Shown: in pieces, positions 1-64,000 of the stretch
Layout of the letters: every line of letters starts with the position of its first letter
How positions within the stretch are numbered: the stretch's first letter is position 1
Origin: Saprospiraceae bacterium
Lineage (GTDB): Bacteria > Bacteroidota > Bacteroidia > Chitinophagales > Saprospiraceae
Direction of reading: 5' to 3'
Assembly (NCBI GenBank): GCA_030729925.1
Contig: JANQWK010000094.1
Span: forward strand, 1-64,000
DNA: 64,000 nucleotides
Made by a program: the position numbers and the translations under genes
The notes under the pieces: model-generated
What the model saw: the letters and a program-made list of their open reading frames with translations, nothing else
Told to the model about the DNA's origin: nothing
The model's database searches: none

Positions 1-53
1 TGCACCTGATTACCCCTATTAATACCCCGACATCCAGAAAAGTAACCTCGCTT
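1..53 (+). repeat. REP-like element copy 1 (cut by window edge)
   Basis: Only the last ten bases of the palindrome are inside the window. They are followed by the conserved right arm, with TATTAATACC at about 17-26 and GTAACC at 42-47. The spacing of 31 nt from palindrome to GTAACC is the same as in other copies. It lies on the 3' side of the minus-strand DUF5916 gene, beyond a separate inverted repeat. Confidence 0.85.
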
Positions 54-101
54 TCCGAGTTGTGCTGCGGCTTTTTTTTGCCGACAGGCGCTAACTGAGT
101 A

Positions 102-209
102 CAGCAATTTCTCATGTGGTCAAAAACTTGGCTTAAAGGGTGCTACTGGTATTAATTTGTCTTTTACCAGATTTCAGAAAAACAACTAATTGTACATGAG
201 AAATTGTTG
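102..209. repeat. Long inverted repeat downstream of the DUF5916 gene (IR copy A)
   Basis: Arms are 102-117 (CAGCAATTTCTCATGT) and 194-209 (ACATGAGAAATTGTTG), which pair over 16 positions with one G-T wobble. Between them is a smaller stem, 146-151 with 165-170. The element starts 16 nt after the stop codon of the minus-strand gene ending at 225 and precedes REP copy 1. The left arm recurs exactly at 25122-25137 in the same kind of setting. A transcript 3'-end structure is one reading, but there is no clear terminal T-run. Confidence 0.6.
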
Positions 210-224
210 ATTTGATTACAGGCG

Positions 225-2708
225 TTATGCCTTGCCTTTGAGTTTCAGATAATCAACGAAGTAAATAATTTTGACGGAAAGGCTGTTGGTTTGGGGGTAA
301 TCGAAGAGCTGGGAGACATTATCGGAATAATCCAGTGCTGCGGTTTCGTCAAAATTCAGGATAGCGTCTTTCCAGATGACAAACAGGTCGCTGCCGGGGG
401 CAAATCGCCATCGAAAGATCATATCTATATTGAATGCGTTGAAGTTGGTGTCGTGCAGGCCTGTATAAAGGGAAGGTTGTAGCGTCCCATCGGTTTGGAG
501 GTCTTCGAAACTAAGGTAAGCGACCCGCGACCAGTTGTGGCGCATCCGGAAGGAGAGGTTGGCATTTTTGTGAAAAGCATAGTTGACCGTAGCGGTATTG
601 CTGATGTCTCGCCGATCTCTCCTGCCAAAGATAACCCTGGTTTCGTCGGCCATTTCGAGGCGGTTGACAAATCCCACGTCCTGCTTCATAAATCCGCTGA
701 AGAGGCTCCATTCCATGATGAGCTTGTCGCTTGCCTGGTACCTGGGGGTCAGATTAAGCCCGATGGCATGTCGCCCGTCTTCGCCGAAAAAGGAAAAATT
801 TCCGTTGGTGCTGATCCGAAGCCGCTTGCGGTTGTCCGTGCCAATCCAAAACCCAAGGTTACTTGATGTTGGAGTTCTAAAGTACCGACCCGGGGTACGG
901 GGCTCGAAGTAATCGTACCCCTCGAAGGGGCTGATGGACGACCAAACATTGATAGACCAAAGGTTTTTGGTTTGTGCCCAAGTCCAAAAGTCGAGCCCAT
1001 AGCCGGTAAACACGCTCGGATCCTGGAGGCGCTGGTAGCCGTGTGACATGCCCACACCGCCTCTGTTGAAATGGCCAAAAGGTTCATACCGGGTATATTC
1101 CGCCCATGCAATGAAAGCAGATTCGTTATTGGCAAACAGCAAGCCCAGGTCATTGGGGTTGTAAGTAGCGCTTTCAAGGTTATGAAAGGCGCCAAATTGA
1201 AAATTGCCGCTGGATTTTCGAAATCCAAAGTTATAGGTGTGCCCAAGTTCTGTTCCGTCGGTGTGATACAACTGCGACAGGGCGGCTCGACCTTCAAAAG
1301 CGTAAGTGTTGGTTTTGTTGTTGAGGTTAAAACCCATACCGGTAACGTTGGCGTCATAGTCAGCACCTGAGCGGAAAACGGTGGTATTGATAAAGTTGAC
1401 GTAGGAGTTGTTTTTCAGATTTTGATCCAATACAAAAATATTGTAGTTGGTTAGGGGGTTGGTTGCGATCCGTCGGACTGCCCCATCCGCTCCCTGAATG
1501 ACCGCCTCCATGGGCGCCGCAGTGGCATTGAAAAATCCTAAACCCAGTCCGTTTTTGTCGCGTCCGGATATTTTTGTGGCATTGAACAGTCGGGTTTGCT
1601 GCGGATTATCCACAATCAGTTCTCCCTCTGACAATTGATCTGCTACTTCGTGGTACCTCAGGGGAGTACCGCCTACCCGGCGGGAATAAAACAGGTCACC
1701 TTTGTTAAATAGCTCTGTACCTTCGGTAAAAAATTGCCGATTCTCGTTGAACTGGATCTCAAAGGGGGATAAATTGAGCACCTGGTTGTCAGATTGGGCT
1801 TCGCCAAAATCAGGGATCAGGGTCATGTCCAGCGTAAACGCATCGTTAAGCCCCAGTTTGATATCCATACCGCCATTGATCGAGCGGCCGAAAGCATGTG
1901 GCTGTTCGGCGCTTTTGTCGTAATGATACTCCCCGTAAACGGCAACAAAGGGTGTGGCTTGCAGGCGGAGCGGCGGACTGATTTCGCGAATGCCCATCAG
2001 GTAACCTGCCTGATTCAAGAAACCATTGGTTTGGGGATCTACCCCGTTCCAATAACTGATTTCTCCCAGTCGCCTTATGGAACGGGCAAAATTGATGTGC
2101 CACAGTTGTTCTTCCCCTCTGGGAAAACGAATGGCCGCGTAGGGTATGCGCATCTCCAAGCTCCAGCCATCCGCCAGCATTTGTATCTCGCTTTCCCATA
2201 CCGCATCCCAGTTGCGGTCTTCGCCACGTACCAGTGAATTGCCGCCGTTTTCTTCGAACAAGGGAGTGATGCGGGCGTCAATCTGGACACCGGCAGCCGT
2301 TACGAGAAAGTAGAAGCCATTGATCCCGTCGCGGTAGGGGTCCAGAAACAGACCAAACCAGTCTGTGTTACCGTCCCGATCCCGCTCCGTTATTTGCCGT
2401 AGGATACTGTCGGGGTAGCTTTCCTGCATCACCGCTCCGATATACAGCGCCGCATCGTCGTACAGGATTTTTACCTCCGTATTGCGGGTAGCAGATTTTC
2501 CCGGTTGGGGGGTGTTTTGTATAAAATTACCGGCAGGTGTTGCAGACTGCCAAACCGCTTCGTCAAGGGTACCGTCCACTTGGATAGCCAAAGGTGTTTT
2601 TAGGGCTTGGAGCTGCTTTTTGGTCAGGTCGAGGGGAGCCTGGGCAAAGGAAGGGATCAGGGGGAGCAATAATAAAGCAGTACACAGGGATGTCCAGTAA
2701 CGATTCAT
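225..2708 (-). CDS. CBM9-like / DUF5916 outer-membrane protein (paralogue 1)
   Basis: The 827-residue product starts with a signal peptide (hydrophobic core about residues 8-20, cleavage near FAQA). Residues about 40-230 resemble a family 9 carbohydrate-binding (DOMON-like) domain, with the typical opening IQVDGTLDEAVWQ. The rest is a DUF5916 region with the family signature of Asn-Pro-like and ENRQFFTEGTELF segments, followed by alternating aromatic strands that suggest an outer-membrane beta barrel. The ATG at 2708-2706 is followed directly by the signal peptide. Two more paralogues lie in tandem at 40.4-44.9 kb, but they resemble each other more than they resemble this one. The substrate is unknown. 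The family is often annotated as carbohydrate-binding or hydrolase, but I see no catalytic motif I would trust. Confidence 0.85.
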   Translation of the reverse strand: MNRYWTSLCTALLLLPLIPSFAQAPLDLTKKQLQALKTPLAIQVDGTLDEAVWQSATPAGNFIQNTPQPGKSATRNTEVKILYDDAALYIGAVMQESYPDSILRQITERDRDGNTDWFGLFLDPYRDGINGFYFLVTAAGVQIDARITPLFEENGGNSLVRGEDRNWDAVWESEIQMLADGWSLEMRIPYAAIRFPRGEEQLWHINFARSIRRLGEISYWNGVDPQTNGFLNQAGYLMGIREISPPLRLQATPFVAVYGEYHYDKSAEQPHAFGRSINGGMDIKLGLNDAFTLDMTLIPDFGEAQSDNQVLNLSPFEIQFNENRQFFTEGTELFNKGDLFYSRRVGGTPLRYHEVADQLSEGELIVDNPQQTRLFNATKISGRDKNGLGLGFFNATAAPMEAVIQGADGAVRRIATNPLTNYNIFVLDQNLKNNSYVNFINTTVFRSGADYDANVTGMGFNLNNKTNTYAFEGRAALSQLYHTDGTELGHTYNFGFRKSSGNFQFGAFHNLESATYNPNDLGLLFANNESAFIAWAEYTRYEPFGHFNRGGVGMSHGYQRLQDPSVFTGYGLDFWTWAQTKNLWSINVWSSISPFEGYDYFEPRTPGRYFRTPTSSNLGFWIGTDNRKRLRISTNGNFSFFGEDGRHAIGLNLTPRYQASDKLIMEWSLFSGFMKQDVGFVNRLEMADETRVIFGRRDRRDISNTATVNYAFHKNANLSFRMRHNWSRVAYLSFEDLQTDGTLQPSLYTGLHDTNFNAFNIDMIFRWRFAPGSDLFVIWKDAILNFDETAALDYSDNVSQLFDYPQTNSLSVKIIYFVDYLKLKGKA

Positions 2709-2767
2709 CTTCGGGTGTTTGGTTGTTTTAATGATAAGCTTTACTCTTTTTGGCGTAAAGGGTTACT

Positions 2768-2775
2768 TACTTTTG
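2768..2775 (+). promoter_or_regulatory. Possible -7 promoter box (TACTTTTG) for the cyclase gene
   Basis: The sequence fits the Bacteroidota -7 consensus TAnnTTTG. The nearest upstream TTTG (2749-2752) is only 15 nt away, shorter than usual. The leader to the GTG at 2951 would be about 170 nt. This is a weak prediction. Confidence 0.25.
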
Positions 2776-2950
2776 TGTGATGCGCAAAAATTAGCTTAAC
2801 CCCCTGCATTTTTTATTTTATTAGACGAATGGCACCTTTAAGGCGGACAGGGTTGGGATTGTTTGAAATCCCTAAAAAATAAAGCTTTCGAACAGTCGTT
2901 TTAAAGCCGAAATTTGTTGTAGCATCGGATAGGCTAAAAAGTATTGATTC

Positions 2951-5900
2951 GTGAAAAACCTTATTCCTGATTTTATCGAGACGAAGTACAAGGATTCCAA
3001 CTGGAGCGGTAGCGTGGAGGCCTGTGTGATGTTTGTGGATATTTCAGGATTCACCCCGCTGACCGAGCGCTTGATGAAGTCAGGAAGTCACGGAGCAGAA
3101 GAACTGACAGGTATCCTGAATGATCTTTTTTCGCCCCTGGTGGCGCTGGTCTATGCTTCTGGCGGATTCATTCCTTATTTTGCCGGCGATGCCTTCACGG
3201 CCATTTTTCCCTCCGACCCGGAGGATCAGGATACCCACCTCAACTTGCTGAAGGCTGCGCTCGAGGTTCGGGATTTTTTTTCGGAAAAATTTTCCAAAAA
3301 TCAGGCCTTCCCACTAAGTATCAAGATTGCCCTGTCCTGCGGGGAAGTGTCTTGGGGTATTGTGGGCAATCAGGTCAAAGGATATTACTTCAGGGGCACT
3401 CCGATTGACCAGAGCTCCCGGTGCCAGTCCAGGGCTTCGGAAAGAGAAATCATGCTGGATAGTGCGCTCGCAGAAAAACTGGCGGGGATTCCCGGACTGG
3501 GATTTCGGGATTCGGGTATGGGCTGCTTTCAACTGGAACTGATCGAAATGCCCAAGCTGCCGCCTGCAGAGCCGGTGCAGTCCTTTCAGCCCAGTGATAC
3601 CATTGCAGGTATATTCTTGCCGGATGCCGTGGTAGCCTACAACCAGGAAGGCGAATTCAGACCGGTGATTACGGTGTTTATCAGCTTTAAGGGTCTGGAA
3701 GACCACGACTCGCTCAATACCTTTGCTTCTTTGGTGATGGATACTTTCTACCACTTTTCCGGTTACTTCAAGGAAATTGATTTTGGGGACAAAGGTGGCA
3801 TTATGGTTGGACTGTTTGGCGCTCCGGTGATCTTTGAAAACCAGGTGATTAGGGCATTGGAGTTTGCCATGACCCTCCACGAACTGTTGCAGGATCTCCA
3901 GAAGGAGCTGTCGTTTAAATACAAGATGGGGCTTACCCTGGGAACTGCCTATACGGGTTTGATTGGCGGTGTTGAGCGCTGTCAGTATGCGGCGGTGGGC
4001 AACCGGGTGAACCTGTCTGCACGCTTGGCAAGCTATGCAGATTGGGGAGAGATATTGGTGGATGAAGAGATCCAAAAGAACAATGCCTATCGCTTTTTGC
4101 ACTACGGCAATATTCAGTATAAAGGAGTGAAAGGCATGGTGCCCACTTATCGCCTGGTTGGAAAAAACTACAACAACCGTCCTGGTTATGTGGGAAAAAT
4201 GATTAATCGCGACCAGGAGCTGGAGTCCCTGATGCAAGCGCTCATGCCTATCTTCGATCACAAAACAGCCGGCCTGGCATTTGTTTTTGGCGAAGCCGGT
4301 ATCGGTAAAAGCCGCCTGGCGTACGAATTGCACCAGCGTATCCTGCAGGTTCAACCCCTCTCGTGGTACACTTGTCAGGCCGACCAGATCCTCAAAAAAC
4401 CGTTCAATCCTTATGTGAGTTTTTTGCGGCATTTTTTTGAACAATATGCTTCCAGCCCCAAACTGACTAATTACGGCAATTTCGAAAATGCCTATCAACG
4501 CCTGCTGGAACGGGTTTCTGAAAAAAATGGAGAAGCTGCAGCTCATATCCTTAAGGAACTCCTGCGAACCAAATCCATTTTGGCCGCTCTCATCGGACTC
4601 CCATACAAACACAGCATCTGGGAACAGCTGGACGAAAAGGGGAAATACCAGAATACCCTCGCTGCTGTGGTCAATTTGTTTAAGGCAATGTCTTTGGTGC
4701 AACCCCTGGTGATTGAACTGGAAGACAGCCAGTGGCTGGATGTGAGTTCTAAAGACCTAAGTGCAGAACTCATCCGACAAATTCAAGGCTTTCCTGTTTT
4801 TATCATCGTCACCGCTCGCTATCTCGACGATGGCTCCCGACCCTTTGTAGTGGATCCTGCTTTCCTGACGGAAAAAAATATCCCTTTCCTGACCTTGGAT
4901 ATTCCGGTTTTGGCTCCTGAAGCCCTGCGCAGTTTTGCCAGCTCCCGATTAGGTGGTCCTGTTACAGAGGACTTTTTTAAAGTGTTGCAACGGAGTACCA
5001 ATAATAATCCCTTTTATCTGGAGCAAGTGCTGGAACTGGTGAAGGACAGCGGCTTCTTAATTCTTGACCAAGGCGCCTGGACCCTTACCGATGTGAATGT
5101 CAAACTTTCCGATTCGATCCATACCATCGTCACCTCGAGGATTGACCGGTTTTCCGCGCTCACGCGGGAAGCAGTAAAAGTCGCTGCCGTGATCGGACGG
5201 GAGTTTGAGCTGCCTATTTTGGAGGAAGTACTGAAAACAAACGAGGAGTTTGTGAAACATCCCGGCAGCTTCAAAGCACTGGTGGCCGAACAGATAAAAA
5301 TTGCAGAGCGCGGACTGATCTGGCGCCCAAAGAGCGAATTGCGCTACGCGTTTCGGAACTCACTGATCCAGGAGGCAGCTTACAATATGCAACTCGGCAA
5401 GCGCTTGCAGCAGCTTCACCGGGCTATCGCAACAGCCATGGAGCGCCTGTATGCAGGCTCGCTGGAGGAACGGCTGGTTGACCTGGCTTTTCATTTTGAG
5501 AAAGCAGGCGATACCGGAAAAACGAGCTTGTACCTCGAAAAAGCTGCCGAAAGGGCTTACCTGAATTACCAGCTAAAACCGGCTTTGGCCTACTACAATC
5601 GCCTGATCAGATTGAGCGGCGATACGCCCGATCAAGGGAAATTGGCTACGTATTTCCTCAAAAAGGGACAGGTGCTGGAACAAACCGGCGATTGGGAAGC
5701 TTGCAGGGAGGTGTATGAACAAGCTCTAAACCTTGCGCGCAAGGTGGATGATATCAAGCTTTTGGCAACAGCCAACAACAGTATGGGCCGACTTCTGATG
5801 CTAAAAGGCACCTATTTTGAGGCCAATGTGTACATGCAGGCTGCTGCCGGACTTTACGATTTTCAACACGATCAGGGTGGCATAGCCAGGGTGTACGGAG

Positions 5901-6982
5901 ACTTGGGCAATTTGTATTTCCGTCAGGGAAAATACGATCAGGCACTTTCTTTTTTTGAAAAAAGCATAACACTATCCAAGAGTATCGGGCAAAAAAATCT
6001 GGATGCCCAGATTGTTTCGAATCTCGGGCTGACCCACATGAACCGCGGCAAGTACATCGAGGGCATTACCTGTATTCTCGAGCAATTGATTCTCTATGAA
6101 CAGTTAAAAGAAAAAAAAGCATTGGCCGTGCTTTATACCAACTTGGCCATTATTTATTTTGAAAAAGGAGACCAGGATCTGGCTTTGGAAAGCTACCGGA
6201 AAGGACTGCAGCTGAGTGAGGAATTGGGCAATCCCTTGTTGCAAAGTATCGCTACCGGAGGTATCGGGAGCGTGTATGAAAGAAAAGGGGATTATACCAA
6301 AGCGATGGAACATTTTCAGCAGGATCTAAAGATCAGCGAAATGCTGGGCGACAAACAGGGGATAGCGATTTCTCTGGGTTTGATCGGTGAATTGCTGAGC
6401 ATTATTGGGGAGTTCCACAAGGCGATCGAATACCTGCAGAAAAATCTTATGCTATGTGAGTCCCTCAATTATCAAAAGGGGATCGCCAAAGCATTAAATA
6501 CGCTGGGAGATGTGTTTTTTGCCCTCCAGGCTTATGATCGGTCTATTCACTTTTACGATCGGGCTATCGAGGTAACCCGTCGAATTGACAATAAACTGGT
6601 GCTGGGCTTTAGTTTGGCCGAAAAGGGCACTGTTTTGGCCGCTACAGGCGATGTTGCCACCCTGGTCCCCGTTTGTGAAGAGGCACTTGCACTTTCAGCG
6701 CGTTTGGGCAATCCGGATCTGTCTTTTGAGGCTCGCCTTTTGAAGGCAAAAACGGAGTACCTGTTGGGGCATGCAGAAGCGGCAAAGGTGATGATGCTCG
6801 AGCTTATCGAAGAAGGCCTTCCGGCCGACAAAGAGGCCAGTGTGTATTTTGAGTTGTTTCGAATAAACCCCAACGATGACCTCTACCGGGATCACGCGCT
6901 GGAACGCTATGAGCAGTTGTATGCGGCTATTCCCCGCTTTATCTTCCGGGAAAGACTGGAGCTGTTGAAGGCCCATGTCTGA
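2951..6982 (+). CDS. Tandem class III cyclase / AAA ATPase / TPR protein (soluble adenylyl cyclase-like)
   Basis: The 1343-residue protein has the order of mammalian soluble adenylyl cyclase (ADCY10). The first cyclase domain is at about residues 20-190, with metal-binding Asp in MFVDISGFTPL and GDAFTAIF. The second, at about 235-405, has SFKG where the metal Asp would be and the motif YAAVGNRVNLSARL. An ATPase domain follows, with the P-loop GEAGIGKSRL near 447. TPR repeats fill about 850-1290. In this family C1 supplies the metals and C2 the adenine contacts. Here the usual Asp/Thr before VG in C2 appears to be Ala, so ATP specificity is uncertain. The start is GTG: a TGA lies in frame at 2945-2947, so no earlier start exists, and the next candidate is the ATG at residue 27. 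There is no signal peptide, so the protein is probably cytoplasmic. Confidence 0.85.
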   Translation: MKNLIPDFIETKYKDSNWSGSVEACVMFVDISGFTPLTERLMKSGSHGAEELTGILNDLFSPLVALVYASGGFIPYFAGDAFTAIFPSDPEDQDTHLNLLKAALEVRDFFSEKFSKNQAFPLSIKIALSCGEVSWGIVGNQVKGYYFRGTPIDQSSRCQSRASEREIMLDSALAEKLAGIPGLGFRDSGMGCFQLELIEMPKLPPAEPVQSFQPSDTIAGIFLPDAVVAYNQEGEFRPVITVFISFKGLEDHDSLNTFASLVMDTFYHFSGYFKEIDFGDKGGIMVGLFGAPVIFENQVIRALEFAMTLHELLQDLQKELSFKYKMGLTLGTAYTGLIGGVERCQYAAVGNRVNLSARLASYADWGEILVDEEIQKNNAYRFLHYGNIQYKGVKGMVPTYRLVGKNYNNRPGYVGKMINRDQELESLMQALMPIFDHKTAGLAFVFGEAGIGKSRLAYELHQRILQVQPLSWYTCQADQILKKPFNPYVSFLRHFFEQYASSPKLTNYGNFENAYQRLLERVSEKNGEAAAHILKELLRTKSILAALIGLPYKHSIWEQLDEKGKYQNTLAAVVNLFKAMSLVQPLVIELEDSQWLDVSSKDLSAELIRQIQGFPVFIIVTARYLDDGSRPFVVDPAFLTEKNIPFLTLDIPVLAPEALRSFASSRLGGPVTEDFFKVLQRSTNNNPFYLEQVLELVKDSGFLILDQGAWTLTDVNVKLSDSIHTIVTSRIDRFSALTREAVKVAAVIGREFELPILEEVLKTNEEFVKHPGSFKALVAEQIKIAERGLIWRPKSELRYAFRNSLIQEAAYNMQLGKRLQQLHRAIATAMERLYAGSLEERLVDLAFHFEKAGDTGKTSLYLEKAAERAYLNYQLKPALAYYNRLIRLSGDTPDQGKLATYFLKKGQVLEQTGDWEACREVYEQALNLARKVDDIKLLATANNSMGRLLMLKGTYFEANVYMQAAAGLYDFQHDQGGIARVYGDLGNLYFRQGKYDQALSFFEKSITLSKSIGQKNLDAQIVSNLGLTHMNRGKYIEGITCILEQLILYEQLKEKKALAVLYTNLAIIYFEKGDQDLALESYRKGLQLSEELGNPLLQSIATGGIGSVYERKGDYTKAMEHFQQDLKISEMLGDKQGIAISLGLIGELLSIIGEFHKAIEYLQKNLMLCESLNYQKGIAKALNTLGDVFFALQAYDRSIHFYDRAIEVTRRIDNKLVLGFSLAEKGTVLAATGDVATLVPVCEEALALSARLGNPDLSFEARLLKAKTEYLLGHAEAAKVMMLELIEEGLPADKEASVYFELFRINPNDDLYRDHALERYEQLYAAIPRFIFRERLELLKAHV

Positions 6983-7011
6983 TATGGCCTTTCCCGGAAT
7001 GCTCAGGAGGG

Positions 7012-8652
7012 TCAGGATAAATATTTTCCCACAATTGGCATTCGCCGTCCCATACCAAAGGCTTTGGTGGATACCCTCAAAACGGGTGCAGTTTGGTAGC
7101 GCTTAAATTCGTTGGTATTGACCAGTCGCAGTACCCGTCTGACCAGATTTTCCTCAAAACCCATCTGAATGATCGCTCCCGGACTTTTGCGATTTTCGAT
7201 ATACTGGAAAAGGATCGCGTCGAGGATGGCATAGTCGGGTAAACTATCAGCATCCTTTTGGTCGGGTCTCAGTTCGGCCGAAGGAGCCTTGGTGAGGGTG
7301 TTTTCCGGAATAATTTCACGCTCTCGGTTGATCCAGCGCGCCAGTTCATATACTTCTGTTTTGTATAAATCGCCGATCACGCTCAGCCCACCGCACATAT
7401 CTCCGTAAAGTGTGCCATAGCCTACCGCCATCTCGCTCTTGTTGGAGGTATTGAGGAGGATTTCGCCAAATTTGTTGGAAAAACCCATCAACAGCGTACC
7501 CCTTATCCGCGCTTGTATGTTTTCTTCTGCTATGTTAAAAGGCAAGCCCTCAAATGCAGGTGCGAGCGCCGTTTCGAAGCTATCATATACAGGTGCAATG
7601 GGTACAATTTCATGGTGGATGCCCAGGTTTTCAGACAACTGAACGGCATCTGCAACCGAGTGGTCAGACGAAAACTGAGAGGGCATTAATACGCCTCTTA
7701 CATTTTCTGAACCAAGCGCGGTTACTGTAAGGGCTGCTGTGAGGGCAGAGTCAATACCGCCGGATAGACCAATGACTGCTTTTCGGAATCCAAGTTTGCC
7801 AAAGTAATCCCGCAAACCCAGCACCAGGGCATCGTGGATCAATTCCATCTTGGAAGGAGAGGCGTCATCCGTTTGGCGGGAGGCAGTCATCACCTCGTCC
7901 AGTTCGTATATCCGAAGATCTTCCTCAAAATAAGGCAGGCGGTCAAACAGTTGCCCGTTGGCACACATGACCATAGAGCCCCCGTCGAAGATCAGCTCTG
8001 TTTGGGCACCGCAATGGTTGACGTAAAACATGGGTACCCCGTAGCGGTTTACGTTGGATCTAACCACATGGGTACGGCTGACCGGATTGTTGTAATTAAA
8101 CGGTGAAGCAGAAATATTGATCATGAAATCAGGTTGTTCCTGTATCAGATGATCCATTGGGCAGGTAGTATAAAGGGGGTTCTCGTTGCCAATATTCCAG
8201 ATATCTTCGCATACCGTCAGCGCGATCCGCTTGCCCAGGATTTCTACCGACTCAAATTCCGTGGCCGGCTCAAAGTAGCGGTACTCGTCAAAAACATCGT
8301 AGTTGGGCAACAAGGCCTTGTGGCGGATAGCAGCAATTTTTTTGTCGGCCAGGACATACGCTGAATTGTACAAATCTTTTCCCTCAGGAACCGGATTTTT
8401 TGTGGGAGAACCCGCAATAATGACAATTCCCTCAGCCGCTTCCGCTAGCCGATGTACAGTCTCATCCGCAAGCCGGATAAAATCCTCAAACTCAAGAAAA
8501 TCCCGGGGCGGGTAGCCACAAGTCGCCAGTTCTGCAAAACAGATCAGATCCGCACCCCCCGCTTTCGCCCGCGCAACAGCATCGAGCATTTTCCGAAGGT
8601 TTCCTTCAAAGTTGCCTATGTGATAGTTGAGTTGTGCCAACGCAATTTTCAT
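7012..8652 (-). CDS. nadE: Glutamine-dependent NAD+ synthase
   Basis: The 546-residue, two-domain enzyme makes NAD+ from deamido-NAD, ATP and glutamine. The N-terminal nitrilase-type glutaminase has the Glu-Lys-Cys triad visible as E41 (FAELATCGYP), K112 (HKALLPNYD) and C148 (LTVCEDIWN). The C-terminal synthetase carries the PP-loop SGGIDSA at 297-303. The frame is open 37 codons further upstream to 8763, but that extension is a translation of REP copy 2 and its arm. The ATG at 8652-8650 begins the conserved MKIALAQLNY and sits about 38 nt below a good promoter, so I chose it. Divergent from dnaX. Confidence 0.95.
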   Translation of the reverse strand: MKIALAQLNYHIGNFEGNLRKMLDAVARAKAGGADLICFAELATCGYPPRDFLEFEDFIRLADETVHRLAEAAEGIVIIAGSPTKNPVPEGKDLYNSAYVLADKKIAAIRHKALLPNYDVFDEYRYFEPATEFESVEILGKRIALTVCEDIWNIGNENPLYTTCPMDHLIQEQPDFMINISASPFNYNNPVSRTHVVRSNVNRYGVPMFYVNHCGAQTELIFDGGSMVMCANGQLFDRLPYFEEDLRIYELDEVMTASRQTDDASPSKMELIHDALVLGLRDYFGKLGFRKAVIGLSGGIDSALTAALTVTALGSENVRGVLMPSQFSSDHSVADAVQLSENLGIHHEIVPIAPVYDSFETALAPAFEGLPFNIAEENIQARIRGTLLMGFSNKFGEILLNTSNKSEMAVGYGTLYGDMCGGLSVIGDLYKTEVYELARWINREREIIPENTLTKAPSAELRPDQKDADSLPDYAILDAILFQYIENRKSPGAIIQMGFEENLVRRVLRLVNTNEFKRYQTAPVLRVSTKAFGMGRRMPIVGKYLS

Positions 8653-8695
8653 CGGATAAATTTTTTCAAAACAACATTCTACTTGAAACGAGCAG

Positions 8696-8730
8696 CAAAA
8701 ATAATTGTTTAGAGAAGTTACTTTCCCAAA
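8696..8730 (-). promoter_or_regulatory. Promoter for nadE (TTTG-N23-TATTTTTG)
   Basis: Read on the minus strand, the -7 box TATTTTTG is at 8703-8696 and a TTTG -33 box at 8730-8727, 23 nt apart, close to the Bacteroidota consensus. Predicted transcription starts near 8690, leaving about 38 nt to the ATG. The -33 box lies inside the right arm of REP copy 2, in the spacer between GTAAC and the TTAATA block. Confidence 0.5.
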
Positions 8731-8822
8731 GCTTGAGGTATTAATAAGGGTAATCAGGTGCAAGGCACTTTAAGGTGCCTTGCACCTGATTAGTAAATCA
8801 TTGAATTTCAAAATTTTAAACC
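8716..8822 (-). repeat. REP-like element copy 2 (reverse orientation)
   Basis: The palindrome is 8753-8790. In element orientation the right arm runs from 8752 down to GTAACT at 8721-8716, 31 nt from the palindrome, with TTATTAATACC just outside it. The AT-rich left arm is 8791-8820. The core has one mismatch (AAAGTG in place of AAGGTG), as in copies 6 and 8. The copy lies in the divergent region between nadE and dnaX, with the left arm facing dnaX. Confidence 0.9.
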
Positions 8823-8944
8823 CAAAAATTTGATATCAGGAGAAAAATATTTTCAGGTCGGGCAGCTTTTGGGCAGGAACGGCATAGTCAGGTTTTAAAA
8901 TTCAGGGGATTGAAGTTGGCGCCTGAACAATGGTGGTTTTTTTG

Positions 8945-8952
8945 TATTTTTG
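8945..8952 (+). promoter_or_regulatory. Possible -7 box for dnaX (TATTTTTG)
   Basis: A full match to TAnnTTTG lies 31 nt upstream of the dnaX ATG at 8984. The -33 region has TTG at 8916-8918, 26 nt away, which is longer than ideal. The placement fits a short leader. Confidence 0.4.
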
Positions 8953-8983
8953 AAAAGATTTGTAGGAACCCAAATCCGCATAG

Positions 8984-10642
8984 ATGAGTCAATACGTTGT
9001 ATCCGCACGCAAATACAGGCCGATTCGCTTTTCCGATGTTGTTGGACAGGAACATGTGTCCAATACCCTGAAAAATGCTATTCAGACCGGTCACCTGGCT
9101 CACGCTTTTTTGTTTTGCGGTCCTCGTGGAGTGGGCAAGACGACTTGTGCGAGAATTTTGGCCAAGGTGCTTAATTGTCAGCAACCTACCGCAGATCTGG
9201 ATCCCTGCGATTCCTGTTCTTCCTGCAAGGCATTCAATGAGCAGGCTTCTTTTAACATTGTTGAACTGGATGCGGCTTCCAACAATAGCGTGGAGCATAT
9301 CAGGGCACTGATTGAACAGGTTCGTTTTCAGCCCCAACAGGGAAAATATAAGATTTTTATCATTGATGAGGTGCACATGCTTTCCCAGCAGGCGTTCAAT
9401 GCATTTTTGAAAACCCTGGAAGAGCCGCCTCCTTATGCGATTTTTATCCTGGCAACTACGGAAAAACACAAGATCATACCCACTATCTTGTCGCGCTGCC
9501 AGATTTTTGACTTTAAACGCATTCAAATTCCTCAGATCGCAGCGCACCTGCAGTTTATCTGCGATGAGGAACATATCCAGGCCGAACCGGACGCCCTCCA
9601 TATTATCGCCCAAAAGGCAGATGGCGCTCTGCGGGACGCATTGTCTATCTTCGATCGCATGGTGTCCTTTTCCGCTAATAGCATTACTTACCAGGATGTG
9701 ATCGAAAACTTGAACATCCTGGATTATGATTATTTTTTCCAGGTTGTTGATGCGTTATTGGCAGAAGATGCCTCACGGGTATTGTTGATTCTGGACGATG
9801 TCCTGAAAAAGGGCTTTGATCATGATTTGTTTGTCAATGGCCTGGCGGAACACCTGCGCAACCTGCTGGTTTGCCAGGATGCAACTACCCTACAATTGCT
9901 GGAGGTGGGTGATGCGCTCAGACAGCGCTACCTGCAACAGGCTTACCTCAGTAGCCCCGGTTTTTTGGTGACCGCACTTCAAATGGCCAATGATTGCGAT
10001 ATTCACTATAAAACAGCCCGCAATAAACGCCTCCACGTGGAAATGGCGCTGATCAAAATGACGTATATCCAGCGCGCAGTCCGGGTGAATCCCCTGACTG
10101 AAGAAAAAAAAAACGCTGAACCTGAACCGTTGACCTCGTCTGGTTCAATACCAGCAACTATCCACACTCCTCCTGTATCACCTGCACCCAAAAAAGTAAA
10201 ATCAGGAGCGATCAAGCTCGATGATGTGATGGAAGTGGTGTCCACTGAAACGACCACCGTAGTGGAGAATACGGCAATCAGCCAGGCAGAGGTTCAGGAT
10301 GCTTGGGATACTTTTGCCCGACAATCCGACAAAGAGGCACTGAGGCGGGTGATGGAGGATACTCGCCTGGAGTTTGATTACCCCGAGGTGCTTGCTACAG
10401 TTTCAACCGGGATTGCGGAGAATACCCTCCGACAGGAGTTGTCTGTTATGGATTTTTTGCGGGAGCAATTACAAAATAGCCAGCTGCTGCTCCGTATCCA
10501 GGTGGAAAAAAGACCCGACGAGCAGACCCCGACAATCTCCCGACCGCTTACGGATAAAGAGGTGTTCCTGAAAATGGCAGAGGCTAATCCCGCGCTGTTT
10601 GACTTACAGAAAAAATTAGATCTCCGACCTGATCATTCCTGA
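8984..10642 (+). CDS. dnaX: DNA polymerase III subunit gamma/tau
   Basis: The 552-residue protein is the AAA+ clamp-loader ATPase of the replisome. The conserved opening YRPIRFSDVVGQEHV is followed by a Walker A GPRGVGKT at 46-53, a zinc site of C64, C75, C78 and C81, and a DEVH Walker B. Residues about 370-440 are a low-complexity linker rich in Pro, Ser and Thr, and a tau-like C-terminal region follows. The helicase gene begins 11 nt downstream, so the two are probably co-transcribed. A stretch of nine A residues at about 10105-10113 (EKKN codons) could be a slippage site of the kind that makes gamma in other bacteria. That is a guess. Confidence 0.95.
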   Translation: MSQYVVSARKYRPIRFSDVVGQEHVSNTLKNAIQTGHLAHAFLFCGPRGVGKTTCARILAKVLNCQQPTADLDPCDSCSSCKAFNEQASFNIVELDAASNNSVEHIRALIEQVRFQPQQGKYKIFIIDEVHMLSQQAFNAFLKTLEEPPPYAIFILATTEKHKIIPTILSRCQIFDFKRIQIPQIAAHLQFICDEEHIQAEPDALHIIAQKADGALRDALSIFDRMVSFSANSITYQDVIENLNILDYDYFFQVVDALLAEDASRVLLILDDVLKKGFDHDLFVNGLAEHLRNLLVCQDATTLQLLEVGDALRQRYLQQAYLSSPGFLVTALQMANDCDIHYKTARNKRLHVEMALIKMTYIQRAVRVNPLTEEKKNAEPEPLTSSGSIPATIHTPPVSPAPKKVKSGAIKLDDVMEVVSTETTTVVENTAISQAEVQDAWDTFARQSDKEALRRVMEDTRLEFDYPEVLATVSTGIAENTLRQELSVMDFLREQLQNSQLLLRIQVEKRPDEQTPTISRPLTDKEVFLKMAEANPALFDLQKKLDLRPDHS

Positions 10643-10653
10643 TACCCCCAACC

Positions 10654-13600
10654 ATGCGCAGTTCATCATCTCCCCTTTTCCCGAATCCCGCTGTTTTTGC
10701 AGCTATGCTCCAACAACTGAATCCGGCTCAGCGCATCGCAGTGGAACATATCGAGGGGCCCGTGCTGGTGATCGCAGGTCCCGGAACGGGAAAGACGCAC
10801 ATGTTGGCTACCCGGATTGCCTATATCCTCGACACTACCGATGCCTATCCTTCCAATATATTATGCCTTACGTTTACAGATGCAGGCGTGCAGGCCATGC
10901 GCCAACGGCTATTGAGCATCATAGGTCCAGATGCCCACAAAGTCCATATTTTTACCTTTCACGCGTTCTGCAATAAGATCATCCGTGAAAACCTGGATAT
11001 CTTCGGACAACAACATCTCGAGCGCTGCTCGCCTATCGAACAGTCTGAAATCGCACGGGAACTCCTGCAGGAATTACCCTGGGAAAATCCGCTTCGAAAA
11101 GGCCTGCTCGATGGGCGGTTTTATGAACGACACCTGCTACAGCTGTTTCGTTGGATGAAAATGGAAAACTGGACAGCAGATGATATTGCATCGGCTGTTG
11201 CAGCGTATATCGAAGGACTTCCCGACAAACCAGAGTTTGTGTATCAGGTGAGTCGGGGCAATGCCAAAAAAGGAAGCCCAAAAACCGCTAAAATAGCAGA
11301 GGAAACGAGAAAAATGGATAAACTCCTGGCCGCAGCACATTGTTTCGGGCGCTACCAGGAGCTGCTCCTGGCAAAGGGGCGCTACGATTACGAGGATATG
11401 ATCCTGTGGGTACTCCGAGCTTTCGAACAGTATCCCTGGCTGCTGCAGCGATACCAGGAACAGTACCTCTACGTGCTGGCAGATGAGTACCAAGATACCA
11501 ACAGCGCTCAAAACGAGCTGCTGATGCAGTTGATCAGCTACTGGGACCAACCCAATATTTTTATTGTAGGGGACGATGATCAGTCCATTTTTGAGTTCCA
11601 GGGCGCTCGACTGCAACATTTTTCAGAGTTTTATGCCCGCTATGAGCCCTGGGTAAAGGTGGTTTCCCTGACGGAAAATTATCGCTCCGCTCAGCCTATC
11701 CTGGATGTGGCTGATGTGCTTATCCGCCACAACGAGACCCGACTGGTTCGGCAATCCGGTATGGGAGCGGTGCACAAACAGCTGATCGCTAGACATCCCC
11801 TCTATGCGGGACTGTCAGAATGGCCCCGCATCCGTCGTTTTCCCAATCGCCTTCAGGAAATGGGCAGCGTGTTGGAACATATCCGACAGTTGCTCTCCTC
11901 CGGCGTGCCTGGTAAAGAGATCGCTGTCCTGTTTGCCCGGCACAAACAGTCCGAAGCCTTGATACGCCTGCTCGAAGGCGCCGGTGTTCCCTACTACACC
12001 AAAAGGCCGGTAAATATTTTCACAGAGCTTGTTTTTAAACAAACCCGCCTCCTGCTGCAGTTTTTTCAGCTGGAATGGCGACAGCCGGGAAGCGGCGCAG
12101 TGTTGCTGTATGAACTACTCCACCTGGGGTGCTGGGGCATAGATCGAAGGACGATCATGGACATCGCCGTGGCAGTTCAATCGTCCGGGAATCAGGACTG
12201 GAAAATTTTGTATGAACCTGATTTTCCCGCCAAAGCGGGACTAAAAAATCCCGATAAGGTCGCAGCCATCCTCAATTTTTTGCTGAACCACACACAAGCG
12301 CTATGCAACCGTAGCCTGCTGCATTGGTTTTCCGAAGTGCTGAACCGAAGCGGGCTGTTGGCCTGGTACCTGGAGCAGCCGGACGGCATTTGGTCAGTTC
12401 AGGTACTCAAGACCCTAACCGACTTTATCGCAGAACAGCTTCGCCTGGATGCAGCTTTGGATTTGGAGGGCCTAATGCTGCTGCTGGACAATATGGAAGA
12501 GAGTGGCATATCCCTGGAATTGGTAAAAACGATTGACCAGAACGAGGGCATACAACTTCTGACCGCTCACAGCGCGAAAGGACTGGAGTTTGCACACGTG
12601 TTCATGATAGACTGCACCAGAGATTATTGGGAGGCTGGCGCCAAAACGGGACAGTCCAAGTTCTCCTTACCGGAAACCCTTACGCTATCCGGACAGGAAG
12701 ACGCCCTGGAAGCCAGACGAAGACTGTTTTATGTGGCTTGTACCCGCGCAGGCAAATCCCTGACCATTTCTTTCAGTGAAACCGACGAACAGGGAAAGCT
12801 TTTGGAACCCGCTGTTTTTGTGGACGAAATCTGTCAACTGCCAGACATTATTCCTGAAAATGGTCAGCTTTCTCCTGTGCAAATCGGAGAAATGGCCAAA
12901 CTCGATTTACGGATCACGCCTTCCGATTTTGCCCAGGATCCGTACTTCGATCGCTGGCTGCAGGATTTTCGGCTCAGCCCCTCTTCGCTGCAGCAGTACC
13001 TGGAATGTCCACTCGGATTTTATTATTCGTCCGTTTTAGGTATTCCCGCCGTGCCCGGCGAAAACGGTATCTTTGGATCGGTTTGTCATGAGGTATTACA
13101 AAAGGTCTTTGAACACATGAAACGCAGCCGGGAGAAGGTTTTCCCCGATGCGGAAGCGGTATTAACGTTGTTCAGAGAACAAATGCAACGCCATCGGGCC
13201 GTTTTTTCAGCTGAAAGCTGGCAGCAATATCTTAGTCGGGGCGAAACTTTCCTCCCCGCCTACGTGCGGGAAAAAAGTCCGCACTGGATCAAAGATGTGG
13301 TGCTCGAGCGCATTATCCACACCGCAACCCGGGAAGGTGTTCCCATCGCCGGAACCCTGGACAAGATAGTATTCCCCACCCCCAATGAAGTGATTCTGGT
13401 GGACTACAAAACCGGCTTGCCGAGAAAAGAACACTGGCGCGAACCAACAACAGCCAATCCTTTCGGAGCCAACGCCTGGCGGCAAATGCTGTTCTATCAG
13501 GTACTGTACGAAGCCTGGGACCATCGCGGACACCTCGTGCGCGAAACCCAACTGGCTTATTTGCAACCCGATCCGGTCAGCGGCGAACTTGTGGACAAAC

Positions 13601-13791
13601 AATTGTCATTCCTACCGGAAAATAAGTCCTGGATGGAACAACTGCTGCTGCAAACCTATCGGCAAATCCAACAGCGAAAGTTTGAAGGCTGTGGAAAAAA
13701 AGATTGCAAATGGTGTACGTTCACCACTCGCGTAGCCGACAACCAAACCCTGGACAATGAAGCCCGTGAATGGCTTGACGATTCCGAGTAA
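10654..13791 (+). CDS. UvrD/PcrA-type helicase fused to a RecB-like Fe-S nuclease
   Basis: The 1045-residue protein has a superfamily 1 helicase core with Walker A AGPGTGKT at 41-48, motif II DEYQDT near 277, and the late motif LLTAHSAKGLEFAHV. It is followed by a PD-(D/E)XK nuclease with GTLDKI and VDYKTG near 900-922. A Cys near 785 (LECPLGFYY) and three Cys in GCGKKDCKWC near 1013-1021 match the four-cysteine iron-sulfur frame of AddB/Cas4-like nucleases. This fits DNA-end or repair processing. The gene follows dnaX by 11 nt. An ATG at 10705 (MLQQLNPAQR) is an alternative start, because the first 17 residues are low complexity. Confidence 0.9.
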   Translation: MRSSSSPLFPNPAVFAAMLQQLNPAQRIAVEHIEGPVLVIAGPGTGKTHMLATRIAYILDTTDAYPSNILCLTFTDAGVQAMRQRLLSIIGPDAHKVHIFTFHAFCNKIIRENLDIFGQQHLERCSPIEQSEIARELLQELPWENPLRKGLLDGRFYERHLLQLFRWMKMENWTADDIASAVAAYIEGLPDKPEFVYQVSRGNAKKGSPKTAKIAEETRKMDKLLAAAHCFGRYQELLLAKGRYDYEDMILWVLRAFEQYPWLLQRYQEQYLYVLADEYQDTNSAQNELLMQLISYWDQPNIFIVGDDDQSIFEFQGARLQHFSEFYARYEPWVKVVSLTENYRSAQPILDVADVLIRHNETRLVRQSGMGAVHKQLIARHPLYAGLSEWPRIRRFPNRLQEMGSVLEHIRQLLSSGVPGKEIAVLFARHKQSEALIRLLEGAGVPYYTKRPVNIFTELVFKQTRLLLQFFQLEWRQPGSGAVLLYELLHLGCWGIDRRTIMDIAVAVQSSGNQDWKILYEPDFPAKAGLKNPDKVAAILNFLLNHTQALCNRSLLHWFSEVLNRSGLLAWYLEQPDGIWSVQVLKTLTDFIAEQLRLDAALDLEGLMLLLDNMEESGISLELVKTIDQNEGIQLLTAHSAKGLEFAHVFMIDCTRDYWEAGAKTGQSKFSLPETLTLSGQEDALEARRRLFYVACTRAGKSLTISFSETDEQGKLLEPAVFVDEICQLPDIIPENGQLSPVQIGEMAKLDLRITPSDFAQDPYFDRWLQDFRLSPSSLQQYLECPLGFYYSSVLGIPAVPGENGIFGSVCHEVLQKVFEHMKRSREKVFPDAEAVLTLFREQMQRHRAVFSAESWQQYLSRGETFLPAYVREKSPHWIKDVVLERIIHTATREGVPIAGTLDKIVFPTPNEVILVDYKTGLPRKEHWREPTTANPFGANAWRQMLFYQVLYEAWDHRGHLVRETQLAYLQPDPVSGELVDKQLSFLPENKSWMEQLLLQTYRQIQQRKFEGCGKKDCKWCTFTTRVADNQTLDNEAREWLDDSE

Positions 13792-13797
13792 TTTTTT

Positions 13798-13913
13798 GTA
13801 TTCAAGATATTGATTTTTAATATTTTGTAAATCAGGTGGAAGCCACCTTAAGGTGCCTTCCACCTGATTACCCTTATTAATACCTCCACATCCAAAAACG
13901 TAACCACCTATTG
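13798..13913 (+). repeat. REP-like element copy 3
   Basis: The AT-rich left arm (13798-13830) begins just after the helicase stop codon. The palindrome is 13831-13868, and the right arm has TTATTAATACC and GTAACC at 13900-13905. The outer stem uses the GGA/TCC pair, and the core (GAAGCCACC against GGTGCCTTC) is identical to copy 10 in element orientation. The rest of the gap up to atpB holds no gene I can recognise. Confidence 0.92.
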
Positions 13914-14226
13914 CTTTTGAGCTAAGGGCATCGGGGTTTTCAAGGCTGTCCAAGGCAAATCCTTGGGTCATCTTTGGTGGGCATCAGGCCTTGTTTACAG
14001 GAAGTATTAAGGCGGTTGTATTTGGGGGTATCAAACAGTTGGGATCAAATTATAATTTGGAAACCAGCCCTGTTTTGCAATTTTAGTTGGATTTGCAAAA
14101 AAACCTTAGAATAGTTGGTCTCACATTGGGGGAGATTACCCATAACGTATTGTTTTTCAAAGAAAATAAAAACCCGAAGGCCACTAAAAAAAAATATAAT
14201 TGTTTCCAAAAAAAGTTCAAAGTACC

Positions 14227-14234
14227 TACCTTTG
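14227..14234 (+). promoter_or_regulatory. -7 promoter box of the ATP synthase operon (TACCTTTG)
   Basis: A full match to TAnnTTTG lies 41 nt before the atpB ATG. A TTG at 14200-14202 is 24 nt upstream and may be the -33 element, although the spacing is long. No other TAnnTTTG lies nearer the gene. Confidence 0.5.
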
Positions 14235-14275
14235 CACGGATTTTAGAAACAGGTCTATTCAAAAAGTAATTGTAC

Positions 14276-15517
14276 ATGCGAAATATCCTGAGTATCCTTG
14301 CTTTAATCAGTCTGTTCTACCAGCAGTTGCCGGCACAGGAGCATCACGCAGAGGTTCATCACGAAACGGCGGAGGCCCATGGGGAGTGTTCTTGTCATCA
14401 CGAGGAGGAATACAGTCCGAGTGCAGTAGCCTTCCATCACATTGCGGATGCGAACGCCTTTCACATTTTTGGTGACCTTTACGTTCCGCTTCCTTGTATT
14501 TTGTATGCGCCGGAGCAGGGATGGTCGGTGTTCATGTCGAATGCTTTTGAATTTGGCCACCATGGTGACGGTAAGAATGCGGTAGAGGGGTATGTGTTGC
14601 ACGAGGGAGTAGTCATGCGTGTTGTGGATGCATCTTTCCCTCGGGAAAAGGTAGCGGTGGAGTGTTTTACGTCTCGTGAGGCGGAAGTAGATGGCAAGAA
14701 GCGGGAGATTTATCAGGTGATGTACGAGGGTAACTGTTATGATTTGGATCGAAAAACCACGCTTGACGGAGGTATGTTGGGAGGTGGCATTAGTTCGTAC
14801 TACGACTTTTCCATCACCAAGAATGTGTTTACGATGTTGTTGACGGTGATCTTATTGTTGATTGTTTTTCTGGGAGTGGCCAAGGCTTATCGCACGCGCG
14901 AAGGACAGGCACCTAAGGGAATGCAGTCTTTGATGGAGCCGATTGTCGTATTTATCCGGGACGAGGTGGCCGTACCGTTTTTGGGTCACAAATACGAAAA
15001 GTACCTTCCGTTTTTGCTTACCGTATTTTTCTTTGTATTGGGATTGAACCTGATTGGCCAGATTCCGTTCTTTCCGGGAAGTGGAAACGTAACGGGTAAC
15101 CTGGCGGTGACGAGTGTATTGGCGATATTTACCTTTTTTGTAACCAACCTGAGCGGTAACAAGCACTACTGGGAGCATACCTTGTGGATGCCTGGGGTAC
15201 CTGCGTGGATTAAAATTATCCTGACTCCGGTGGAAATTATGGGTTTGATCATCAAGCCTACCACCTTGATGCTTCGACTTTTCGCCAACATCACAGCAGG
15301 TCACATCGTTATCATTATCTTTGTGAGTCTGATTTTTATCTTTGGTGATGTAGGACAAAGTCTGACTGGCTCGATTACCGGTATTTTCATCGCAGTACCC
15401 CTGACGATGTTCATGATGTCTATCGAGCTGTTGGTAGCTTTCATTCAGGCCTTTGTGTTCTGTATTTTGTCTGCTTCTTATATCAGTGCGGCCATTGAAG
15501 AGCCACACCATCATTAA
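14276..15517 (+). CDS. atpB: F0F1 ATP synthase subunit a with extended N-terminal domain
   Basis: Subunit a forms the proton half-channels of the membrane rotor-stator. The 413-residue form is far longer than the usual 230-270. It has a signal-like start, a His/Cys/Glu-rich stretch at about residues 20-45, and an extra domain to about 175. The membrane part follows, with the essential Arg334 in LMLRLFANITAGH. Bacteroidota homologues are known to carry N-terminal extensions, so the length is lineage-typical and not an error. I prefer the ATG at 14276 to a TTG two codons upstream. It is the first gene of atpBEFHAG. Confidence 0.95.
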   Translation: MRNILSILALISLFYQQLPAQEHHAEVHHETAEAHGECSCHHEEEYSPSAVAFHHIADANAFHIFGDLYVPLPCILYAPEQGWSVFMSNAFEFGHHGDGKNAVEGYVLHEGVVMRVVDASFPREKVAVECFTSREAEVDGKKREIYQVMYEGNCYDLDRKTTLDGGMLGGGISSYYDFSITKNVFTMLLTVILLLIVFLGVAKAYRTREGQAPKGMQSLMEPIVVFIRDEVAVPFLGHKYEKYLPFLLTVFFFVLGLNLIGQIPFFPGSGNVTGNLAVTSVLAIFTFFVTNLSGNKHYWEHTLWMPGVPAWIKIILTPVEIMGLIIKPTTLMLRLFANITAGHIVIIIFVSLIFIFGDVGQSLTGSITGIFIAVPLTMFMMSIELLVAFIQAFVFCILSASYISAAIEEPHHH

Positions 15518-15545
15518 ACTGACATTCAATTTATTTTTATCATAA

Positions 15546-15761
<216 letters not shown>

Positions 15762-15865
15762 GAAAAACGTTTGAAAGACCAGGCCGGTAAGTAACGGTTG
15801 GTTGCTTACCGGCTCTATCCTGGCCAAAAAGATTATCGAATCATCGAATAAAGAAAATAAAGACA

Positions 15866-16387
15866 ATGGAATCTATCCTTTTTTTGGCAGACTTTTCCGT
15901 GATCAGACCCGAGCCGGGTTTGATGGTCTGGACACTCATTATTTTTGCTATCTTTTGGTTCCTGATGGCAAAGTTTGCCTTCAAGCCTATCCAGCAGGCG
16001 CTAAAAAGCAGAGAACAGGATATCCAGCAGGCACTTGACCAGGCCAAGAAAGCCCGTGAAGAGGTAGAGGGCGTGCAGGCACAAAATGAACAGATCCTGA
16101 TCGAGGCGAGAGAGGAACGCTCAAAGATTTTGAAAGAGGCTAAGGATGCGAAGGACGCTATCGTCAACGAAGCGAGAGAGCAGGCAAAAGAGGAAGCGAG
16201 CCGCATTTTGGCGAGAGCCAGACAGGATATCGAAAACCAACGAATGGCTGCCGTAATTGATATGAAAAATCAAATCGGAAATTTCGCGCTGGAAATCGCT
16301 CAGAAGGTCTTGCAAAAGGAACTGGAAAATGACCAGAATCGAGAGACTTTCGTGAAAGGTCAGATCGAAAATATTAAGTTGAACTAA
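15866..16387 (+). CDS. atpF: F0F1 ATP synthase subunit b
   Basis: The 173-residue stator stalk has one membrane helix at about residues 18-40, followed by a long Ala/Glu/Lys/Arg-rich helix, as expected of subunit b. It sits between c and delta in the usual order. The 104-nt gap before it holds no convincing gene. Confidence 0.95.
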   Translation: MESILFLADFSVIRPEPGLMVWTLIIFAIFWFLMAKFAFKPIQQALKSREQDIQQALDQAKKAREEVEGVQAQNEQILIEAREERSKILKEAKDAKDAIVNEAREQAKEEASRILARARQDIENQRMAAVIDMKNQIGNFALEIAQKVLQKELENDQNRETFVKGQIENIKLN

Positions 16388-16453
16388 GTCCAGCGGCAAT
16401 CAGCCCTCTCTGCTTACCGACTTTGTTGTTGAACAGTACAAAAGCGAAATAAT

Positions 16454-17023
16454 ATGTCTGTTAAAAGAATAGCTTCAAGATATGCCAAGGCTCTTATGGA
16501 TCTGGCTATCGAACAAAACAAGCTGGAGGAAGTCCATAAGGATGTGCGCGCTTTTCATGAGGCCACGAAAAACAGGGATTTTTTTCTGTTGATCAAAAGC
16601 CCCATTATTCCGAAGCCCAAGAAACACAGTGTGGTTCAGGCACTTTTCGGAAAGGCTTTCCATGAGACCACGCTGGCTTTTCTGGGTATCTTGATCCGAA
16701 AAGGACGGGAAGCTTATCTGCCTGAAATTGCTATGGAGTTCTTTGAGTTGTATCGCGCTTACAGACATATTTCTGCCGTTAAAATTATTTCCGCTACACC
16801 CTTGTCGGCAGATGCCCAACAGGCACTGATCAGCAAGCTACAGGCTCACGGTGCGGTAAAGGAAAATGTGGAGCTGGAGTTGAAAGTGGATCCACAACTG
16901 ATCGGTGGCTTTATTGTTGAGACAGAGGGAAGGGTAATTGATACCACCGTCCTACATAGCTTGAAGCAACTCAAGCACGAGTTTAAAGACAATTTGTATA
17001 TCTCGCAGATTATTGCGAGCTAA
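16454..17023 (+). CDS. atpH: F0F1 ATP synthase subunit delta
   Basis: The 189-residue OSCP/delta protein links the F1 head to the b stalk. The start RIASRYAKALMDLA and the C-terminal IGGFIVETEGRVIDTTV are the two best-conserved segments of the family. It sits between atpF and atpA. Confidence 0.96.
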   Translation: MSVKRIASRYAKALMDLAIEQNKLEEVHKDVRAFHEATKNRDFFLLIKSPIIPKPKKHSVVQALFGKAFHETTLAFLGILIRKGREAYLPEIAMEFFELYRAYRHISAVKIISATPLSADAQQALISKLQAHGAVKENVELELKVDPQLIGGFIVETEGRVIDTTVLHSLKQLKHEFKDNLYISQIIAS

Positions 17024-17088
17024 TTCGTTTTTTGCCCGCTTAAGGCCCAATTGAATAATTCTATCGTAAAACCGCAAATACCTCTATT

Positions 17089-18693
17089 ATGGTTGATGTT
17101 AAACCTGATGAAATATCCGCGATCCTGAAACAACAGCTTTCAGGTTTCAGCTCCGCCGCAGAACTAGAAGAGTTCGGTACTGTACTCCAAGTAGGTGACG
17201 GTATCGCTCGTATCTTCGGATTGACCAAAGCCCAAGCGGGTGAGTTGGTCAAGTTTGAAACAGGCGTGGAGGCTATCGTACTTAACCTCGAGGAAGATAA
17301 TGTCGGGGTGGTTTTGATGGGTGCCGGCGATGGCATCAGAGAAGGATCACGCGTACAACGTACCGGCAAAATCGCTTCCATCAATGTAGGCGATGGTTTC
17401 GTAGGTCGTGTGGTGAACACGCTCGGTATTCCTATTGATGGAAAAGGCAAAATTGAAGGAACTACCTACGAAATGCCACTCGAAAGAAAGGCACCAGGGG
17501 TTATTTTCCGCCAGCCCGTACAGGAACCCCTCCAAACAGGTATCAAAGCTATTGATGCGATGATTCCTATCGGACGCGGACAGCGCGAGCTTATTATCGG
17601 TGACCGCCAGACAGGTAAGACGGCTATCGCATTGGATACGATTATCAACCAACGCGAGTTTTACGAAAGAGGGGAACCCGTATTTTGTATTTATGTGGCT
17701 TCCGGCCAAAAGGCTTCTACCGTGGCTCAGGTGGCTCGGATCCTCGAGGAGAATGGTGCCATGGATTATACCGTGATCGTTTCTGCTTCTGCTTCTGATC
17801 CAGCTCCCCTTCAGTTTTATGCGCCTTTCGCAGGAGCTGCTATCGGTGAGTTCTTCCGCGATACAGGCAGACCAGCACTGATCATTTATGATGATTTGTC
17901 CAAACAGGCAGTTGCTTACCGCGAGGTGTCCCTGCTGTTGCGTCGCCCTCCCGGACGCGAAGCTTACCCAGGTGACGTTTTTTACCTGCACTCTCGCTTG
18001 TTGGAGCGTGCAGCTAAAGTAATCGCCAACGATGATATTGCACGTCAGATGAACGACCTGCCCGAGTCATTGGTCAATGCGAAAGATGCTAATGGCCAAC
18101 CCCTTGTGAAAGGAGGCGGTTCGCTTACAGCACTTCCCATTATCGAGACGCAGGCGGGTGACGTTTCTGCATATATTCCTACCAACGTTATTTCTATTAC
18201 CGACGGTCAGATATTCCTGGAAACTAACCTGTTCAACGCAGGTATCCGCCCGGCGATCAACGTAGGTATCTCGGTTTCACGGGTGGGTGGTTCCGCTCAG
18301 ATCAAATCCATGAAAAAGGTATCTGGTACGCTAAAACTGGATCAGGCGGCTTTCCGAGAACTGGAAGCTTTCTCAAAGTTCGGATCAGACTTGGATGCCG
18401 CTACCCAACGGGTGTTGGATAAAGGACGCCGAAATGTGGAAATTCTGAAACAAGCACAGTTTTCTCCGGTTTCCGTAGAGAAGCAAGTGGCTATCATCTA
18501 CCTGGGTACCAAAGCTTTATTGCAAAGCGTTCCGGTAGAAAAGGTGAAGGAATTCGAGGAAAACTTCCTGAATACACTCGAGGCACAGCATGCTGATATC
18601 TTGGCTAATTTCAGAAAAGGAAAACTGGAAGATCAAGACCTGGCTAAAGTTGAACAACTGGCCAAGGACTTGACAGCCAAATACAAGAAGTAA
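17089..18693 (+). CDS. atpA: F0F1 ATP synthase subunit alpha
   Basis: The 534-residue non-catalytic nucleotide-binding subunit of F1 has Walker A GDRQTGKT at about 171-178 and the alpha signature [17 protein letters not shown]. The length is normal for alpha. No beta (atpD) or epsilon (atpC) gene follows anywhere in the window, so these must be encoded elsewhere. Confidence 0.98.
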
Positions 18694-18737
18694 TAGTTGA
18701 GCGTATCCTTTTTTATTGATCGAAAACCTTACAGTAC

Positions 18738-19640
18738 ATGGCAGGTAATTTAAAAGAAGTCAGAGACCGGATCGCTTCCGTCAACAATACTCAGCAGATC
18801 ACCAAAGCTATGAAAATGGTTTCTGCTTCCAAACTTCGCCTGGCTCAAGGGGCTATCCAACGGATGAGACCTTATGCCGACAAACTAAACGAGATGCTGC
18901 GCAATATTTTGTCCAATATGGATGGCGATAGCACAACGCAGTATGGCGAGCAAAGAGCAGCAGAGAAGGTTTGTATTGTTGTGGTTACTTCGAACAGAGG
19001 GCTTTGCGGTGCCTTCAATACGAATATTAACAAGGCAGCGGTTACTCTACTGACAGAGACCTACGCGGCACAAATGGAGGCCGGCAATGTTTCTATGCTT
19101 TTCATCGGTAAAAAAGGATACGATTTCTTCCGTAAACGCTACACGGATGTCCATTTCAATACCCAATATCTGACGCTTTTCGATAACCTGAGCTTCGATA
19201 ACGTGAAGCAGGTTTCTCAAGGACTGATGGACGCCTTCCTTGCCAGGAAGTTCGATCGCGTTGAGGTAGTGTATGGCTTTTTTAAAAATGCAGCTGTCCA
19301 GTATCCCATGGTTCAGCAGTTTTTACCCGTGGAAAAGCTGGAGCCGGAGACAACAGGCGATGATCGCAAACGCAAGGTGGATTATGTGTTTGAACCCGAT
19401 AAAGAGGCATTGCTGGATTACCTGGTTCCCGGTATCCTGCAAACCCAGTTCCAGAAGTATTTGCTCGATACCCACGCTTCTGAACATGGTGCCCGAATGA
19501 CAGCTATGGATAAGGCTTCCGAAAATGCTAATGAGCTGCTCAAGGAGTTGAAATTGAGCTACAACAAGGCACGTCAGGAGGCTATTACCAAAGAGATTTT
19601 AGAGATTGTAGGTGGTGCTTCAGCGCTCGAACAGGGCTAA
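18738..19640 (+). CDS. atpG: F0F1 ATP synthase subunit gamma
   Basis: The 300-residue central shaft of F1 has the conserved N-terminal helix (NTQQITKAMKMVSASKLR) and the C-terminal helix with KASENANELLKELKLSYNK, which together make the coiled-coil rotor. It is the last gene of the cluster and is followed within 30 nt by a strong terminator. Confidence 0.97.
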   Translation: MAGNLKEVRDRIASVNNTQQITKAMKMVSASKLRLAQGAIQRMRPYADKLNEMLRNILSNMDGDSTTQYGEQRAAEKVCIVVVTSNRGLCGAFNTNINKAAVTLLTETYAAQMEAGNVSMLFIGKKGYDFFRKRYTDVHFNTQYLTLFDNLSFDNVKQVSQGLMDAFLARKFDRVEVVYGFFKNAAVQYPMVQQFLPVEKLEPETTGDDRKRKVDYVFEPDKEALLDYLVPGILQTQFQKYLLDTHASEHGARMTAMDKASENANELLKELKLSYNKARQEAITKEILEIVGGASALEQG

Positions 19641-19667
19641 GCGTATCCGAACAAACCATACCAAACA

Positions 19668-19706
19668 AAAAGCTCTTTTGTGGATTTCCACAGAAGAGCT
19701 TTTTTG
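19668..19706. terminator. Intrinsic terminator between atpG and ruvC
   Basis: Stem arms AAGCTCTT and AAGAGCTT are extended inward by TGTGGA/TCCACA around a TTT loop. The hairpin is flanked by A-runs on the left and a T-run on the right, so it can serve both convergent genes. Confidence 0.85.
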
Positions 19707-19731
19707 TTGGCCTACAGTAGCACGCGTACGC

Positions 19732-20283
19732 TTATTTTTGATTTTTGACGTAGTCTGACCAGTCCTTGTAACGCCGACCCGTACCCAAAATCGAATTTTG
19801 ATTGTAGTGGTGACACAGCGCTGCCGCAAGCGCATCCGTAGCGTCCAAGGTGTGCTGGTCAAGCCTGAGCTGCAAAATCTGCTCCAGCATCGCCGCTACC
19901 TGCTCCTTCGTAGCATTCCCCTTTCCTGTAACGGATTGCTTGATTTTTCGAGGCGCATACTCAAATACCGATAAATCCATGGTGATGGCCGCAGCAATGG
20001 CAACGCCCTGCGCACGACCCAACTTGAGCATGGATTGAACATTCTTTCCAAAAAAAGGAGCTTCAATGGCCATGACCTCAGGTTGAAAAGAACGGATAAT
20101 CCCTTGTAGGCGCTCGTGGATGTGCCGCAACTTCTGGTGATGATCCTGAAATTGTTGTAAGCGGATAACCCCCAGCTCAGGTACAGAAAGCTTACTTTTG
20201 CTTACTTCAAGTATGGCAAAACCCAGGATATTGGTACCCGGATCTACTCCAAGCAGACGGTAAGAGGCTTGTGGTTGTTTCAA
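19732..20283 (-). CDS. ruvC: Holliday junction resolvase RuvC
   Basis: The 183-residue endonuclease cuts four-way DNA junctions. The acidic catalytic set is visible: D14 in GVDPGT, E74 in AIEAPFF, and D147/D150 in DATDALAAAL. The tail after about residue 160 is slightly longer than usual. The gene is convergent with atpG across a terminator. ruvA and ruvB are not in the window. Confidence 0.96.
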   Translation of the reverse strand: MKQPQASYRLLGVDPGTNILGFAILEVSKSKLSVPELGVIRLQQFQDHHQKLRHIHERLQGIIRSFQPEVMAIEAPFFGKNVQSMLKLGRAQGVAIAAAITMDLSVFEYAPRKIKQSVTGKGNATKEQVAAMLEQILQLRLDQHTLDATDALAAALCHHYNQNSILGTGRRYKDWSDYVKNQK

Positions 20284-20364
20284 GTATCCTTTTTATTTGT
20301 TTCAAATAAACACCAAATGTTGCAATTTTGCAATTTTTAAAACTATTTTTTTAAATTTTTTACT

Positions 20365-21363
20365 TTGTCAGGTAAGTTTTTGCTTCATGCGAGTGTCAAA
20401 GTGGTTATTCTGAGTTTGTTGTTGTACGCCCTGTACGTGCAGGTGTTTGCAACCCATTCTTTGCATACCCTGCGCCAGGCTTTTTTGCTGGAATTGAGGG
20501 ATCCGGTATGGTGGTATGCAGGGCTGGCGATTGCCCTGATGCCTGTCAATTGGCTGTTGGAAACTTTCAAATGGCAGGTATTGCTAAGGCCGGAGCTGCG
20601 ATTACCTTTGGGTAAGGCTTTAAAGGCTGTTTTGGGTGGCGTTGCGGTGTCTTTGTTCATGCCCAACCGGACAGGCGAATATGCGGGGCGTCTGCTACTG
20701 ACGGATGCTACTCATAACTGGCGGGTGGTGCTGGCTACTTTGATGGGGAGTCTGGCACAGATTATCGTGCTTACGGGATTGGGAATTGTAGGGGCGGGTT
20801 TTTTTGTTTGGTATGTTGCAGACTGGGAACTGCCGGGAGCGGTGCAGGTGTGGGTGCTTTTGATCCTGGGGTGGCTGGGAGGAGTATGGTTGTATTTGCA
20901 TAGCCGGAGTGTGGTTGCTGGATTGCGGCGACTGCCTTTGGGTAATCGCTTGGACAACTATTTGGCTCCGCTGTGGACCCATGGAAGTTGTACAACACCC
21001 CAACTGGTGTTTGCGCTATGGCTGGCTTTTCTGCGCTACGCAGTATATGCAGGGCAGTACTTGCTCTTACTTGAATTTTTTGGCATCCATCCGGGGTTCT
21101 GGCAGGGGGCAAGCGGTATAGCTACGATATTTTTATTGCAAACGGGTATCCCCCTGCCTCCCTTCGGGGCTTTGCTGGCGCGGAGCGAGATTGCCTTGTT
21201 GGTTTGGTCGGTTTTTGAGGCCAACGAAATCAGTATCCTTTCTGCCACCTTTGCGCTTTTTATAATAAATCTCGCGCTTCCAGCGTTATGGGGAGCGTTT
21301 TTTATCTTCAGAACCAACGTATTAAAGTCTATTGGCTATGAAAAAAATCAAAGTACGGAATAG
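20365..21363 (+). CDS. UPF0104/LPG-synthase-type multispanning membrane protein
   Basis: The 332-residue product has about eight hydrophobic segments and the overall pattern of the lysylphosphatidylglycerol-synthase transmembrane family (UPF0104), including ETFKWQVLL near 65 and FMPNRTGEYAGR near 95. There is no synthetase domain, so I give no catalytic role. The start is uncertain. No ATG precedes residue 59, and the reported start is TTG at 20365 inside a TACTTTG promoter-like string, so a later TTG (20380) or GTG is possible. It overlaps the next gene by 26 nt. Confidence 0.7.
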   Translation: MSGKFLLHASVKVVILSLLLYALYVQVFATHSLHTLRQAFLLELRDPVWWYAGLAIALMPVNWLLETFKWQVLLRPELRLPLGKALKAVLGGVAVSLFMPNRTGEYAGRLLLTDATHNWRVVLATLMGSLAQIIVLTGLGIVGAGFFVWYVADWELPGAVQVWVLLILGWLGGVWLYLHSRSVVAGLRRLPLGNRLDNYLAPLWTHGSCTTPQLVFALWLAFLRYAVYAGQYLLLLEFFGIHPGFWQGASGIATIFLLQTGIPLPPFGALLARSEIALLVWSVFEANEISILSATFALFIINLALPALWGAFFIFRTNVLKSIGYEKNQSTE

Positions 21364-22186
21364 TGTATTTTCTCTGGCACTTTTGTTGTGGAGCGCCTGG
21401 GGCATCCCGGATACCCTTCCCCGGACAGCGCCCTGCAGCTCGGAAAATGTAGCTTTTCAAGCTGGAGAAGAAATTGTGTATAAAATGTACTACAACTGGA
21501 ACTTCGTCTGGCTGTCGGCAGGGGAGGTTGTTTTTTCCGTCAGGGATAATGGCACTACTTATCATATTTCTGCACACGGTCAGACTTACAAAAGCTACGA
21601 GTGGTTTTATAAGGTACGCGACAAATACGATACCTACATTGACAAAGAAACGCTCCTCCCTTTGGTTTCCATCCGGGATATACAGGAAGGAGGGTATCGG
21701 CTCTACGACCGGGTCGAGTTTGACCATAGCACGGGTAAGGCGGTCTCCCTTCGGGGAAAAACCAAGGAAAGCGCCAAAAAAACCGTCTATGACATAGATT
21801 CCTGTATGCACGATCTGCTTTCTATCGTGTATTTTTGTAGAAATATTCCTTTTGATCAGATCCCAAAGGATTACGAAATCCCGATTAAGATCTTTATGGA
21901 CAAGGAAGTCTGGCCACTACAAGTGCATTACAGGGGAAAGGAGGCTGCAAAAAAGATCAAGGGGCAGGGCAAATTTAAGGCCATCCATTTTACTCCGGAT
22001 GTGATAGAGGGGGGATATTATTTTGGCGAGGGAACCAATATGCACATCTGGGTTTCGGACGATGCCAACCGGATCCCTTTGATGATTGAGTCGCCGGTAT
22101 CCGTGGGTTCTGTAAAAGCTGTGCTCAAAAGTTATAAAGGCTTGCGATACGACATGAACGCCCGTATAGATTTCGATGACGAATAA
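21338..22186 (+). CDS. DUF3108 periplasmic/outer-envelope protein
   Basis: The 282-residue protein has an N-terminal hydrophobic export signal (about 8-25) and the DUF3108 pattern: FQAGEEIVYKMYYNW near the start, a YEWFYKVRDKYDTYID segment, and VGSVKAVLKSY at the end. Members are predicted beta-rich envelope proteins of unknown role. The ATG at 21338 is preferred to a TTG two codons upstream. It overlaps the upstream membrane protein gene and is followed 11 nt later by a DUF4230 gene, so the three probably form one operon. Confidence 0.8.
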   Translation: MKKIKVRNSVFSLALLLWSAWGIPDTLPRTAPCSSENVAFQAGEEIVYKMYYNWNFVWLSAGEVVFSVRDNGTTYHISAHGQTYKSYEWFYKVRDKYDTYIDKETLLPLVSIRDIQEGGYRLYDRVEFDHSTGKAVSLRGKTKESAKKTVYDIDSCMHDLLSIVYFCRNIPFDQIPKDYEIPIKIFMDKEVWPLQVHYRGKEAAKKIKGQGKFKAIHFTPDVIEGGYYFGEGTNMHIWVSDDANRIPLMIESPVSVGSVKAVLKSYKGLRYDMNARIDFDDE

Positions 22187-22197
22187 AATCCAAACCT

Positions 22198-22818
22198 GTG
22201 AAACGAATACTCTCTATTATTTTGCTCTTTACAGCATTGGGGCTGGGTGTTTGGCTTGGCTATTGGTTTTTTGGCCGTAAGGCAAAAGAGCAAACGGTAT
22301 CCAGTGCACATATTCTGCTCGAGAAGGTGGAAAAAGTGTGCAAGTTGGTTACGGTGGAGGGAAATTTTGACGAATGGTACGATGAGTCTAATATTCGGCA
22401 GTTTTCTATGTATTTTCCATTGCCGGGTAATTTTTATTTTACGAAGAAGGCTAGTTTGCGGGTGAAGGGCAAGGTGCTGGTGGGCTATGATATGGCGAAT
22501 ATCCGGATAAAGGCCGATAGTCTGAACAAGACGATCACCCTGAGCAACCTGCCCAGTCCGGAGATCCTTTCGATTGACCACGACATCGAGTACCGCGACC
22601 TGGCGGAAAGTTGGTTCAATACTTTTACAACTGCGGATTACACGAATTTGAATAAAAATGCCAAAGAGGCACTTCGGGAAAAGGCAATGGAGAGCAGGTT
22701 GATGGATGAGGCGCAACTCGAGGGCAACCAGATGATTGAGGTAATCCGTTTTATGACAGAAGCCGCCGGCTGGAAATTGGTTTTGGAGCAAAATGCTGAA
22801 AATGTTTGGCTCAACTGA
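22198..22818 (+). CDS. DUF4230 membrane-anchored protein
   Basis: The 206-residue product has one N-terminal membrane helix (about 4-26) and an external domain of the DUF4230 type, seen as KLVTVEGNFDEWYDE, KASLRVKGKVLVGYDM and ITLSNLPSPEILSID. The start is GTG at 22198. Function is unknown. It is co-directional and nearly contiguous with the DUF3108 gene. Confidence 0.75.
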   Translation: MKRILSIILLFTALGLGVWLGYWFFGRKAKEQTVSSAHILLEKVEKVCKLVTVEGNFDEWYDESNIRQFSMYFPLPGNFYFTKKASLRVKGKVLVGYDMANIRIKADSLNKTITLSNLPSPEILSIDHDIEYRDLAESWFNTFTTADYTNLNKNAKEALREKAMESRLMDEAQLEGNQMIEVIRFMTEAAGWKLVLEQNAENVWLN

Positions 22819-22883
22819 GCAGCTTGTTCGGTAAATTATTTATTTTAGAGCGAATCAGCATTGCGTATTTCTAAAACCAACTT

Positions 22884-24362
22884 ATGAGCAAGCAATTCTT
22901 CGGCCATCCTATAGGGCTTTCTACCCTGTTTTTCACGGAAATGTGGGAGCGATTCAGCTATTATGGCATGCGTGCCTTGCTGATTTTATTCATGGTGGCC
23001 GCTACCGAATCCGGAGGTTTGGGTTTTTCCAGTGAAGAGGCAGCTGCTATCTATGGACTTTATACTTGTGGGGTTTATCTGCTTACCCTGCCGGGAGGTT
23101 GGCTGGCCGATCGGGTGATTGGTGCACAGAAGGCCATTTGGTATGGGGGAATTATCATTATGCTGGGGCATTTTACCCTGGCTATTCCTTCTGAAACGAC
23201 TTTTTTTCTGGGTCTGGGGCTTATTGTGATTGGTACCGGTTTGCTTAAGCCAAATGTAAGTGCGATCGTGGGCGATTTGTACCCCGAGGGTGGTGCTCGC
23301 AGGGATGCCGGCTTTTCGGTGTTCTATATGGGAATTAATATCGGGGCGTTTCTGGGTCCTCTCGTGTGTAGTTACCTGGGAGAGGAGGTCAACTGGCACG
23401 CCGGTTTTGCCTTTGCAGGGGTCGGTATGTTTTTCGGCTTGGTACAGTTCCACTTCATGAAGAAAAACCTGGGTGAAGTGGGTTTGCAACCCAATATCAA
23501 TATGGATAAAAATGCAAAGTTTGGATCGGGCAACAATCAGCTGGCAGCTGTCTTTGGAATAGGGGCTGTACTGTTGCTGGTCGCTTTACAATATATGGGT
23601 ATCATTGATCTATATACTCCCCGTGGTCTGGCCGAGGCAACTTTTGTGATCATTGGAGTGGTAGCGGTCGGATATTTTGCTTACGTGTTATTGGCCGGAG
23701 GTTTGGATGGAGATGAAAAAAGGAAGGTGGTGGTGATTTTTGTGTTGGTGATGGCTGCTGCCATGTTTTGGGCTGGGTTCGAACAAGCGGGGTCTTCGCT
23801 GAATTTATTTGGAGAGCGCTACACCAATCGGATGGTTGGTGGCTGGGAAATCCCGGCGGGCTGGCTCCAATCGGTCAACCCGATGTTTATCATTATTTTT
23901 TCACCCATTTTTGGTGCACTTTGGGTGAAATTAGCCATGCTTCAACTCAATCCACGCACGCCGATAAAGTTTGCCCTGGGGCTTATCCTGTTGGCACTGG
24001 GCTTTTTTGTGATGGTTCAGGCGGCTGGCATTGCCGCTTCAGGTCTTCCCGCAAGCCCGTTTTTCTTGATCCTGACCTACTTCCTGCATACTTCCGGTGA
24101 ACTTTGTTTGAGTCCCGTAGGATTGAGTACGACTACCAAGCTGGCACCTCGCCGCTATGTGAGTCAGATGATGGGGATGTGGTTCGTCGGAACGGCACTG
24201 GGTAATCTCGTTGCAGGATTGGTAGCCGGAGCATTTGATCCCGAAAATGTACAGCAAATGCCCGATTTGTTTATGAGTGTCGTGTTGAGCACCGGAGGAG
24301 CAGGTTTGGTTATCCTGGCACTGAGCCCCTGGATGCAACGCTGGATGGGTGAAATAAAATGA
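22884..24362 (+). CDS. POT/PTR family proton-coupled peptide transporter
   Basis: The 492-residue major-facilitator protein has the POT signature E19-x-x-E22-R23 in TEMWERFSYYG on helix 1, needed for proton coupling in this family. Downstream conserved patches (GADFLGP-like GINIGAFLGPL, and FWAGFEQAGSSLNLF) support di-/tripeptide uptake. About 14 helices are expected. Its stop codon overlaps the next start (ATGA). Confidence 0.92.
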   Translation: MSKQFFGHPIGLSTLFFTEMWERFSYYGMRALLILFMVAATESGGLGFSSEEAAAIYGLYTCGVYLLTLPGGWLADRVIGAQKAIWYGGIIIMLGHFTLAIPSETTFFLGLGLIVIGTGLLKPNVSAIVGDLYPEGGARRDAGFSVFYMGINIGAFLGPLVCSYLGEEVNWHAGFAFAGVGMFFGLVQFHFMKKNLGEVGLQPNINMDKNAKFGSGNNQLAAVFGIGAVLLLVALQYMGIIDLYTPRGLAEATFVIIGVVAVGYFAYVLLAGGLDGDEKRKVVVIFVLVMAAAMFWAGFEQAGSSLNLFGERYTNRMVGGWEIPAGWLQSVNPMFIIIFSPIFGALWVKLAMLQLNPRTPIKFALGLILLALGFFVMVQAAGIAASGLPASPFFLILTYFLHTSGELCLSPVGLSTTTKLAPRRYVSQMMGMWFVGTALGNLVAGLVAGAFDPENVQQMPDLFMSVVLSTGGAGLVILALSPWMQRWMGEIK

Positions 24363-24838
24363 CAATGCAGCAATACAAACAGACCAGCCTGATTTATTCG
24401 GCACTTTTTATCGGACAACTGCTGTTCGCAGTGCTCGTCGTCTGGATGATTACCACCGGCAAAGCGGCTAATGCAACGGAAGGTTACCGGTCTTATACCT
24501 TCGAACAACTACCTTTGATCATCGCCTTGACCGGCCTTACAGGCGCTTTCCTGATGAACAGGTTGCGCACTACTCAAGGAGCAGGTCTGGAAAACATCGG
24601 CCGAGTATTACAGCATTACCATACCACCGTGATCCTTCGTTCGGCCATTCTGGAGGGCTGTAACCTGATCGTGCTGACACTGGCATTGCTTCACGGCAAT
24701 TTGTTATACCTCATTTATTTCGGACTGGGTATGGCGGGGTTTTTGTATTTCAGACCATCACCCGAAGGGTTGGCAAAGGAGTATGGTCTTACCCGGCAAC
24801 AGGAGGCAGAACTGAAGCGCATAGTAGGGGAAAAATAA
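24359..24838 (+). CDS. Small four-helix membrane protein, unknown
   Basis: The 159-residue product has about four hydrophobic segments (residues about 10-32, 50-66, 95-112, 116-130) and a charged C-terminus. The start overlaps the peptide transporter stop by ATGA, so it is translationally coupled. An ATG two codons later is equally possible. I do not recognise a family. Confidence 0.6.
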   Translation: MTMQQYKQTSLIYSALFIGQLLFAVLVVWMITTGKAANATEGYRSYTFEQLPLIIALTGLTGAFLMNRLRTTQGAGLENIGRVLQHYHTTVILRSAILEGCNLIVLTLALLHGNLLYLIYFGLGMAGFLYFRPSPEGLAKEYGLTRQQEAELKRIVGEK

Positions 24839-24925
24839 CCACGACCGGAAATTTTAACCAGCCGGAAAAAACAGCCTTTTTGATCAAAAAAATAACCTAA
24901 TTTTTTGTTTTTCAGGTGTTTGTGA

Positions 24926-25004
24926 ATCAGGTGGAAGGCACCTTAAGGTGCCTTCCACCTGATTACCCTTATTAATCCCCCGACGACGATAAAGGTAACC
25001 TTGA
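24926..25004 (+). repeat. REP-like element copy 4
   Basis: The palindrome 24926-24963 is the only perfect one among the nine complete copies (half-site ATCAGGTGGAAGGCACCTT). The right arm has TTATTAATCCC and GTAACC at 24995-25000. The left arm is less well kept here. The copy lies between the convergent ends of the membrane genes at 24838 and 25281. Confidence 0.92.
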
Positions 25005-25121
25005 TCTGGCCCGTTTTGAGGAAATTTTTCGCGAAGTGGAATTCCACCTTTGGATGATTGGGCGTATGGGGGAGCGTGTGTTGGCTTTCAGGATGCTGAT
25101 AACGAATTGTGGCCTTATCTG

Positions 25122-25278
25122 CAGCAATTTCTCATGTCGTATTTGTTGATCAAATTCGAACTATTACCGGCGGACAAAACCATATTTTCAGGGTCGTTAG
25201 AAGCAGCCGTTAGTGACATTTATGGAACAGGCTGGATAGTCGGCCAAAGCAGGTTATTTTCCACACGAGAAATTGCTG
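25122..25278. repeat. Long inverted repeat downstream of a minus-strand gene (IR copy B)
   Basis: Arms are 25122-25137 (CAGCAATTTCTCATGT, identical to copy A) and 25263-25278 (ACACGAGAAATTGCTG). The loop is 125 nt, against 76 in copy A. It starts 3 nt beyond the stop of the minus-strand gene ending at 25281, with a REP copy beyond it, the same arrangement as at 102-209. The surrounding 25001-25262 holds no gene I accept. Confidence 0.5.
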
Positions 25279-25280
25279 CT

Positions 25281-25799
25281 TTATCTGGTTCTTTTCCCAC
25301 CAATAAACCTCCCCCAACTATAGCGGATCACCAGGAACAGGAGGAGAAATATAATCAACGCATATTCGAACCGGAGATAAGAAAAAACGACCAGGTGGGT
25401 CCTGTCCACCAACCACATAATAACCATCGCAGCAGCGATCATGGCAATCAGGCCGGACAGTCTGTCGAAACCCGGAATCCAGTCCAGATCAACATTTTTG
25501 CGGATGAGCAGTAGCGTGGTAGCCATGGACATCACCGGAGCCACCTGTATGTAGAGGTCTGTATCCAGGATACTCCTCCGTTCAAAAAGAAACAGATAAA
25601 CACTCAGGGTAACGGCAAATATGCCGGGTATGGCTGCCAGGTAAATCAGAACGGCGTAAATGTATTTCCAGGGAGAAAGATGACCTTCCCCCCTGGAAAC
25701 GCTTCCCAATATCCAGGCAGCAAGTGGCACAACCCCAAAAAAGAACAGTACCAACTGTGGGTAGTCTGCTATTCGGTTGAACAATTCCTGCAAGGTCAT
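25281..25799 (-). CDS. Small multispanning membrane protein, unknown
   Basis: The 172-residue product has four hydrophobic segments (about 16-36, 45-70, 114-130, 143-162) and a basic C-terminus. It lies 21 nt downstream of sucB on the same strand and may be co-transcribed with it. I do not recognise a family, and nothing ties it to the 2-oxoglutarate dehydrogenase complex beyond position. Confidence 0.6.
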   Translation of the reverse strand: MTLQELFNRIADYPQLVLFFFGVVPLAAWILGSVSRGEGHLSPWKYIYAVLIYLAAIPGIFAVTLSVYLFLFERRSILDTDLYIQVAPVMSMATTLLLIRKNVDLDWIPGFDRLSGLIAMIAAAMVIMWLVDRTHLVVFSYLRFEYALIIFLLLFLVIRYSWGRFIGGKRTR

Positions 25800-25820
25800 G
25801 GCGAAGCTATTTTAAAATGA

Positions 25821-27077
25821 TTACAAATCCATCAGCAGGTTAATGGGATCCTCCAGCAGCTCTTTGACCCTCACAAGGAAAGTAACCGAGGTACTGCCAT
25901 CAATGATCCGGTGGTCATAAGAAAGCGCCAGGTACATCATAGGGCGGATTTCTACTTTTCCATCCACCGCAACCGGTCTTTGCTGAATGGCATGCATACC
26001 CAGAATAGCAGATTGGGGCTCATTGAGAATAGGTGTGCTCAACAAAGAACCAAAAACTCCACCGTTGGTAATCGTAAACGTACCTCCGCTCATCTCATCC
26101 ATAGAAAGCGTTCCCGTTCGTGCCTTTTCTGATAATTCCTTGATTTTGTATTCAATTTGAGCAAAATTCAAAGATTCAACATTGTGCACGGGAGGTACTA
26201 CCAAACCATTGGGGGTAGAGATGGCGATTGAAATATCGGCGTAGTCGTGGTAGATGATCTCGTTATCGCTGAGGTACGCATTCACATCGGGCTTTTCCAT
26301 AAGCGCTTTGGCGCAGGCTTTGGCAAACAAGGACATAAATCCAAGTTTGATGCCGTATTTTTTCACAAACTTGTCCTGGTATTTAGCCCGCAACTCCATC
26401 ACGGCGGTCAGGTCAACCTCGTTGAAAGTCGTCAGCATGGCCGTCTCGTTTTTGGCGCTAACCAGCCTTTTGGCAATGGTCTTACGCATGCGGCTCATCT
26501 TTTTGGTGCTGGTATTGCGGCTGAAGGCCATTGATTCCGGAGCTACGAAAACCGGTTGATCCACTGTCGCTGATTTTGCCGCAGGCGCATCTGCAGGCTT
26601 TGCTGCTGCTGCTTTCAAGGCATCTTCTTTGGTTATGCGGGCATCCTTTCCGGTGCCTTGTACGCTGGAAGCCTCCAGGTTGTTTTCTTTGAGAATTTTA
26701 GCAGCAGCCGGGGAGGGATGACCGCTTGCATAGGTAGTAGTGGCCGGTGCTTCCTTAGCAGCTGCTACGGGAGCCGTCTCGGGAGTCGCCGTTGTTGTTG
26801 CCGGAGCAGTTTTGGAGGATCCTCCATCTGGTTTCACCGCAGTGGTGTCTATTTTTGCCACCAGCGCGCCAATTTCAAGGTCATCGCCCGTTGCAGCTAC
26901 ATGGATAAGTCTGCCTGCAGCTTCCGCGGGAAACTCGAGGGTAGCCTTGTCTGATTCAAACTCGCAAATGGGATCATCGAGCTCTACATAGTCGCCATCG
27001 GCTTTGAGCCACTGCGAGAGGGTTACTTCCGTTACGGATTCCCCAATGGTGGGAACCCTCATTTCGTATTCTGCCAT
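25821..27077 (-). CDS. sucB: Dihydrolipoyl succinyltransferase, E2 of 2-oxoglutarate dehydrogenase
   Basis: The 418-residue core enzyme transfers succinyl groups to CoA in the TCA cycle. The lipoyl domain comes first, with the modified Lys44 in [10 protein letters not shown]. An Ala/Pro/Thr-rich linker and an E3-binding domain ([14 protein letters not shown]) near 122-158 follow. The catalytic domain ends with the active-site His389 and Asp393 in YDHRIIDGS. There is a single lipoyl domain, as is usual for SucB. The E1 gene (sucA) is not adjacent. Confidence 0.95.
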
Positions 27078-27133
27078 ACTCCTTTGGTATATAATTGGTT
27101 TTGAGTTGATGAACGTTATTCCTTACCAGGATA

Positions 27134-27161
27134 CAAATTTAAGTAAACATAAGCATATCAA
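27134..27161 (-). promoter_or_regulatory. Promoter for sucB (TTG-N17-TAAATTTG)
   Basis: On the minus strand the -7 box TAAATTTG is at 27141-27134 and TTG at 27161-27159, 17 nt apart. Transcription would begin near 27127, about 50 nt before the ATG. Confidence 0.55.
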
Positions 27162-27206
27162 GGCTAACGTCTGTGAGGATATTTGGTTTGTTGCCGGTTT
27201 TGTATT

Positions 27207-28034
27207 TTATCCCTTCGGGAAAAAAACCTTAATGGAGCCAGGTCGTCTTTTACCACCTTCGTCGGAAATGTAGAGGGTTCCATTGCTGGAAAAACAAATC
27301 CCCTCGGGCTGGTGAAAGCGATGTTTGGGCAGTGGGATGCATTGGCGGATCTGCCCTTCTGCATCGAGGATCAGCAGCATGTCCGCAGCGGCTGAAAGCA
27401 GGTAATACTCGTTGGTCAGCGGATGACGGGCAATTCCGGATGGCTTAAAAAGCACATCCCTGTTGCCGGTATGCCTGCGGACATCCTCTTGGGTGACGCG
27501 CAGTACGGGTTCCGGGAGGAGTTGTTTTTCCGCAAGGGAAAATGCAAATACCATGCGATCTTCGTTATTGCCGGGATGTTCTTTGCAGGCCAGCAGCAGA
27601 CGATGGCTGCTTTTGTCGTAGCCCAACCCCTCGACATCATAGCTGTCGTTGAGAAAAGTTTCGAAAGTAGCAACTTCGGTTTCGGGAAGACTGACCTGAA
27701 ACAGGGTTCCGCTGCTGTTGACAATGTACGCGAAGGAGTCCACAAATTCTACACCCTCGTAATCGCCGGCTGCGCCAAAAGGCGTCGAAGACAGTACAGC
27801 ACCCGTCTGTAGATCAATATGGAACAGGTGCCCCCATTCGTCCTGGATGGCCATAATATGCTGTTCATCGGCAGACAAAGACAATCCGGAAATCTCGACT
27901 AGTTCGGGCGGCAAGAGGAATACTTTGTCGGGCTGATCGAACGCATAAGGTAGTGCCATTTGGGACGGGGTATTGCAGGCAATGGACAGCATACCGACCA
28001 GACAGCATACCGGGATACCGCTAAGGCCTGTCAT
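27207..28034 (-). CDS. SdiA-regulated-like beta-propeller lipoprotein
   Basis: The 275-residue protein resembles the SdiA-regulated / NHL-like propeller group, with repeated blades such as ISGLSLSADEQHIMAIQDEWG and PEGICFSSNGTLYISDEGG. The true start is the ATG at 28034, giving a lipoprotein signal ending in LSIAC. An upstream extension to 28136 would read through the lgt gene. It begins 5 nt after the lgt stop, so the enzyme that lipidates it is encoded in the same operon. The ligand is unknown. Confidence 0.8.
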   Translation of the reverse strand: MTGLSGIPVCCLVGMLSIACNTPSQMALPYAFDQPDKVFLLPPELVEISGLSLSADEQHIMAIQDEWGHLFHIDLQTGAVLSSTPFGAAGDYEGVEFVDSFAYIVNSSGTLFQVSLPETEVATFETFLNDSYDVEGLGYDKSSHRLLLACKEHPGNNEDRMVFAFSLAEKQLLPEPVLRVTQEDVRRHTGNRDVLFKPSGIARHPLTNEYYLLSAAADMLLILDAEGQIRQCIPLPKHRFHQPEGICFSSNGTLYISDEGGKRRPGSIKVFFPKG

Positions 28035-28039
28035 GGTGC

Positions 28040-28864
28040 TTAGGATTTGTTTGTTTTTTTGAACTTGTAGCCCACTTTTTCCGTGTTGCGGAATACAAAA
28101 TACAAGCCTGTCAGCACAAAAGGAATACTCAACCATTGGCCGGTGGACAAAAGCCCCAGACTTTCTTCAAAGCCGCCCAAGCTATCCTTGAATTGTTCCC
28201 AGAGGATTCGGGAACCGAAGATGAAAATCAGAAACAGGCCAAAAATTTTACCCGGATAAAAACGGAAGTCGGTCTTCCAATACACCTGATACAAAACAGC
28301 AAAACTGATCAGGTAGGTAATAGACTCGTAAAGTTGAACCGGATGCCGGGGCACATCGTCCACCTTAAGAAACACAAATGCCCAGGCTACATCGGCAGGC
28401 TTACCTAAAATCTCGGAGTTCATCATATTGCCCATCCGTATAAACGCAGCCGCCAATGCCGTTGGCACTACTACTTTGTCTAATATCCAGAGCATAGATT
28501 GCCGGGAAACGTTGCGCGAAAACAACCACAGCGCTATCAATACTCCTATAGCTCCTCCATGACTGGCAAGGCCTCCCCTCCAAATCATGGGAATTTCGGA
28601 CAGGTGCTGGGAATAATAATCCCAGTCGTAAAAAAAGACGTGCCCAAACCTGGCACCCAACACTGCACCCAGCACAATATAGATGAATGCCTTATCCAGC
28701 CATTCTTCCGGCGCATTTTCAACGGCAAACATGCGCTTGACCATAAACAGTCCGAGCAAAAATCCCGATGCGAAAAACAGACCGTACCACTTGAGTGTCA
28801 GGAAACCGATAGAAATGATATCGGGAGAGGCGTTCCAATTTATGTAAGCTAATAGGGTCTGCAT
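28040..28864 (-). CDS. lgt: Prolipoprotein diacylglyceryl transferase
   Basis: The 274-residue inner-membrane enzyme adds diacylglycerol to the lipobox Cys. The family segments GGLASHGGAIGV and RMGNMMNSEILG and the late HPVQLYES are visible, with about seven membrane helices. The ATG at 28864 (MQTLLAYINW) is preferred to a GTG seven codons upstream. A terminator for the preceding gene separates it from the transglycosylase. Confidence 0.95.
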   Translation of the reverse strand: MQTLLAYINWNASPDIISIGFLTLKWYGLFFASGFLLGLFMVKRMFAVENAPEEWLDKAFIYIVLGAVLGARFGHVFFYDWDYYSQHLSEIPMIWRGGLASHGGAIGVLIALWLFSRNVSRQSMLWILDKVVVPTALAAAFIRMGNMMNSEILGKPADVAWAFVFLKVDDVPRHPVQLYESITYLISFAVLYQVYWKTDFRFYPGKIFGLFLIFIFGSRILWEQFKDSLGGFEESLGLLSTGQWLSIPFVLTGLYFVFRNTEKVGYKFKKTNKS

Positions 28865-28914
28865 ATTTATATTGTTTTGGCGCACTAAACATAAATAATT
28901 TTAAGGGATAACCC

Positions 28915-28959
28915 AAAACAAAAGCGTCCGGAAAGCAACAATTGCTTTTCGGACGCTTT
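28915..28959 (-). terminator. Intrinsic terminator of the lytic transglycosylase gene
   Basis: Arms 28921-28930 and 28950-28959 (CGGACGCTTT) pair perfectly, and the inner AAAGCAA/TTGCTTT extends the stem to about 18 bp around a CAA loop. On the minus strand the hairpin is followed by a T-rich tract. It lies 21 nt after the stop at 28980. Confidence 0.85.
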
Positions 28960-28979
28960 CATCAAAATGGTCTTCTTAC

Positions 28980-30005
28980 TTAAGCCGCTGCAGTTTCAAC
29001 AGATGCGAAGATACCCCAGAAAGGTAACCCCTTCTGATATTTTGTATCCAGCTTAGCAACTGCTCCTTTGGACTGACCTAACTCTTTCAAGTAATCCTTT
29101 AGGGTCGTCGCCACTTTTTCAGGAACAACCAGAAAGTTGCCGCTTGTGGTTCTGGGCAACACGTCCTGCAAGTAAGCCGGGTTAAGTGAACGAACAGCAT
29201 GTATGGACAGACCGGTCGTTTCAGCAACCTCAGAAAAAGTAAGTTTGGTATATACCGTCAATACCGTCAGTTTGCCAAAGTCAATTTTATGATCCTTCGG
29301 ATTCAAACCATAATCTTCAAAATAGTGACCCACATAGGCAGCTGCCACATACTTTGGCAGGTAGTTCTGTGTCTCGATAGGCAAATACTGCTTGATGGCC
29401 TCATAATCCGTACTTCCTGCCATGCGAATGGCTTTGTTGACCCTACCGGCTCCAGAATTGTATGCAGCCAATACCAACCTCCAATCGCAGTACTTTTGGT
29501 GTAGCGATGAAAGCATAGTAAGGGCAGCCTTTGTAGATTTCACCGGATCGTAACGCTCATCTACCTGCTCGTTGATGGTCAGACCAAATTCCGTAGCGGT
29601 AGCAGGCATCAGTTGCCACAAACCAGCAGCACTGGCTCCAGAAAGCGCATCGGATCTAAGCTCGGATTCGATCATTGACAAATACTTCAACTCCTGAGGT
29701 AAACCGTATTCCTCCAAGTACTTTTCGAACAAAGGAAAATACAGCTCCGTTCTGTTCAACAAAGTCTGTGTTTCGTTTTTGCCATACATCAAATACGTCT
29801 TGATGTAATCCGAAATTTTTCTCTCGTACTGGATTTCTACCGGAAGACTGAGCTGATCAAGGTTGGTACGAATACTGTTTTCATCAAAAGCAGCATCAAT
29901 TTCAGCTCCAAGAAACAAATTGTAATCGGTTCTCGGCGTTGCTTCAATAGCAGCAACAGGTGTGATAGCCACAGCAAGTGTGGCAATTGTCCATGGGAAT
30001 TTCAT
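28980..30005 (-). CDS. MltD-like lytic transglycosylase with C-terminal LysM-like region
   Basis: The 341-residue exported protein cleaves peptidoglycan. A signal segment (about 5-20) precedes an SLT domain at about 95-220, with the catalytic Glu in SMIESELRSDALSGASAAG and the motifs GLWQLMPATA and AAYNSGAGRV. Residues about 245-295 resemble a degenerate LysM repeat (TVYTKLTFSEVAETTGLS). It is transcribed alone, from its own promoter to its own terminator. Confidence 0.9.
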   Translation of the reverse strand: MKFPWTIATLAVAITPVAAIEATPRTDYNLFLGAEIDAAFDENSIRTNLDQLSLPVEIQYERKISDYIKTYLMYGKNETQTLLNRTELYFPLFEKYLEEYGLPQELKYLSMIESELRSDALSGASAAGLWQLMPATATEFGLTINEQVDERYDPVKSTKAALTMLSSLHQKYCDWRLVLAAYNSGAGRVNKAIRMAGSTDYEAIKQYLPIETQNYLPKYVAAAYVGHYFEDYGLNPKDHKIDFGKLTVLTVYTKLTFSEVAETTGLSIHAVRSLNPAYLQDVLPRTTSGNFLVVPEKVATTLKDYLKELGQSKGAVAKLDTKYQKGLPFWGIFASVETAAA

Positions 30006-30108
30006 AATTTTTCATTTATGCCCCTTTGGAGGGCAGAAAAGAAATTGCACACCCTGTTTTACCAGGATATACGTGTGTGTTTGGATTATTGTTCTAATAT
30101 GTTCGCTA

Positions 30109-30139
30109 CAAAGGTATTCCATTCCTGGAAAAATTCAAA
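30109..30139 (-). promoter_or_regulatory. Promoter of the lytic transglycosylase gene (TTTG-N19-TACCTTTG)
   Basis: On the minus strand TTTG is at 30139-30136 and TACCTTTG at 30116-30109, separated by exactly 19 nt, which is the textbook Bacteroidota promoter. The leader would be about 97 nt. Confidence 0.7.
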
Positions 30140-30301
30140 AATTATTATTGCGTAAACCATTTTTTATAACAACTAAAGGGTAACGCAAGCCGGCAAAAAA
30201 AAGTTGCCAGAAGTTAATAATTTATTATTCAGCCTGTTAACGTATTCGGCCGGAACAATATTTGGGTTGTGCTCATTTTTTTTAATTTTTTTTGATAGAA
30301 T

Positions 30302-30336
30302 TTTGGGGTTGTGCGTAATTACATAATTTACTTTTG
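30302..30336 (+). promoter_or_regulatory. Possible promoter for moaD-moaE
   Basis: A -7 match TACTTTTG is at 30329-30336, with TTTG at 30302-30305, 23 nt upstream. A short hairpin (30331-30338 with 30344-30351, TTTTGCC/GGCAAAA) and another (30420-30425 with 30433-30438) lie in the leader of about 140 nt before moaD. I cannot match this leader to a molybdenum-cofactor riboswitch. The rest of 30140-30480 holds no gene. Confidence 0.3.
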
Positions 30337-30480
30337 CCGCAGGGCAAAAAGTTAAAGGGGTCTGGTTTTCATGCTTTCGGCAAATATTTTTTCAATTTTT
30401 GTGCCAAAAGGTGTAATTTATGTGTCTGAAAAACACATCTTTATTTCTTTAATGAGTAAACAGCTGTGAGTTTAAAGCCT

Positions 30481-30723
30481 ATGAATATTTCGATTTTAGC
30501 ATTTGGGATAGCAAGGGATATTGTCGGTCAGTCGGAATTTGACTTTGAGTTGGTGGAGGGCGGAACGGTGGGAGCTTTGAAGGAGGATTTGGTTGATCGT
30601 TATCCTGATTTTGCGAAGTTAGTTTCTTTTGCGATAGCGGTGAACGGTACTTATGTGACGGACGAGCATGTGCTGGGGGTGAAGGATGAGGTAGTGATTA
30701 TTCCTCCCGTGAGCGGGGGTTAA
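30481..30723 (+). CDS. moaD: Molybdopterin synthase small subunit MoaD
   Basis: The 80-residue ubiquitin-like sulfur carrier has the terminal Gly-Gly (PPVSGG) that is thiocarboxylated to donate sulfur to molybdopterin. The ATG at 30481 is preferred to a GTG at 30466. moaE follows after 27 nt. Confidence 0.92.
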   Translation: MNISILAFGIARDIVGQSEFDFELVEGGTVGALKEDLVDRYPDFAKLVSFAIAVNGTYVTDEHVLGVKDEVVIIPPVSGG

Positions 30724-30750
30724 AGTTAGGGGTTAGACAAGTTTTGAGCT

Positions 30751-31170
30751 ATGATGATAGAGATACAGTTACTGGATAGGGAGCTGGATCCGAAGTATTG
30801 CACGGAGTGTGTTTATACGCCGGAGGCTGGTGGCATTGCTGTTTTTGTAGGTACGGTTCGCAATCAGACTGCCGACAAAAGGGTGCTGCGCTTGGAGTTT
30901 GAGGCTTATGAAAAAATGGCCTTATCGGAGATGCGCAAGATTGCCGAGCGTGCTGCGGAGCAATGGCCGGTAAAGCGGATAGTGATTCACCATCGTACGG
31001 GGGTGTTGTATGCCGGAGATATTGCGGTAATTATTGCGGTGTCCACGCCACACCGAAAGGCTGCATTCGAGGCTTGCGCCTTTGCGATAGATACTTTAAA
31101 AGAGACGGTTCCCATTTGGAAAAAGGAAATCTTTGAGGATGGGGAAGTATGGGTAGCTGCCCACCCTTAG
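30751..31170 (+). CDS. moaE: Molybdopterin synthase large subunit MoaE
   Basis: The 139-residue catalytic subunit has the typical AVFVGTVRNQT start of the core, IHHRTGVLYAGDIAV, and the active-site Lys pair in VPIWKKEIFEDGEVW. Its TAG stop (31168-31170) shares bases with the TAA stop of the convergent mobA gene. Confidence 0.94.
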   Translation: MMIEIQLLDRELDPKYCTECVYTPEAGGIAVFVGTVRNQTADKRVLRLEFEAYEKMALSEMRKIAERAAEQWPVKRIVIHHRTGVLYAGDIAVIIAVSTPHRKAAFEACAFAIDTLKETVPIWKKEIFEDGEVWVAAHP

Positions 31171-32324
31171 GGATTGTTGTTGAGTTGCTGCATGATTTTT
31201 TCGAAGGTTTCGGGGTCATTGACATTGCTGAGTTCATCGGGTCGGTTGATGTCTATGCGTGCAATAGGGGTATTGATGAGTACTTTTCTTGGGCAGGCGT
31301 AGCCTAAAGCCAGAAACTGCAGCAGTGCGGGATAGCTTCTGGGTTCCCAGATGGCCACCAGGGGTTCCGGAAAGGCATTGACGGGACTATTGAAAGCGGT
31401 AGCGATTTTGGAGGGATTTCTTTGTGTGACCAATTGTTGGATTCCGGTTGTACCGAGGAGCGGTAGATCGCAGGCGACTACGAGCCATGCTGCGTTTGGC
31501 TGGCTTCTGAATGCGGATGCGATGGCACCGAAGGGCCCCAGCCCGGTAAACGTATCTTCAAGAGGAGGGAAAGCTTCTTCGGACAGATCTTTGACCTGAT
31601 CGGGTCTGCAGGAGATAAAGGTTTTTTCGCAGAATGGGGCGATCAGTTCTGCGACGTAGGTGCGTTGTGGTTTGCCATGGTACTCGATCAGTCCTTTATC
31701 TGTTCCCATGCGGCGACTCATGCCGCCTGCCAGCACGAGTCCGTATAGTGGGGGTATGCTTTGGCGATAGTGGTTTAGGATGATCGCAGCGATTTGATCG
31801 GGTTGGTTGAGGTGTACGATAGGAACTTCTTGGCCCTGCAGGTGATCGCGCAAAAAGGGGAAGATGGTCTGCTGTCCTTCTGTGAGCACGATAGCATCTA
31901 TTTGGGTCAGGCGATCCAGTTTTCGCTTCAGCGAGTCTTCCTTTTTGGGATCCACGAGGACAATTTGTCGTTTGGCTTTAAAATGGTTGCCATTGACAAG
32001 GACGAGATCTGCCTCGTCGAACCAGTTTCGGTAAGCCAGAGTTTCGGGATCGGCTTGGAGGTCTTGGCGGAAGTAACCGATTTTGTCGGTACAAACCAGG
32101 GTAGCACCTGCGTGCAGGAATGGATCCTTCTGTTCACTCCCCTCCTGGTGGTCGGCATCAACGTAGGCCACCTGCAGATCGCTTTGCAGGTGGGTGATAA
32201 GCTGTCGGCACAGATCTTGTATTTTCCCGCAGGGGGCACCTAAAAACGCCCATTCGTGGCGATGAAAAGTACCTTTTTGGGGTTTCGTGAGGGCAGTATG
32301 TTTTTGATGTTTTTCCTGTGTCAT
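31167..32324 (-). CDS. mobA: MobB-like / MobA fusion: molybdenum cofactor guanylyltransferase
   Basis: The C-terminal half (from about residue 190) of this 385-residue protein is MobA, which adds GMP to the cofactor. The nucleotide motif LAGGMSRRMGTDKG and the later CDLPLL are clear. The first 180 residues resemble MobB, but the P-loop is degenerate (GAPCGKI, with Ile where Ser/Thr should be), so GTP binding there is doubtful. The start overlaps the moaC stop by ATGA. The gene is the last of the minus-strand Mo operon. Confidence 0.85.
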   Translation of the reverse strand: MTQEKHQKHTALTKPQKGTFHRHEWAFLGAPCGKIQDLCRQLITHLQSDLQVAYVDADHQEGSEQKDPFLHAGATLVCTDKIGYFRQDLQADPETLAYRNWFDEADLVLVNGNHFKAKRQIVLVDPKKEDSLKRKLDRLTQIDAIVLTEGQQTIFPFLRDHLQGQEVPIVHLNQPDQIAAIILNHYRQSIPPLYGLVLAGGMSRRMGTDKGLIEYHGKPQRTYVAELIAPFCEKTFISCRPDQVKDLSEEAFPPLEDTFTGLGPFGAIASAFRSQPNAAWLVVACDLPLLGTTGIQQLVTQRNPSKIATAFNSPVNAFPEPLVAIWEPRSYPALLQFLALGYACPRKVLINTPIARIDINRPDELSNVNDPETFEKIMQQLNNNP

Positions 32325-32809
32325 GTCCTATCGAATTTAAAATCGCTTTTTCCACCGGTTTTGGACACCAATCGGGTTTCTTTGATCACGATGTTGTGGG
32401 AAAAGGCTTTGCACATGTCGTAGATGGTAAGGGCTGCCACGCTGGCTCCGGTGAGGGCTTCCATTTCGACTCCTGTTTTGCCGTGCAGGCTGGCGGTACA
32501 CAGGATAAGCACCTCTTGGTTGTCGTTGACGGAAATATTGACTTTACAATTATCCAGTCCCAGGGGATGGCAGAGGGGGATCAGTTCGGAAGTTTTTTTT
32601 GCGCCCATGATACCGGCCAGAATGGCTGTTTGGAACACGGGACCTTTGCGGGTCTGTATGTCGTCGCCAACGAGCTGATTGATGATCTCCTCGTCGAGCA
32701 CCACGATGCTTTGTGCAACGGCCACCCTGTGGGTCACCTTTTTCTCGCCCACATCTACCATTGTGGGATTATTGGAAGCATCGAGGTGGGTAAACTTTTT
32801 TTCTATCAT
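32321..32809 (-). CDS. moaC: Cyclic pyranopterin monophosphate synthase MoaC
   Basis: The 162-residue enzyme works with MoaA to form cyclic pyranopterin monophosphate. The family segments MVDVGEKKVTHRVA, LIPLCHPLGLD and GVEMEALTGASVAALTIYDM are all present. It lies 2 nt downstream of moeA and overlaps mobA. Confidence 0.97.
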   Translation of the reverse strand: MIEKKFTHLDASNNPTMVDVGEKKVTHRVAVAQSIVVLDEEIINQLVGDDIQTRKGPVFQTAILAGIMGAKKTSELIPLCHPLGLDNCKVNISVNDNQEVLILCTASLHGKTGVEMEALTGASVAALTIYDMCKAFSHNIVIKETRLVSKTGGKSDFKFDRT

Positions 32810-32811
32810 GG

Positions 32812-34017
32812 TTACAAGTGCATTCTGTAAAAAAATACGGGAAAAACTTCGCCCTGTTTAAAATCGGTTTGTTCTGCGGGTAGCTGCATAAAAGCATCTG
32901 CATCTGCGAGGTTGGCCAGGTCGCCGGAGCCATGACCTTCAAAGGGCATGCCGATGAGTTGGCCTTTGTCATTGAAGTGGATGCGCACCTGGAGGAAGTA
33001 GGTCAGGTGTGGGGTAAACGAAAAATCTTTGCCGAGGATAGCGGCATGTTGGGAAAAAGGTTGGAGACCGAGTGACTGTTTGAGCCAGGGCAAAAAGTAG
33101 CGGGTAATCCCCACGAAGGAGGAAACTGGATTGCCCGGAAAGGCAAAAACGGGTTTACCGTCCGTACTGACGCCGAACCAGAAAGGTTTTCCGGGTCTTT
33201 GCATCACCCGGTGAAAGGATTTCTGCACGCCGAGTTCATCCAGTGCGGTGGGCACGTGGTCGTATTTGCCCATAGAAACCCCTCCGCTCAGGATAATCGC
33301 ATCGTAATGGCTCAGGCAATGTGCCAGTTGTTCGCGGGTTTGTTGGGGATCATCGCGCAGGTGGAGTCTTTCGGCATGTATTTGCCAGCTGTCCAGTGCT
33401 GCGGCGAGCTGGTAAGCATTGGATATTCTGATTTGGTGCGGCAGGGGTTGTGCGTCCACGGGTACCAATTCATCGCCGGTTGCGATGATCACTACTTTGG
33501 GTTGGCGCAGCACGCGGACAAGGCTTTTGCCGATGGTGGCAGCCACTCCGATTTCTGCCGGAGAAAGCATTCTGGGGTGAGGGATGATCAGGTCTCCTGT
33601 TTTGCGATCATGTCCTTGTCGGTGCACATTCTGTCCGGCCTGAATTTGTTCGATTTGGAGCTGGGCGACTCCGTCCCGGATATCCAGGTCTTCATAGCGG
33701 ATGACCGTATCTGTATTTTGGGGTAGAACGGCTCCGGTCATCACTTCCAGACAATCCAGGGAATTGTCCAGGCTGAGCTGAGGTTCGCCCGCTGCCTGGA
33801 TGCCGGCGATGCGAAAAGTGCGGTTACCGGCCTGGAAAGCGGAAAAGGCAATGGCTATGCCATCCATAGTAACCCTATGGAAGGGCGGAAAGTCCCTGTC
33901 TGCCGTTAGGTCTTCGGCCAAGACTCTTCCCCTGGCTTGTTCCAGGGAGACAAATTCCGGGGAAAGGGGTTTTGCGGTAGCCAGCACCCTTTCTGTTGCT
34001 TGTTCAACAGTTATCAT
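32812..34017 (-). CDS. moeA: Molybdopterin molybdenumtransferase MoeA
   Basis: The 401-residue enzyme inserts molybdate into molybdopterin. It has the PFHRVTMDGIA segment, MTGAVLP, the ATGDEL motif, SGGVSMGKYD and AFPGNPVSS, in family order and spacing. It lies 10 nt downstream of moaA and 2 nt upstream of moaC. Confidence 0.96.
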   Translation of the reverse strand: MITVEQATERVLATAKPLSPEFVSLEQARGRVLAEDLTADRDFPPFHRVTMDGIAIAFSAFQAGNRTFRIAGIQAAGEPQLSLDNSLDCLEVMTGAVLPQNTDTVIRYEDLDIRDGVAQLQIEQIQAGQNVHRQGHDRKTGDLIIPHPRMLSPAEIGVAATIGKSLVRVLRQPKVVIIATGDELVPVDAQPLPHQIRISNAYQLAAALDSWQIHAERLHLRDDPQQTREQLAHCLSHYDAIILSGGVSMGKYDHVPTALDELGVQKSFHRVMQRPGKPFWFGVSTDGKPVFAFPGNPVSSFVGITRYFLPWLKQSLGLQPFSQHAAILGKDFSFTPHLTYFLQVRIHFNDKGQLIGMPFEGHGSGDLANLADADAFMQLPAEQTDFKQGEVFPVFFYRMHL

Positions 34018-34027
34018 GTAATGGGGT

Positions 34028-35026
34028 TTATCCTCCTATGGTTGACATTGACTCTGACACGGGCAGTCCGAAATTCCGGTTGCGTTCGGCTTCGAAGCCA
34101 TTTTTGGCGCGATTGCCAAGTGCTTCCAGGAAGGCGGTTTCCAGTTGTTGATCCGTAGCGCCGGCGCGCATCAGGTCTTTGATGTTAAAAACGCCATCGT
34201 CGTACAAACAGGTTTTGAGCATGCCCTGTGGGGTAATTCGGATGCGGTTGCAGGTTCCGCAGAAAGTGCGGCTATATGCTGCGATGATACCAAAGGTTCC
34301 TTTAAAACCGGGGATTTGATAGTTGTAGCTGGTAGAATGGGGTGGATCGGGCAATTTGACCAGATTGGGATAAACCTGGCTGATGTGATCCAGAATTTTT
34401 TTGTGGTTCCATTGCAGTACGCTATAATGCTGGCCTTCGCCGTTGAAAGGCATTTCTTCGATAAAGCGCACGCTGACCGGATTGTCTTTGGCGAGTTCGA
34501 CCAGGGGCAGGATATCATCCGTATTTTTGCCATCCATGACCACGGTATTGATTTTGGTTTCGAAACCCATGGCGATCATGGTTTGCATAGTCTCGAAGAC
34601 CTGATCGAACACATCCCTTCTGGTAATTTCAAAGAAGCGTGTTTTATCGAGGGTATCCAGGCTCAGGTTGATGCTCCGGATTCCGAGTTGGTAGAGTTCT
34701 TCGAGGTGTGGCAGGGTGGTTGTTCCGTTGGTTGTAATATTTATTTTTCGGAGTCCTTCCAGTTGGCTGATGCTGCGCAAAAAAGGCATAATATCCTTCC
34801 GGATAAAAGGTTCGCCGCCGGTGATGCGGACTTTATCTATGCCCATGGAAACGAGCAGGCGGATTGTCTTTTCCATTTCTTCATAGCTCAGCAGTTCTGC
34901 CTTGGGAACATAATTAATTCCTTCTTCGGGCATGCAGTAGAAGCAACGGAGGTTGCATCGGTCGGTGACAGCCAGTCTGACGTAATTGATAGGTCTGCCG
35001 TGGTTATCGTAGAGTATTTTTTTCAT
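34028..35026 (-). CDS. moaA: GTP 3',8-cyclase MoaA
   Basis: The 332-residue radical-SAM enzyme starts cofactor synthesis from GTP. The SAM cluster is C24, C28 and C31 (CNLRCFYC). The second cluster is in CGTCNRIRITPQG with a later Cys in LKTC, and the C-terminal Gly-Gly required in MoaA is present. Its start overlaps the stop of the molybdoenzyme gene by ATGA. Confidence 0.97.
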   Translation of the reverse strand: MKKILYDNHGRPINYVRLAVTDRCNLRCFYCMPEEGINYVPKAELLSYEEMEKTIRLLVSMGIDKVRITGGEPFIRKDIMPFLRSISQLEGLRKINITTNGTTTLPHLEELYQLGIRSINLSLDTLDKTRFFEITRRDVFDQVFETMQTMIAMGFETKINTVVMDGKNTDDILPLVELAKDNPVSVRFIEEMPFNGEGQHYSVLQWNHKKILDHISQVYPNLVKLPDPPHSTSYNYQIPGFKGTFGIIAAYSRTFCGTCNRIRITPQGMLKTCLYDDGVFNIKDLMRAGATDQQLETAFLEALGNRAKNGFEAERNRNFGLPVSESMSTIGG

Positions 35027-37365
35027 CCTGGGTTATTTGGTTTTATCGTGACGACTACGGATTTTGAAACGGGGGTTTTGCTGCCTCGGGCTACAGCATC
35101 TACCGGTACGAGCACATTTGCTTCGGGGAAATAGGTAGCGATACAGCCTTCGGGTATATCGAAAGGTACAACAATAAATTTATTGGCGCATCTCTCAGTG
35201 CCATTATATCTGCTAATGAGGTTAACGACTTGTCGGGTTGTGAATCCTGCTTTAGACATATCGTCAGGGTTCATCAGGACTACCCTCCTTTCCTGATAGA
35301 TGCCGCGGTATCGGTCATCAAGGCCATAGATGGTGGTATTGAACTGGTCATGACTTCTGATGGTAATCATGAGGTATTCGTTGGGTGCCAATTGCCATCG
35401 GGTATAAGTATTTACGGTAAACAATGCTTTTCCCTCCGGGGTTGTAAAATTGCCTGATCTTGCCCCGTTGGGCAGATAAAATCCCTCGGGTATCCTGATG
35501 CGGGAATTGTATTGTTCAAAACCCGGGATTACCTGTTCTATCAGATCTCTGATCCTGTCGTAGTCGGCGATCAGGGCTTCCCAGTCGAGGTCGAGTTTGT
35601 CCTGTAGCACTGCTTTGGCCATTCCTGCGACGATGGCGGGTTCGCTGAGGAGTTGAGCCGAGCAGGGGGTCAGTATGCCCCGGGAAGCGTGTACCACGCC
35701 CATTGAATTTTCGACGCTCACAAATTGGGCTCCATTGGCTTGTAAGTCGGCGTCTGTTCGGCCGAGACAGGGCAGGATGAGCGCGTTTTTGCCGTGAATC
35801 AGGTGGCTCCTGTTGAGTTTGGTGGACACGTGGACGGTCAGGGTACAATTGCGAAGGGCTTGAGCCGTGTATTCGGTATCCGGTGTAGCGGACAGGAAGT
35901 TGCCGCCCATGGCCACGAACACGCTGGCTTTTTTGGCGTACATAGCCTGTATGGCGTCGGTCACCGCATAGCCATGTTTGGCAGGCGCTTCAAAATTAAA
36001 AACCTTGCCCAGGCGGTCGAGGAAATCCTGCGGAGGGGCTTCCCAAATGCCCATCGTTCTGTCTCCTTGAACATTGCTATGTCCTCTCACGGGACAGGTG
36101 CCTGCACCGGGTTTGCCTATGCTGCCTTTGAGGAGCAGCAGGTTGACAATTTCGCGGATATTATCTACGCCATTTTCGTGTTGGGTAAGTCCCATTGCCC
36201 AGCAGACGATAATTTTTTGGGTATCGGCGATCAGGGCTGCCGCTGCTTTGACCAGTTCATCTGCTACCCCGCAATCGTCGAGGAGGGTATTGTAATCCTG
36301 TTCGCGCAAATGCTGGAGCAGTTCTGTCGCTCCGCTGGTTTTCTTGTTGATGAAAGCATGGTCAAACACCTGACCTCCGGAGCGCTGATCGGCCTCATCC
36401 AATAACTTCATGAGGGCTTTGAGGAGCGGTACATCCCCATTAACTTTTACCTGCAAAAATAAATCGGTAAGCGCTGTTCCGCCCTTCAGGATTTTCAGGG
36501 GGTCCTGTGGGTGCACAAAACGGAGCAATCCGGGTTCGGGAAGGGGATTGATGGTAAGTATTTTTCCGCCCTTTTCCTTGCATTTTTCCAGGGCGGAGAG
36601 CATCCGTGGGTGGTTTGTTCCGGGGTTTTGGCCGATCACAATGACGAGTTCGGCTTCGTCAAAATCTTGCAGGGTAACCGATCCTTTACCGATTCCGAGG
36701 GTTTGGGTGAGTGCTACGCCGCTGGACTCGTGGCACATATTGGAGCAATCGGGGAGGTTGTTGGTGCCGAAAGCCCTTACAAAGAGCTGGTACAGAAAAG
36801 CTGCCTCGTTACTCGTTCGGCCGGAAGTATAAAAAACAGCCTCGTCGGGATGTTGGAGTGCATGGAGGTGATCGGCGATCATTTGAAAAGCCGCCTCCCA
36901 GGAAATGGGTTGGTAGTGGGTGGCATTTTCCCGAAGGACCATTGGTTCGGCCAAGCGTCCTTTTTTGCCAATTTCGAAATCGGACCATTGTTGCATATCG
37001 GCCACGCTGTGCCGGCTAAAAAAGTGTCTGTCAATAACCTTTCTGGACAGCTCTTCGGAGATAGCTTTAATACCGTTTTCGCAAAACTCACCGAGTCCCG
37101 AGCGATCATCGTCCGGATCCGGCCAGGCACATCCGGGGCAGTCTATTCCTCCCTTTTGATTCAGGCGTGACATGACCCTGAGGGCCGCTCCCGGATGGGT
37201 ATAACGGCTCACGTGACCAAGCGCCTTCAGCACAGCGGGTATGCCGGCAACCTTTTTCGGGGGGGCGCCAAGTTTTAGCCCGGTAAAAAGAGCTGGTGGC
37301 TGTGCTCCTGTACGCGAAGCAGGGGTATTGTGGCTTGGTGAATCGAGCTCCTGGGTATCTTTCAT
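35023..37365 (-). CDS. FdhF/YdeP-type molybdopterin oxidoreductase
   Basis: The 780-residue protein belongs to the bis-MGD family related to formate dehydrogenase H and E. coli YdeP. Visible are the YdeP-like N-terminal GGIDCPGCAWPDP, SGRTSNEAAFLYQLF, GQNPGTNHPRML and a C-terminal molybdopterin dinucleotide-binding domain (YLMITIRSHDQFNTTIYG). There is no twin-arginine signal, so the protein is probably cytoplasmic. The next gene on one side is fdhD (100 nt upstream) and the other side is moaA, so the enzyme and its cofactor genes form one unit. The substrate is not known. Formate is suggested only by FdhD. Confidence 0.88.
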   Translation of the reverse strand: MKDTQELDSPSHNTPASRTGAQPPALFTGLKLGAPPKKVAGIPAVLKALGHVSRYTHPGAALRVMSRLNQKGGIDCPGCAWPDPDDDRSGLGEFCENGIKAISEELSRKVIDRHFFSRHSVADMQQWSDFEIGKKGRLAEPMVLRENATHYQPISWEAAFQMIADHLHALQHPDEAVFYTSGRTSNEAAFLYQLFVRAFGTNNLPDCSNMCHESSGVALTQTLGIGKGSVTLQDFDEAELVIVIGQNPGTNHPRMLSALEKCKEKGGKILTINPLPEPGLLRFVHPQDPLKILKGGTALTDLFLQVKVNGDVPLLKALMKLLDEADQRSGGQVFDHAFINKKTSGATELLQHLREQDYNTLLDDCGVADELVKAAAALIADTQKIIVCWAMGLTQHENGVDNIREIVNLLLLKGSIGKPGAGTCPVRGHSNVQGDRTMGIWEAPPQDFLDRLGKVFNFEAPAKHGYAVTDAIQAMYAKKASVFVAMGGNFLSATPDTEYTAQALRNCTLTVHVSTKLNRSHLIHGKNALILPCLGRTDADLQANGAQFVSVENSMGVVHASRGILTPCSAQLLSEPAIVAGMAKAVLQDKLDLDWEALIADYDRIRDLIEQVIPGFEQYNSRIRIPEGFYLPNGARSGNFTTPEGKALFTVNTYTRWQLAPNEYLMITIRSHDQFNTTIYGLDDRYRGIYQERRVVLMNPDDMSKAGFTTRQVVNLISRYNGTERCANKFIVVPFDIPEGCIATYFPEANVLVPVDAVARGSKTPVSKSVVVTIKPNNPG

Positions 37366-37465
37366 ACAGCTGGAATTATCCTACCATTAATAAAGCCTAA
37401 CTGGTTTTAAAGTTCGAAACTAATCCTTTTTTAATTTCAAAAAATACAAAAAATCAATATATATG

Positions 37466-38299
37466 CTATATAAAACGATTGGAATCCGAATAAATATTAA
37501 AATTTTGAGCTCTTAGAAATCCTGCGAGTGTGATGTGGTATTCTTTTGCGAGTGCAATAGCCAGTGTGGAAGGAGCGCCAACGGCGGCGATGCAGCCTAT
37601 ACCGGCCATAGCCGCTTTTTGTACGAGTTCGAAGCTGATCCGTCCACTGAGCATCAGGATATGGTCATGAAGGGGGATCATTTCCTGGATTAGCGCGGCG
37701 CCCAGGGTTTTGTCCAGCGCATTGTGTCTGCCAACATCTTCTTTGAGGAGGAGGAGTTGACCAGCGGAATCGAACAAGCCTGCGGCATGGAGTCCGCCGG
37801 TATGGTGAAACATATTCTGAGCCTGGTAGAGTAGTTGGGGCAGTTTGGGCAACAGGTCGGCTGGTATTTGGGGAGTGAGCGGTTTGGGTTTGAAATGACT
37901 GACTTGTCGAATATTATCCAGGGATGACTTTCCGCACACGCCACAGGAGGAATTGGACAGAAAATTGCGGTTGAGTTGTGTGGTGTCTGGTTGGATTCCT
38001 GGTGCGAGTTCCAGCAACAAGTGGTTAGCCGGGGCATCCTGATTGGGAAACTGCCACCGGGTCACCTGGTTTGCTGTGGTAATCAAACCCTCGGTCAGCA
38101 AAAATCCCATAGCCAGTTCCACATCATCACCTGGTGTGCGCATCGTCACGGTTAGGGTCTGCCGGATGGTACCGGTTGGACCATCATAGCTCAGGCTGAT
38201 TTCCAGGGGAGCTTCCACGGCTATCCAATCCTCGGTTTTTTCAAAGGTTTGGCCGTTATATTTTTCAATAGCAATACGATCAACGTGTTTTGGTTGCAT
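37466..38299 (-). CDS. fdhD: Sulfurtransferase FdhD for formate-dehydrogenase-type enzymes
   Basis: The 277-residue protein passes sulfur to the molybdenum cofactor of its client enzyme. The reactive pair C119/C122 in SSCGVCGKSS and the DVGRHNALDK and SGRISFELVQKA segments are present. It is the first gene of the minus-strand cluster. The 100-nt gap to the molybdoenzyme is AT-rich and has no clear second promoter. Confidence 0.95.
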   Translation of the reverse strand: MQPKHVDRIAIEKYNGQTFEKTEDWIAVEAPLEISLSYDGPTGTIRQTLTVTMRTPGDDVELAMGFLLTEGLITTANQVTRWQFPNQDAPANHLLLELAPGIQPDTTQLNRNFLSNSSCGVCGKSSLDNIRQVSHFKPKPLTPQIPADLLPKLPQLLYQAQNMFHHTGGLHAAGLFDSAGQLLLLKEDVGRHNALDKTLGAALIQEMIPLHDHILMLSGRISFELVQKAAMAGIGCIAAVGAPSTLAIALAKEYHITLAGFLRAQNFNIYSDSNRFI

Positions 38300-38400
38300 G
38301 GGTTAGGGTATAATCGCTTGATTTTTGGAGTTGTCGGCTTTTGTCCGGAATTGTCCCTTATTGTCGTAAGCAGGTATTGGAATATCGGAAAAAATTCCTT

Positions 38401-38476
38401 ACAGGTGGAAGGCACCTTAAGGTGACTTGCACCTGATTACCTTTTGTTAATCCCATTTCTCCCCTCGGAGGTAACC
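38401..38476 (+). repeat. REP-like element copy 5 (most diverged)
   Basis: The near-palindrome is 38401-38437, with the right arm TACCTTTTGTTAATCCC and GTAACC at 38471-38476 (33 nt away). The left half carries GGTGGAAGG, while the right half ends CTTGCACC, so the outer stem mixes the two sequence classes and does not pair there. It lies between fdhD and the esterase gene. Confidence 0.85.
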
Positions 38477-38510
38477 AAAGTTGGAGACTTTATTTTTTCA
38501 AAACTGCAAT

Positions 38511-38554
38511 TTTACTGAGCCGGAACAAGGGGAAAGTGGCTCTGGCTCAGTAAA
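38511..38554 (-). terminator. Hairpin downstream of the esterase gene
   Basis: Arms TTTACTGAGCC (38511-38521) and GGCTCAGTAAA (38544-38554) pair perfectly over 11 bp, 18 nt after the esterase stop. On the minus strand the tract after the stem is only partly T-rich, so termination is likely but not certain. Confidence 0.45.
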
Positions 38555-38571
38555 AAAGCGGTGGTATCAAA

Positions 38572-40311
38572 TCAATAGCGCCAGGAAGAGAGATCGGCAT
38601 TTTTGGGTGCACGCGACTTCACCTGTTCCGCCCATTTGGGGATGAACATCTGGTGATAGCGGAGTCGGGAAATGGCGTTCGGCTGTGTGGGGTCTCCGTT
38701 CCAGCAATGTTCGGCGCGATCTCCATAAGCCACTTCGCCATCGTAGTAGGGCTCAGTTGCTTCCAGGATTTCTTCAGCCAGGTAAACGGCGTTGTTGAGG
38801 TAATAATTATCCATATCGCCGCAGTAGAGATGGATCTTGCCCTTCCATTTTTCGCCCAGCGCAGGCCAATCGCGTTTGAGGATATAGGCCAGGTCGTAGT
38901 TTTCTTTCCAGTAGGCAGCCACATCGGGATTGATTTCGCCTGTTGTTTTATCCCAGATACGTTGGGGGTAGCCATCCTCACCTACCGGTGAAAAAACGGC
39001 TTCCCAGATGTCCCATTGCTGACCGGAGCGGCCTTTGGTACCCAGCGCCAGTTCGCGGTGATTCATATCCATCAGGGAAGCGGTTACATTACCCAGGTAA
39101 TCGCGGTAGCCTGCTCTGAGGGTTTTTTTGAACTCGCTATCGAGGTAGTAGGCATTTTTATCTTCATACAGGTTGACGAGACAAAATGCCCTGAAATCTA
39201 TGGGATCGGGGCATGCGGCAAAACAACCGTTGTATTCGTCCGGGTATTTGACTTGTACCGCCAAGGCTTCCCAACCGCCGGTAGATCCGCCGTAGGTAAA
39301 CCTTGCCCAACCTTCACCGATTCCTCGGAACTGTTTTTCGATGTAGGGGATTAGTTCATAGGTGATAGCATCTCCGTAAGGGCCGAGATTTTCGGAATTA
39401 ACGGCGTAGCTGTCATCGTAAAAAGGGTTGGCATGTTGGATTTCTATGGCCAGCACCCTGGGGAAATTCGGACCTGTCCAGGTTTTGTAAAAATTGTAAG
39501 CTTCCTCTTCCACGATGTGGTTGTAGCAATCCAGTTTAAACCGGCTGCTGTATTCGCAGGGCGTAGATTTGTCGGGAGGATCGGTTCTAAACCCTGCGAA
39601 ATCATAGGGGAAGTGGCCGTGCATGATTGCCAGGGGATATTTTACATCTGGATGTTCGTCGAAACCTTCCGGGAGCAGGACGTGTGCGCCGAGGTACATG
39701 GGTCTGCCCCAGAATTTGGTGAGGAGTTCGCTCTGAATCTTTACATGCTTAATGTATTTGCTATCGGCAGGAGGATCTATGGGGGGGATCTCCTGATCGA
39801 GTTTGACCTGAATAGCTGATCCTGCCTTAACACTTATTTTGACGGGGGCACTGTATAAGTTGCCGGGTGCCTGGTTCCATTGCTGCCCCTCTCCCCTGTC
39901 CATAGGCATCTTGACGGTCTTTCCGTCGGCGCGGTTGAACGTTTCGTATTTGTGCAGGAGTGCCTGGACATAGTAGTCCCCTTCCGGCAAGTCGGTCAGA
40001 CTTTGGATGGGATACCCAAAAGCACTCGCATCCACCGTGCGACTTTCCCCGGGAGCCCATCCTTCGACATCTACTCCAAACACCAGCTGGGTGGAGGGAC
40101 CATCTGTGATTTGGAAACGCGGCTCGCTTTTGTCGTTAGACGAAAGTAGGAGCAAAAGGCGACCATCGAGTGGCGTGGAAGCAAGTTCTTCGGGAAGAAC
40201 AATAGAAAAAGAAGGTGAATTATCCGGAGTGCTGGACGTGCAACCCCATAAAAAGACAGCAAGACCTGCCGTCAGAATCCATAATTGGAGGCTGAGCAAT
40301 CTGAGTTTCAT
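38572..40311 (-). CDS. Secreted alpha/beta-hydrolase (esterase) lipoprotein
   Basis: The 579-residue protein has a lipoprotein signal ending in FLWGC. An N-terminal beta-rich region (about 30-190) precedes an esterase-D-like hydrolase domain in which the Ser nucleophile lies in GGSTGGWEAL near 345, with a late Asp/His region (GDMDNYY, AEHCWNGD). Family members are surface or periplasmic esterases, and the substrate here is unknown. Confidence 0.8.
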   Translation of the reverse strand: MKLRLLSLQLWILTAGLAVFLWGCTSSTPDNSPSFSIVLPEELASTPLDGRLLLLLSSNDKSEPRFQITDGPSTQLVFGVDVEGWAPGESRTVDASAFGYPIQSLTDLPEGDYYVQALLHKYETFNRADGKTVKMPMDRGEGQQWNQAPGNLYSAPVKISVKAGSAIQVKLDQEIPPIDPPADSKYIKHVKIQSELLTKFWGRPMYLGAHVLLPEGFDEHPDVKYPLAIMHGHFPYDFAGFRTDPPDKSTPCEYSSRFKLDCYNHIVEEEAYNFYKTWTGPNFPRVLAIEIQHANPFYDDSYAVNSENLGPYGDAITYELIPYIEKQFRGIGEGWARFTYGGSTGGWEALAVQVKYPDEYNGCFAACPDPIDFRAFCLVNLYEDKNAYYLDSEFKKTLRAGYRDYLGNVTASLMDMNHRELALGTKGRSGQQWDIWEAVFSPVGEDGYPQRIWDKTTGEINPDVAAYWKENYDLAYILKRDWPALGEKWKGKIHLYCGDMDNYYLNNAVYLAEEILEATEPYYDGEVAYGDRAEHCWNGDPTQPNAISRLRYHQMFIPKWAEQVKSRAPKNADLSSWRY

Positions 40312-40413
40312 GTTGGTAATCGTTTTCTTTTAAAGGTACAGAAAAATTTTAACGCTTTCTTAAATTAAGCCGGATAAGTCAAATAATGGGCTTAAAAACA
40401 TAAATTTACGTCC

Positions 40414-42618
40414 ATGAAAAATACTTGGATCGTTCCCTTGCTCGTCGCTTTTTTTGCCCTTGTGCGGCTGCATGCACAAGAGCAGCCCGACCCTTTATTT
40501 GTGGCAAAAATTGCCCAACCCATCACCTTAGATGGCAACCTGGATGAACCAGCGTGGCAGAGGAGCAAGCCAGCCGATAATTTTTGGAATTATTTCCCCA
40601 ATGATACCTCCAGAGCGAGTTATCAGACGGAAATTTATATGTTGTACGACGACAAGAACCTGTACATCGGCGCCAAATGTTACGCCGCAGGTCAAAATTA
40701 CATCACACCTTCCCTACGCAGGGATTTTCGAGCCGGCGGAAACGATAACCTGACCTTCCTTTTTGATCCATTTACGGATCAGACCAATGCTTTCGTTTTT
40801 GGTATCAACCCTTTTGGCGTGATGCGGGAAGCGCTGGTCGCTAACGGCGGGAGGGATTTCAGGACGGACTGGGACGATTCCTGGGACAACAAATGGACCG
40901 GTACTTCCAGTATCCATGATGGTTACTGGTCCTGCGAAATTGCCATACCGTTTACCACGCTTCGATATACCGAGGGGAGCACGGAGTGGCGATTCAACAG
41001 CTATCGCTTCGATACCCAGTCCAATTCGAATTCTACCTGGGCGCGCATACCGCGCAATCAGATCATCATGGATCTCGGCTATATGGGTCGGATGATATGG
41101 GAACAACCTCTGCGCAAACCGGGAGCGAATTTTTCGCTAATTCCTTACGTGGCTGCATCGCATACCCAGGAATTTGATCCGGAGCGCATGGATCCCGTCC
41201 TACAATTAAATGCAGGTGGCGATGCCAAAATAGGGGTCACGCCCGGACTTAACCTCGATCTGACCATCAATCCCGATTTTTCGCAGGTGGAAGTTGATCA
41301 ACAGGTAACCAACCTGGATCGGTTTGAGATATTTTTCCCGGAAAGAAGGCAGTTTTTCCTCGAAAATGCCGACCTCTTTTCCGGTTTTGGGACGGCTAGG
41401 GCTAATCCTTTTTTTTCCCGAAGGATAGGCATTGCTCAGGACACCTCTACAGGAAATAATATCCAGAATCCCATCTTGTTCGGCGCACGGCTGAGTGGCA
41501 AACTCGACAACTATTGGCGCCTGGGGATTTTGAACATGCAAACGGCGGCTGACGCCGAAAACGACCTTCCGAGTTTTAACTATGCTGTGGCCGCAGTGCA
41601 GCGCAGGATCGGCATGCGATCCAATGTAGGGGTTATTTTTGTCAATAAGGAGTCTTTTGGTTCCGAGGATGACAATGGCACCTACGATCCTTATAACCGG
41701 ACATTCGGGTTGGACTACAACCTGGCTTCGAGCGACAATTCCTGGATAGGCAAGGCGTATCTGCACCGGTCTTTTTCTGCAACAGAAAAAGAGCAACCCT
41801 TTTCACATGGATTTCGCCTGCTGCACCAGCAAAGACCTTTTCGGGTAGAGTGGAACCACCAGTGGATAGGTGAGGGTTTTGATGCCCAAGTGGGGTTTGT
41901 ACCCAGGTCCAATTTTTTCAACATCAACCCAAGTGCTAATTTGTTTTACTATCCAGAAAATGGATGGATCAATAGACACGGTCCGGGGGTGGAAGTATTG
42001 TTTTTCTGGCAGCCGGAACTCGGCAAAACGGACCATCAGTTTGCTTTTGGGTGGGAGGCTAATTTTGCCAATTCGGCGGATGGCAATATCCGGATCAACC
42101 ACAACTATACTTATTTGTTTGAGCCATTTGATCCCAGTGGGATTGGCGATCAGGAACTGGCCAGTGGTACGAGTTACAGCTACATCAACGTAGAGGGGCG
42201 CTATCAGTCGGACCGACGCAAAGTGATTACCTACGAGGTCAACCCCACCTTCGGGCAGTTTTACAATGGGAACCGGTATGGATTAAGTGGGCAGGTTGCC
42301 TACCGATACCAGCCTTATGGTTCTGTGGCCATTAACTTCAACTATAACTATATAGATCTGCCCCGGCCGTTTCAAAGCAGCAGTCTCGTATTGATAGGGC
42401 CGAGGGTGGACATGACCTTTACCAAGAATATTTTTCTGACCACTTTCTTTCAATATAACAACCAAATAGATAACTTCAACATTAATGCCCGATTCCAGTG
42501 GCGATTCGCTCCGGTATCCGATTTTTTTCTGGTTTATACCGACAACTATTACGCCAGCGACTTTCAGGGGAAAAACAGGGCTATTATTGCGAAACTGACT
42601 TACTGGCTTAATTTATAG
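40414..42618 (+). CDS. CBM9-like / DUF5916 outer-membrane protein (paralogue 2)
   Basis: The 734-residue protein has a signal peptide, a CBM9/DOMON-like domain at about residues 30-215 (ITLDGNLDEPAWQRS), and the DUF5916 core with NPDFSQVEVDQQVTNL and FFPERRQFFLENADLF, followed by barrel-like strands ending in a terminal aromatic/Leu segment. It lies 35 nt upstream of a close paralogue. The promoter is unclear; TAAATTTA near 40400 is a one-mismatch -7 box. Confidence 0.88.
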   Translation: MKNTWIVPLLVAFFALVRLHAQEQPDPLFVAKIAQPITLDGNLDEPAWQRSKPADNFWNYFPNDTSRASYQTEIYMLYDDKNLYIGAKCYAAGQNYITPSLRRDFRAGGNDNLTFLFDPFTDQTNAFVFGINPFGVMREALVANGGRDFRTDWDDSWDNKWTGTSSIHDGYWSCEIAIPFTTLRYTEGSTEWRFNSYRFDTQSNSNSTWARIPRNQIIMDLGYMGRMIWEQPLRKPGANFSLIPYVAASHTQEFDPERMDPVLQLNAGGDAKIGVTPGLNLDLTINPDFSQVEVDQQVTNLDRFEIFFPERRQFFLENADLFSGFGTARANPFFSRRIGIAQDTSTGNNIQNPILFGARLSGKLDNYWRLGILNMQTAADAENDLPSFNYAVAAVQRRIGMRSNVGVIFVNKESFGSEDDNGTYDPYNRTFGLDYNLASSDNSWIGKAYLHRSFSATEKEQPFSHGFRLLHQQRPFRVEWNHQWIGEGFDAQVGFVPRSNFFNINPSANLFYYPENGWINRHGPGVEVLFFWQPELGKTDHQFAFGWEANFANSADGNIRINHNYTYLFEPFDPSGIGDQELASGTSYSYINVEGRYQSDRRKVITYEVNPTFGQFYNGNRYGLSGQVAYRYQPYGSVAINFNYNYIDLPRPFQSSSLVLIGPRVDMTFTKNIFLTTFFQYNNQIDNFNINARFQWRFAPVSDFFLVYTDNYYASDFQGKNRAIIAKLTYWLNL

Positions 42619-42653
42619 GCCGGATTTTAGCTTACTAAAAAACCAACACATCC

Positions 42654-44885
42654 ATGAAGTTTGCGAAAGCTTTGCTCTTCCTTTGCTTTTCTCTGCTCTT
42701 TAGTTTTGTCTCCCGCAGCCAATCCCCCGAGTTCGATAAATACCGCCAAAATCCCATTTTCCTGAAAAAGACCAACCAGACCATTGTTTTGGATGGCAAT
42801 GTGGACGAACCTGCCTGGTTTGAAGGCCAGGGAGCCAAAAATTATTGGGAATATCGCCCTTCAGATACCATGCAGACGGCTTACCAAACGGAGCTCTACA
42901 TGACCTTTGACGAGGAATTTTTGTACATCGCGGCGATCTGTCATGCGCCGGGCAATAAATTTGTGACCCACTCTTATCGGAGAGATTACCAGTCCAGCGG
43001 CAATGACCACATTGCTTTTGTGATTGACCCATTCAACGACAACACCAATGCTTTTCTCTTTGGCATTACTCCTTACGGCGTAACCCGGGAGGGCTTGATC
43101 TCCGGTGGGGGCAGAAATTTCCAGCGGGGTTGGGATATATCCTGGGACAACAAATGGAACGGGGTCGCAAAGATCCACGACAAGTTCTGGACAGCTGAGC
43201 TGGCTATTCCGTTTACTACCCTCCGGTTTTCAGAAGGCAGCAGTGAATGGAATTTTAACTCGTACCGAATGGACACCCAGTCGAGTACCCAGTCGAGTTG
43301 GACCCGGATTCCTACCAACCAGTTGCCGCTCAACTTGGGGTATATGGGTAAGATGATCTGGGAAGAACCCCTCAAAAAACCAGGCGCCAACATGTCGCTT
43401 ATTCCGTATGTCAGCGCGGGAGGACTAAAAAATCACGAAGAAGGAACGGATCAGGTCAATAATCTCGGATTCGGAGCCGATGTAAAAATTGGGGTCTCTT
43501 CAGGGCTTAACCTGGATCTTACGGTGAATCCAGATTTTTCGCAGGTGGAAGTAGATCAGCAACAGACCAACCTCGGTCGCTTCGAACTATTTTTTCCTGA
43601 AAGGAGACAATTTTTTCTCGAAAACGCCGACCTCTTTTCCGGTTTTGGGGATTCGCGGATCAATCCTTTCTTTTCCCGAAGGGTAGGTATCAAAAGTGGC
43701 GAAAGCATTCCTATCTACGGCGGAGCCAGGCTCAGTGGAAAAATCAACGACAATTGGCGGGTAGGTATTTTGAATATGCAAACAGCCGGCAAGGATGATT
43801 TTACGGACGAGGAAACCATTTATGAGCCTTCCTATAACTATATGGTGGCCGCCTTGCAGCGCAAATTGTTTGCCCAGTCGAATATTGGCGTGATCTTCGT
43901 CAACAAACAAACTTTTGAAAACCTGGAAGACTACACGGATATTTCAACCTTTAACAGGGTCCTTGGCATAGATTACAACCTGGCTTCCGGCGACAACCGC
44001 TGGACAGGTAAGGCGTTTGTGCACCGGGAGATCAAGGAACAATACGAGGAACACGACAAAATGCCCTTTGCGCACGGATTCAACTTAGGCTATCGAGTCA
44101 GGGCGTTTTCGGCCGAGTGGGAACACCAGTGGGTAAGTGCGGATTACCGCCCGGAGGTGGGTTTTGTGCCCCGGAATGATTTTTACCGGATCAATCCCCG
44201 TGCAGAATGGTTTTTCTACCCCAAAAATCCCAAAATTGTAAACCTCAACCCGGAGTTCAGCGCCAGGGTCTTCTGGAACCCCGAAGTCGGAAAAACCGAC
44301 CACGAGTACCAGGCCAGTTTTTCTATCCAATACACCAATGAGAGTCGGCTGAACTTTTCTTTTAGCAATGAATACACGTATTTGTTCGAGGAATTTAATC
44401 CAACCCGCTTGGGAGACGTGTACCTGGCTGCCGAAACAGATTATACCTATTCCTCCGGGAGCATTTCCTATAACTCGGATCGCAGAAAACCCTGGCAGAT
44501 TCAAATGCGGGCGGAATATGGCCAGTTTTATAATGGCACCAAGCTGACGCTGGATGGTTCCCTTTCCTTCAGAAAACAGCCCTACATCGCCATCGCAATG
44601 AATTACAACTACAACCATATCGAAATGCCGGCTCCTTTTCTGCCGACCGACCTGATCCTTTTGGGGCCAAGAATTGATCTTACCTTTACAAAGAACCTTT
44701 TCTGGACGACGTTTTTTCAGTACAACAAACAGGTGGACAACATCAACCTGAACACCCGTCTCCAATGGCGCTTTGCCCCCGTTTCAGATTTCTTCCTGGT
44801 TTATACCGATAACTATTTTGCCAATGATTTTCTCATCCGAAATAGGGCATTGGTCGCCAAATTGACCTATTGGCTGAATATTTGA
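42654..44885 (+). CDS. CBM9-like / DUF5916 outer-membrane protein (paralogue 3)
   Basis: The 743-residue protein has the same layout as its neighbour: signal peptide (about 1-22), IVLDGNVDEPAWFEG, NPDFSQVEVDQQQTNL, and FFPERRQFFLENADLF. The two proteins share most motifs and the same C-terminal pattern, so they arose by tandem duplication and are probably one operon. REP copy 6 begins right after the stop codon. Confidence 0.88.
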   Translation: MKFAKALLFLCFSLLFSFVSRSQSPEFDKYRQNPIFLKKTNQTIVLDGNVDEPAWFEGQGAKNYWEYRPSDTMQTAYQTELYMTFDEEFLYIAAICHAPGNKFVTHSYRRDYQSSGNDHIAFVIDPFNDNTNAFLFGITPYGVTREGLISGGGRNFQRGWDISWDNKWNGVAKIHDKFWTAELAIPFTTLRFSEGSSEWNFNSYRMDTQSSTQSSWTRIPTNQLPLNLGYMGKMIWEEPLKKPGANMSLIPYVSAGGLKNHEEGTDQVNNLGFGADVKIGVSSGLNLDLTVNPDFSQVEVDQQQTNLGRFELFFPERRQFFLENADLFSGFGDSRINPFFSRRVGIKSGESIPIYGGARLSGKINDNWRVGILNMQTAGKDDFTDEETIYEPSYNYMVAALQRKLFAQSNIGVIFVNKQTFENLEDYTDISTFNRVLGIDYNLASGDNRWTGKAFVHREIKEQYEEHDKMPFAHGFNLGYRVRAFSAEWEHQWVSADYRPEVGFVPRNDFYRINPRAEWFFYPKNPKIVNLNPEFSARVFWNPEVGKTDHEYQASFSIQYTNESRLNFSFSNEYTYLFEEFNPTRLGDVYLAAETDYTYSSGSISYNSDRRKPWQIQMRAEYGQFYNGTKLTLDGSLSFRKQPYIAIAMNYNYNHIEMPAPFLPTDLILLGPRIDLTFTKNLFWTTFFQYNKQVDNINLNTRLQWRFAPVSDFFLVYTDNYFANDFLIRNRALVAKLTYWLNI

Positions 44886-44894
44886 GGCGGTTTT

Positions 44895-45010
44895 TTGGGT
44901 TTAAATATTTGATTTTCAATATTTTAAAATACAGGTGCAAGGCACCTTAAAGTGCCTTGCACCTGATATACCCTTATTAGTACCTCCACCCCCCTCAATC
45001 GTAACCACTT
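44895..45010 (+). repeat. REP-like element copy 6
   Basis: The AT-rich left arm (about 44900-44929) follows the DUF5916 stop codon. The palindrome is 44930-44967 with core mismatch AAAGTG. The right arm has TTATTAGTACC and GTAACC at 45001-45006. Confidence 0.92.
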
Positions 45011-45114
45011 TCTCCGAGTTTTTTTTTCCATTTTACAGATGCTGAAAGCGGAATAAGAATCTTCGATGGATTTGCTTAACTTTCGATAGTCGAACAACAG
45101 CGAAAAGTCAGCTT

Positions 45115-46455
45115 ATGAAAAAAGAAAATTGGGGTAGCCGTTTGGGTTTTATCTTGTCCACCGCAGGTTTTGCCATTGGTTTGGGCAACATCTGGCGCTT
45201 TCCCTATATCGTGGGTGAGCATGGCGGAGGGGCATTCATACTGTTATATCTTTTGCTTGCGGTATTTGTAGGGATTCCCTTGTTGACGGCGGAGGTGAGT
45301 CTGGGGAGGAGTTCGGGACATACCCCTATCCTTGGGATCAAAAAAATGAACAGGGGCGGTCGCTGGTGGAATCTCACGGGGTGGTTGGAGGTGCTTGCAG
45401 CTGTATTGACTTCCGGGTTCTACATCATGATTTTGTCTTGGATTCTCATGTATTTGCTGACTTTTCCCACCGGGGCTTACACGGGGCAATCGGTAGAGAT
45501 GCTGAGGGGGCGTTTTGATGCCCTTTCCGGAGACCCTTTCAGGGTGTTGGGAGCCGCTTTTGTAATAGGAGTTTTAATTTTCCTGGTATTGTTTCGAGGG
45601 TTAAAAGGAGGCATAGAACTGCTATCAAAGATTTTTATGCCTGTTTTGTTCGTCATTATTATCGGCTTGGCGGTGTGGGCGCTCACCTTGCCGGGAGCGA
45701 TGGAGGGTTTGCGTTGGTTTTTGGTTCCTGATTTTTCAAAACTTTCGGCGACCTCTTTGCTGGATGCCGTTGGGCAATTGTTTTTCTCGATAGGTGTGGG
45801 ATTGGCTGCGGGGTTTGTGTATGGCAGTTATTTGAAACCGGGGGAAAGTGATGTGCCCGGAAGTATTGTAATGGTGGTCATCATGGACACTTTCATTGCC
45901 ATTTTGGCTGGTTTGATCATATTCCCGGCGCTATTTTCTGCGGGCATGTCACCGGACGAAGGGCCTTCGCTGGTATTTATCACCATGGCGCATTTGTTTG
46001 ACACCATGCCGTTAGGGCTGGTATTTGGCAGTATTTTCTTTCTATCTTTATTTATCGCGGGCTTTACCTCCATCATTGCGGTGGTAGAGGGGATCGCTGC
46101 TTCCTTGATGGATTACTTTGACTGGTCGCGGAGCAAGGGGGTGAAAATTGCCCTGGGTATAACCTTGCTGCTGGCGATCCCCAACACTTTGGCATTTAGC
46201 AGCTGGAAGGAGGTGATATGGTTGGGAAAAAATTTTTTTGAATGGATGGACTTCCTTTCGAACACCATATTCTTGCCTGTGGGGGGGCTATTGATTTGTT
46301 TGTTTACAGCTTATGTATGGACTTTTGACAGATTTAGCGAAGCTACCAATGCAGGAGCCGGTCGGATCAGGGTATCCGGCGCGTGGAAGCCATTTTTGCA
46401 GTACGTAATTCCCCTGGTGATTTTGTTTATCCTGGTGCGTGGCCTTTGGGGATGA
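45115..46455 (+). CDS. NSS-family sodium-dependent transporter
   Basis: The 446-residue protein is a neurotransmitter:sodium symporter homologue. Helix 1 carries STAGFAIGLGNIWRFPYI and the next helices GGGAFILLYLL and GIPLLTAEVSLG, with a helix 6-8 pattern (FFSIGVGLAAG, SLFIAGFTSIIAV). The size fits the 11-helix bacterial members. These import amino acids with sodium; the substrate cannot be read here. It ends 8 nt before the convergent OmpA-like gene. Confidence 0.93.
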   Translation: MKKENWGSRLGFILSTAGFAIGLGNIWRFPYIVGEHGGGAFILLYLLLAVFVGIPLLTAEVSLGRSSGHTPILGIKKMNRGGRWWNLTGWLEVLAAVLTSGFYIMILSWILMYLLTFPTGAYTGQSVEMLRGRFDALSGDPFRVLGAAFVIGVLIFLVLFRGLKGGIELLSKIFMPVLFVIIIGLAVWALTLPGAMEGLRWFLVPDFSKLSATSLLDAVGQLFFSIGVGLAAGFVYGSYLKPGESDVPGSIVMVVIMDTFIAILAGLIIFPALFSAGMSPDEGPSLVFITMAHLFDTMPLGLVFGSIFFLSLFIAGFTSIIAVVEGIAASLMDYFDWSRSKGVKIALGITLLLAIPNTLAFSSWKEVIWLGKNFFEWMDFLSNTIFLPVGGLLICLFTAYVWTFDRFSEATNAGAGRIRVSGAWKPFLQYVIPLVILFILVRGLWG

Positions 46456-46463
46456 GCAGGTGG

Positions 46464-47363
46464 TTAGAGCTTGTCCACCCTGCGTTTAAGATCCCGCATA
46501 AGAGAGGACTGATTTTTGGAAATAATGATCTCTATCCTTCGATTTTGGATTCGGCCTTCATCGGTTTCATTAGACGCGATGGGGGCATATTCTCCTTTGG
46601 CTCCCTGAGTAAGTTGGTTGGCCGCTACGCCGTAGTCCCGGACGAAACTCCGCACGAGGGTAGCAGCTCTTACTGCGCTGAAATCGAGACTTTCCTTTAG
46701 ATTGCGGTTGCCGGTATTTTGGTTGTCGGTGTGCCCGACCACAAACATGACCTTATCGGGATATTTGTTGAGTACCGATGCAATTTTGGCAAGTACGGGC
46801 GGAGCGCTGGGTTCGAGGGTAAAAGATCCGGGTTTGAACAGCAGCGACTCCTGGATGGTCAGTAGGAGTTCGCTTTTTTCGGCGACCAGCCGGATCAGCC
46901 CCAGGCTATCTTCGGTGGCGAGGGAGTCGGCCAGCTGTGCGGCAAACTGTACCAGAGAGGCATCTGTATCTGTGATCCAGGACTTAAGGTCGTTGATAGC
47001 CGTTTCCTTTTCCCGAATCAACCTTTCCCGTTTTTCGAGTTCCTGGTTGAGGCTGGCAGATCTGTTTTGCGCCTTTTCGGTAGTAAGTTCCAGCTCGTCC
47101 TCGAGTTCGTCTATTCTCGCCAAGAGTTTATCCTGCATGGCCGTCAGCGCCTCATTGGCTCCCCGCTTTTCTGCTAAGGCAATCCTCAGGCTGTCCAAGG
47201 TATTGTAGGCGGTGGCCAAGCGACCATTTAGGGCATCAATTTCCTGGTAAAAATCTGCATTCATCGCAGCGACCTGCTCGAGATGCTTTTTGTTGCTGAT
47301 GCAGGAAGTCACAAAAAGCAGGGAGACTAGTAGTAGTCTCCCTGTATGATAAAAATAATTCAT
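46464..47363 (-). CDS. OmpA-family lipoprotein with coiled coil
   Basis: The 299-residue protein has a lipobox ending in FVTSC, a long coiled coil at about 30-165, and a C-terminal OmpA-type peptidoglycan-binding domain with FVVGHTDNQNTG and IQNRRIEIIIS. It should tether the outer membrane to the wall. It lies 22 nt downstream of another coiled-coil gene on the same strand. Confidence 0.88.
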   Translation of the reverse strand: MNYFYHTGRLLLVSLLFVTSCISNKKHLEQVAAMNADFYQEIDALNGRLATAYNTLDSLRIALAEKRGANEALTAMQDKLLARIDELEDELELTTEKAQNRSASLNQELEKRERLIREKETAINDLKSWITDTDASLVQFAAQLADSLATEDSLGLIRLVAEKSELLLTIQESLLFKPGSFTLEPSAPPVLAKIASVLNKYPDKVMFVVGHTDNQNTGNRNLKESLDFSAVRAATLVRSFVRDYGVAANQLTQGAKGEYAPIASNETDEGRIQNRRIEIIISKNQSSLMRDLKRRVDKL

Positions 47364-47385
47364 AACGATACTTAATCAATAATGA

Positions 47386-48297
47386 CTATCTCAACTTGAA
47401 GCTTACCGCTCCGAGGAGGCCAATATCGGTATAAACTGTGGCTCTATAAAATCCAGCCTGCAGTTTTTCATCTACGTCATAGGACAAAGACAGGCGCTGG
47501 TTGTCAATCAGGTCAACTTCTTTGGCATCCACGGCAATCAGATCCATGGGCTGACCATTGACGGTTACTTTTGTGGTGTATGGATTGGTCGCATTCACGG
47601 GTACGCCATTGGTATCGGTGATAGACAAATAAAGCGGTCTTACGCCCTGATACTCATTAGGTACATTCATCAACTCAAAATTGACGGTAATCTTTCGAGC
47701 CCTTCTAGACCTGGCAGTCACTTTGTCGTTTTTCTGACCTACTACCACATCAAATGCCGAAGCCTTAAAATTAGCCAGGGTAAGCTTCCGAACTTCCTGC
47801 TGAATAGCGTTATTGAGTTCGTTGAGGGCAGCAATATCCTCCTTGGCCAGGGAAAGATCCTGCTCCAAAACCCCCGTTCGGGCTCTGAGTGAATCATTTT
47901 CTACCTGCATAGCTTGAATGTTGTTTTCCAACTCTGCTTTGATAGCCATCAGGTTCTGGATCTCAGCGCGCAGACTGTTGACTTCCGCCGTTGAACTAGC
48001 CTTGGCATTGCGTATTTCTGCCGCTTTTTTGGCAATATCCGCTTTTGCCTTGACCAAAGACCCTTCCAGCGACTCGTTCTCCGCTGCCAGCGCTTCGTAT
48101 TCTGCCATGAGCCTGTCCACTTCCGTTTCCAGCTCCTTTTTGATATTGCCCAGTCCGCCGATAGCTTCCGTCAATACCGCGTTTTCAGACATCAGTTGTT
48201 CCTTCTCCGTTTTTTGCTGATTGCCCCAGTAATAGGAACCCAGCAGTGCCAGCAGTAACAAGATAATCAGGACTATTAAAATCCGGTCTTTTTTCAT
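47386..48297 (-). CDS. Membrane-anchored coiled-coil protein, unknown
   Basis: The 303-residue protein has one membrane helix (about 6-24) and a long coiled coil (about 30-175, heptads rich in Glu, Leu and Ala). The beta-rich C-terminal domain contains GFYRATVYTDIGLLG. I do not recognise the family. Its pairing with the OmpA-like gene suggests an envelope role. Confidence 0.7.
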   Translation of the reverse strand: MKKDRILIVLIILLLLALLGSYYWGNQQKTEKEQLMSENAVLTEAIGGLGNIKKELETEVDRLMAEYEALAAENESLEGSLVKAKADIAKKAAEIRNAKASSTAEVNSLRAEIQNLMAIKAELENNIQAMQVENDSLRARTGVLEQDLSLAKEDIAALNELNNAIQQEVRKLTLANFKASAFDVVVGQKNDKVTARSRRARKITVNFELMNVPNEYQGVRPLYLSITDTNGVPVNATNPYTTKVTVNGQPMDLIAVDAKEVDLIDNQRLSLSYDVDEKLQAGFYRATVYTDIGLLGAVSFKLR

Positions 48298-48388
48298 ATT
48301 TGTGAGTAGGTTTTAAATGTTATGATCGCAACGCGAATTGTTTTGGGTTTATTGTGTGCCTGTCGGCAAAAAACGTGATCTTTTTGAT

Positions 48389-49540
48389 TTAGGAGGGAAA
48401 AAATTGTGTTTGAGCGGTTGTGGTGGCATGGAGTCGGTTGAGGGAGAACTTTTGGGGCAATGTTGACTGCTTACTGAGGTGTTCGGTGACCAATTGCCCG
48501 ATTGCGGGCCCCATTTTGTAGCCGTGTCCGGAGCTTCCGGAGGCGATGAGTACGTTGTTGTAGCGAGGGTGGATATCGAGGATAAAATCGCCATCCGGGG
48601 TATTGTCGTACACGCAGACCCGGTTGTGGGCGAGGTTGCTCTGTTGGGTAAACGGCAAGCGGTGGTTGAGGTATTGCTGATTTCTTTGGACGAGTATTGG
48701 GTTGGTTGTGCGTTCGGCGTTGGCATCGGTCAGGGTGTGGGTACGTTCATCGAACGACACTTTGATTCCTGGTTCCTGGTGGGGTATGCCATAGAAGAGG
48801 GTGCCTGCAGCGTCGAAATCGAGCCAGATAGGCAGTTGTGGGGTAGCTTGTTTTGGGCTAAAAAAAGAAACTTCGTGTCGGGACAGATAGACTTTTTCGT
48901 GGAAGACATCTGGGAAGAGAAGTGGGTTCCATGCGCCTGCGGCAAAAACGTACCAATCGGCGGTCAATTTTTCTCCATTGCTGAGCAGGACTTCCTGCAG
49001 TTGGTCGTTTGAAGCGCTCCCTGGTTTTCCCGACAGGGATAGCCATTGTCCACCTGCGGCAATTACCTGTTGTTGGAGCAATCGGCAGGTATCTGCGGCT
49101 GGGATGAAGCCGGCTTTGGGTTCATAGAAAACATGCTGGATATCGTCCCAACGGAAGGCGGGATAGCTGTTTTGGGCACGGGAGAGGGTCCAGTCTTCCA
49201 GTGCGTAACCAAATTCGTGCATCTGGGCGAGGGAATGCGTGACATAGGCGGGATCGGTTTGGAAGAGCCAGAGCAGGCCGGTGTAGGTAATCAGGGGTTT
49301 GTTCCACAGGCGGGCATAGGCATCCCAATCTTTGAAGGACTGATCCACCATGTCCATGTACAGGGGGTCGCCGCCGTAAGTAGCGCGAATAATGCGGGAA
49401 AGGCCGCCTGAGCCTGACTGATCGTGTCCTGCCCCCTGTGGTTCTATGACTTGTACAGCCAATCCGGCCTCGAGCAATTTCAGGGCGATCCATCCTCCCC
49501 AGGCACTTCCTCCAAGGACAGCTACTTTGGTCGTTGACAT
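48389..49540 (-). CDS. FAD oxidoreductase of the sarcosine / N-methyltryptophan oxidase family
   Basis: The 383-residue flavoenzyme has the dinucleotide-binding VAVLGGSAWGG at its start. C309 lies in RVCVYDNTPDGDFILD, which matches the position of covalent FAD attachment in monomeric sarcosine oxidases, and SGSSGHGYKMGP follows. The ATG at 49540 fits better than a TTG at 49564, which lies inside a TATTTTG promoter-like string. It is divergent from tryptophan 2,3-dioxygenase, so N-methyltryptophan is a plausible substrate, but this is inferred from position only. Confidence 0.85.
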   Translation of the reverse strand: MSTTKVAVLGGSAWGGWIALKLLEAGLAVQVIEPQGAGHDQSGSGGLSRIIRATYGGDPLYMDMVDQSFKDWDAYARLWNKPLITYTGLLWLFQTDPAYVTHSLAQMHEFGYALEDWTLSRAQNSYPAFRWDDIQHVFYEPKAGFIPAADTCRLLQQQVIAAGGQWLSLSGKPGSASNDQLQEVLLSNGEKLTADWYVFAAGAWNPLLFPDVFHEKVYLSRHEVSFFSPKQATPQLPIWLDFDAAGTLFYGIPHQEPGIKVSFDERTHTLTDANAERTTNPILVQRNQQYLNHRLPFTQQSNLAHNRVCVYDNTPDGDFILDIHPRYNNVLIASGSSGHGYKMGPAIGQLVTEHLSKQSTLPQKFSLNRLHATTTAQTQFFPS

Positions 49541-49723
49541 GGCGTATTGATTTGTGGTCAGCAAAATACGACATTCAGCAGTCTTCCAGTTGATAGTTTG
49601 CGAGTGATTGCTTGGTCAGCAAGAAATTTTTTAGGGTTCTTGAAGGCTATGAGGTAAACAACCTCTTTTTTACTTCATAGGGTAAATACTGGAAGTTAGG
49701 AGGTTGAACCAGGGATAAAATGA

Positions 49724-49835
49724 GGTTACTTTTTTGAATGTCGGGGTATTAATAGGGGTAATCAGGTGCAAGCCACCTTAAGGTGCCTTGCACCTGATGT
49801 TTAAAATATTGATATTCAAAATTTTAAATAAATTA
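49724..49835 (-). repeat. REP-like element copy 7 (reverse orientation)
   Basis: The palindrome is 49761-49798. In element orientation, GTAACC is at 49729-49724, 31 nt from it. The AT-rich left arm (49799-49830) faces kynA. Its core has one mismatch (GGTGGCTT). The remainder of 49541-49968 has a small GAGGT/ACCTC hairpin near 49657-49669 and no gene. Confidence 0.92.
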
Positions 49836-49968
49836 TAAGAAAAAAAAGGAACAGAAGAGGTAGTCTATTACCAGGTTTGCCGAGAGCCGTCAATTGTTGC
49901 ATCAGGAAGAATTATCGCTACAATAACACTTGTTATATTGTATATTCGTGACATCTCAAGCACTAACC

Positions 49969-51081
49969 ATGGATCCAAAACAAGAAAAAAAATTTACGAC
50001 CATACACTATCATGCTTACCTGGAGCTGGATAAAATATTGGATGCCCAACATCCGAGGAGCGAGGTAAAGGGAGAAATTCCAGCGCATGAAGAAATGCTT
50101 TTTATAGTAGTTCACCAGGTATATGAACTTTGGTTCAAGCAGATTTTGCATGAACTGTCGTCTCTGATGGAGATGTTTGAAAACGACCGGGTGGATGAGC
50201 GCAATACGGGTACGGCCGTTGCAAGGTTGGATCGCATTATTGAGATTATGGAACTGCTCATTCAGCAAATTCGGGTATTGGAGACCATGACCCCCCTCGA
50301 TTTTTTAGACTTCAGGGGGTATCTGTTTCCTGCTTCGGGTTTTCAGAGTTTCCAGTTCCGGATGGTCGAAAATATGCTGGGCTTGCCTCGCGACCAGCGG
50401 ATGACGTACAACCAGGCCGAGTTCGATATTGTCTTTACGGAAGCACAGAAAGAGCGACTGCGGAAAGTAGAAAACGGGGGAACGCTGTTTAACCTGGTGG
50501 AAGCCTGGTTGGAGCGGACGCCGTTTTTGGAATTCCGAAATTTTAGTTTTCTGTCGCTGTACGAGGCAGCAGTCCAGCGCATGCTGGAAAAAGAAAGAAC
50601 GGCGATTTTGCAATCGGAATATCTTTTGCCGGAGTCTCGGGAAATACGCTTGCGGGTACTGGACAGCACAGCGCAGTACTATCAGAACGTTTTCGATCCA
50701 AAGCGCCACGAGGAACTGAAAGCTTCGGGTGAACTCAGACTTTCTTACAAGGCGACCTTAGCTGCTTTGTTGATCAAACTTTACCGCGATGAGCCCATCC
50801 TGCAGATGCCTTTTAACTTGCTGGGGAGGTTGACGGATCTCGACGAATTGCTTACGACCTGGCGCTACCGACATGCGCAGATGGTGCTGCGTATGCTGGG
50901 CAAAAAAGTGGGTACCGGAGGGTCTTCCGGACATGACTATCTGCAGCAAACCGCTGCAAAGCACCATATTTTCAAAGATTTGCACAATGTTTCTACCTTG
51001 CTCATTCCGCGATCCGAGCTTCCGCCTCTGCCGGAGGAGGTAAAACGGGAATTGGGCTTCTTTTTTACCCAACAAGTTTGA
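49969..51081 (+). CDS. kynA: Tryptophan 2,3-dioxygenase
   Basis: The 370-residue heme enzyme opens the indole ring to N-formylkynurenine. The family segments TIHYHAYLELDKIL, EEMLFIVVHQVYELWFKQIL and GTGGSSGHDYLQ are clear. The ATG at 49969 (MDPKQEKKF) is the natural start, since the frame is open to a TTG at 49930 without conserved sequence. It is first in kynA-ACMSD-kynU-kmo. Confidence 0.96.
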   Translation: MDPKQEKKFTTIHYHAYLELDKILDAQHPRSEVKGEIPAHEEMLFIVVHQVYELWFKQILHELSSLMEMFENDRVDERNTGTAVARLDRIIEIMELLIQQIRVLETMTPLDFLDFRGYLFPASGFQSFQFRMVENMLGLPRDQRMTYNQAEFDIVFTEAQKERLRKVENGGTLFNLVEAWLERTPFLEFRNFSFLSLYEAAVQRMLEKERTAILQSEYLLPESREIRLRVLDSTAQYYQNVFDPKRHEELKASGELRLSYKATLAALLIKLYRDEPILQMPFNLLGRLTDLDELLTTWRYRHAQMVLRMLGKKVGTGGSSGHDYLQQTAAKHHIFKDLHNVSTLLIPRSELPPLPEEVKRELGFFFTQQV

Positions 51082-51094
51082 AAAAACAATACCC

Positions 51095-52123
51095 ATGGCA
51101 GGCGATCTTTTTAAGATAGATATCCATACGCATATCATGCCCGGCGAAATGCCGCGCTGGTCGCAGAAGTTTGGGTACTCTGGTTTTATTCACCTGGATC
51201 ACCATAAGCCTTGTTGTGCGCGCATGATGGTGGACAATAAGTTTTTCCGGGAGGTGGAGGACAATTGCTGGGCGGCAGAAACCCGCATCCGGGAGTGTGA
51301 TCACTTGGGAGTCAATGTTCAGGTGCTTTCAACGATTCCGGTGCTGTTTAATTATTGGGCAAAGCCGGGGGATGCGCTGGAGGTGTCCCGGTTTCTCAAC
51401 GACCATATTGCGGCTATTTGCGACCGCTATCCCGATCGTTTTGTGGGCTTGGGTACTTTGCCCATGCAGGATCCCGATCTGGCCATACGGGAGATGGAGC
51501 GATGCGTGGGCGAGCTTGGGCTGGCGGGAGTAGAGATTGGCTCTCACGTCAATTCCTGGAACCTGAACCACCCGGCCTTGTTTCCTGTTTTTGAGGCGGC
51601 TCAGCGACTCAACGCAGCAGTTTTCATTCATCCCTGGGACATGATGGGCAAGGACGACATGCCGGACTACTGGCTGCCGTGGTTGGTGGGGATGCCTGCG
51701 GAGACATCCCGTGCGATTTGTTCTATGATTTTCGGGGGTATTTTTGAGCGGCTTCCCGATCTTAGGGTAGCTTTTGCCCACGGAGGGGGCTCTTTTCCTG
51801 CGACGATCAGTCGGATAGAGCACGGTTTCAATGTTCGTCCCGACCTTTGTGCGGTTGACAATCCGGTCTCTCCGAAAAGTTATCTCGGGAAATTCTATTT
51901 GGATTCTTTGGTCATGGATCCCAAGATGCTGGATTATCTGGTGGAGTTGATCGGTGCGGATCGCATTGCATTGGGCTCAGATTATCCTTTTCCCTTGGGG
52001 GAGCACGAACCCGGCAAGCTGATTGAGAGCATGCCGTATTCGGGGGCTGTGAAGGAGCGACTGCTGTCGGGGACTGCCCTGGAATGGTTGGGGCTGGAGG
52101 CATCGAGATTTATCAAAAAATAA
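51095..52123 (+). CDS. Aminocarboxymuconate-semialdehyde decarboxylase (ACMSD)
   Basis: The 342-residue amidohydrolase-fold zinc enzyme removes the carboxyl group of 2-amino-3-carboxymuconate 6-semialdehyde. Metal ligands are visible as H11/H13 (DIHTH), the His in FIHPWDM, and the Asp in LGSDYPFP. Its presence sends 3-hydroxyanthranilate carbon to energy metabolism and away from quinolinate and NAD. It lies 13 nt after kynA and 5 nt before kynU. Confidence 0.93.
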   Translation: MAGDLFKIDIHTHIMPGEMPRWSQKFGYSGFIHLDHHKPCCARMMVDNKFFREVEDNCWAAETRIRECDHLGVNVQVLSTIPVLFNYWAKPGDALEVSRFLNDHIAAICDRYPDRFVGLGTLPMQDPDLAIREMERCVGELGLAGVEIGSHVNSWNLNHPALFPVFEAAQRLNAAVFIHPWDMMGKDDMPDYWLPWLVGMPAETSRAICSMIFGGIFERLPDLRVAFAHGGGSFPATISRIEHGFNVRPDLCAVDNPVSPKSYLGKFYLDSLVMDPKMLDYLVELIGADRIALGSDYPFPLGEHEPGKLIESMPYSGAVKERLLSGTALEWLGLEASRFIKK

Positions 52124-52128
52124 GGGGT

Positions 52129-53412
52129 ATGACATACACCACCACTACAGCACAAATACAGGAAGCCAGGGAAATGGATGCCATAGACCCCCTGCGCAGC
52201 TATCGCGATCTTTTTCATCTTCCCCTTCGGGAAAATGGGCAAGCGTTTATTTATTTGAATGGCAACTCTCTGGGTTTACAACCCAAGTCGGTGAGAAAAT
52301 TTGTGGAAGCGGAGCTGTTGGATTGGGAAAAATACGGGGTAGAAGGTCACTTTAAACCGGTGGATCCCTGGGTGGATTACCACGAGTTGTTGACCCGCTC
52401 GACTGCTGCGGTTGCAGGAGCCTTGCCGTCAGAGGTGGTGGTTATGAATACCCTGACGGTCAACTTGCACTTGCTGATGGTTTCCTTTTACCAACCTACT
52501 GCCGGTCGGTACAAGATCCTTATGGAGTCAGATGCTTTTCCTTCCGATCGGTATGCTATTGCTTCTCAGGTGAAGTTTCACGGCTATGATCCGGAAACAG
52601 CCGTGGTGCAGCTTCGTCCGAGGCAGGGTGAGGTGTTGATCCGCATGGAAGATCTTGAAAAAGTGCTGGAGGAAGAGGGCGAGCAAATTGCTCTTGTTTT
52701 GCTGGGAGGGGTAAACTATTACACCGGTCAGCGATTTGATATAGGTCAAATCACCCGTATGGCACACGCAAAGGGTTGCAGGGTAGGTTTTGACCTGGCG
52801 CATGCAGCGGGAAATATTGCCTTGGACCTGCATCGGGACGGGCCTGATTTTGCTGCCTGGTGTACGTACAAGTACCTCAATTCGGGGCCGGGCAATTTGG
52901 GTGCCTGTTTTATTCACGAACGGCACGCTTACAACCCTGAGTTGCCTCGGTTTGAGGGCTGGTGGGGACACAACAAGCAGACGCGGTTCAACATGAGGCA
53001 GGCGTTTGATCCAACTCCCGGAGCAGAAGGCTGGATGCTGAGCAATGTTCCCGTGCTCCCGCTGGCTGCTATGCGGGCATCGCTTGAAATTTTTGACGAA
53101 GTGGGAATGCCTGCACTGGTGGAAAAATCGAAAAAACTAACCGGTTATTTGGAAAGTTTGTTGAAGGGACTAGAAAACGAGCGGATCCGAATTATTACCC
53201 CTGCGCATCCGGATGAGCGGGGCTGTCAGTTGTCTATTCAGATCCAAAACGGGGACAAAAGTATTTTCCGGAGTATCCGGGAAAAAGGGGTGATTGCAGA
53301 CTGGCGGGAGCCCGATGTGGTGCGGGTGGCTCCGGTGCCCTTGTACAATACCTTTGAAGAGGTTTGTCGTTTTGTAGGCATTTTGGCAATGGCCATTGAA
53401 GAAACAAAATAA
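52129..53412 (+). CDS. kynU: Kynureninase
   Basis: The 427-residue PLP enzyme cleaves (3-hydroxy)kynurenine to (3-hydroxy)anthranilate and alanine. Conserved parts include FIYLNGNSLGLQPK at the start, FDLAHAAGNI, and the PLP-lysine region WCTYKYLNSGPGN. The ATG at 52129 lies 5 nt after the ACMSD stop. An earlier in-frame ATG at 52084 is inside that gene and is rejected. It is followed 6 nt later by kmo. Confidence 0.96.
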   Translation: MTYTTTTAQIQEAREMDAIDPLRSYRDLFHLPLRENGQAFIYLNGNSLGLQPKSVRKFVEAELLDWEKYGVEGHFKPVDPWVDYHELLTRSTAAVAGALPSEVVVMNTLTVNLHLLMVSFYQPTAGRYKILMESDAFPSDRYAIASQVKFHGYDPETAVVQLRPRQGEVLIRMEDLEKVLEEEGEQIALVLLGGVNYYTGQRFDIGQITRMAHAKGCRVGFDLAHAAGNIALDLHRDGPDFAAWCTYKYLNSGPGNLGACFIHERHAYNPELPRFEGWWGHNKQTRFNMRQAFDPTPGAEGWMLSNVPVLPLAAMRASLEIFDEVGMPALVEKSKKLTGYLESLLKGLENERIRIITPAHPDERGCQLSIQIQNGDKSIFRSIREKGVIADWREPDVVRVAPVPLYNTFEEVCRFVGILAMAIEETK

Positions 53413-53418
53413 GCATAT

Positions 53419-54777
53419 ATGGCAACTGGAAAAGTGACGGTAATCGGAGCGGGCTTGTGTGGCAGTTTGCTGGCAATCCGCCTGGCTCAAAGGGGATATC
53501 AGGTGGAAATTTTTGAACAGCGACCCGATTTCAGGACGGTAACAACCTATGCTGGTCGGTCTATCAACCTGGCACTGTCCGACCGGGGCTGGGAAGGCTT
53601 GAAAAAAGTAGGACTGGATGCGGTTATTGCACCGCTGTGTATCCCGATGCACGGTCGGATGATACACGCGGAGCAGGGTGGGCAGCATTACGCTGCGTAT
53701 AGTGGTCGGCCGGGTGAGTATATCAACTCGGTATCCCGGCAGCAGTTGAACATCGAAATGATCAAAAAAGCAGCCGGGATGCCTGGGGTGGATGTTCACT
53801 TTCAGACCCGCTGTGTGGAGGTAGATTTGCAGCAGGGGCGTGCGGTTTTTGAGCATTTGGTTTCGGGGGAGCGCTTGGAAGCAAGTGGTGATGTTGTGAT
53901 CGGAACCGACGGTGCCGGCTCTGTGCTTCGCAAAAGCATGGTTGCGCAGTCGGCCGAGTTGGGATTTAACTTTTCCCAGGAATTTTTATCCCACGGCTAC
54001 AAAGAACTGACCATTCCTCCGGATGCAAGTGGTGGTTTTCGGATAGACAAACACGCGTTGCATATTTGGCCGCGCGGCGGATTTATGCTCATTGCGCTAC
54101 CCAATCTCGACGGTAGTTTCACCGTCACCCTGTTTTTGCCCTTCGAAGGATCCAAGAGTTTTCAGGCACTCGATACCCCCGAAAAAATTATGGCTTTTTT
54201 CCGTGAGGAATTTCCGGACGTGATCCCCCACATGCCGGATCTGCTCGAAGACTTTGCCAACAATCCGGCGAGTATGCTGGGAACGGTCAAGTGCTTTCCC
54301 TGGCAAGCCTTCGGCAAAACCCTATTGATGGGCGATGCAGCTCATGCGATTGTACCCTTTTACGGACAGGGTATGAATGCGAGTTTTGAGGATGTCGTTG
54401 TGCTGGATCAGATGCTGGATCAGTATGGAGATAATTGGGAGGCGGTGTTTAACCACTTCCAAGAGCATCGCAAACCCGACGCAGACGCTATTGCCGATCT
54501 CGCATTGGATAACTTTGAAGAAATGAAAGCCCATACAGCCAATCCGCTGTTCAACCTCAAACACAAGCTCGAGCTTCAAATGGAACAACAGATCCCCGAG
54601 TTTTCTTCCAAGTATTCCATGGTAACTTTTCGGGAAGATTTGCGGTATTCCGAAGCGATCAGCAGAGGCCGAAAACAAGATGCCGTCCTCATGCAATTGT
54701 GTGCAGGTGTGACAGACCCCGGAGCTGTGGACATCCTGCAATTTTTTCGCGACTTCAAGGAAAGTATGCTGAAATAG
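53419..54777 (+). CDS. kmo: Kynurenine 3-monooxygenase
   Basis: The 452-residue FAD hydroxylase makes 3-hydroxykynurenine. The Rossmann start VIGAGLCGSLLAIRLAQRG, GRSINLALSDRGW, and the second FAD motif LLMGDAAHAIVPFYGQGMN are typical of KMO. It ends the kyn operon. REP copy 8 begins directly after the stop. Confidence 0.96.
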   Translation: MATGKVTVIGAGLCGSLLAIRLAQRGYQVEIFEQRPDFRTVTTYAGRSINLALSDRGWEGLKKVGLDAVIAPLCIPMHGRMIHAEQGGQHYAAYSGRPGEYINSVSRQQLNIEMIKKAAGMPGVDVHFQTRCVEVDLQQGRAVFEHLVSGERLEASGDVVIGTDGAGSVLRKSMVAQSAELGFNFSQEFLSHGYKELTIPPDASGGFRIDKHALHIWPRGGFMLIALPNLDGSFTVTLFLPFEGSKSFQALDTPEKIMAFFREEFPDVIPHMPDLLEDFANNPASMLGTVKCFPWQAFGKTLLMGDAAHAIVPFYGQGMNASFEDVVVLDQMLDQYGDNWEAVFNHFQEHRKPDADAIADLALDNFEEMKAHTANPLFNLKHKLELQMEQQIPEFSSKYSMVTFREDLRYSEAISRGRKQDAVLMQLCAGVTDPGAVDILQFFRDFKESMLK

Positions 54778-54784
54778 TGGTATT

Positions 54785-54900
54785 TTTTGATTCAATATTT
54801 TGAAAATCAATGCTTTATAGCTCAGGTGCAAGGCACCTTAAAGTGCCTTGCACCTGATTACCCTTATTAATTCCACTACTCCCCCCAAACGTAACCACTT
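54785..54900 (+). repeat. REP-like element copy 8
   Basis: The left arm (54785-54820) contains a small self-complementary AT segment. The palindrome is 54821-54858 with core mismatch AAAGTG. The right arm has TTATTAATTCC and GTAACC at 54891-54896. The rest of the gap to the Lrp-like gene (to 55081) shows only a possible promoter. Confidence 0.92.
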
Positions 54901-55030
54901 TCACCGGGTTTTTTTCGGAGACCTAAAAAGGGGTATTCAACTTGCCTATAGGGTCGGCTAAGGAGATGGTGCATTTTCCTGTGTGGGTCTTTCATTTTGT
55001 CGAAGAGACAGGCAGACGATGCTTTTGAAA

Positions 55031-55058
55031 TTGAAAACTTTGCAATAAATTAGACTTG
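55031..55058 (+). promoter_or_regulatory. Possible promoter of the Lrp-headed operon
   Basis: TTG at 55031-55033 and TAGACTTG at 55051-55058 are 17 nt apart. The -7 box has one mismatch to TAnnTTTG. Transcription would start close to the ATG at 55082. Confidence 0.3.
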
Positions 55059-55081
55059 GTTTGCAAAAAAGCAATATCGCT

Positions 55082-55603
55082 ATGAGTAACCATAAATTCG
55101 AACTTGATCACCTGGACTTTGCGGTGCTTGCGCGTCTCCAGGAGGATGGACGCAAATCGTTTACGGATATTGCTGAGGAGCTCGGCGTTGCCGTGGGCAC
55201 TATTCGCAACCGATACCACAAGTTGGTTCAGGAGAATATCTTACATATTATTGGCTGGACAGATCCGGTGCAGGCAGGATATCATGCCTATGCGAGAGTG
55301 AATATCGCGGTCAGGCCCTCAGAACGGATTCGCATGGTGGCAGATGCAGTACTCAAAATCCCGGAAGTGACTTTCCTGGCGGTCACGTCGGGCAACTACG
55401 ACCTGGAGGTGAACCTGCTTTGTAAGGATAACCTGGCACTGCTCGATATCATGAGTTCTCAAATACATACGATTGAAGGGGTCTATGAAACCAATACCAC
55501 CGTATATTTTGAAGTGCTCAAATGGGCTTCCCATGATGTGAGTAATGCCCTTAGGGAAAAAGCACAGGAAGTTATTAAACAGGAAATTAAGTTCAAGTCA
55601 TGA
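55082..55603 (+). CDS. Lrp/AsnC-family transcription regulator
   Basis: The 173-residue protein has an N-terminal helix-turn-helix (LDFAVLARLQEDGRKSFTDIAEELGVAVGTIRNR) and a RAM ligand-binding domain. It probably senses an amino acid and controls the operon it heads, and perhaps the adjacent tryptophan genes. The ATG at 55082 is chosen over a TTG at 55061. It overlaps the next gene by ATGA. Confidence 0.92.
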   Translation: MSNHKFELDHLDFAVLARLQEDGRKSFTDIAEELGVAVGTIRNRYHKLVQENILHIIGWTDPVQAGYHAYARVNIAVRPSERIRMVADAVLKIPEVTFLAVTSGNYDLEVNLLCKDNLALLDIMSSQIHTIEGVYETNTTVYFEVLKWASHDVSNALREKAQEVIKQEIKFKS

Positions 55604-56832
55604 TACATATTTCAGCAAACCGACTCTGGTCACGACTCATGGATATGGCAGCGGTAGGGGCTACTGTCCAAGGAGGGGTATGCCGACTGGCCCTCAGTGA
55701 TACGGATAAAAAAGGAAGAGATTTGTTTGTCAATTGGTGCCGGGAAGCCGGGTGCTCGATCCGAATTGATGCCATGGGAAATATTTTTGCCAGAATGGCA
55801 GGCCAGAACCCTCATCACCCGCCCATACTGATTGGAAGCCATCTGGATAGCCAACCCACAGGGGGGAAATTTGATGGGGTATATGGTGTACTTGCCGGTC
55901 TGGAAGTGATTGAAACGCTTCGGGATCAGCAAATTGTCCCCGAAATTCCCATCGAAATTGTTTCCTGGACAAATGAAGAAGGTGCCCGCTTTGCTCCGGC
56001 TATGATCGGCTCAGGGGTACATGTCGGTGTTTTTGACCTGGATTATGCTTACAGCAGGACAGATAAGTCAGGGCTTACCCTGGGAGCCGAACTCCAAAAA
56101 ATTGGCTATCGCGGTTCAAAGATGTTTTCCGGGGAAAACTATTCCGCAGCTTTTGAGTTGCATATCGAACAGGGGCCTATCCTGGAAAAAGAACAAAAAA
56201 CGATTGGCATCGTTAGCGGCATTCAGGGGATCCGATGGTATGACCTGATCGTAAAGGGTAAAGAAACGCATGCCGGCCCCACACCTATGGAATACCGAGC
56301 CGATCCGGTGAAGGATGCGATTCCGCTGCTTCAATATATCTACTCGTTGGCGGATACTTATGGCCCCCTGGCAAAAGTTACGGTAGGCTATCTCGATGCA
56401 TCACCCGGGGTGAAAAATACCGTGCCGGGACAATTGACGATCTCCCTCGATATCCGCCACCCGGATGCTTCGGTCCTCGAAGCTGTTGATGCAGACCTGA
56501 AGCGCGCCACGGAAAATTTTTTTGCCGACAGGCCAACCACTGCTACCCTCCAGGAGATCTGGTATTCTCCGCCGGTAAGTTTTCACCCTCGATGCGTGGA
56601 AGCGGTGCGACAGGCCACCAACGACCTGGGACTGACCAGCATGGAAATGTTTAGCGGTGCAGGACACGATTCTGCTTACATCGCCCGAATAGCCCCCACG
56701 GCTATGATTTTTGTGCCTTGTAAGGACGGACTCAGTCATAACGAAGCAGAATATGCAGCACCCGAACACGTTGCTGCAGGCTGCGATGTCCTCTTACACG
56801 CCGTTTTGCGCATGATTCCATCCTTAACCTGA
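55600..56832 (+). CDS. M20 hydantoinase/carbamoylase-family zinc hydrolase
   Basis: The 410-residue enzyme resembles N-carbamoyl-amino-acid hydrolase, beta-ureidopropionase and allantoate amidohydrolase. Metal and substrate motifs are GSHLDSQPTGGKFDGVYG, SWTNEEGARF, FELHIEQGPILE, GAGHDSAYIA and LSHNEAEY. The exact N-carbamoyl substrate cannot be chosen. It is translationally coupled to the Lrp-like gene. Confidence 0.9.
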   Translation: MIHISANRLWSRLMDMAAVGATVQGGVCRLALSDTDKKGRDLFVNWCREAGCSIRIDAMGNIFARMAGQNPHHPPILIGSHLDSQPTGGKFDGVYGVLAGLEVIETLRDQQIVPEIPIEIVSWTNEEGARFAPAMIGSGVHVGVFDLDYAYSRTDKSGLTLGAELQKIGYRGSKMFSGENYSAAFELHIEQGPILEKEQKTIGIVSGIQGIRWYDLIVKGKETHAGPTPMEYRADPVKDAIPLLQYIYSLADTYGPLAKVTVGYLDASPGVKNTVPGQLTISLDIRHPDASVLEAVDADLKRATENFFADRPTTATLQEIWYSPPVSFHPRCVEAVRQATNDLGLTSMEMFSGAGHDSAYIARIAPTAMIFVPCKDGLSHNEAEYAAPEHVAAGCDVLLHAVLRMIPSLT

Positions 56833-56845
56833 ACCATCTGAAAAT

Positions 56846-58135
56846 ATGACAACTTATCCCGCACACGATACTTCCCTGCTTGCTCCCGTATGGACACACC
56901 TGACTCCACACCAAATCGTCCGGGCAGCAGGTATTTACCTCTATGACAACCTGGGTAACCGCTATACGGATTTTACCTCCGGCATCGGCGTAACGAGCAC
57001 CGGCCATTGCCACCCCAATGTGGTAGCGGCCATCAAAGAACAGGCAGAACAGCTGATTTTCGGTCAAATGAACTGCGTGATCCCCGCAAAAACGGTTGAA
57101 CTGGCGGAAAAACTCAATGCCCTGACTCCCCCTGCGATCAACCGCTTTTTTTTCTCCAACAGTGGCGCAGAAGCGACAGAGGCTTGTGTAAAACTGGCCA
57201 GAGCAGCTACCGGAAGGACCAATATTATTGTGTTCCAGGGAAGCTTTCACGGAAGAACCCATTTGGCTATGGCCATGACGACCTCCCGTACCGTTTACAG
57301 ACACCGCTATCAACCCCTCCCTGCCGGTGTTTTCGTGGCTCCCTTTCCGTACAGCTATTTTTATGGATGGTCGGATGAAACGACGACAGATTTTTGCCTG
57401 AAACAACTCGATGTGCTGCTGCAGGGCCAAACAGCTCCGGACGAAACAGCCGCGATCATCATTGAACCGATTTTGGGCGAAGGGGGATATGTACCCGCAC
57501 CAACAGGCTTTCTGCAAGCCCTCCGAACCATTTGCGACAAACACGGCATCCTCCTCATTTTGGATGAAGTACAAAGCGGTTTTGGCCGTACCGGCAAATT
57601 CTTTTGCTATGAGTACGCCGGGATTACGCCCGATATTATCGTGATGGCAAAGGGATTGGGAAGCGGACTACCCATATCTGCCATCGCTTCCAGGGCAGAT
57701 CTGATGGACAAATGGACGCCAGGTACGCACGGGGGAACCTATGGCGGGGGAAGCGCAATTGCCAGTGCGGCTGCTTGTGCTACCATTGATACGATTCAAC
57801 AGGAAAATTTGACCGAAAATGCCTCGATGCGGGGGCAACAGTTGCAGGAAGGACTGCAACAACTGCAACAGCAATATCCGGTGATGGGCGATATTCGGGG
57901 AAAAGGACTGATGACGGCTGTGGAATTTACTACCCCTTCGGGAAAACCAGATGCGGTTACTACCAATAAAGTATTGCAAGACTGTCTGAGCGATCATTTA
58001 TTGCTCTTAAGTTGCGGAACCTACAAAAATGTCATCCGGTGGATACCCCCACTGGTGGTGTCGGAAACTGAAATAAGCGCCGCCCTTCGCATTTTTGAAA
58101 AAGCACTAGCCACAAATCAAAAACCTAATCCATGA
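56846..58135 (+). CDS. Class III aminotransferase (GABA/beta-alanine type)
   Basis: The 429-residue PLP enzyme has SNSGAEATEACVKLARAAT, FQGSFHGRTHLAMAMT, the Asp of ILDEVQSGFGRTG, and the PLP lysine K269 in VMAKGLGSGLPISA. Its place behind a carbamoylase-type hydrolase would fit beta-ureidopropionate to beta-alanine to semialdehyde, but an omega-amino acid of other origin is equally possible. The stop overlaps the next start (ATGA). Confidence 0.92.
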   Translation: MTTYPAHDTSLLAPVWTHLTPHQIVRAAGIYLYDNLGNRYTDFTSGIGVTSTGHCHPNVVAAIKEQAEQLIFGQMNCVIPAKTVELAEKLNALTPPAINRFFFSNSGAEATEACVKLARAATGRTNIIVFQGSFHGRTHLAMAMTTSRTVYRHRYQPLPAGVFVAPFPYSYFYGWSDETTTDFCLKQLDVLLQGQTAPDETAAIIIEPILGEGGYVPAPTGFLQALRTICDKHGILLILDEVQSGFGRTGKFFCYEYAGITPDIIVMAKGLGSGLPISAIASRADLMDKWTPGTHGGTYGGGSAIASAAACATIDTIQQENLTENASMRGQQLQEGLQQLQQQYPVMGDIRGKGLMTAVEFTTPSGKPDAVTTNKVLQDCLSDHLLLLSCGTYKNVIRWIPPLVVSETEISAALRIFEKALATNQKPNP

Positions 58136-58893
58136 AAAATTTTCTTTTGGCAATATGGGTACTGCTACTCAGTTGCCTGGCTTTCCAAAGGTCGTTTGCC
58201 CAGGATACTTCGCCCAAAAGTGTATTGTTTGTTGGAAATAGTTATACCTACTTTTGGAATTTGCCGCAACAGGTAGCCCTGCTGGCTGAGGCGGGAAAAG
58301 TCGAACTGAAAACGCGGCAATCTACAGTAGGCGGGATCAATCTCGGAACCCACTGGCGGGGAGAGCGCGGTCTCGAGTCGCGGGCACTGATTGCAAGCGG
58401 TCAGTTCGACGCGGTAGTCATCCAGGATCTCAGTACCAGGCCCGTGGAAGACCCCGACAGTACCTTGCATTTTGGTCGCTTATTCGGCGAGCTGATTCGC
58501 GAAAACGGGGCAAGGCCATACGTATATCTTACCTGGGCAAGGGCGTATAATCCCCTGATGCAGGAAAAACTTACCCAAACCTATACCCAGCTTGCAAAGG
58601 AAATCGGGGGTACCCTCGTTCCCGTTGGGCCGGCTTGGGAACTCGCCAGAGCGCTAAGGCCTGACTTGCCCCTATACGATCCGGACGGAAGCCATCCCTC
58701 TGCATTGGGCACCTATCTCACGGCCTGTGTTTTTTATGGTGTGTTGACCGGTAAATCGCCCGTTGGTTTGCCCAATCGGCTTCTTACACAAGACAAAGAC
58801 GGCGAAAAACTCTACCTTAACATTAGTTCTCCTGAGGATGCTTTGTTTTTGCAGCAAATTGCTGAAAAAACGATCCTCAAATTTGACCAATAA
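58132..58893 (+). CDS. Exported SGNH-type hydrolase
   Basis: The 253-residue protein has a signal peptide ending near SFAQ and an SGNH fold: the Ser block FVGNSYTYFW and the late Asp/His block DPDGSHPSALGTYL are present. This subgroup (DUF4886-like) is poorly characterised. The substrate is unknown. Confidence 0.78.
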   Translation: MKNFLLAIWVLLLSCLAFQRSFAQDTSPKSVLFVGNSYTYFWNLPQQVALLAEAGKVELKTRQSTVGGINLGTHWRGERGLESRALIASGQFDAVVIQDLSTRPVEDPDSTLHFGRLFGELIRENGARPYVYLTWARAYNPLMQEKLTQTYTQLAKEIGGTLVPVGPAWELARALRPDLPLYDPDGSHPSALGTYLTACVFYGVLTGKSPVGLPNRLLTQDKDGEKLYLNISSPEDALFLQQIAEKTILKFDQ

Positions 58894-58914
58894 ACCCCAA
58901 ACAAAACAACGATT

Positions 58915-59631
58915 ATGGAAAATCTGTCAGGTAAAGTTGCCCTCATTACGGGGGGTAGCAAAGGAATTGGATACGGAATTGCGGCATCACTTTTGCAGGA
59001 AGGCATGAAAGTTGCCATTACCGGTAGAGATTATCCATCGGTAGCCAAGGCAGCGGAAAGTTTGTCTGCCAAAGGAGCGACGGACGTCCTTGCTATCGAA
59101 GCAGATGTGAGAAATTACCAGGCGCAGGAAAAAAGTGTGGCTCAGGTCATTGAAAAATGGGGCAGGCTCGATGTTTTGGTGGCTAACGCAGGAGTAGGAC
59201 ACTTTGCTTCTATCGAGGAGCTCAGTCCCGAAAAATGGAATGAAGTGATTGACATTAACCTTACCGGCGTTTTTTACAGCGTCAAAGCTGCGCTTGCCGC
59301 TTTGGCCGCTACCAAAGGATATATCATCACCATTGCCAGCCTCGCAGGAACCAATTTTTTTGCCAAAGGCTCTGCCTACAATGCCAGTAAATTTGGACTG
59401 GTAGGGCTGTCCCAAGCCATGATGCTGGATTTGAGAAACAGCGATATCAAGGTCACGACCATTATGCCGGGATCGGTTACTTCTCATTTCAACGAACACA
59501 CTCCCAATCCTGAAGATGCCTGGAAAATTCAGCCGGAGGATATCGGTCAGCTGGTGGTGGATCTGCTCGAGATGCACCCCAGAACCCTGCCCAGTAAAAT
59601 CGAGGTAAGGCCTACAAAACCAGGAAAATAG
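58915..59631 (+). CDS. Short-chain dehydrogenase/reductase
   Basis: The 238-residue SDR has the cofactor motif TGGSKGIG at 12-19, NAG at 91-93, and the catalytic S142, Y155 and K159 (YNASK). It is probably NADP- or NAD-dependent. It lies 21 nt after the SGNH gene and would fit reduction or oxidation of an aldehyde or alcohol product of the operon. Confidence 0.9.
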   Translation: MENLSGKVALITGGSKGIGYGIAASLLQEGMKVAITGRDYPSVAKAAESLSAKGATDVLAIEADVRNYQAQEKSVAQVIEKWGRLDVLVANAGVGHFASIEELSPEKWNEVIDINLTGVFYSVKAALAALAATKGYIITIASLAGTNFFAKGSAYNASKFGLVGLSQAMMLDLRNSDIKVTTIMPGSVTSHFNEHTPNPEDAWKIQPEDIGQLVVDLLEMHPRTLPSKIEVRPTKPGK

Positions 59632-59666
59632 CATTGGCTAACTCAATATTTAACCATAAACAACGT

Positions 59667-62600
59667 ATGATCAAAATGAAAACCAAACTTACTACAGGAC
59701 TTGTAATACTGCTCTTCTGGTGCTTATTGCCAGGTTCGTTGATTCACGCACAGTCCAGACACGATATGGCCTACGATACGGCTATGATCGGCGGACTTCA
59801 ATACCGCAATGTAGGGCCCTTCCGTGGAGGTAGATCTACTGCGGTAGCCGGCTACAACGATGATCCCTTTACTTTTTTGATGGGTACCACAGGGGGAGGT
59901 ATCTGGAAAACCACCGATGCAGGTAACACGTGGAACAATATTTCCGATGCTTACTTTGGTGGGTCTATTGGAGCAGTTGCTGTTGCTGAATCTGATCCCA
60001 GTGTTATTTACGTGGGTACGGGGTCTGCCTGTATTCGCGGTAATACTTCTGCCGGACACGGCTTGTACAAATCCGATGACGGTGGCAAAACATGGAATTT
60101 TATCGGACTCCCCGATGCCGGTCAGGTAGGAAAAATTATTGTTCATCCTAAAAATGCCGACCTGGTGTACGTTGCCGCTCTGGGACATGCTTTTGGCTCG
60201 AATGAGGAGCGCGGCGTGTTTCGGTCTAAGGACGGGGGCAAAAACTGGGAGCATGTACTTGCACTAAGCGATACCACAGGGGCGGTTTCCCTGACTATTA
60301 ACCCGCACAACCCCAGAGAAATTTATGCCGGTATGTGGCGAGCGGAACGCAAACCCTGGACTTTGATCAGTGGGGGCAATCAAAGTGGCGTATATAAAAC
60401 TACAGACGGAGGGGATACCTGGAAAAAATTGGGCGGCGGCTTACCAACAGGTCTTGTGGGCAAAGTAGCCGTAACCGTTTCACCGGCCAACCCCGATCGC
60501 GTATGGGCCATCCTGGAAGCAGAACCTGACGGCGGCGTATATCGTTCCGATGACGGTGGCCATACCTGGATGCGAACCAACTCCGAAAATAAACTGCGCC
60601 AACGGGCCTGGTACTATACCCACATCATGGCAGATCCACAGGATCCAAATACCGTTTATGCGCTCAATACCGGTCTTTACCGCTCCGTTGACGGCGGAAA
60701 AACCTTTGAAAATATTGAAGTTCCACATGGTGACGTGCACGACCTGTGGATCAGCCCCTCCAATCCTGAAGTGATGGTAGTAGCTGACGATGGCGGTGCT
60801 CAGGTCTCCCTCAACGGGGGCAAAACATGGTCGTCTTACCTCAACCAACCTACTGCAGAATTGTATGCCGTAACGGTGGACAACGGCTTTCCTTATCGCT
60901 TGTACGGCGCTCAGCAGGACAACACGACTATAACTGTTCCTTCCTGGTCTTCTAATAATATATTACACCCCAAGCAGTTGTGGTATTCTGTCGGTGGATG
61001 TGAAACAGGGCCGGTGGCTTTACATCCGGACAATCCAAGCGTTATTTATGCGGGTTGTTATGGCGGGGTAATGGACAGATATGATTTGGAGAAAGACCAG
61101 GTGACCAATATCATGGCCTATCCTCAGCTACAACTCGGAGAGGCAGCTAAAAATCTAAAGTATCGGTTTCAGTGGGTGTCGCCCATGGCGGTTTCGTTGC
61201 ACGATGGCAATGAAATCTACCATGGCTCGCAGCACGTCATGCAATCTAAGGATGCCGGTAAGACTTGGAGAGAGATGAGTCCTGACCTGACCACCAATAC
61301 GCCAGAGCACCTGGAATATTCTGGTGGACCGATCAACCACGATATTACCGGAGTGGAAATTTATAATACCGTATTTGAAATTGCAGTATCTCCGCAGACC
61401 AAAGGAGAAGTGTGGGCTGGAACCGATGACGGTCGTCTTCACCTTACCCGCGATGATGGCAGCAACTGGACTGAAATTACTCCTCCGGGATTGCCTAAAT
61501 ACGCGACCATTGACCGGATTGACCTTTCTGTGCACCAGCCAGGGCGCGCCCTCGTAGCTGCCCAGAAATACCGGTTTGACGACTTTGCACCCTACATTTT
61601 CGTGACCAACGATTACGGCAAAACCTGGAAGAAAATTACTACGGGTATCCCTGGTAATTACCCCGTAAGATCGGTGTGTGAAGACCCGGAAAAGAAAGGT
61701 TTGCTTTTTGCCGGTACGGAATTTGGAGTCTTTGTCTCTTTCAATGATGGAGCCGAGTGGCAGTCTTTGCAGCTCAACCTCCCCATTACTCCGGTAACCG
61801 ATCTCCGGGTAAACCAGCAGGATCTGGTGCTCTCTACCCAGGGGCGTTCTTTCTGGATTCTGGACGATATTACGCCGCTTCACCAAATCACACCTGAAGT
61901 TGCCAAAGCTAACCTTCACCTGTTTAAGCCACGGGTAGCTTACAGGGTCAATGCCGCTGGCTCTGGCGGAATGGCAGGTAACGAAGTTCCGGAAAGAAAA
62001 CCGCAGGGAGCTACCATCTATTTCAAATCAAGCCAGGAAGCCAGCGCAGAACTGACCATGTCCATCGTGGACAAAGAGGGCAGAATTGTCAAAAGGTATT
62101 CCAGCGATGCTAAAAATGCCAAAAAATACAAAACCCCCGTTTTGCCCAAGGATGCAGGTATGCATCGGGTCAATTGGGATCTGACCTACGAAGGACCTAC
62201 CTTTGTCGAAGGAACCGTTATCTGGGGATATTCAGGAGGGGTAAAGGCGCCTCCGGGAACCTATGAAGTGCGTCTGACCTATAACGGTGAAACCAAAACC
62301 CAGCAAATTGAACTGAAAGGTGATCCAAGGCTTCCGGAAATTCCACTGGAAGATTACGAAGAACAACTCAGAGTGGGTCTCGAAATCAGAGATGCTATCA
62401 ATGAGGTCCACCAAGTAATCGGCGAAATCCAGGATATCAAAAAACAGGTTACCTGGATCAGCGAACAAACCGATGACGGGGAGTTGACCGAATTGGCCAA
62501 GTACATCCGCGAAAAACTGAGCGGCTACGAAGATATGATGATGCAAACCAAAAACCAGAGCGGCCAGGATCCTATCCGTTTTGCACCGCGACTGGATAAC

Positions 62601-62825
62601 CAGTTGGTGGAGCTGTACAACTACGTGACCGGAGTGGATGGGTACATTTCCGGTGGTCCCGAAGGCCGACCCAAAGAGGCCGCCTACGAACGGAAAGAAG
62701 ATGTGGAAGGAGAATGGAAAGACCTGAAAGGTGAGGTACAGGAAGCTATTATCGAAACCATTGATTCCTTCAACGAATTGGTGAAAAAGAAAAACCTTCC
62801 GGCTATCAACAGACGTAAGCCATAA
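59667..62825 (+). CDS. Exported BNR/sortilin-type beta-propeller protein
   Basis: The protein of about 1052 residues has a signal peptide (ending near IHAQ) and many BNR/Asp-box blades, such as IWKTTDAGNTW, LYKSDDGGKTW, VFRSKDGGKNW, VYKTTDGGDTW and VYRSDDGGHTW, spanning about residues 40-690. A beta-sandwich-like and helical C-terminal part follows. The group is annotated as VPS10/sortilin or exo-sialidase-like, but I see no catalytic residues. I prefer the ATG at 59667 (or 59676) to a TTG at 59634. It ends the operon at a terminator. Confidence 0.85.
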   Translation: MIKMKTKLTTGLVILLFWCLLPGSLIHAQSRHDMAYDTAMIGGLQYRNVGPFRGGRSTAVAGYNDDPFTFLMGTTGGGIWKTTDAGNTWNNISDAYFGGSIGAVAVAESDPSVIYVGTGSACIRGNTSAGHGLYKSDDGGKTWNFIGLPDAGQVGKIIVHPKNADLVYVAALGHAFGSNEERGVFRSKDGGKNWEHVLALSDTTGAVSLTINPHNPREIYAGMWRAERKPWTLISGGNQSGVYKTTDGGDTWKKLGGGLPTGLVGKVAVTVSPANPDRVWAILEAEPDGGVYRSDDGGHTWMRTNSENKLRQRAWYYTHIMADPQDPNTVYALNTGLYRSVDGGKTFENIEVPHGDVHDLWISPSNPEVMVVADDGGAQVSLNGGKTWSSYLNQPTAELYAVTVDNGFPYRLYGAQQDNTTITVPSWSSNNILHPKQLWYSVGGCETGPVALHPDNPSVIYAGCYGGVMDRYDLEKDQVTNIMAYPQLQLGEAAKNLKYRFQWVSPMAVSLHDGNEIYHGSQHVMQSKDAGKTWREMSPDLTTNTPEHLEYSGGPINHDITGVEIYNTVFEIAVSPQTKGEVWAGTDDGRLHLTRDDGSNWTEITPPGLPKYATIDRIDLSVHQPGRALVAAQKYRFDDFAPYIFVTNDYGKTWKKITTGIPGNYPVRSVCEDPEKKGLLFAGTEFGVFVSFNDGAEWQSLQLNLPITPVTDLRVNQQDLVLSTQGRSFWILDDITPLHQITPEVAKANLHLFKPRVAYRVNAAGSGGMAGNEVPERKPQGATIYFKSSQEASAELTMSIVDKEGRIVKRYSSDAKNAKKYKTPVLPKDAGMHRVNWDLTYEGPTFVEGTVIWGYSGGVKAPPGTYEVRLTYNGETKTQQIELKGDPRLPEIPLEDYEEQLRVGLEIRDAINEVHQVIGEIQDIKKQVTWISEQTDDGELTELAKYIREKLSGYEDMMMQTKNQSGQDPIRFAPRLDNQLVELYNYVTGVDGYISGGPEGRPKEAAYERKEDVEGEWKDLKGEVQEAIIETIDSFNELVKKKNLPAINRRKP

Positions 62826-62848
62826 GCGATCCGTTTTCGTGCTTAAAG

Positions 62849-62888
62849 GTGCCCTGTTCGGTCTTATCGGACAGGGCACTTTTTTTTA
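62849..62888 (+). terminator. Intrinsic terminator after the BNR protein operon
   Basis: Arms GTGCCCTGT (62849-62857) and ACAGGGCAC (62871-62879), with an inner TCGG/TCGG-like region, are followed by a run of eight T. It lies 24 nt after the stop codon. Confidence 0.92.
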
Positions 62889-63007
62889 GCCGGATTGGAG
62901 TCTGCTTCAAAATTTTAAAAAATTAGGTAATAGGCTTTTAAATTTCCTGGAAAAGTGAAAAGCTGCTAATAATCAGTATATTAAATATATATTTTTTTGT
63001 TTTTCAT

Positions 63008-63027
63008 ATTCCCTAATTTAGGGAATA
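63008..63027. other. Small AT-rich palindrome in the gap before the transposase
   Basis: TATTCCCT and AGGGAATA (63008-63015, 63020-63027) pair around AATT. It lies in an AT-rich stretch (62889-63160) with no gene that I recognise. It may be a terminator for minus-strand transcription or have no function. Confidence 0.3.
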
Positions 63028-63149
63028 GGCGAAGAACAGAACTGCTAGGTTGGGCTATACAACCTGGGTAATCCAGCAATTTTGTAGGATGGTTTTTTGA
63101 TGGAGATTTTTGATTGAGATTTGATGGGAATTTAATTAAGGTTTTGATT

Positions 63150-63247
63150 AATAGTGTTTTGTGAATCAGGTGCAAGCCACCTTAAGGTGACTTGCACCTA
63201 GATTACCCTTATTAATACCCCGACATCTGAAAAAGTAACCTCCCTTT
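63150..63247 (+). repeat. REP-like element copy 9
   Basis: The palindrome is 63165-63203 and carries one extra A in the right outer arm (CACCTAGAT). The right arm has TTATTAATACC and GTAACC at 63235-63240. It faces copy 10 with 299 nt between palindrome edge and right arm. That stretch holds no recognisable gene. Confidence 0.9.
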
Positions 63248-63502
63248 ACGGCAAATTGAGTGCCTAAGTACTAAATAGATATCCCTGAAAGTATGATAAC
63301 TTCTGATTTACCGCTACACGAAAAATGGAACCTGGATATGAAAAACAGTTCAAATGCCTGCAAGTATCCTAATCACAAGATCAAGTAACTATCCGAGGCT
63401 TTACATTGGTGTTGCCTGAAACGGAGGTCATCCTAAACTTGAGCTGCTTCCCCTCCTGCAACAAGTGTTTTCCGAAAAATGAAAAAAAGGTGGTTCAAAG
63501 GT

Positions 63503-63610
63503 GGTTACGTTTGGTGGGGGAAAGGTATTAATAACCGATAATCAGGTGGAAGGCACCTTAAGGTGGCTTCCACCTGATTCATAAAACATTATTTTTCAAC
63601 AATTTAAACA
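63503..63610 (-). repeat. REP-like element copy 10, directly upstream of the transposase gene
   Basis: The palindrome is 63541-63578. In element orientation, GTAACC is at 63508-63503, 32 nt from it, with TTATTAATACC between. The AT-rich left arm (63579-63610) ends 8 nt before the transposase ATG. The palindrome core equals that of copy 3. Confidence 0.92.
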
Positions 63611-63617
63611 CGAAAAA

Positions 63618-64000
63618 ATGAAATACCAATCCAACCAAATCTACCACATGTACAACCAGGGCAACAATCGGCAACCGATCTTTTTTGAAGATGCCAACTA
63701 TCATTATTTTCTCCAGAAGGTTAAAAAATACCTCCTTCCCGTAGCGGACATTTTGTGTTATTGCCTGATGCCCAATCATTTTCACTTCTTGCTGGTTCCC
63801 AATGAAGAAGCGATTACTCCGGGCAAACTGATCAAGCCCAGACAAATGGTACTAGAATTACAAGGTACAGAAGCACTTCCTTTTGTCCTTTACGAGCGAC
63901 AGCAAAAAATCAGTCAGGCAGTTGGGGAACTCCTGAGTAGTTATACCAAAGCCATCAACAAGCGATACGAAAGAAGTGGCTCGCTGTTCAGGAGCAAGAC
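63618..64000 (+). CDS. Y1/HUH transposase of the REP-associated (RAYT) type, cut by window end
   Basis: The frame is open from the ATG at 63618 to the window edge (127 complete codons). Residues 48-58 give CYCLMPNHFHFLL with the metal-binding H54-x-H56 of the Y1 transposase family. Residues 107-127 give SSYTKAINKRYERSGSLFRSK, the family's tyrosine segment (Y109) and the typical GSLFRSK. The protein acts on single-stranded DNA hairpins by a 5'-phosphotyrosine link. The gene starts 39 nt from REP copy 10, as RAYT genes do in REPtrons of Proteobacteria. IS200/IS605-type transposases are related, but this form with an extended segment between HxH and Tyr fits RAYT better. Confidence 0.85.
   Translation, partial: MKYQSNQIYHMYNQGNNRQPIFFEDANYHYFLQKVKKYLLPVADILCYCLMPNHFHFLLVPNEEAITPGKLIKPRQMVLELQGTEALPFVLYERQQKISQAVGELLSSYTKAINKRYERSGSLFRSK

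Follow-up and report, generated by a model that had tools for sequence, protein, structure and literature searches.

A single-copy RAYT gene and a genome-specific repeat of about 105 nt form a probable REPtron in a Saprospiraceae bacterium

The draft genome of this Saprospiraceae bacterium (3.74 Mb, 104 contigs) very probably harbors a REPtron, consisting of a single-copy RAYT gene for an HUH/Y1 single-stranded DNA endonuclease and a cognate, non-autonomous repeat of ~105 nt. The window analyzed was the whole stretch of 64,000 nt at the start of one contig (genome G000, C94:1-64000). A sequence-only reading of this window had proposed a likely Bacteroidota REPtron, and the proposal was supported by dispersal of the repeat, a match to a RAYT HMM, the modeled fold, and a phylogenetic tree. 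The arrangement is indeed that of a REPtron; however, the accompanying view that such systems are known mostly from Proteobacteria needs correction, since REPtrons in Bacteroidetes have already been reported (Quentin et al. 2018, PMC6006769).

The RAYT locus and its repeat unit

The RAYT (TnpA-REP) gene ends 247 nt beyond the window and encodes a product of 209 aa. It is present once in the genome, and no TnpB gene lies next to it. The proposed juxtaposition of a Y1/HUH gene with an inverted pair of repeats was confirmed: the start codon of RAYT lies 38 nt past the end of the palindrome at 63540-63579 and 11 nt past the end of the AT-rich dyad arm of the same copy (copy B), and copy A, inverted relative to copy B, lies 344 nt upstream. 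The inverted copy that had been envisaged downstream of the gene was not found when the contig was extended as far as an N gap, which begins ~257 nt past the stop codon. This scaffold gap of ~100 N (L002 4505-4604, on C94) is directly downstream of RAYT and is followed by an unrelated gene. Because pieces of the repeat are overrepresented at contig ends, a downstream copy could be hidden in the gap. Elsewhere in L002 (10166-10838), a small two-gene pair resembles a RelE/HigB-type toxin with an HTH antitoxin, and positions 41215-44832 of the window hold a diverged tandem duplication, probably of a gene, with a spacing of ~2258 nt.

The window contains nine full copies of the repeat and one truncated at the window start. 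Besides the pair at the gene, eight further copies had been counted from the sequence alone; all eight were recovered, the truncated one among them. The core CACCTTAAGGTG with ≤2 mismatches had 10 matches in the window versus 2.1 expected, and none of 100 shuffles reached 10. Across the genome, the palindrome occurs in at least 205 copies. Pieces of the repeat were found at 13 of 49 contig starts, as compared with 64 of 6001 internal windows, and the count of 205 is therefore a lower bound.

Table 1. Positions of the RAYT gene and of repeat copies in the window
Feature	Position	Strand	Remarks
RAYT/TnpA-REP gene	63618..64000	+	continues to C94:64247; residues 1-127 of 209 inside window
Repeat copy A	63137..63240	+	AT-rich dyad arm; palindrome 63168-63199; right arm ends GTAACC 63235-63240
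Repeat copy B, inverted	63503..63606	-	GGTTAC 63503-63508; palindrome 63544-63575; AT-rich dyad arm 63576-63606
Right arm of copy cut by window start	1..46	+	
Dispersed copy, palindrome	8756..8787	-	
Dispersed copy, palindrome	13834..13865	+	
Dispersed copy, palindrome	24929..24960	+	
Dispersed copy, palindrome	38403..38434	+	congener's orthologous site empty
Dispersed copy, palindrome	44933..44964	+	congener's orthologous site empty
Dispersed copy, palindrome	49764..49795	-	congener intergenic region 110 nt shorter, without copy
Dispersed copy, palindrome	54824..54855	+	

Alignment of 47-79 copies, drawn from ~1.03 Mb of the 3.74-Mb genome, revealed an asymmetric unit of ~105 nt. Its parts are, in order, an A/T tract, the dyad YAANNNNTTGANNNTCAANNNNTTR (also denoted TTGANNNTCAA), the 32-nt palindrome AGGTGSAAGNCACCTTAAGGTGNCTTSCACCT, GATTACCCTTATTAATACC, and GTAACC. 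The A/T tract at -42 to -37 reads A5 in 25 and T5 in 26 of 74 copies. In 70/74 copies, the distance from the 32-nt palindrome to the start of GTAAC is 34-36 nt, which corresponds to the ~31 nt noted before for a 38-nt version of the palindrome. Within 1.03 Mb, 16 of 17 exact dyads lay inside units; parts of the unit were not found apart, and right arms lacking a complete palindrome were contig edges or chance matches. No GT[AG]G was present 5′ of the hairpin foot, which on one strand reads GGTAATC; GTGG occurred only within the stem of G-C variants (26/79 copies). Close pairs of repeats (<500 nt apart) numbered only three in the first set of ~50 copies. A search of Rfam with the repeat gave no match above gathering score.

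Fourteen of the 16 stem pairs were kept in ~95-100% of 79 copies, and pair 6/27 was C-G in 49, G-C in 26, and mismatched in 4. The stem is under pairing constraint. Most copies (58/79) had exactly one stem mismatch and 14 had none; the mismatch was at pair 10/23 in 44 copies and at pair 14/19 in 19, and never at both (Fisher test, 0/44 vs. 19/35, p=5e-9). A check of this exclusion on a tree of the flanks gave a median p of 0.25; the tree was too weak to set shared ancestry aside. Cleavage of E. coli REPs needs a bulge in the stem (PMC8266576); by analogy, the one-mismatch rule may perhaps reflect the same requirement met in two ways, the alternative being common ancestry.

Pairing of the inner four-base spacers of the dyad in the AT-rich arm was not above chance, and these positions showed no covariation. 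Thus, the dyad looks like a double-strand protein site, and the idea that the arm forms a second hairpin was rejected. The IHF consensus of E. coli is WATCAANNNNTTR. At a fixed position in the dyad, this consensus was matched at ≥8/9 in the forward direction in 44 and in reverse in 46 of 67 copies; shuffled arms reached ≥8/9 anywhere in 3/67 (forward) and 6/67 (reverse). The dyad would accordingly read as two candidate IHF sites back to back, with the reservation that the consensus comes from E. coli and that the ligand could be some other dimeric protein. A distance of 9 bp separates the conserved TT and AA steps of the dyad, as it does the two kinks in IHF/HU complexes. Two DNABII proteins, one HU-like and one IHF-like, are encoded in the genome, and a symmetric dyad would suit homodimers of either.

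Cognate pairing and genome range of the repeat

Palindromes with a score ≥12 within 250 nt of the gene were surveyed at 79 loci of RAYT homologues. Strong palindromes were present upstream of 26/74 homologues (35%) and downstream of 37/73 (51%), versus 23/1964 control windows (1.2%). The palindromes on the two sides of one homologue often matched each other, and they differed between genomes. In the three cases tested, the palindrome was confined to its own genome: the present one with its 205 copies, a second with 74 copies (only in G058 among 20 genomes), and a third with 12 (only in G125 among 18 genomes). At the top-scoring homologue (G020), the palindrome was found only at the gene within the 18 kb read. 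The link between enzyme and repeats, originally drawn from adjacency, now rests on family-wide statistics and three genome-specific palindromes.

In some relatives (L012, L016), REPs are inserted in frame inside the gene, as has been reported for TnpA-REP subclass 2.4 (PMC6006769); none was seen in the RAYT gene described here. Four homologues (L166, L167, L182, L169) have very long, near-perfect palindromes on one or both sides (pairing scores 37-48). Flavobacterial homologues (L189, L199-L203, L201, and others) have palindromes on motifs such as AACCTTNNAGGTT or AACTTTGACAAAGTT, which are another type of REP, apparently without GT[AG]G.

A different origin has to be weighed, in which the repeat is a MITE of another, lost transposon and the RAYT-like gene is an unrelated bystander near which two copies landed. 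An asymmetric unit of ~105 nt whose parts are not found separately differs from a bare REP, and the REPs of relatives do not show its extended architecture, all of which would suit a MITE. However, RAYT homologues across the phylum have palindromes at their sides, and in the cases tested such a palindrome is dispersed in no genome but its own. Moreover, the only Y1_Tnp match in the genome besides RAYT is a fragment of a gene of a different type (L003, on G000:C20, 4280-4644, minus strand), which ends YILNNPAKW and is cut by the contig end. We consider a MITE origin unlikely.

Abundant repeats in relatives lacking the transposase had been named as evidence against a REPtron; the outcome was favorable to it. 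The only congener (G073, genome 88% complete) has 0 copies of the repeat and also lacks the RAYT gene, and each of the 59 further relatives (60 searched with G073) has at most one chance match to the palindrome. The genes that flank RAYT sit on different contigs in G073, with other neighbors. Three orthologous sites in G073 are without the unit; the exact ends of the unit could not be read from these sites, because divergence of the intergenic DNA prevents an alignment.

All 40 repeat copies checked were intergenic, often near the 3′ ends of genes. They showed no orientation preference relative to genes (AT arm towards a gene end with the other arm facing a gene start in 12, the opposite way in 12), and a terminator or promoter element was rejected on this ground; no strand bias by GC skew was seen. 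The repeats might instead be selected functional chromosomal sites (nucleoid or transcription elements) that RAYT merely maintains, a role to which their intergenic positions near 3′ ends and the IHF-like dyad with A/T tracts would be suited. The lack of bias relative to genes or GC skew argues against such a role, and the absence of the repeat from the congener indicates that the genus does not need it. We regard this explanation as very unlikely.

The RAYT protein

The HuH motif of the protein is NHFH, and its histidines (H54/H56) are those identified beforehand. Tyr109, which had been put forward as the catalytic residue, is probably not that residue: Tyr163, which belongs to a YIHANP motif encoded past the window end, lines up with Tyr115 of E. 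coli RayT, whereas Tyr109, invariant in the family, is aligned with a Phe of that protein. Judging from this alignment, Tyr163 rather than Tyr109 is most likely the catalytic residue.

The NCBIfam REP_Tyr_transpos HMM matched the protein at E=2e-15, yet with a score below the curated cut-off; the Pfam Y1_Tnp match was marginal, and no IS200/IS605 model matched at E≤0.1. An AlphaFold2 model (pLDDT 85.7) had a RAYT-like fold, with 4er8 (E. coli RAYT with REP hairpin) as best match (E=1.3e-6), followed by IS608 and ISDra2. In a 109-row tree, in which long branches leave deep nodes unsure, the protein fell within an NHFH/YIHxNP family that spans Bacteroidota and is separated from IS200-like proteins (99/92), and named homologues put this family in Saprospiraceae and neighboring groups. 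By sequence and model, the protein is a single-copy, domesticated RAYT (TnpA-REP), separate from IS200/IS605 transposases. An autonomous IS200/IS605 element with multiplied ends, to which the HUH/Y1 catalytic fold common to RAYT and that family (IS608, ISDra2) would point, is highly improbable: the gene is single-copy without adjacent TnpB, and the protein does not group there by HMM, tree, or fold, a grouping that had been foreseen as a possible refutation.

GT[AG]G is common in REPtrons without being obligatory, and subclass 2.6 is without it (Quentin et al. 2018, PMC6006769). The guide-contact residues W94/Q95 of E. coli RayT, conserved in the region reading GTAG (PMC6006769), correspond to F124/R125 here, with F in 90/92 family members; the missing GT[AG]G foot fits this replacement. 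With subclass 2.4 (Bertels group 4; Bacteroidetes and Cyanobacteria), the protein shares NHFH (NH[IFV]H in that subclass), a long variable insert between beta3 and alphaC, and long REPs beside the gene. It has F-R and YIHANP instead of the WQ motif and YIxNNP of subclass 2.4, and its repeat differs in being a 105-nt asymmetric unit without a GT[AG]G foot. We have filed the protein on these motifs as a class 2 RAYT, subclass open; the system shows the principal features of REPtrons and a number of those of subclass 2.4, but WQ and GT[AG]G are absent.

Proposed mechanism and related systems

We propose that when the repeat is single-stranded, e.g. on the lagging strand, RAYT would bind the 32-nt hairpin, cleave nearby DNA through a 5′-phosphotyrosine at Tyr163, and assist in copying or transferring the unit to new intergenic positions. 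More speculatively, the AT-rich arm (YAANNNNTTGANNNTCAANNNNTTR plus A/T tract) might bind a homodimeric IHF/HU-type protein that bends DNA in the way of IHF at BIME-1/RIB of E. coli, and RAYT and the bending protein might regulate the gene through copy B, which lies immediately before the start codon.

In E. coli BIME-1, the DNA between the REPs binds IHF (PMC2817692). The E. coli system of RayT with REP/BIME-1 (RIB) and the present one are alike in the single-copy RAYT and the mismatch-interrupted stem, and the present unit has, by sequence match, a candidate IHF-type site adjoining the REP. They differ in that the unit described here has one palindrome with a symmetric dyad beside it and no GTAG. 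REPINs of Pseudomonas are likewise non-autonomous, dispersed, and dependent on one RAYT; however, they consist of two inverted REPs, whereas our units are single hairpins with arms and are not regularly paired. No description of the composite unit turned up in the literature searched, which does not prove it new.

A tentative extension is that the unit is a composite element of RAYT hairpin, symmetric homodimeric IHF-type site, and phased-TACC arm, in which bending by DNABII proteins would gate access of RAYT. With no greater confidence, the element can be viewed as paralleling the REP-IHF element of E. coli independently in Bacteroidota, and as relying on a guide different from GT[AG]G. Such recognition would possibly involve GTAA at the foot with the distal GTTAC, in the manner of IS608 guide and cleavage sequences.

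The mechanism by which RAYTs spread REPs is unsolved, and only a few proteobacterial enzymes have been studied biochemically. In the present system, the guide-reading residues are missing from the RAYT, and 200 cognate units make up a clean family. Together with two sharp sequence rules, the one stem mismatch and the IHF-like dyad, these traits would help to distinguish what is general in REP recognition.
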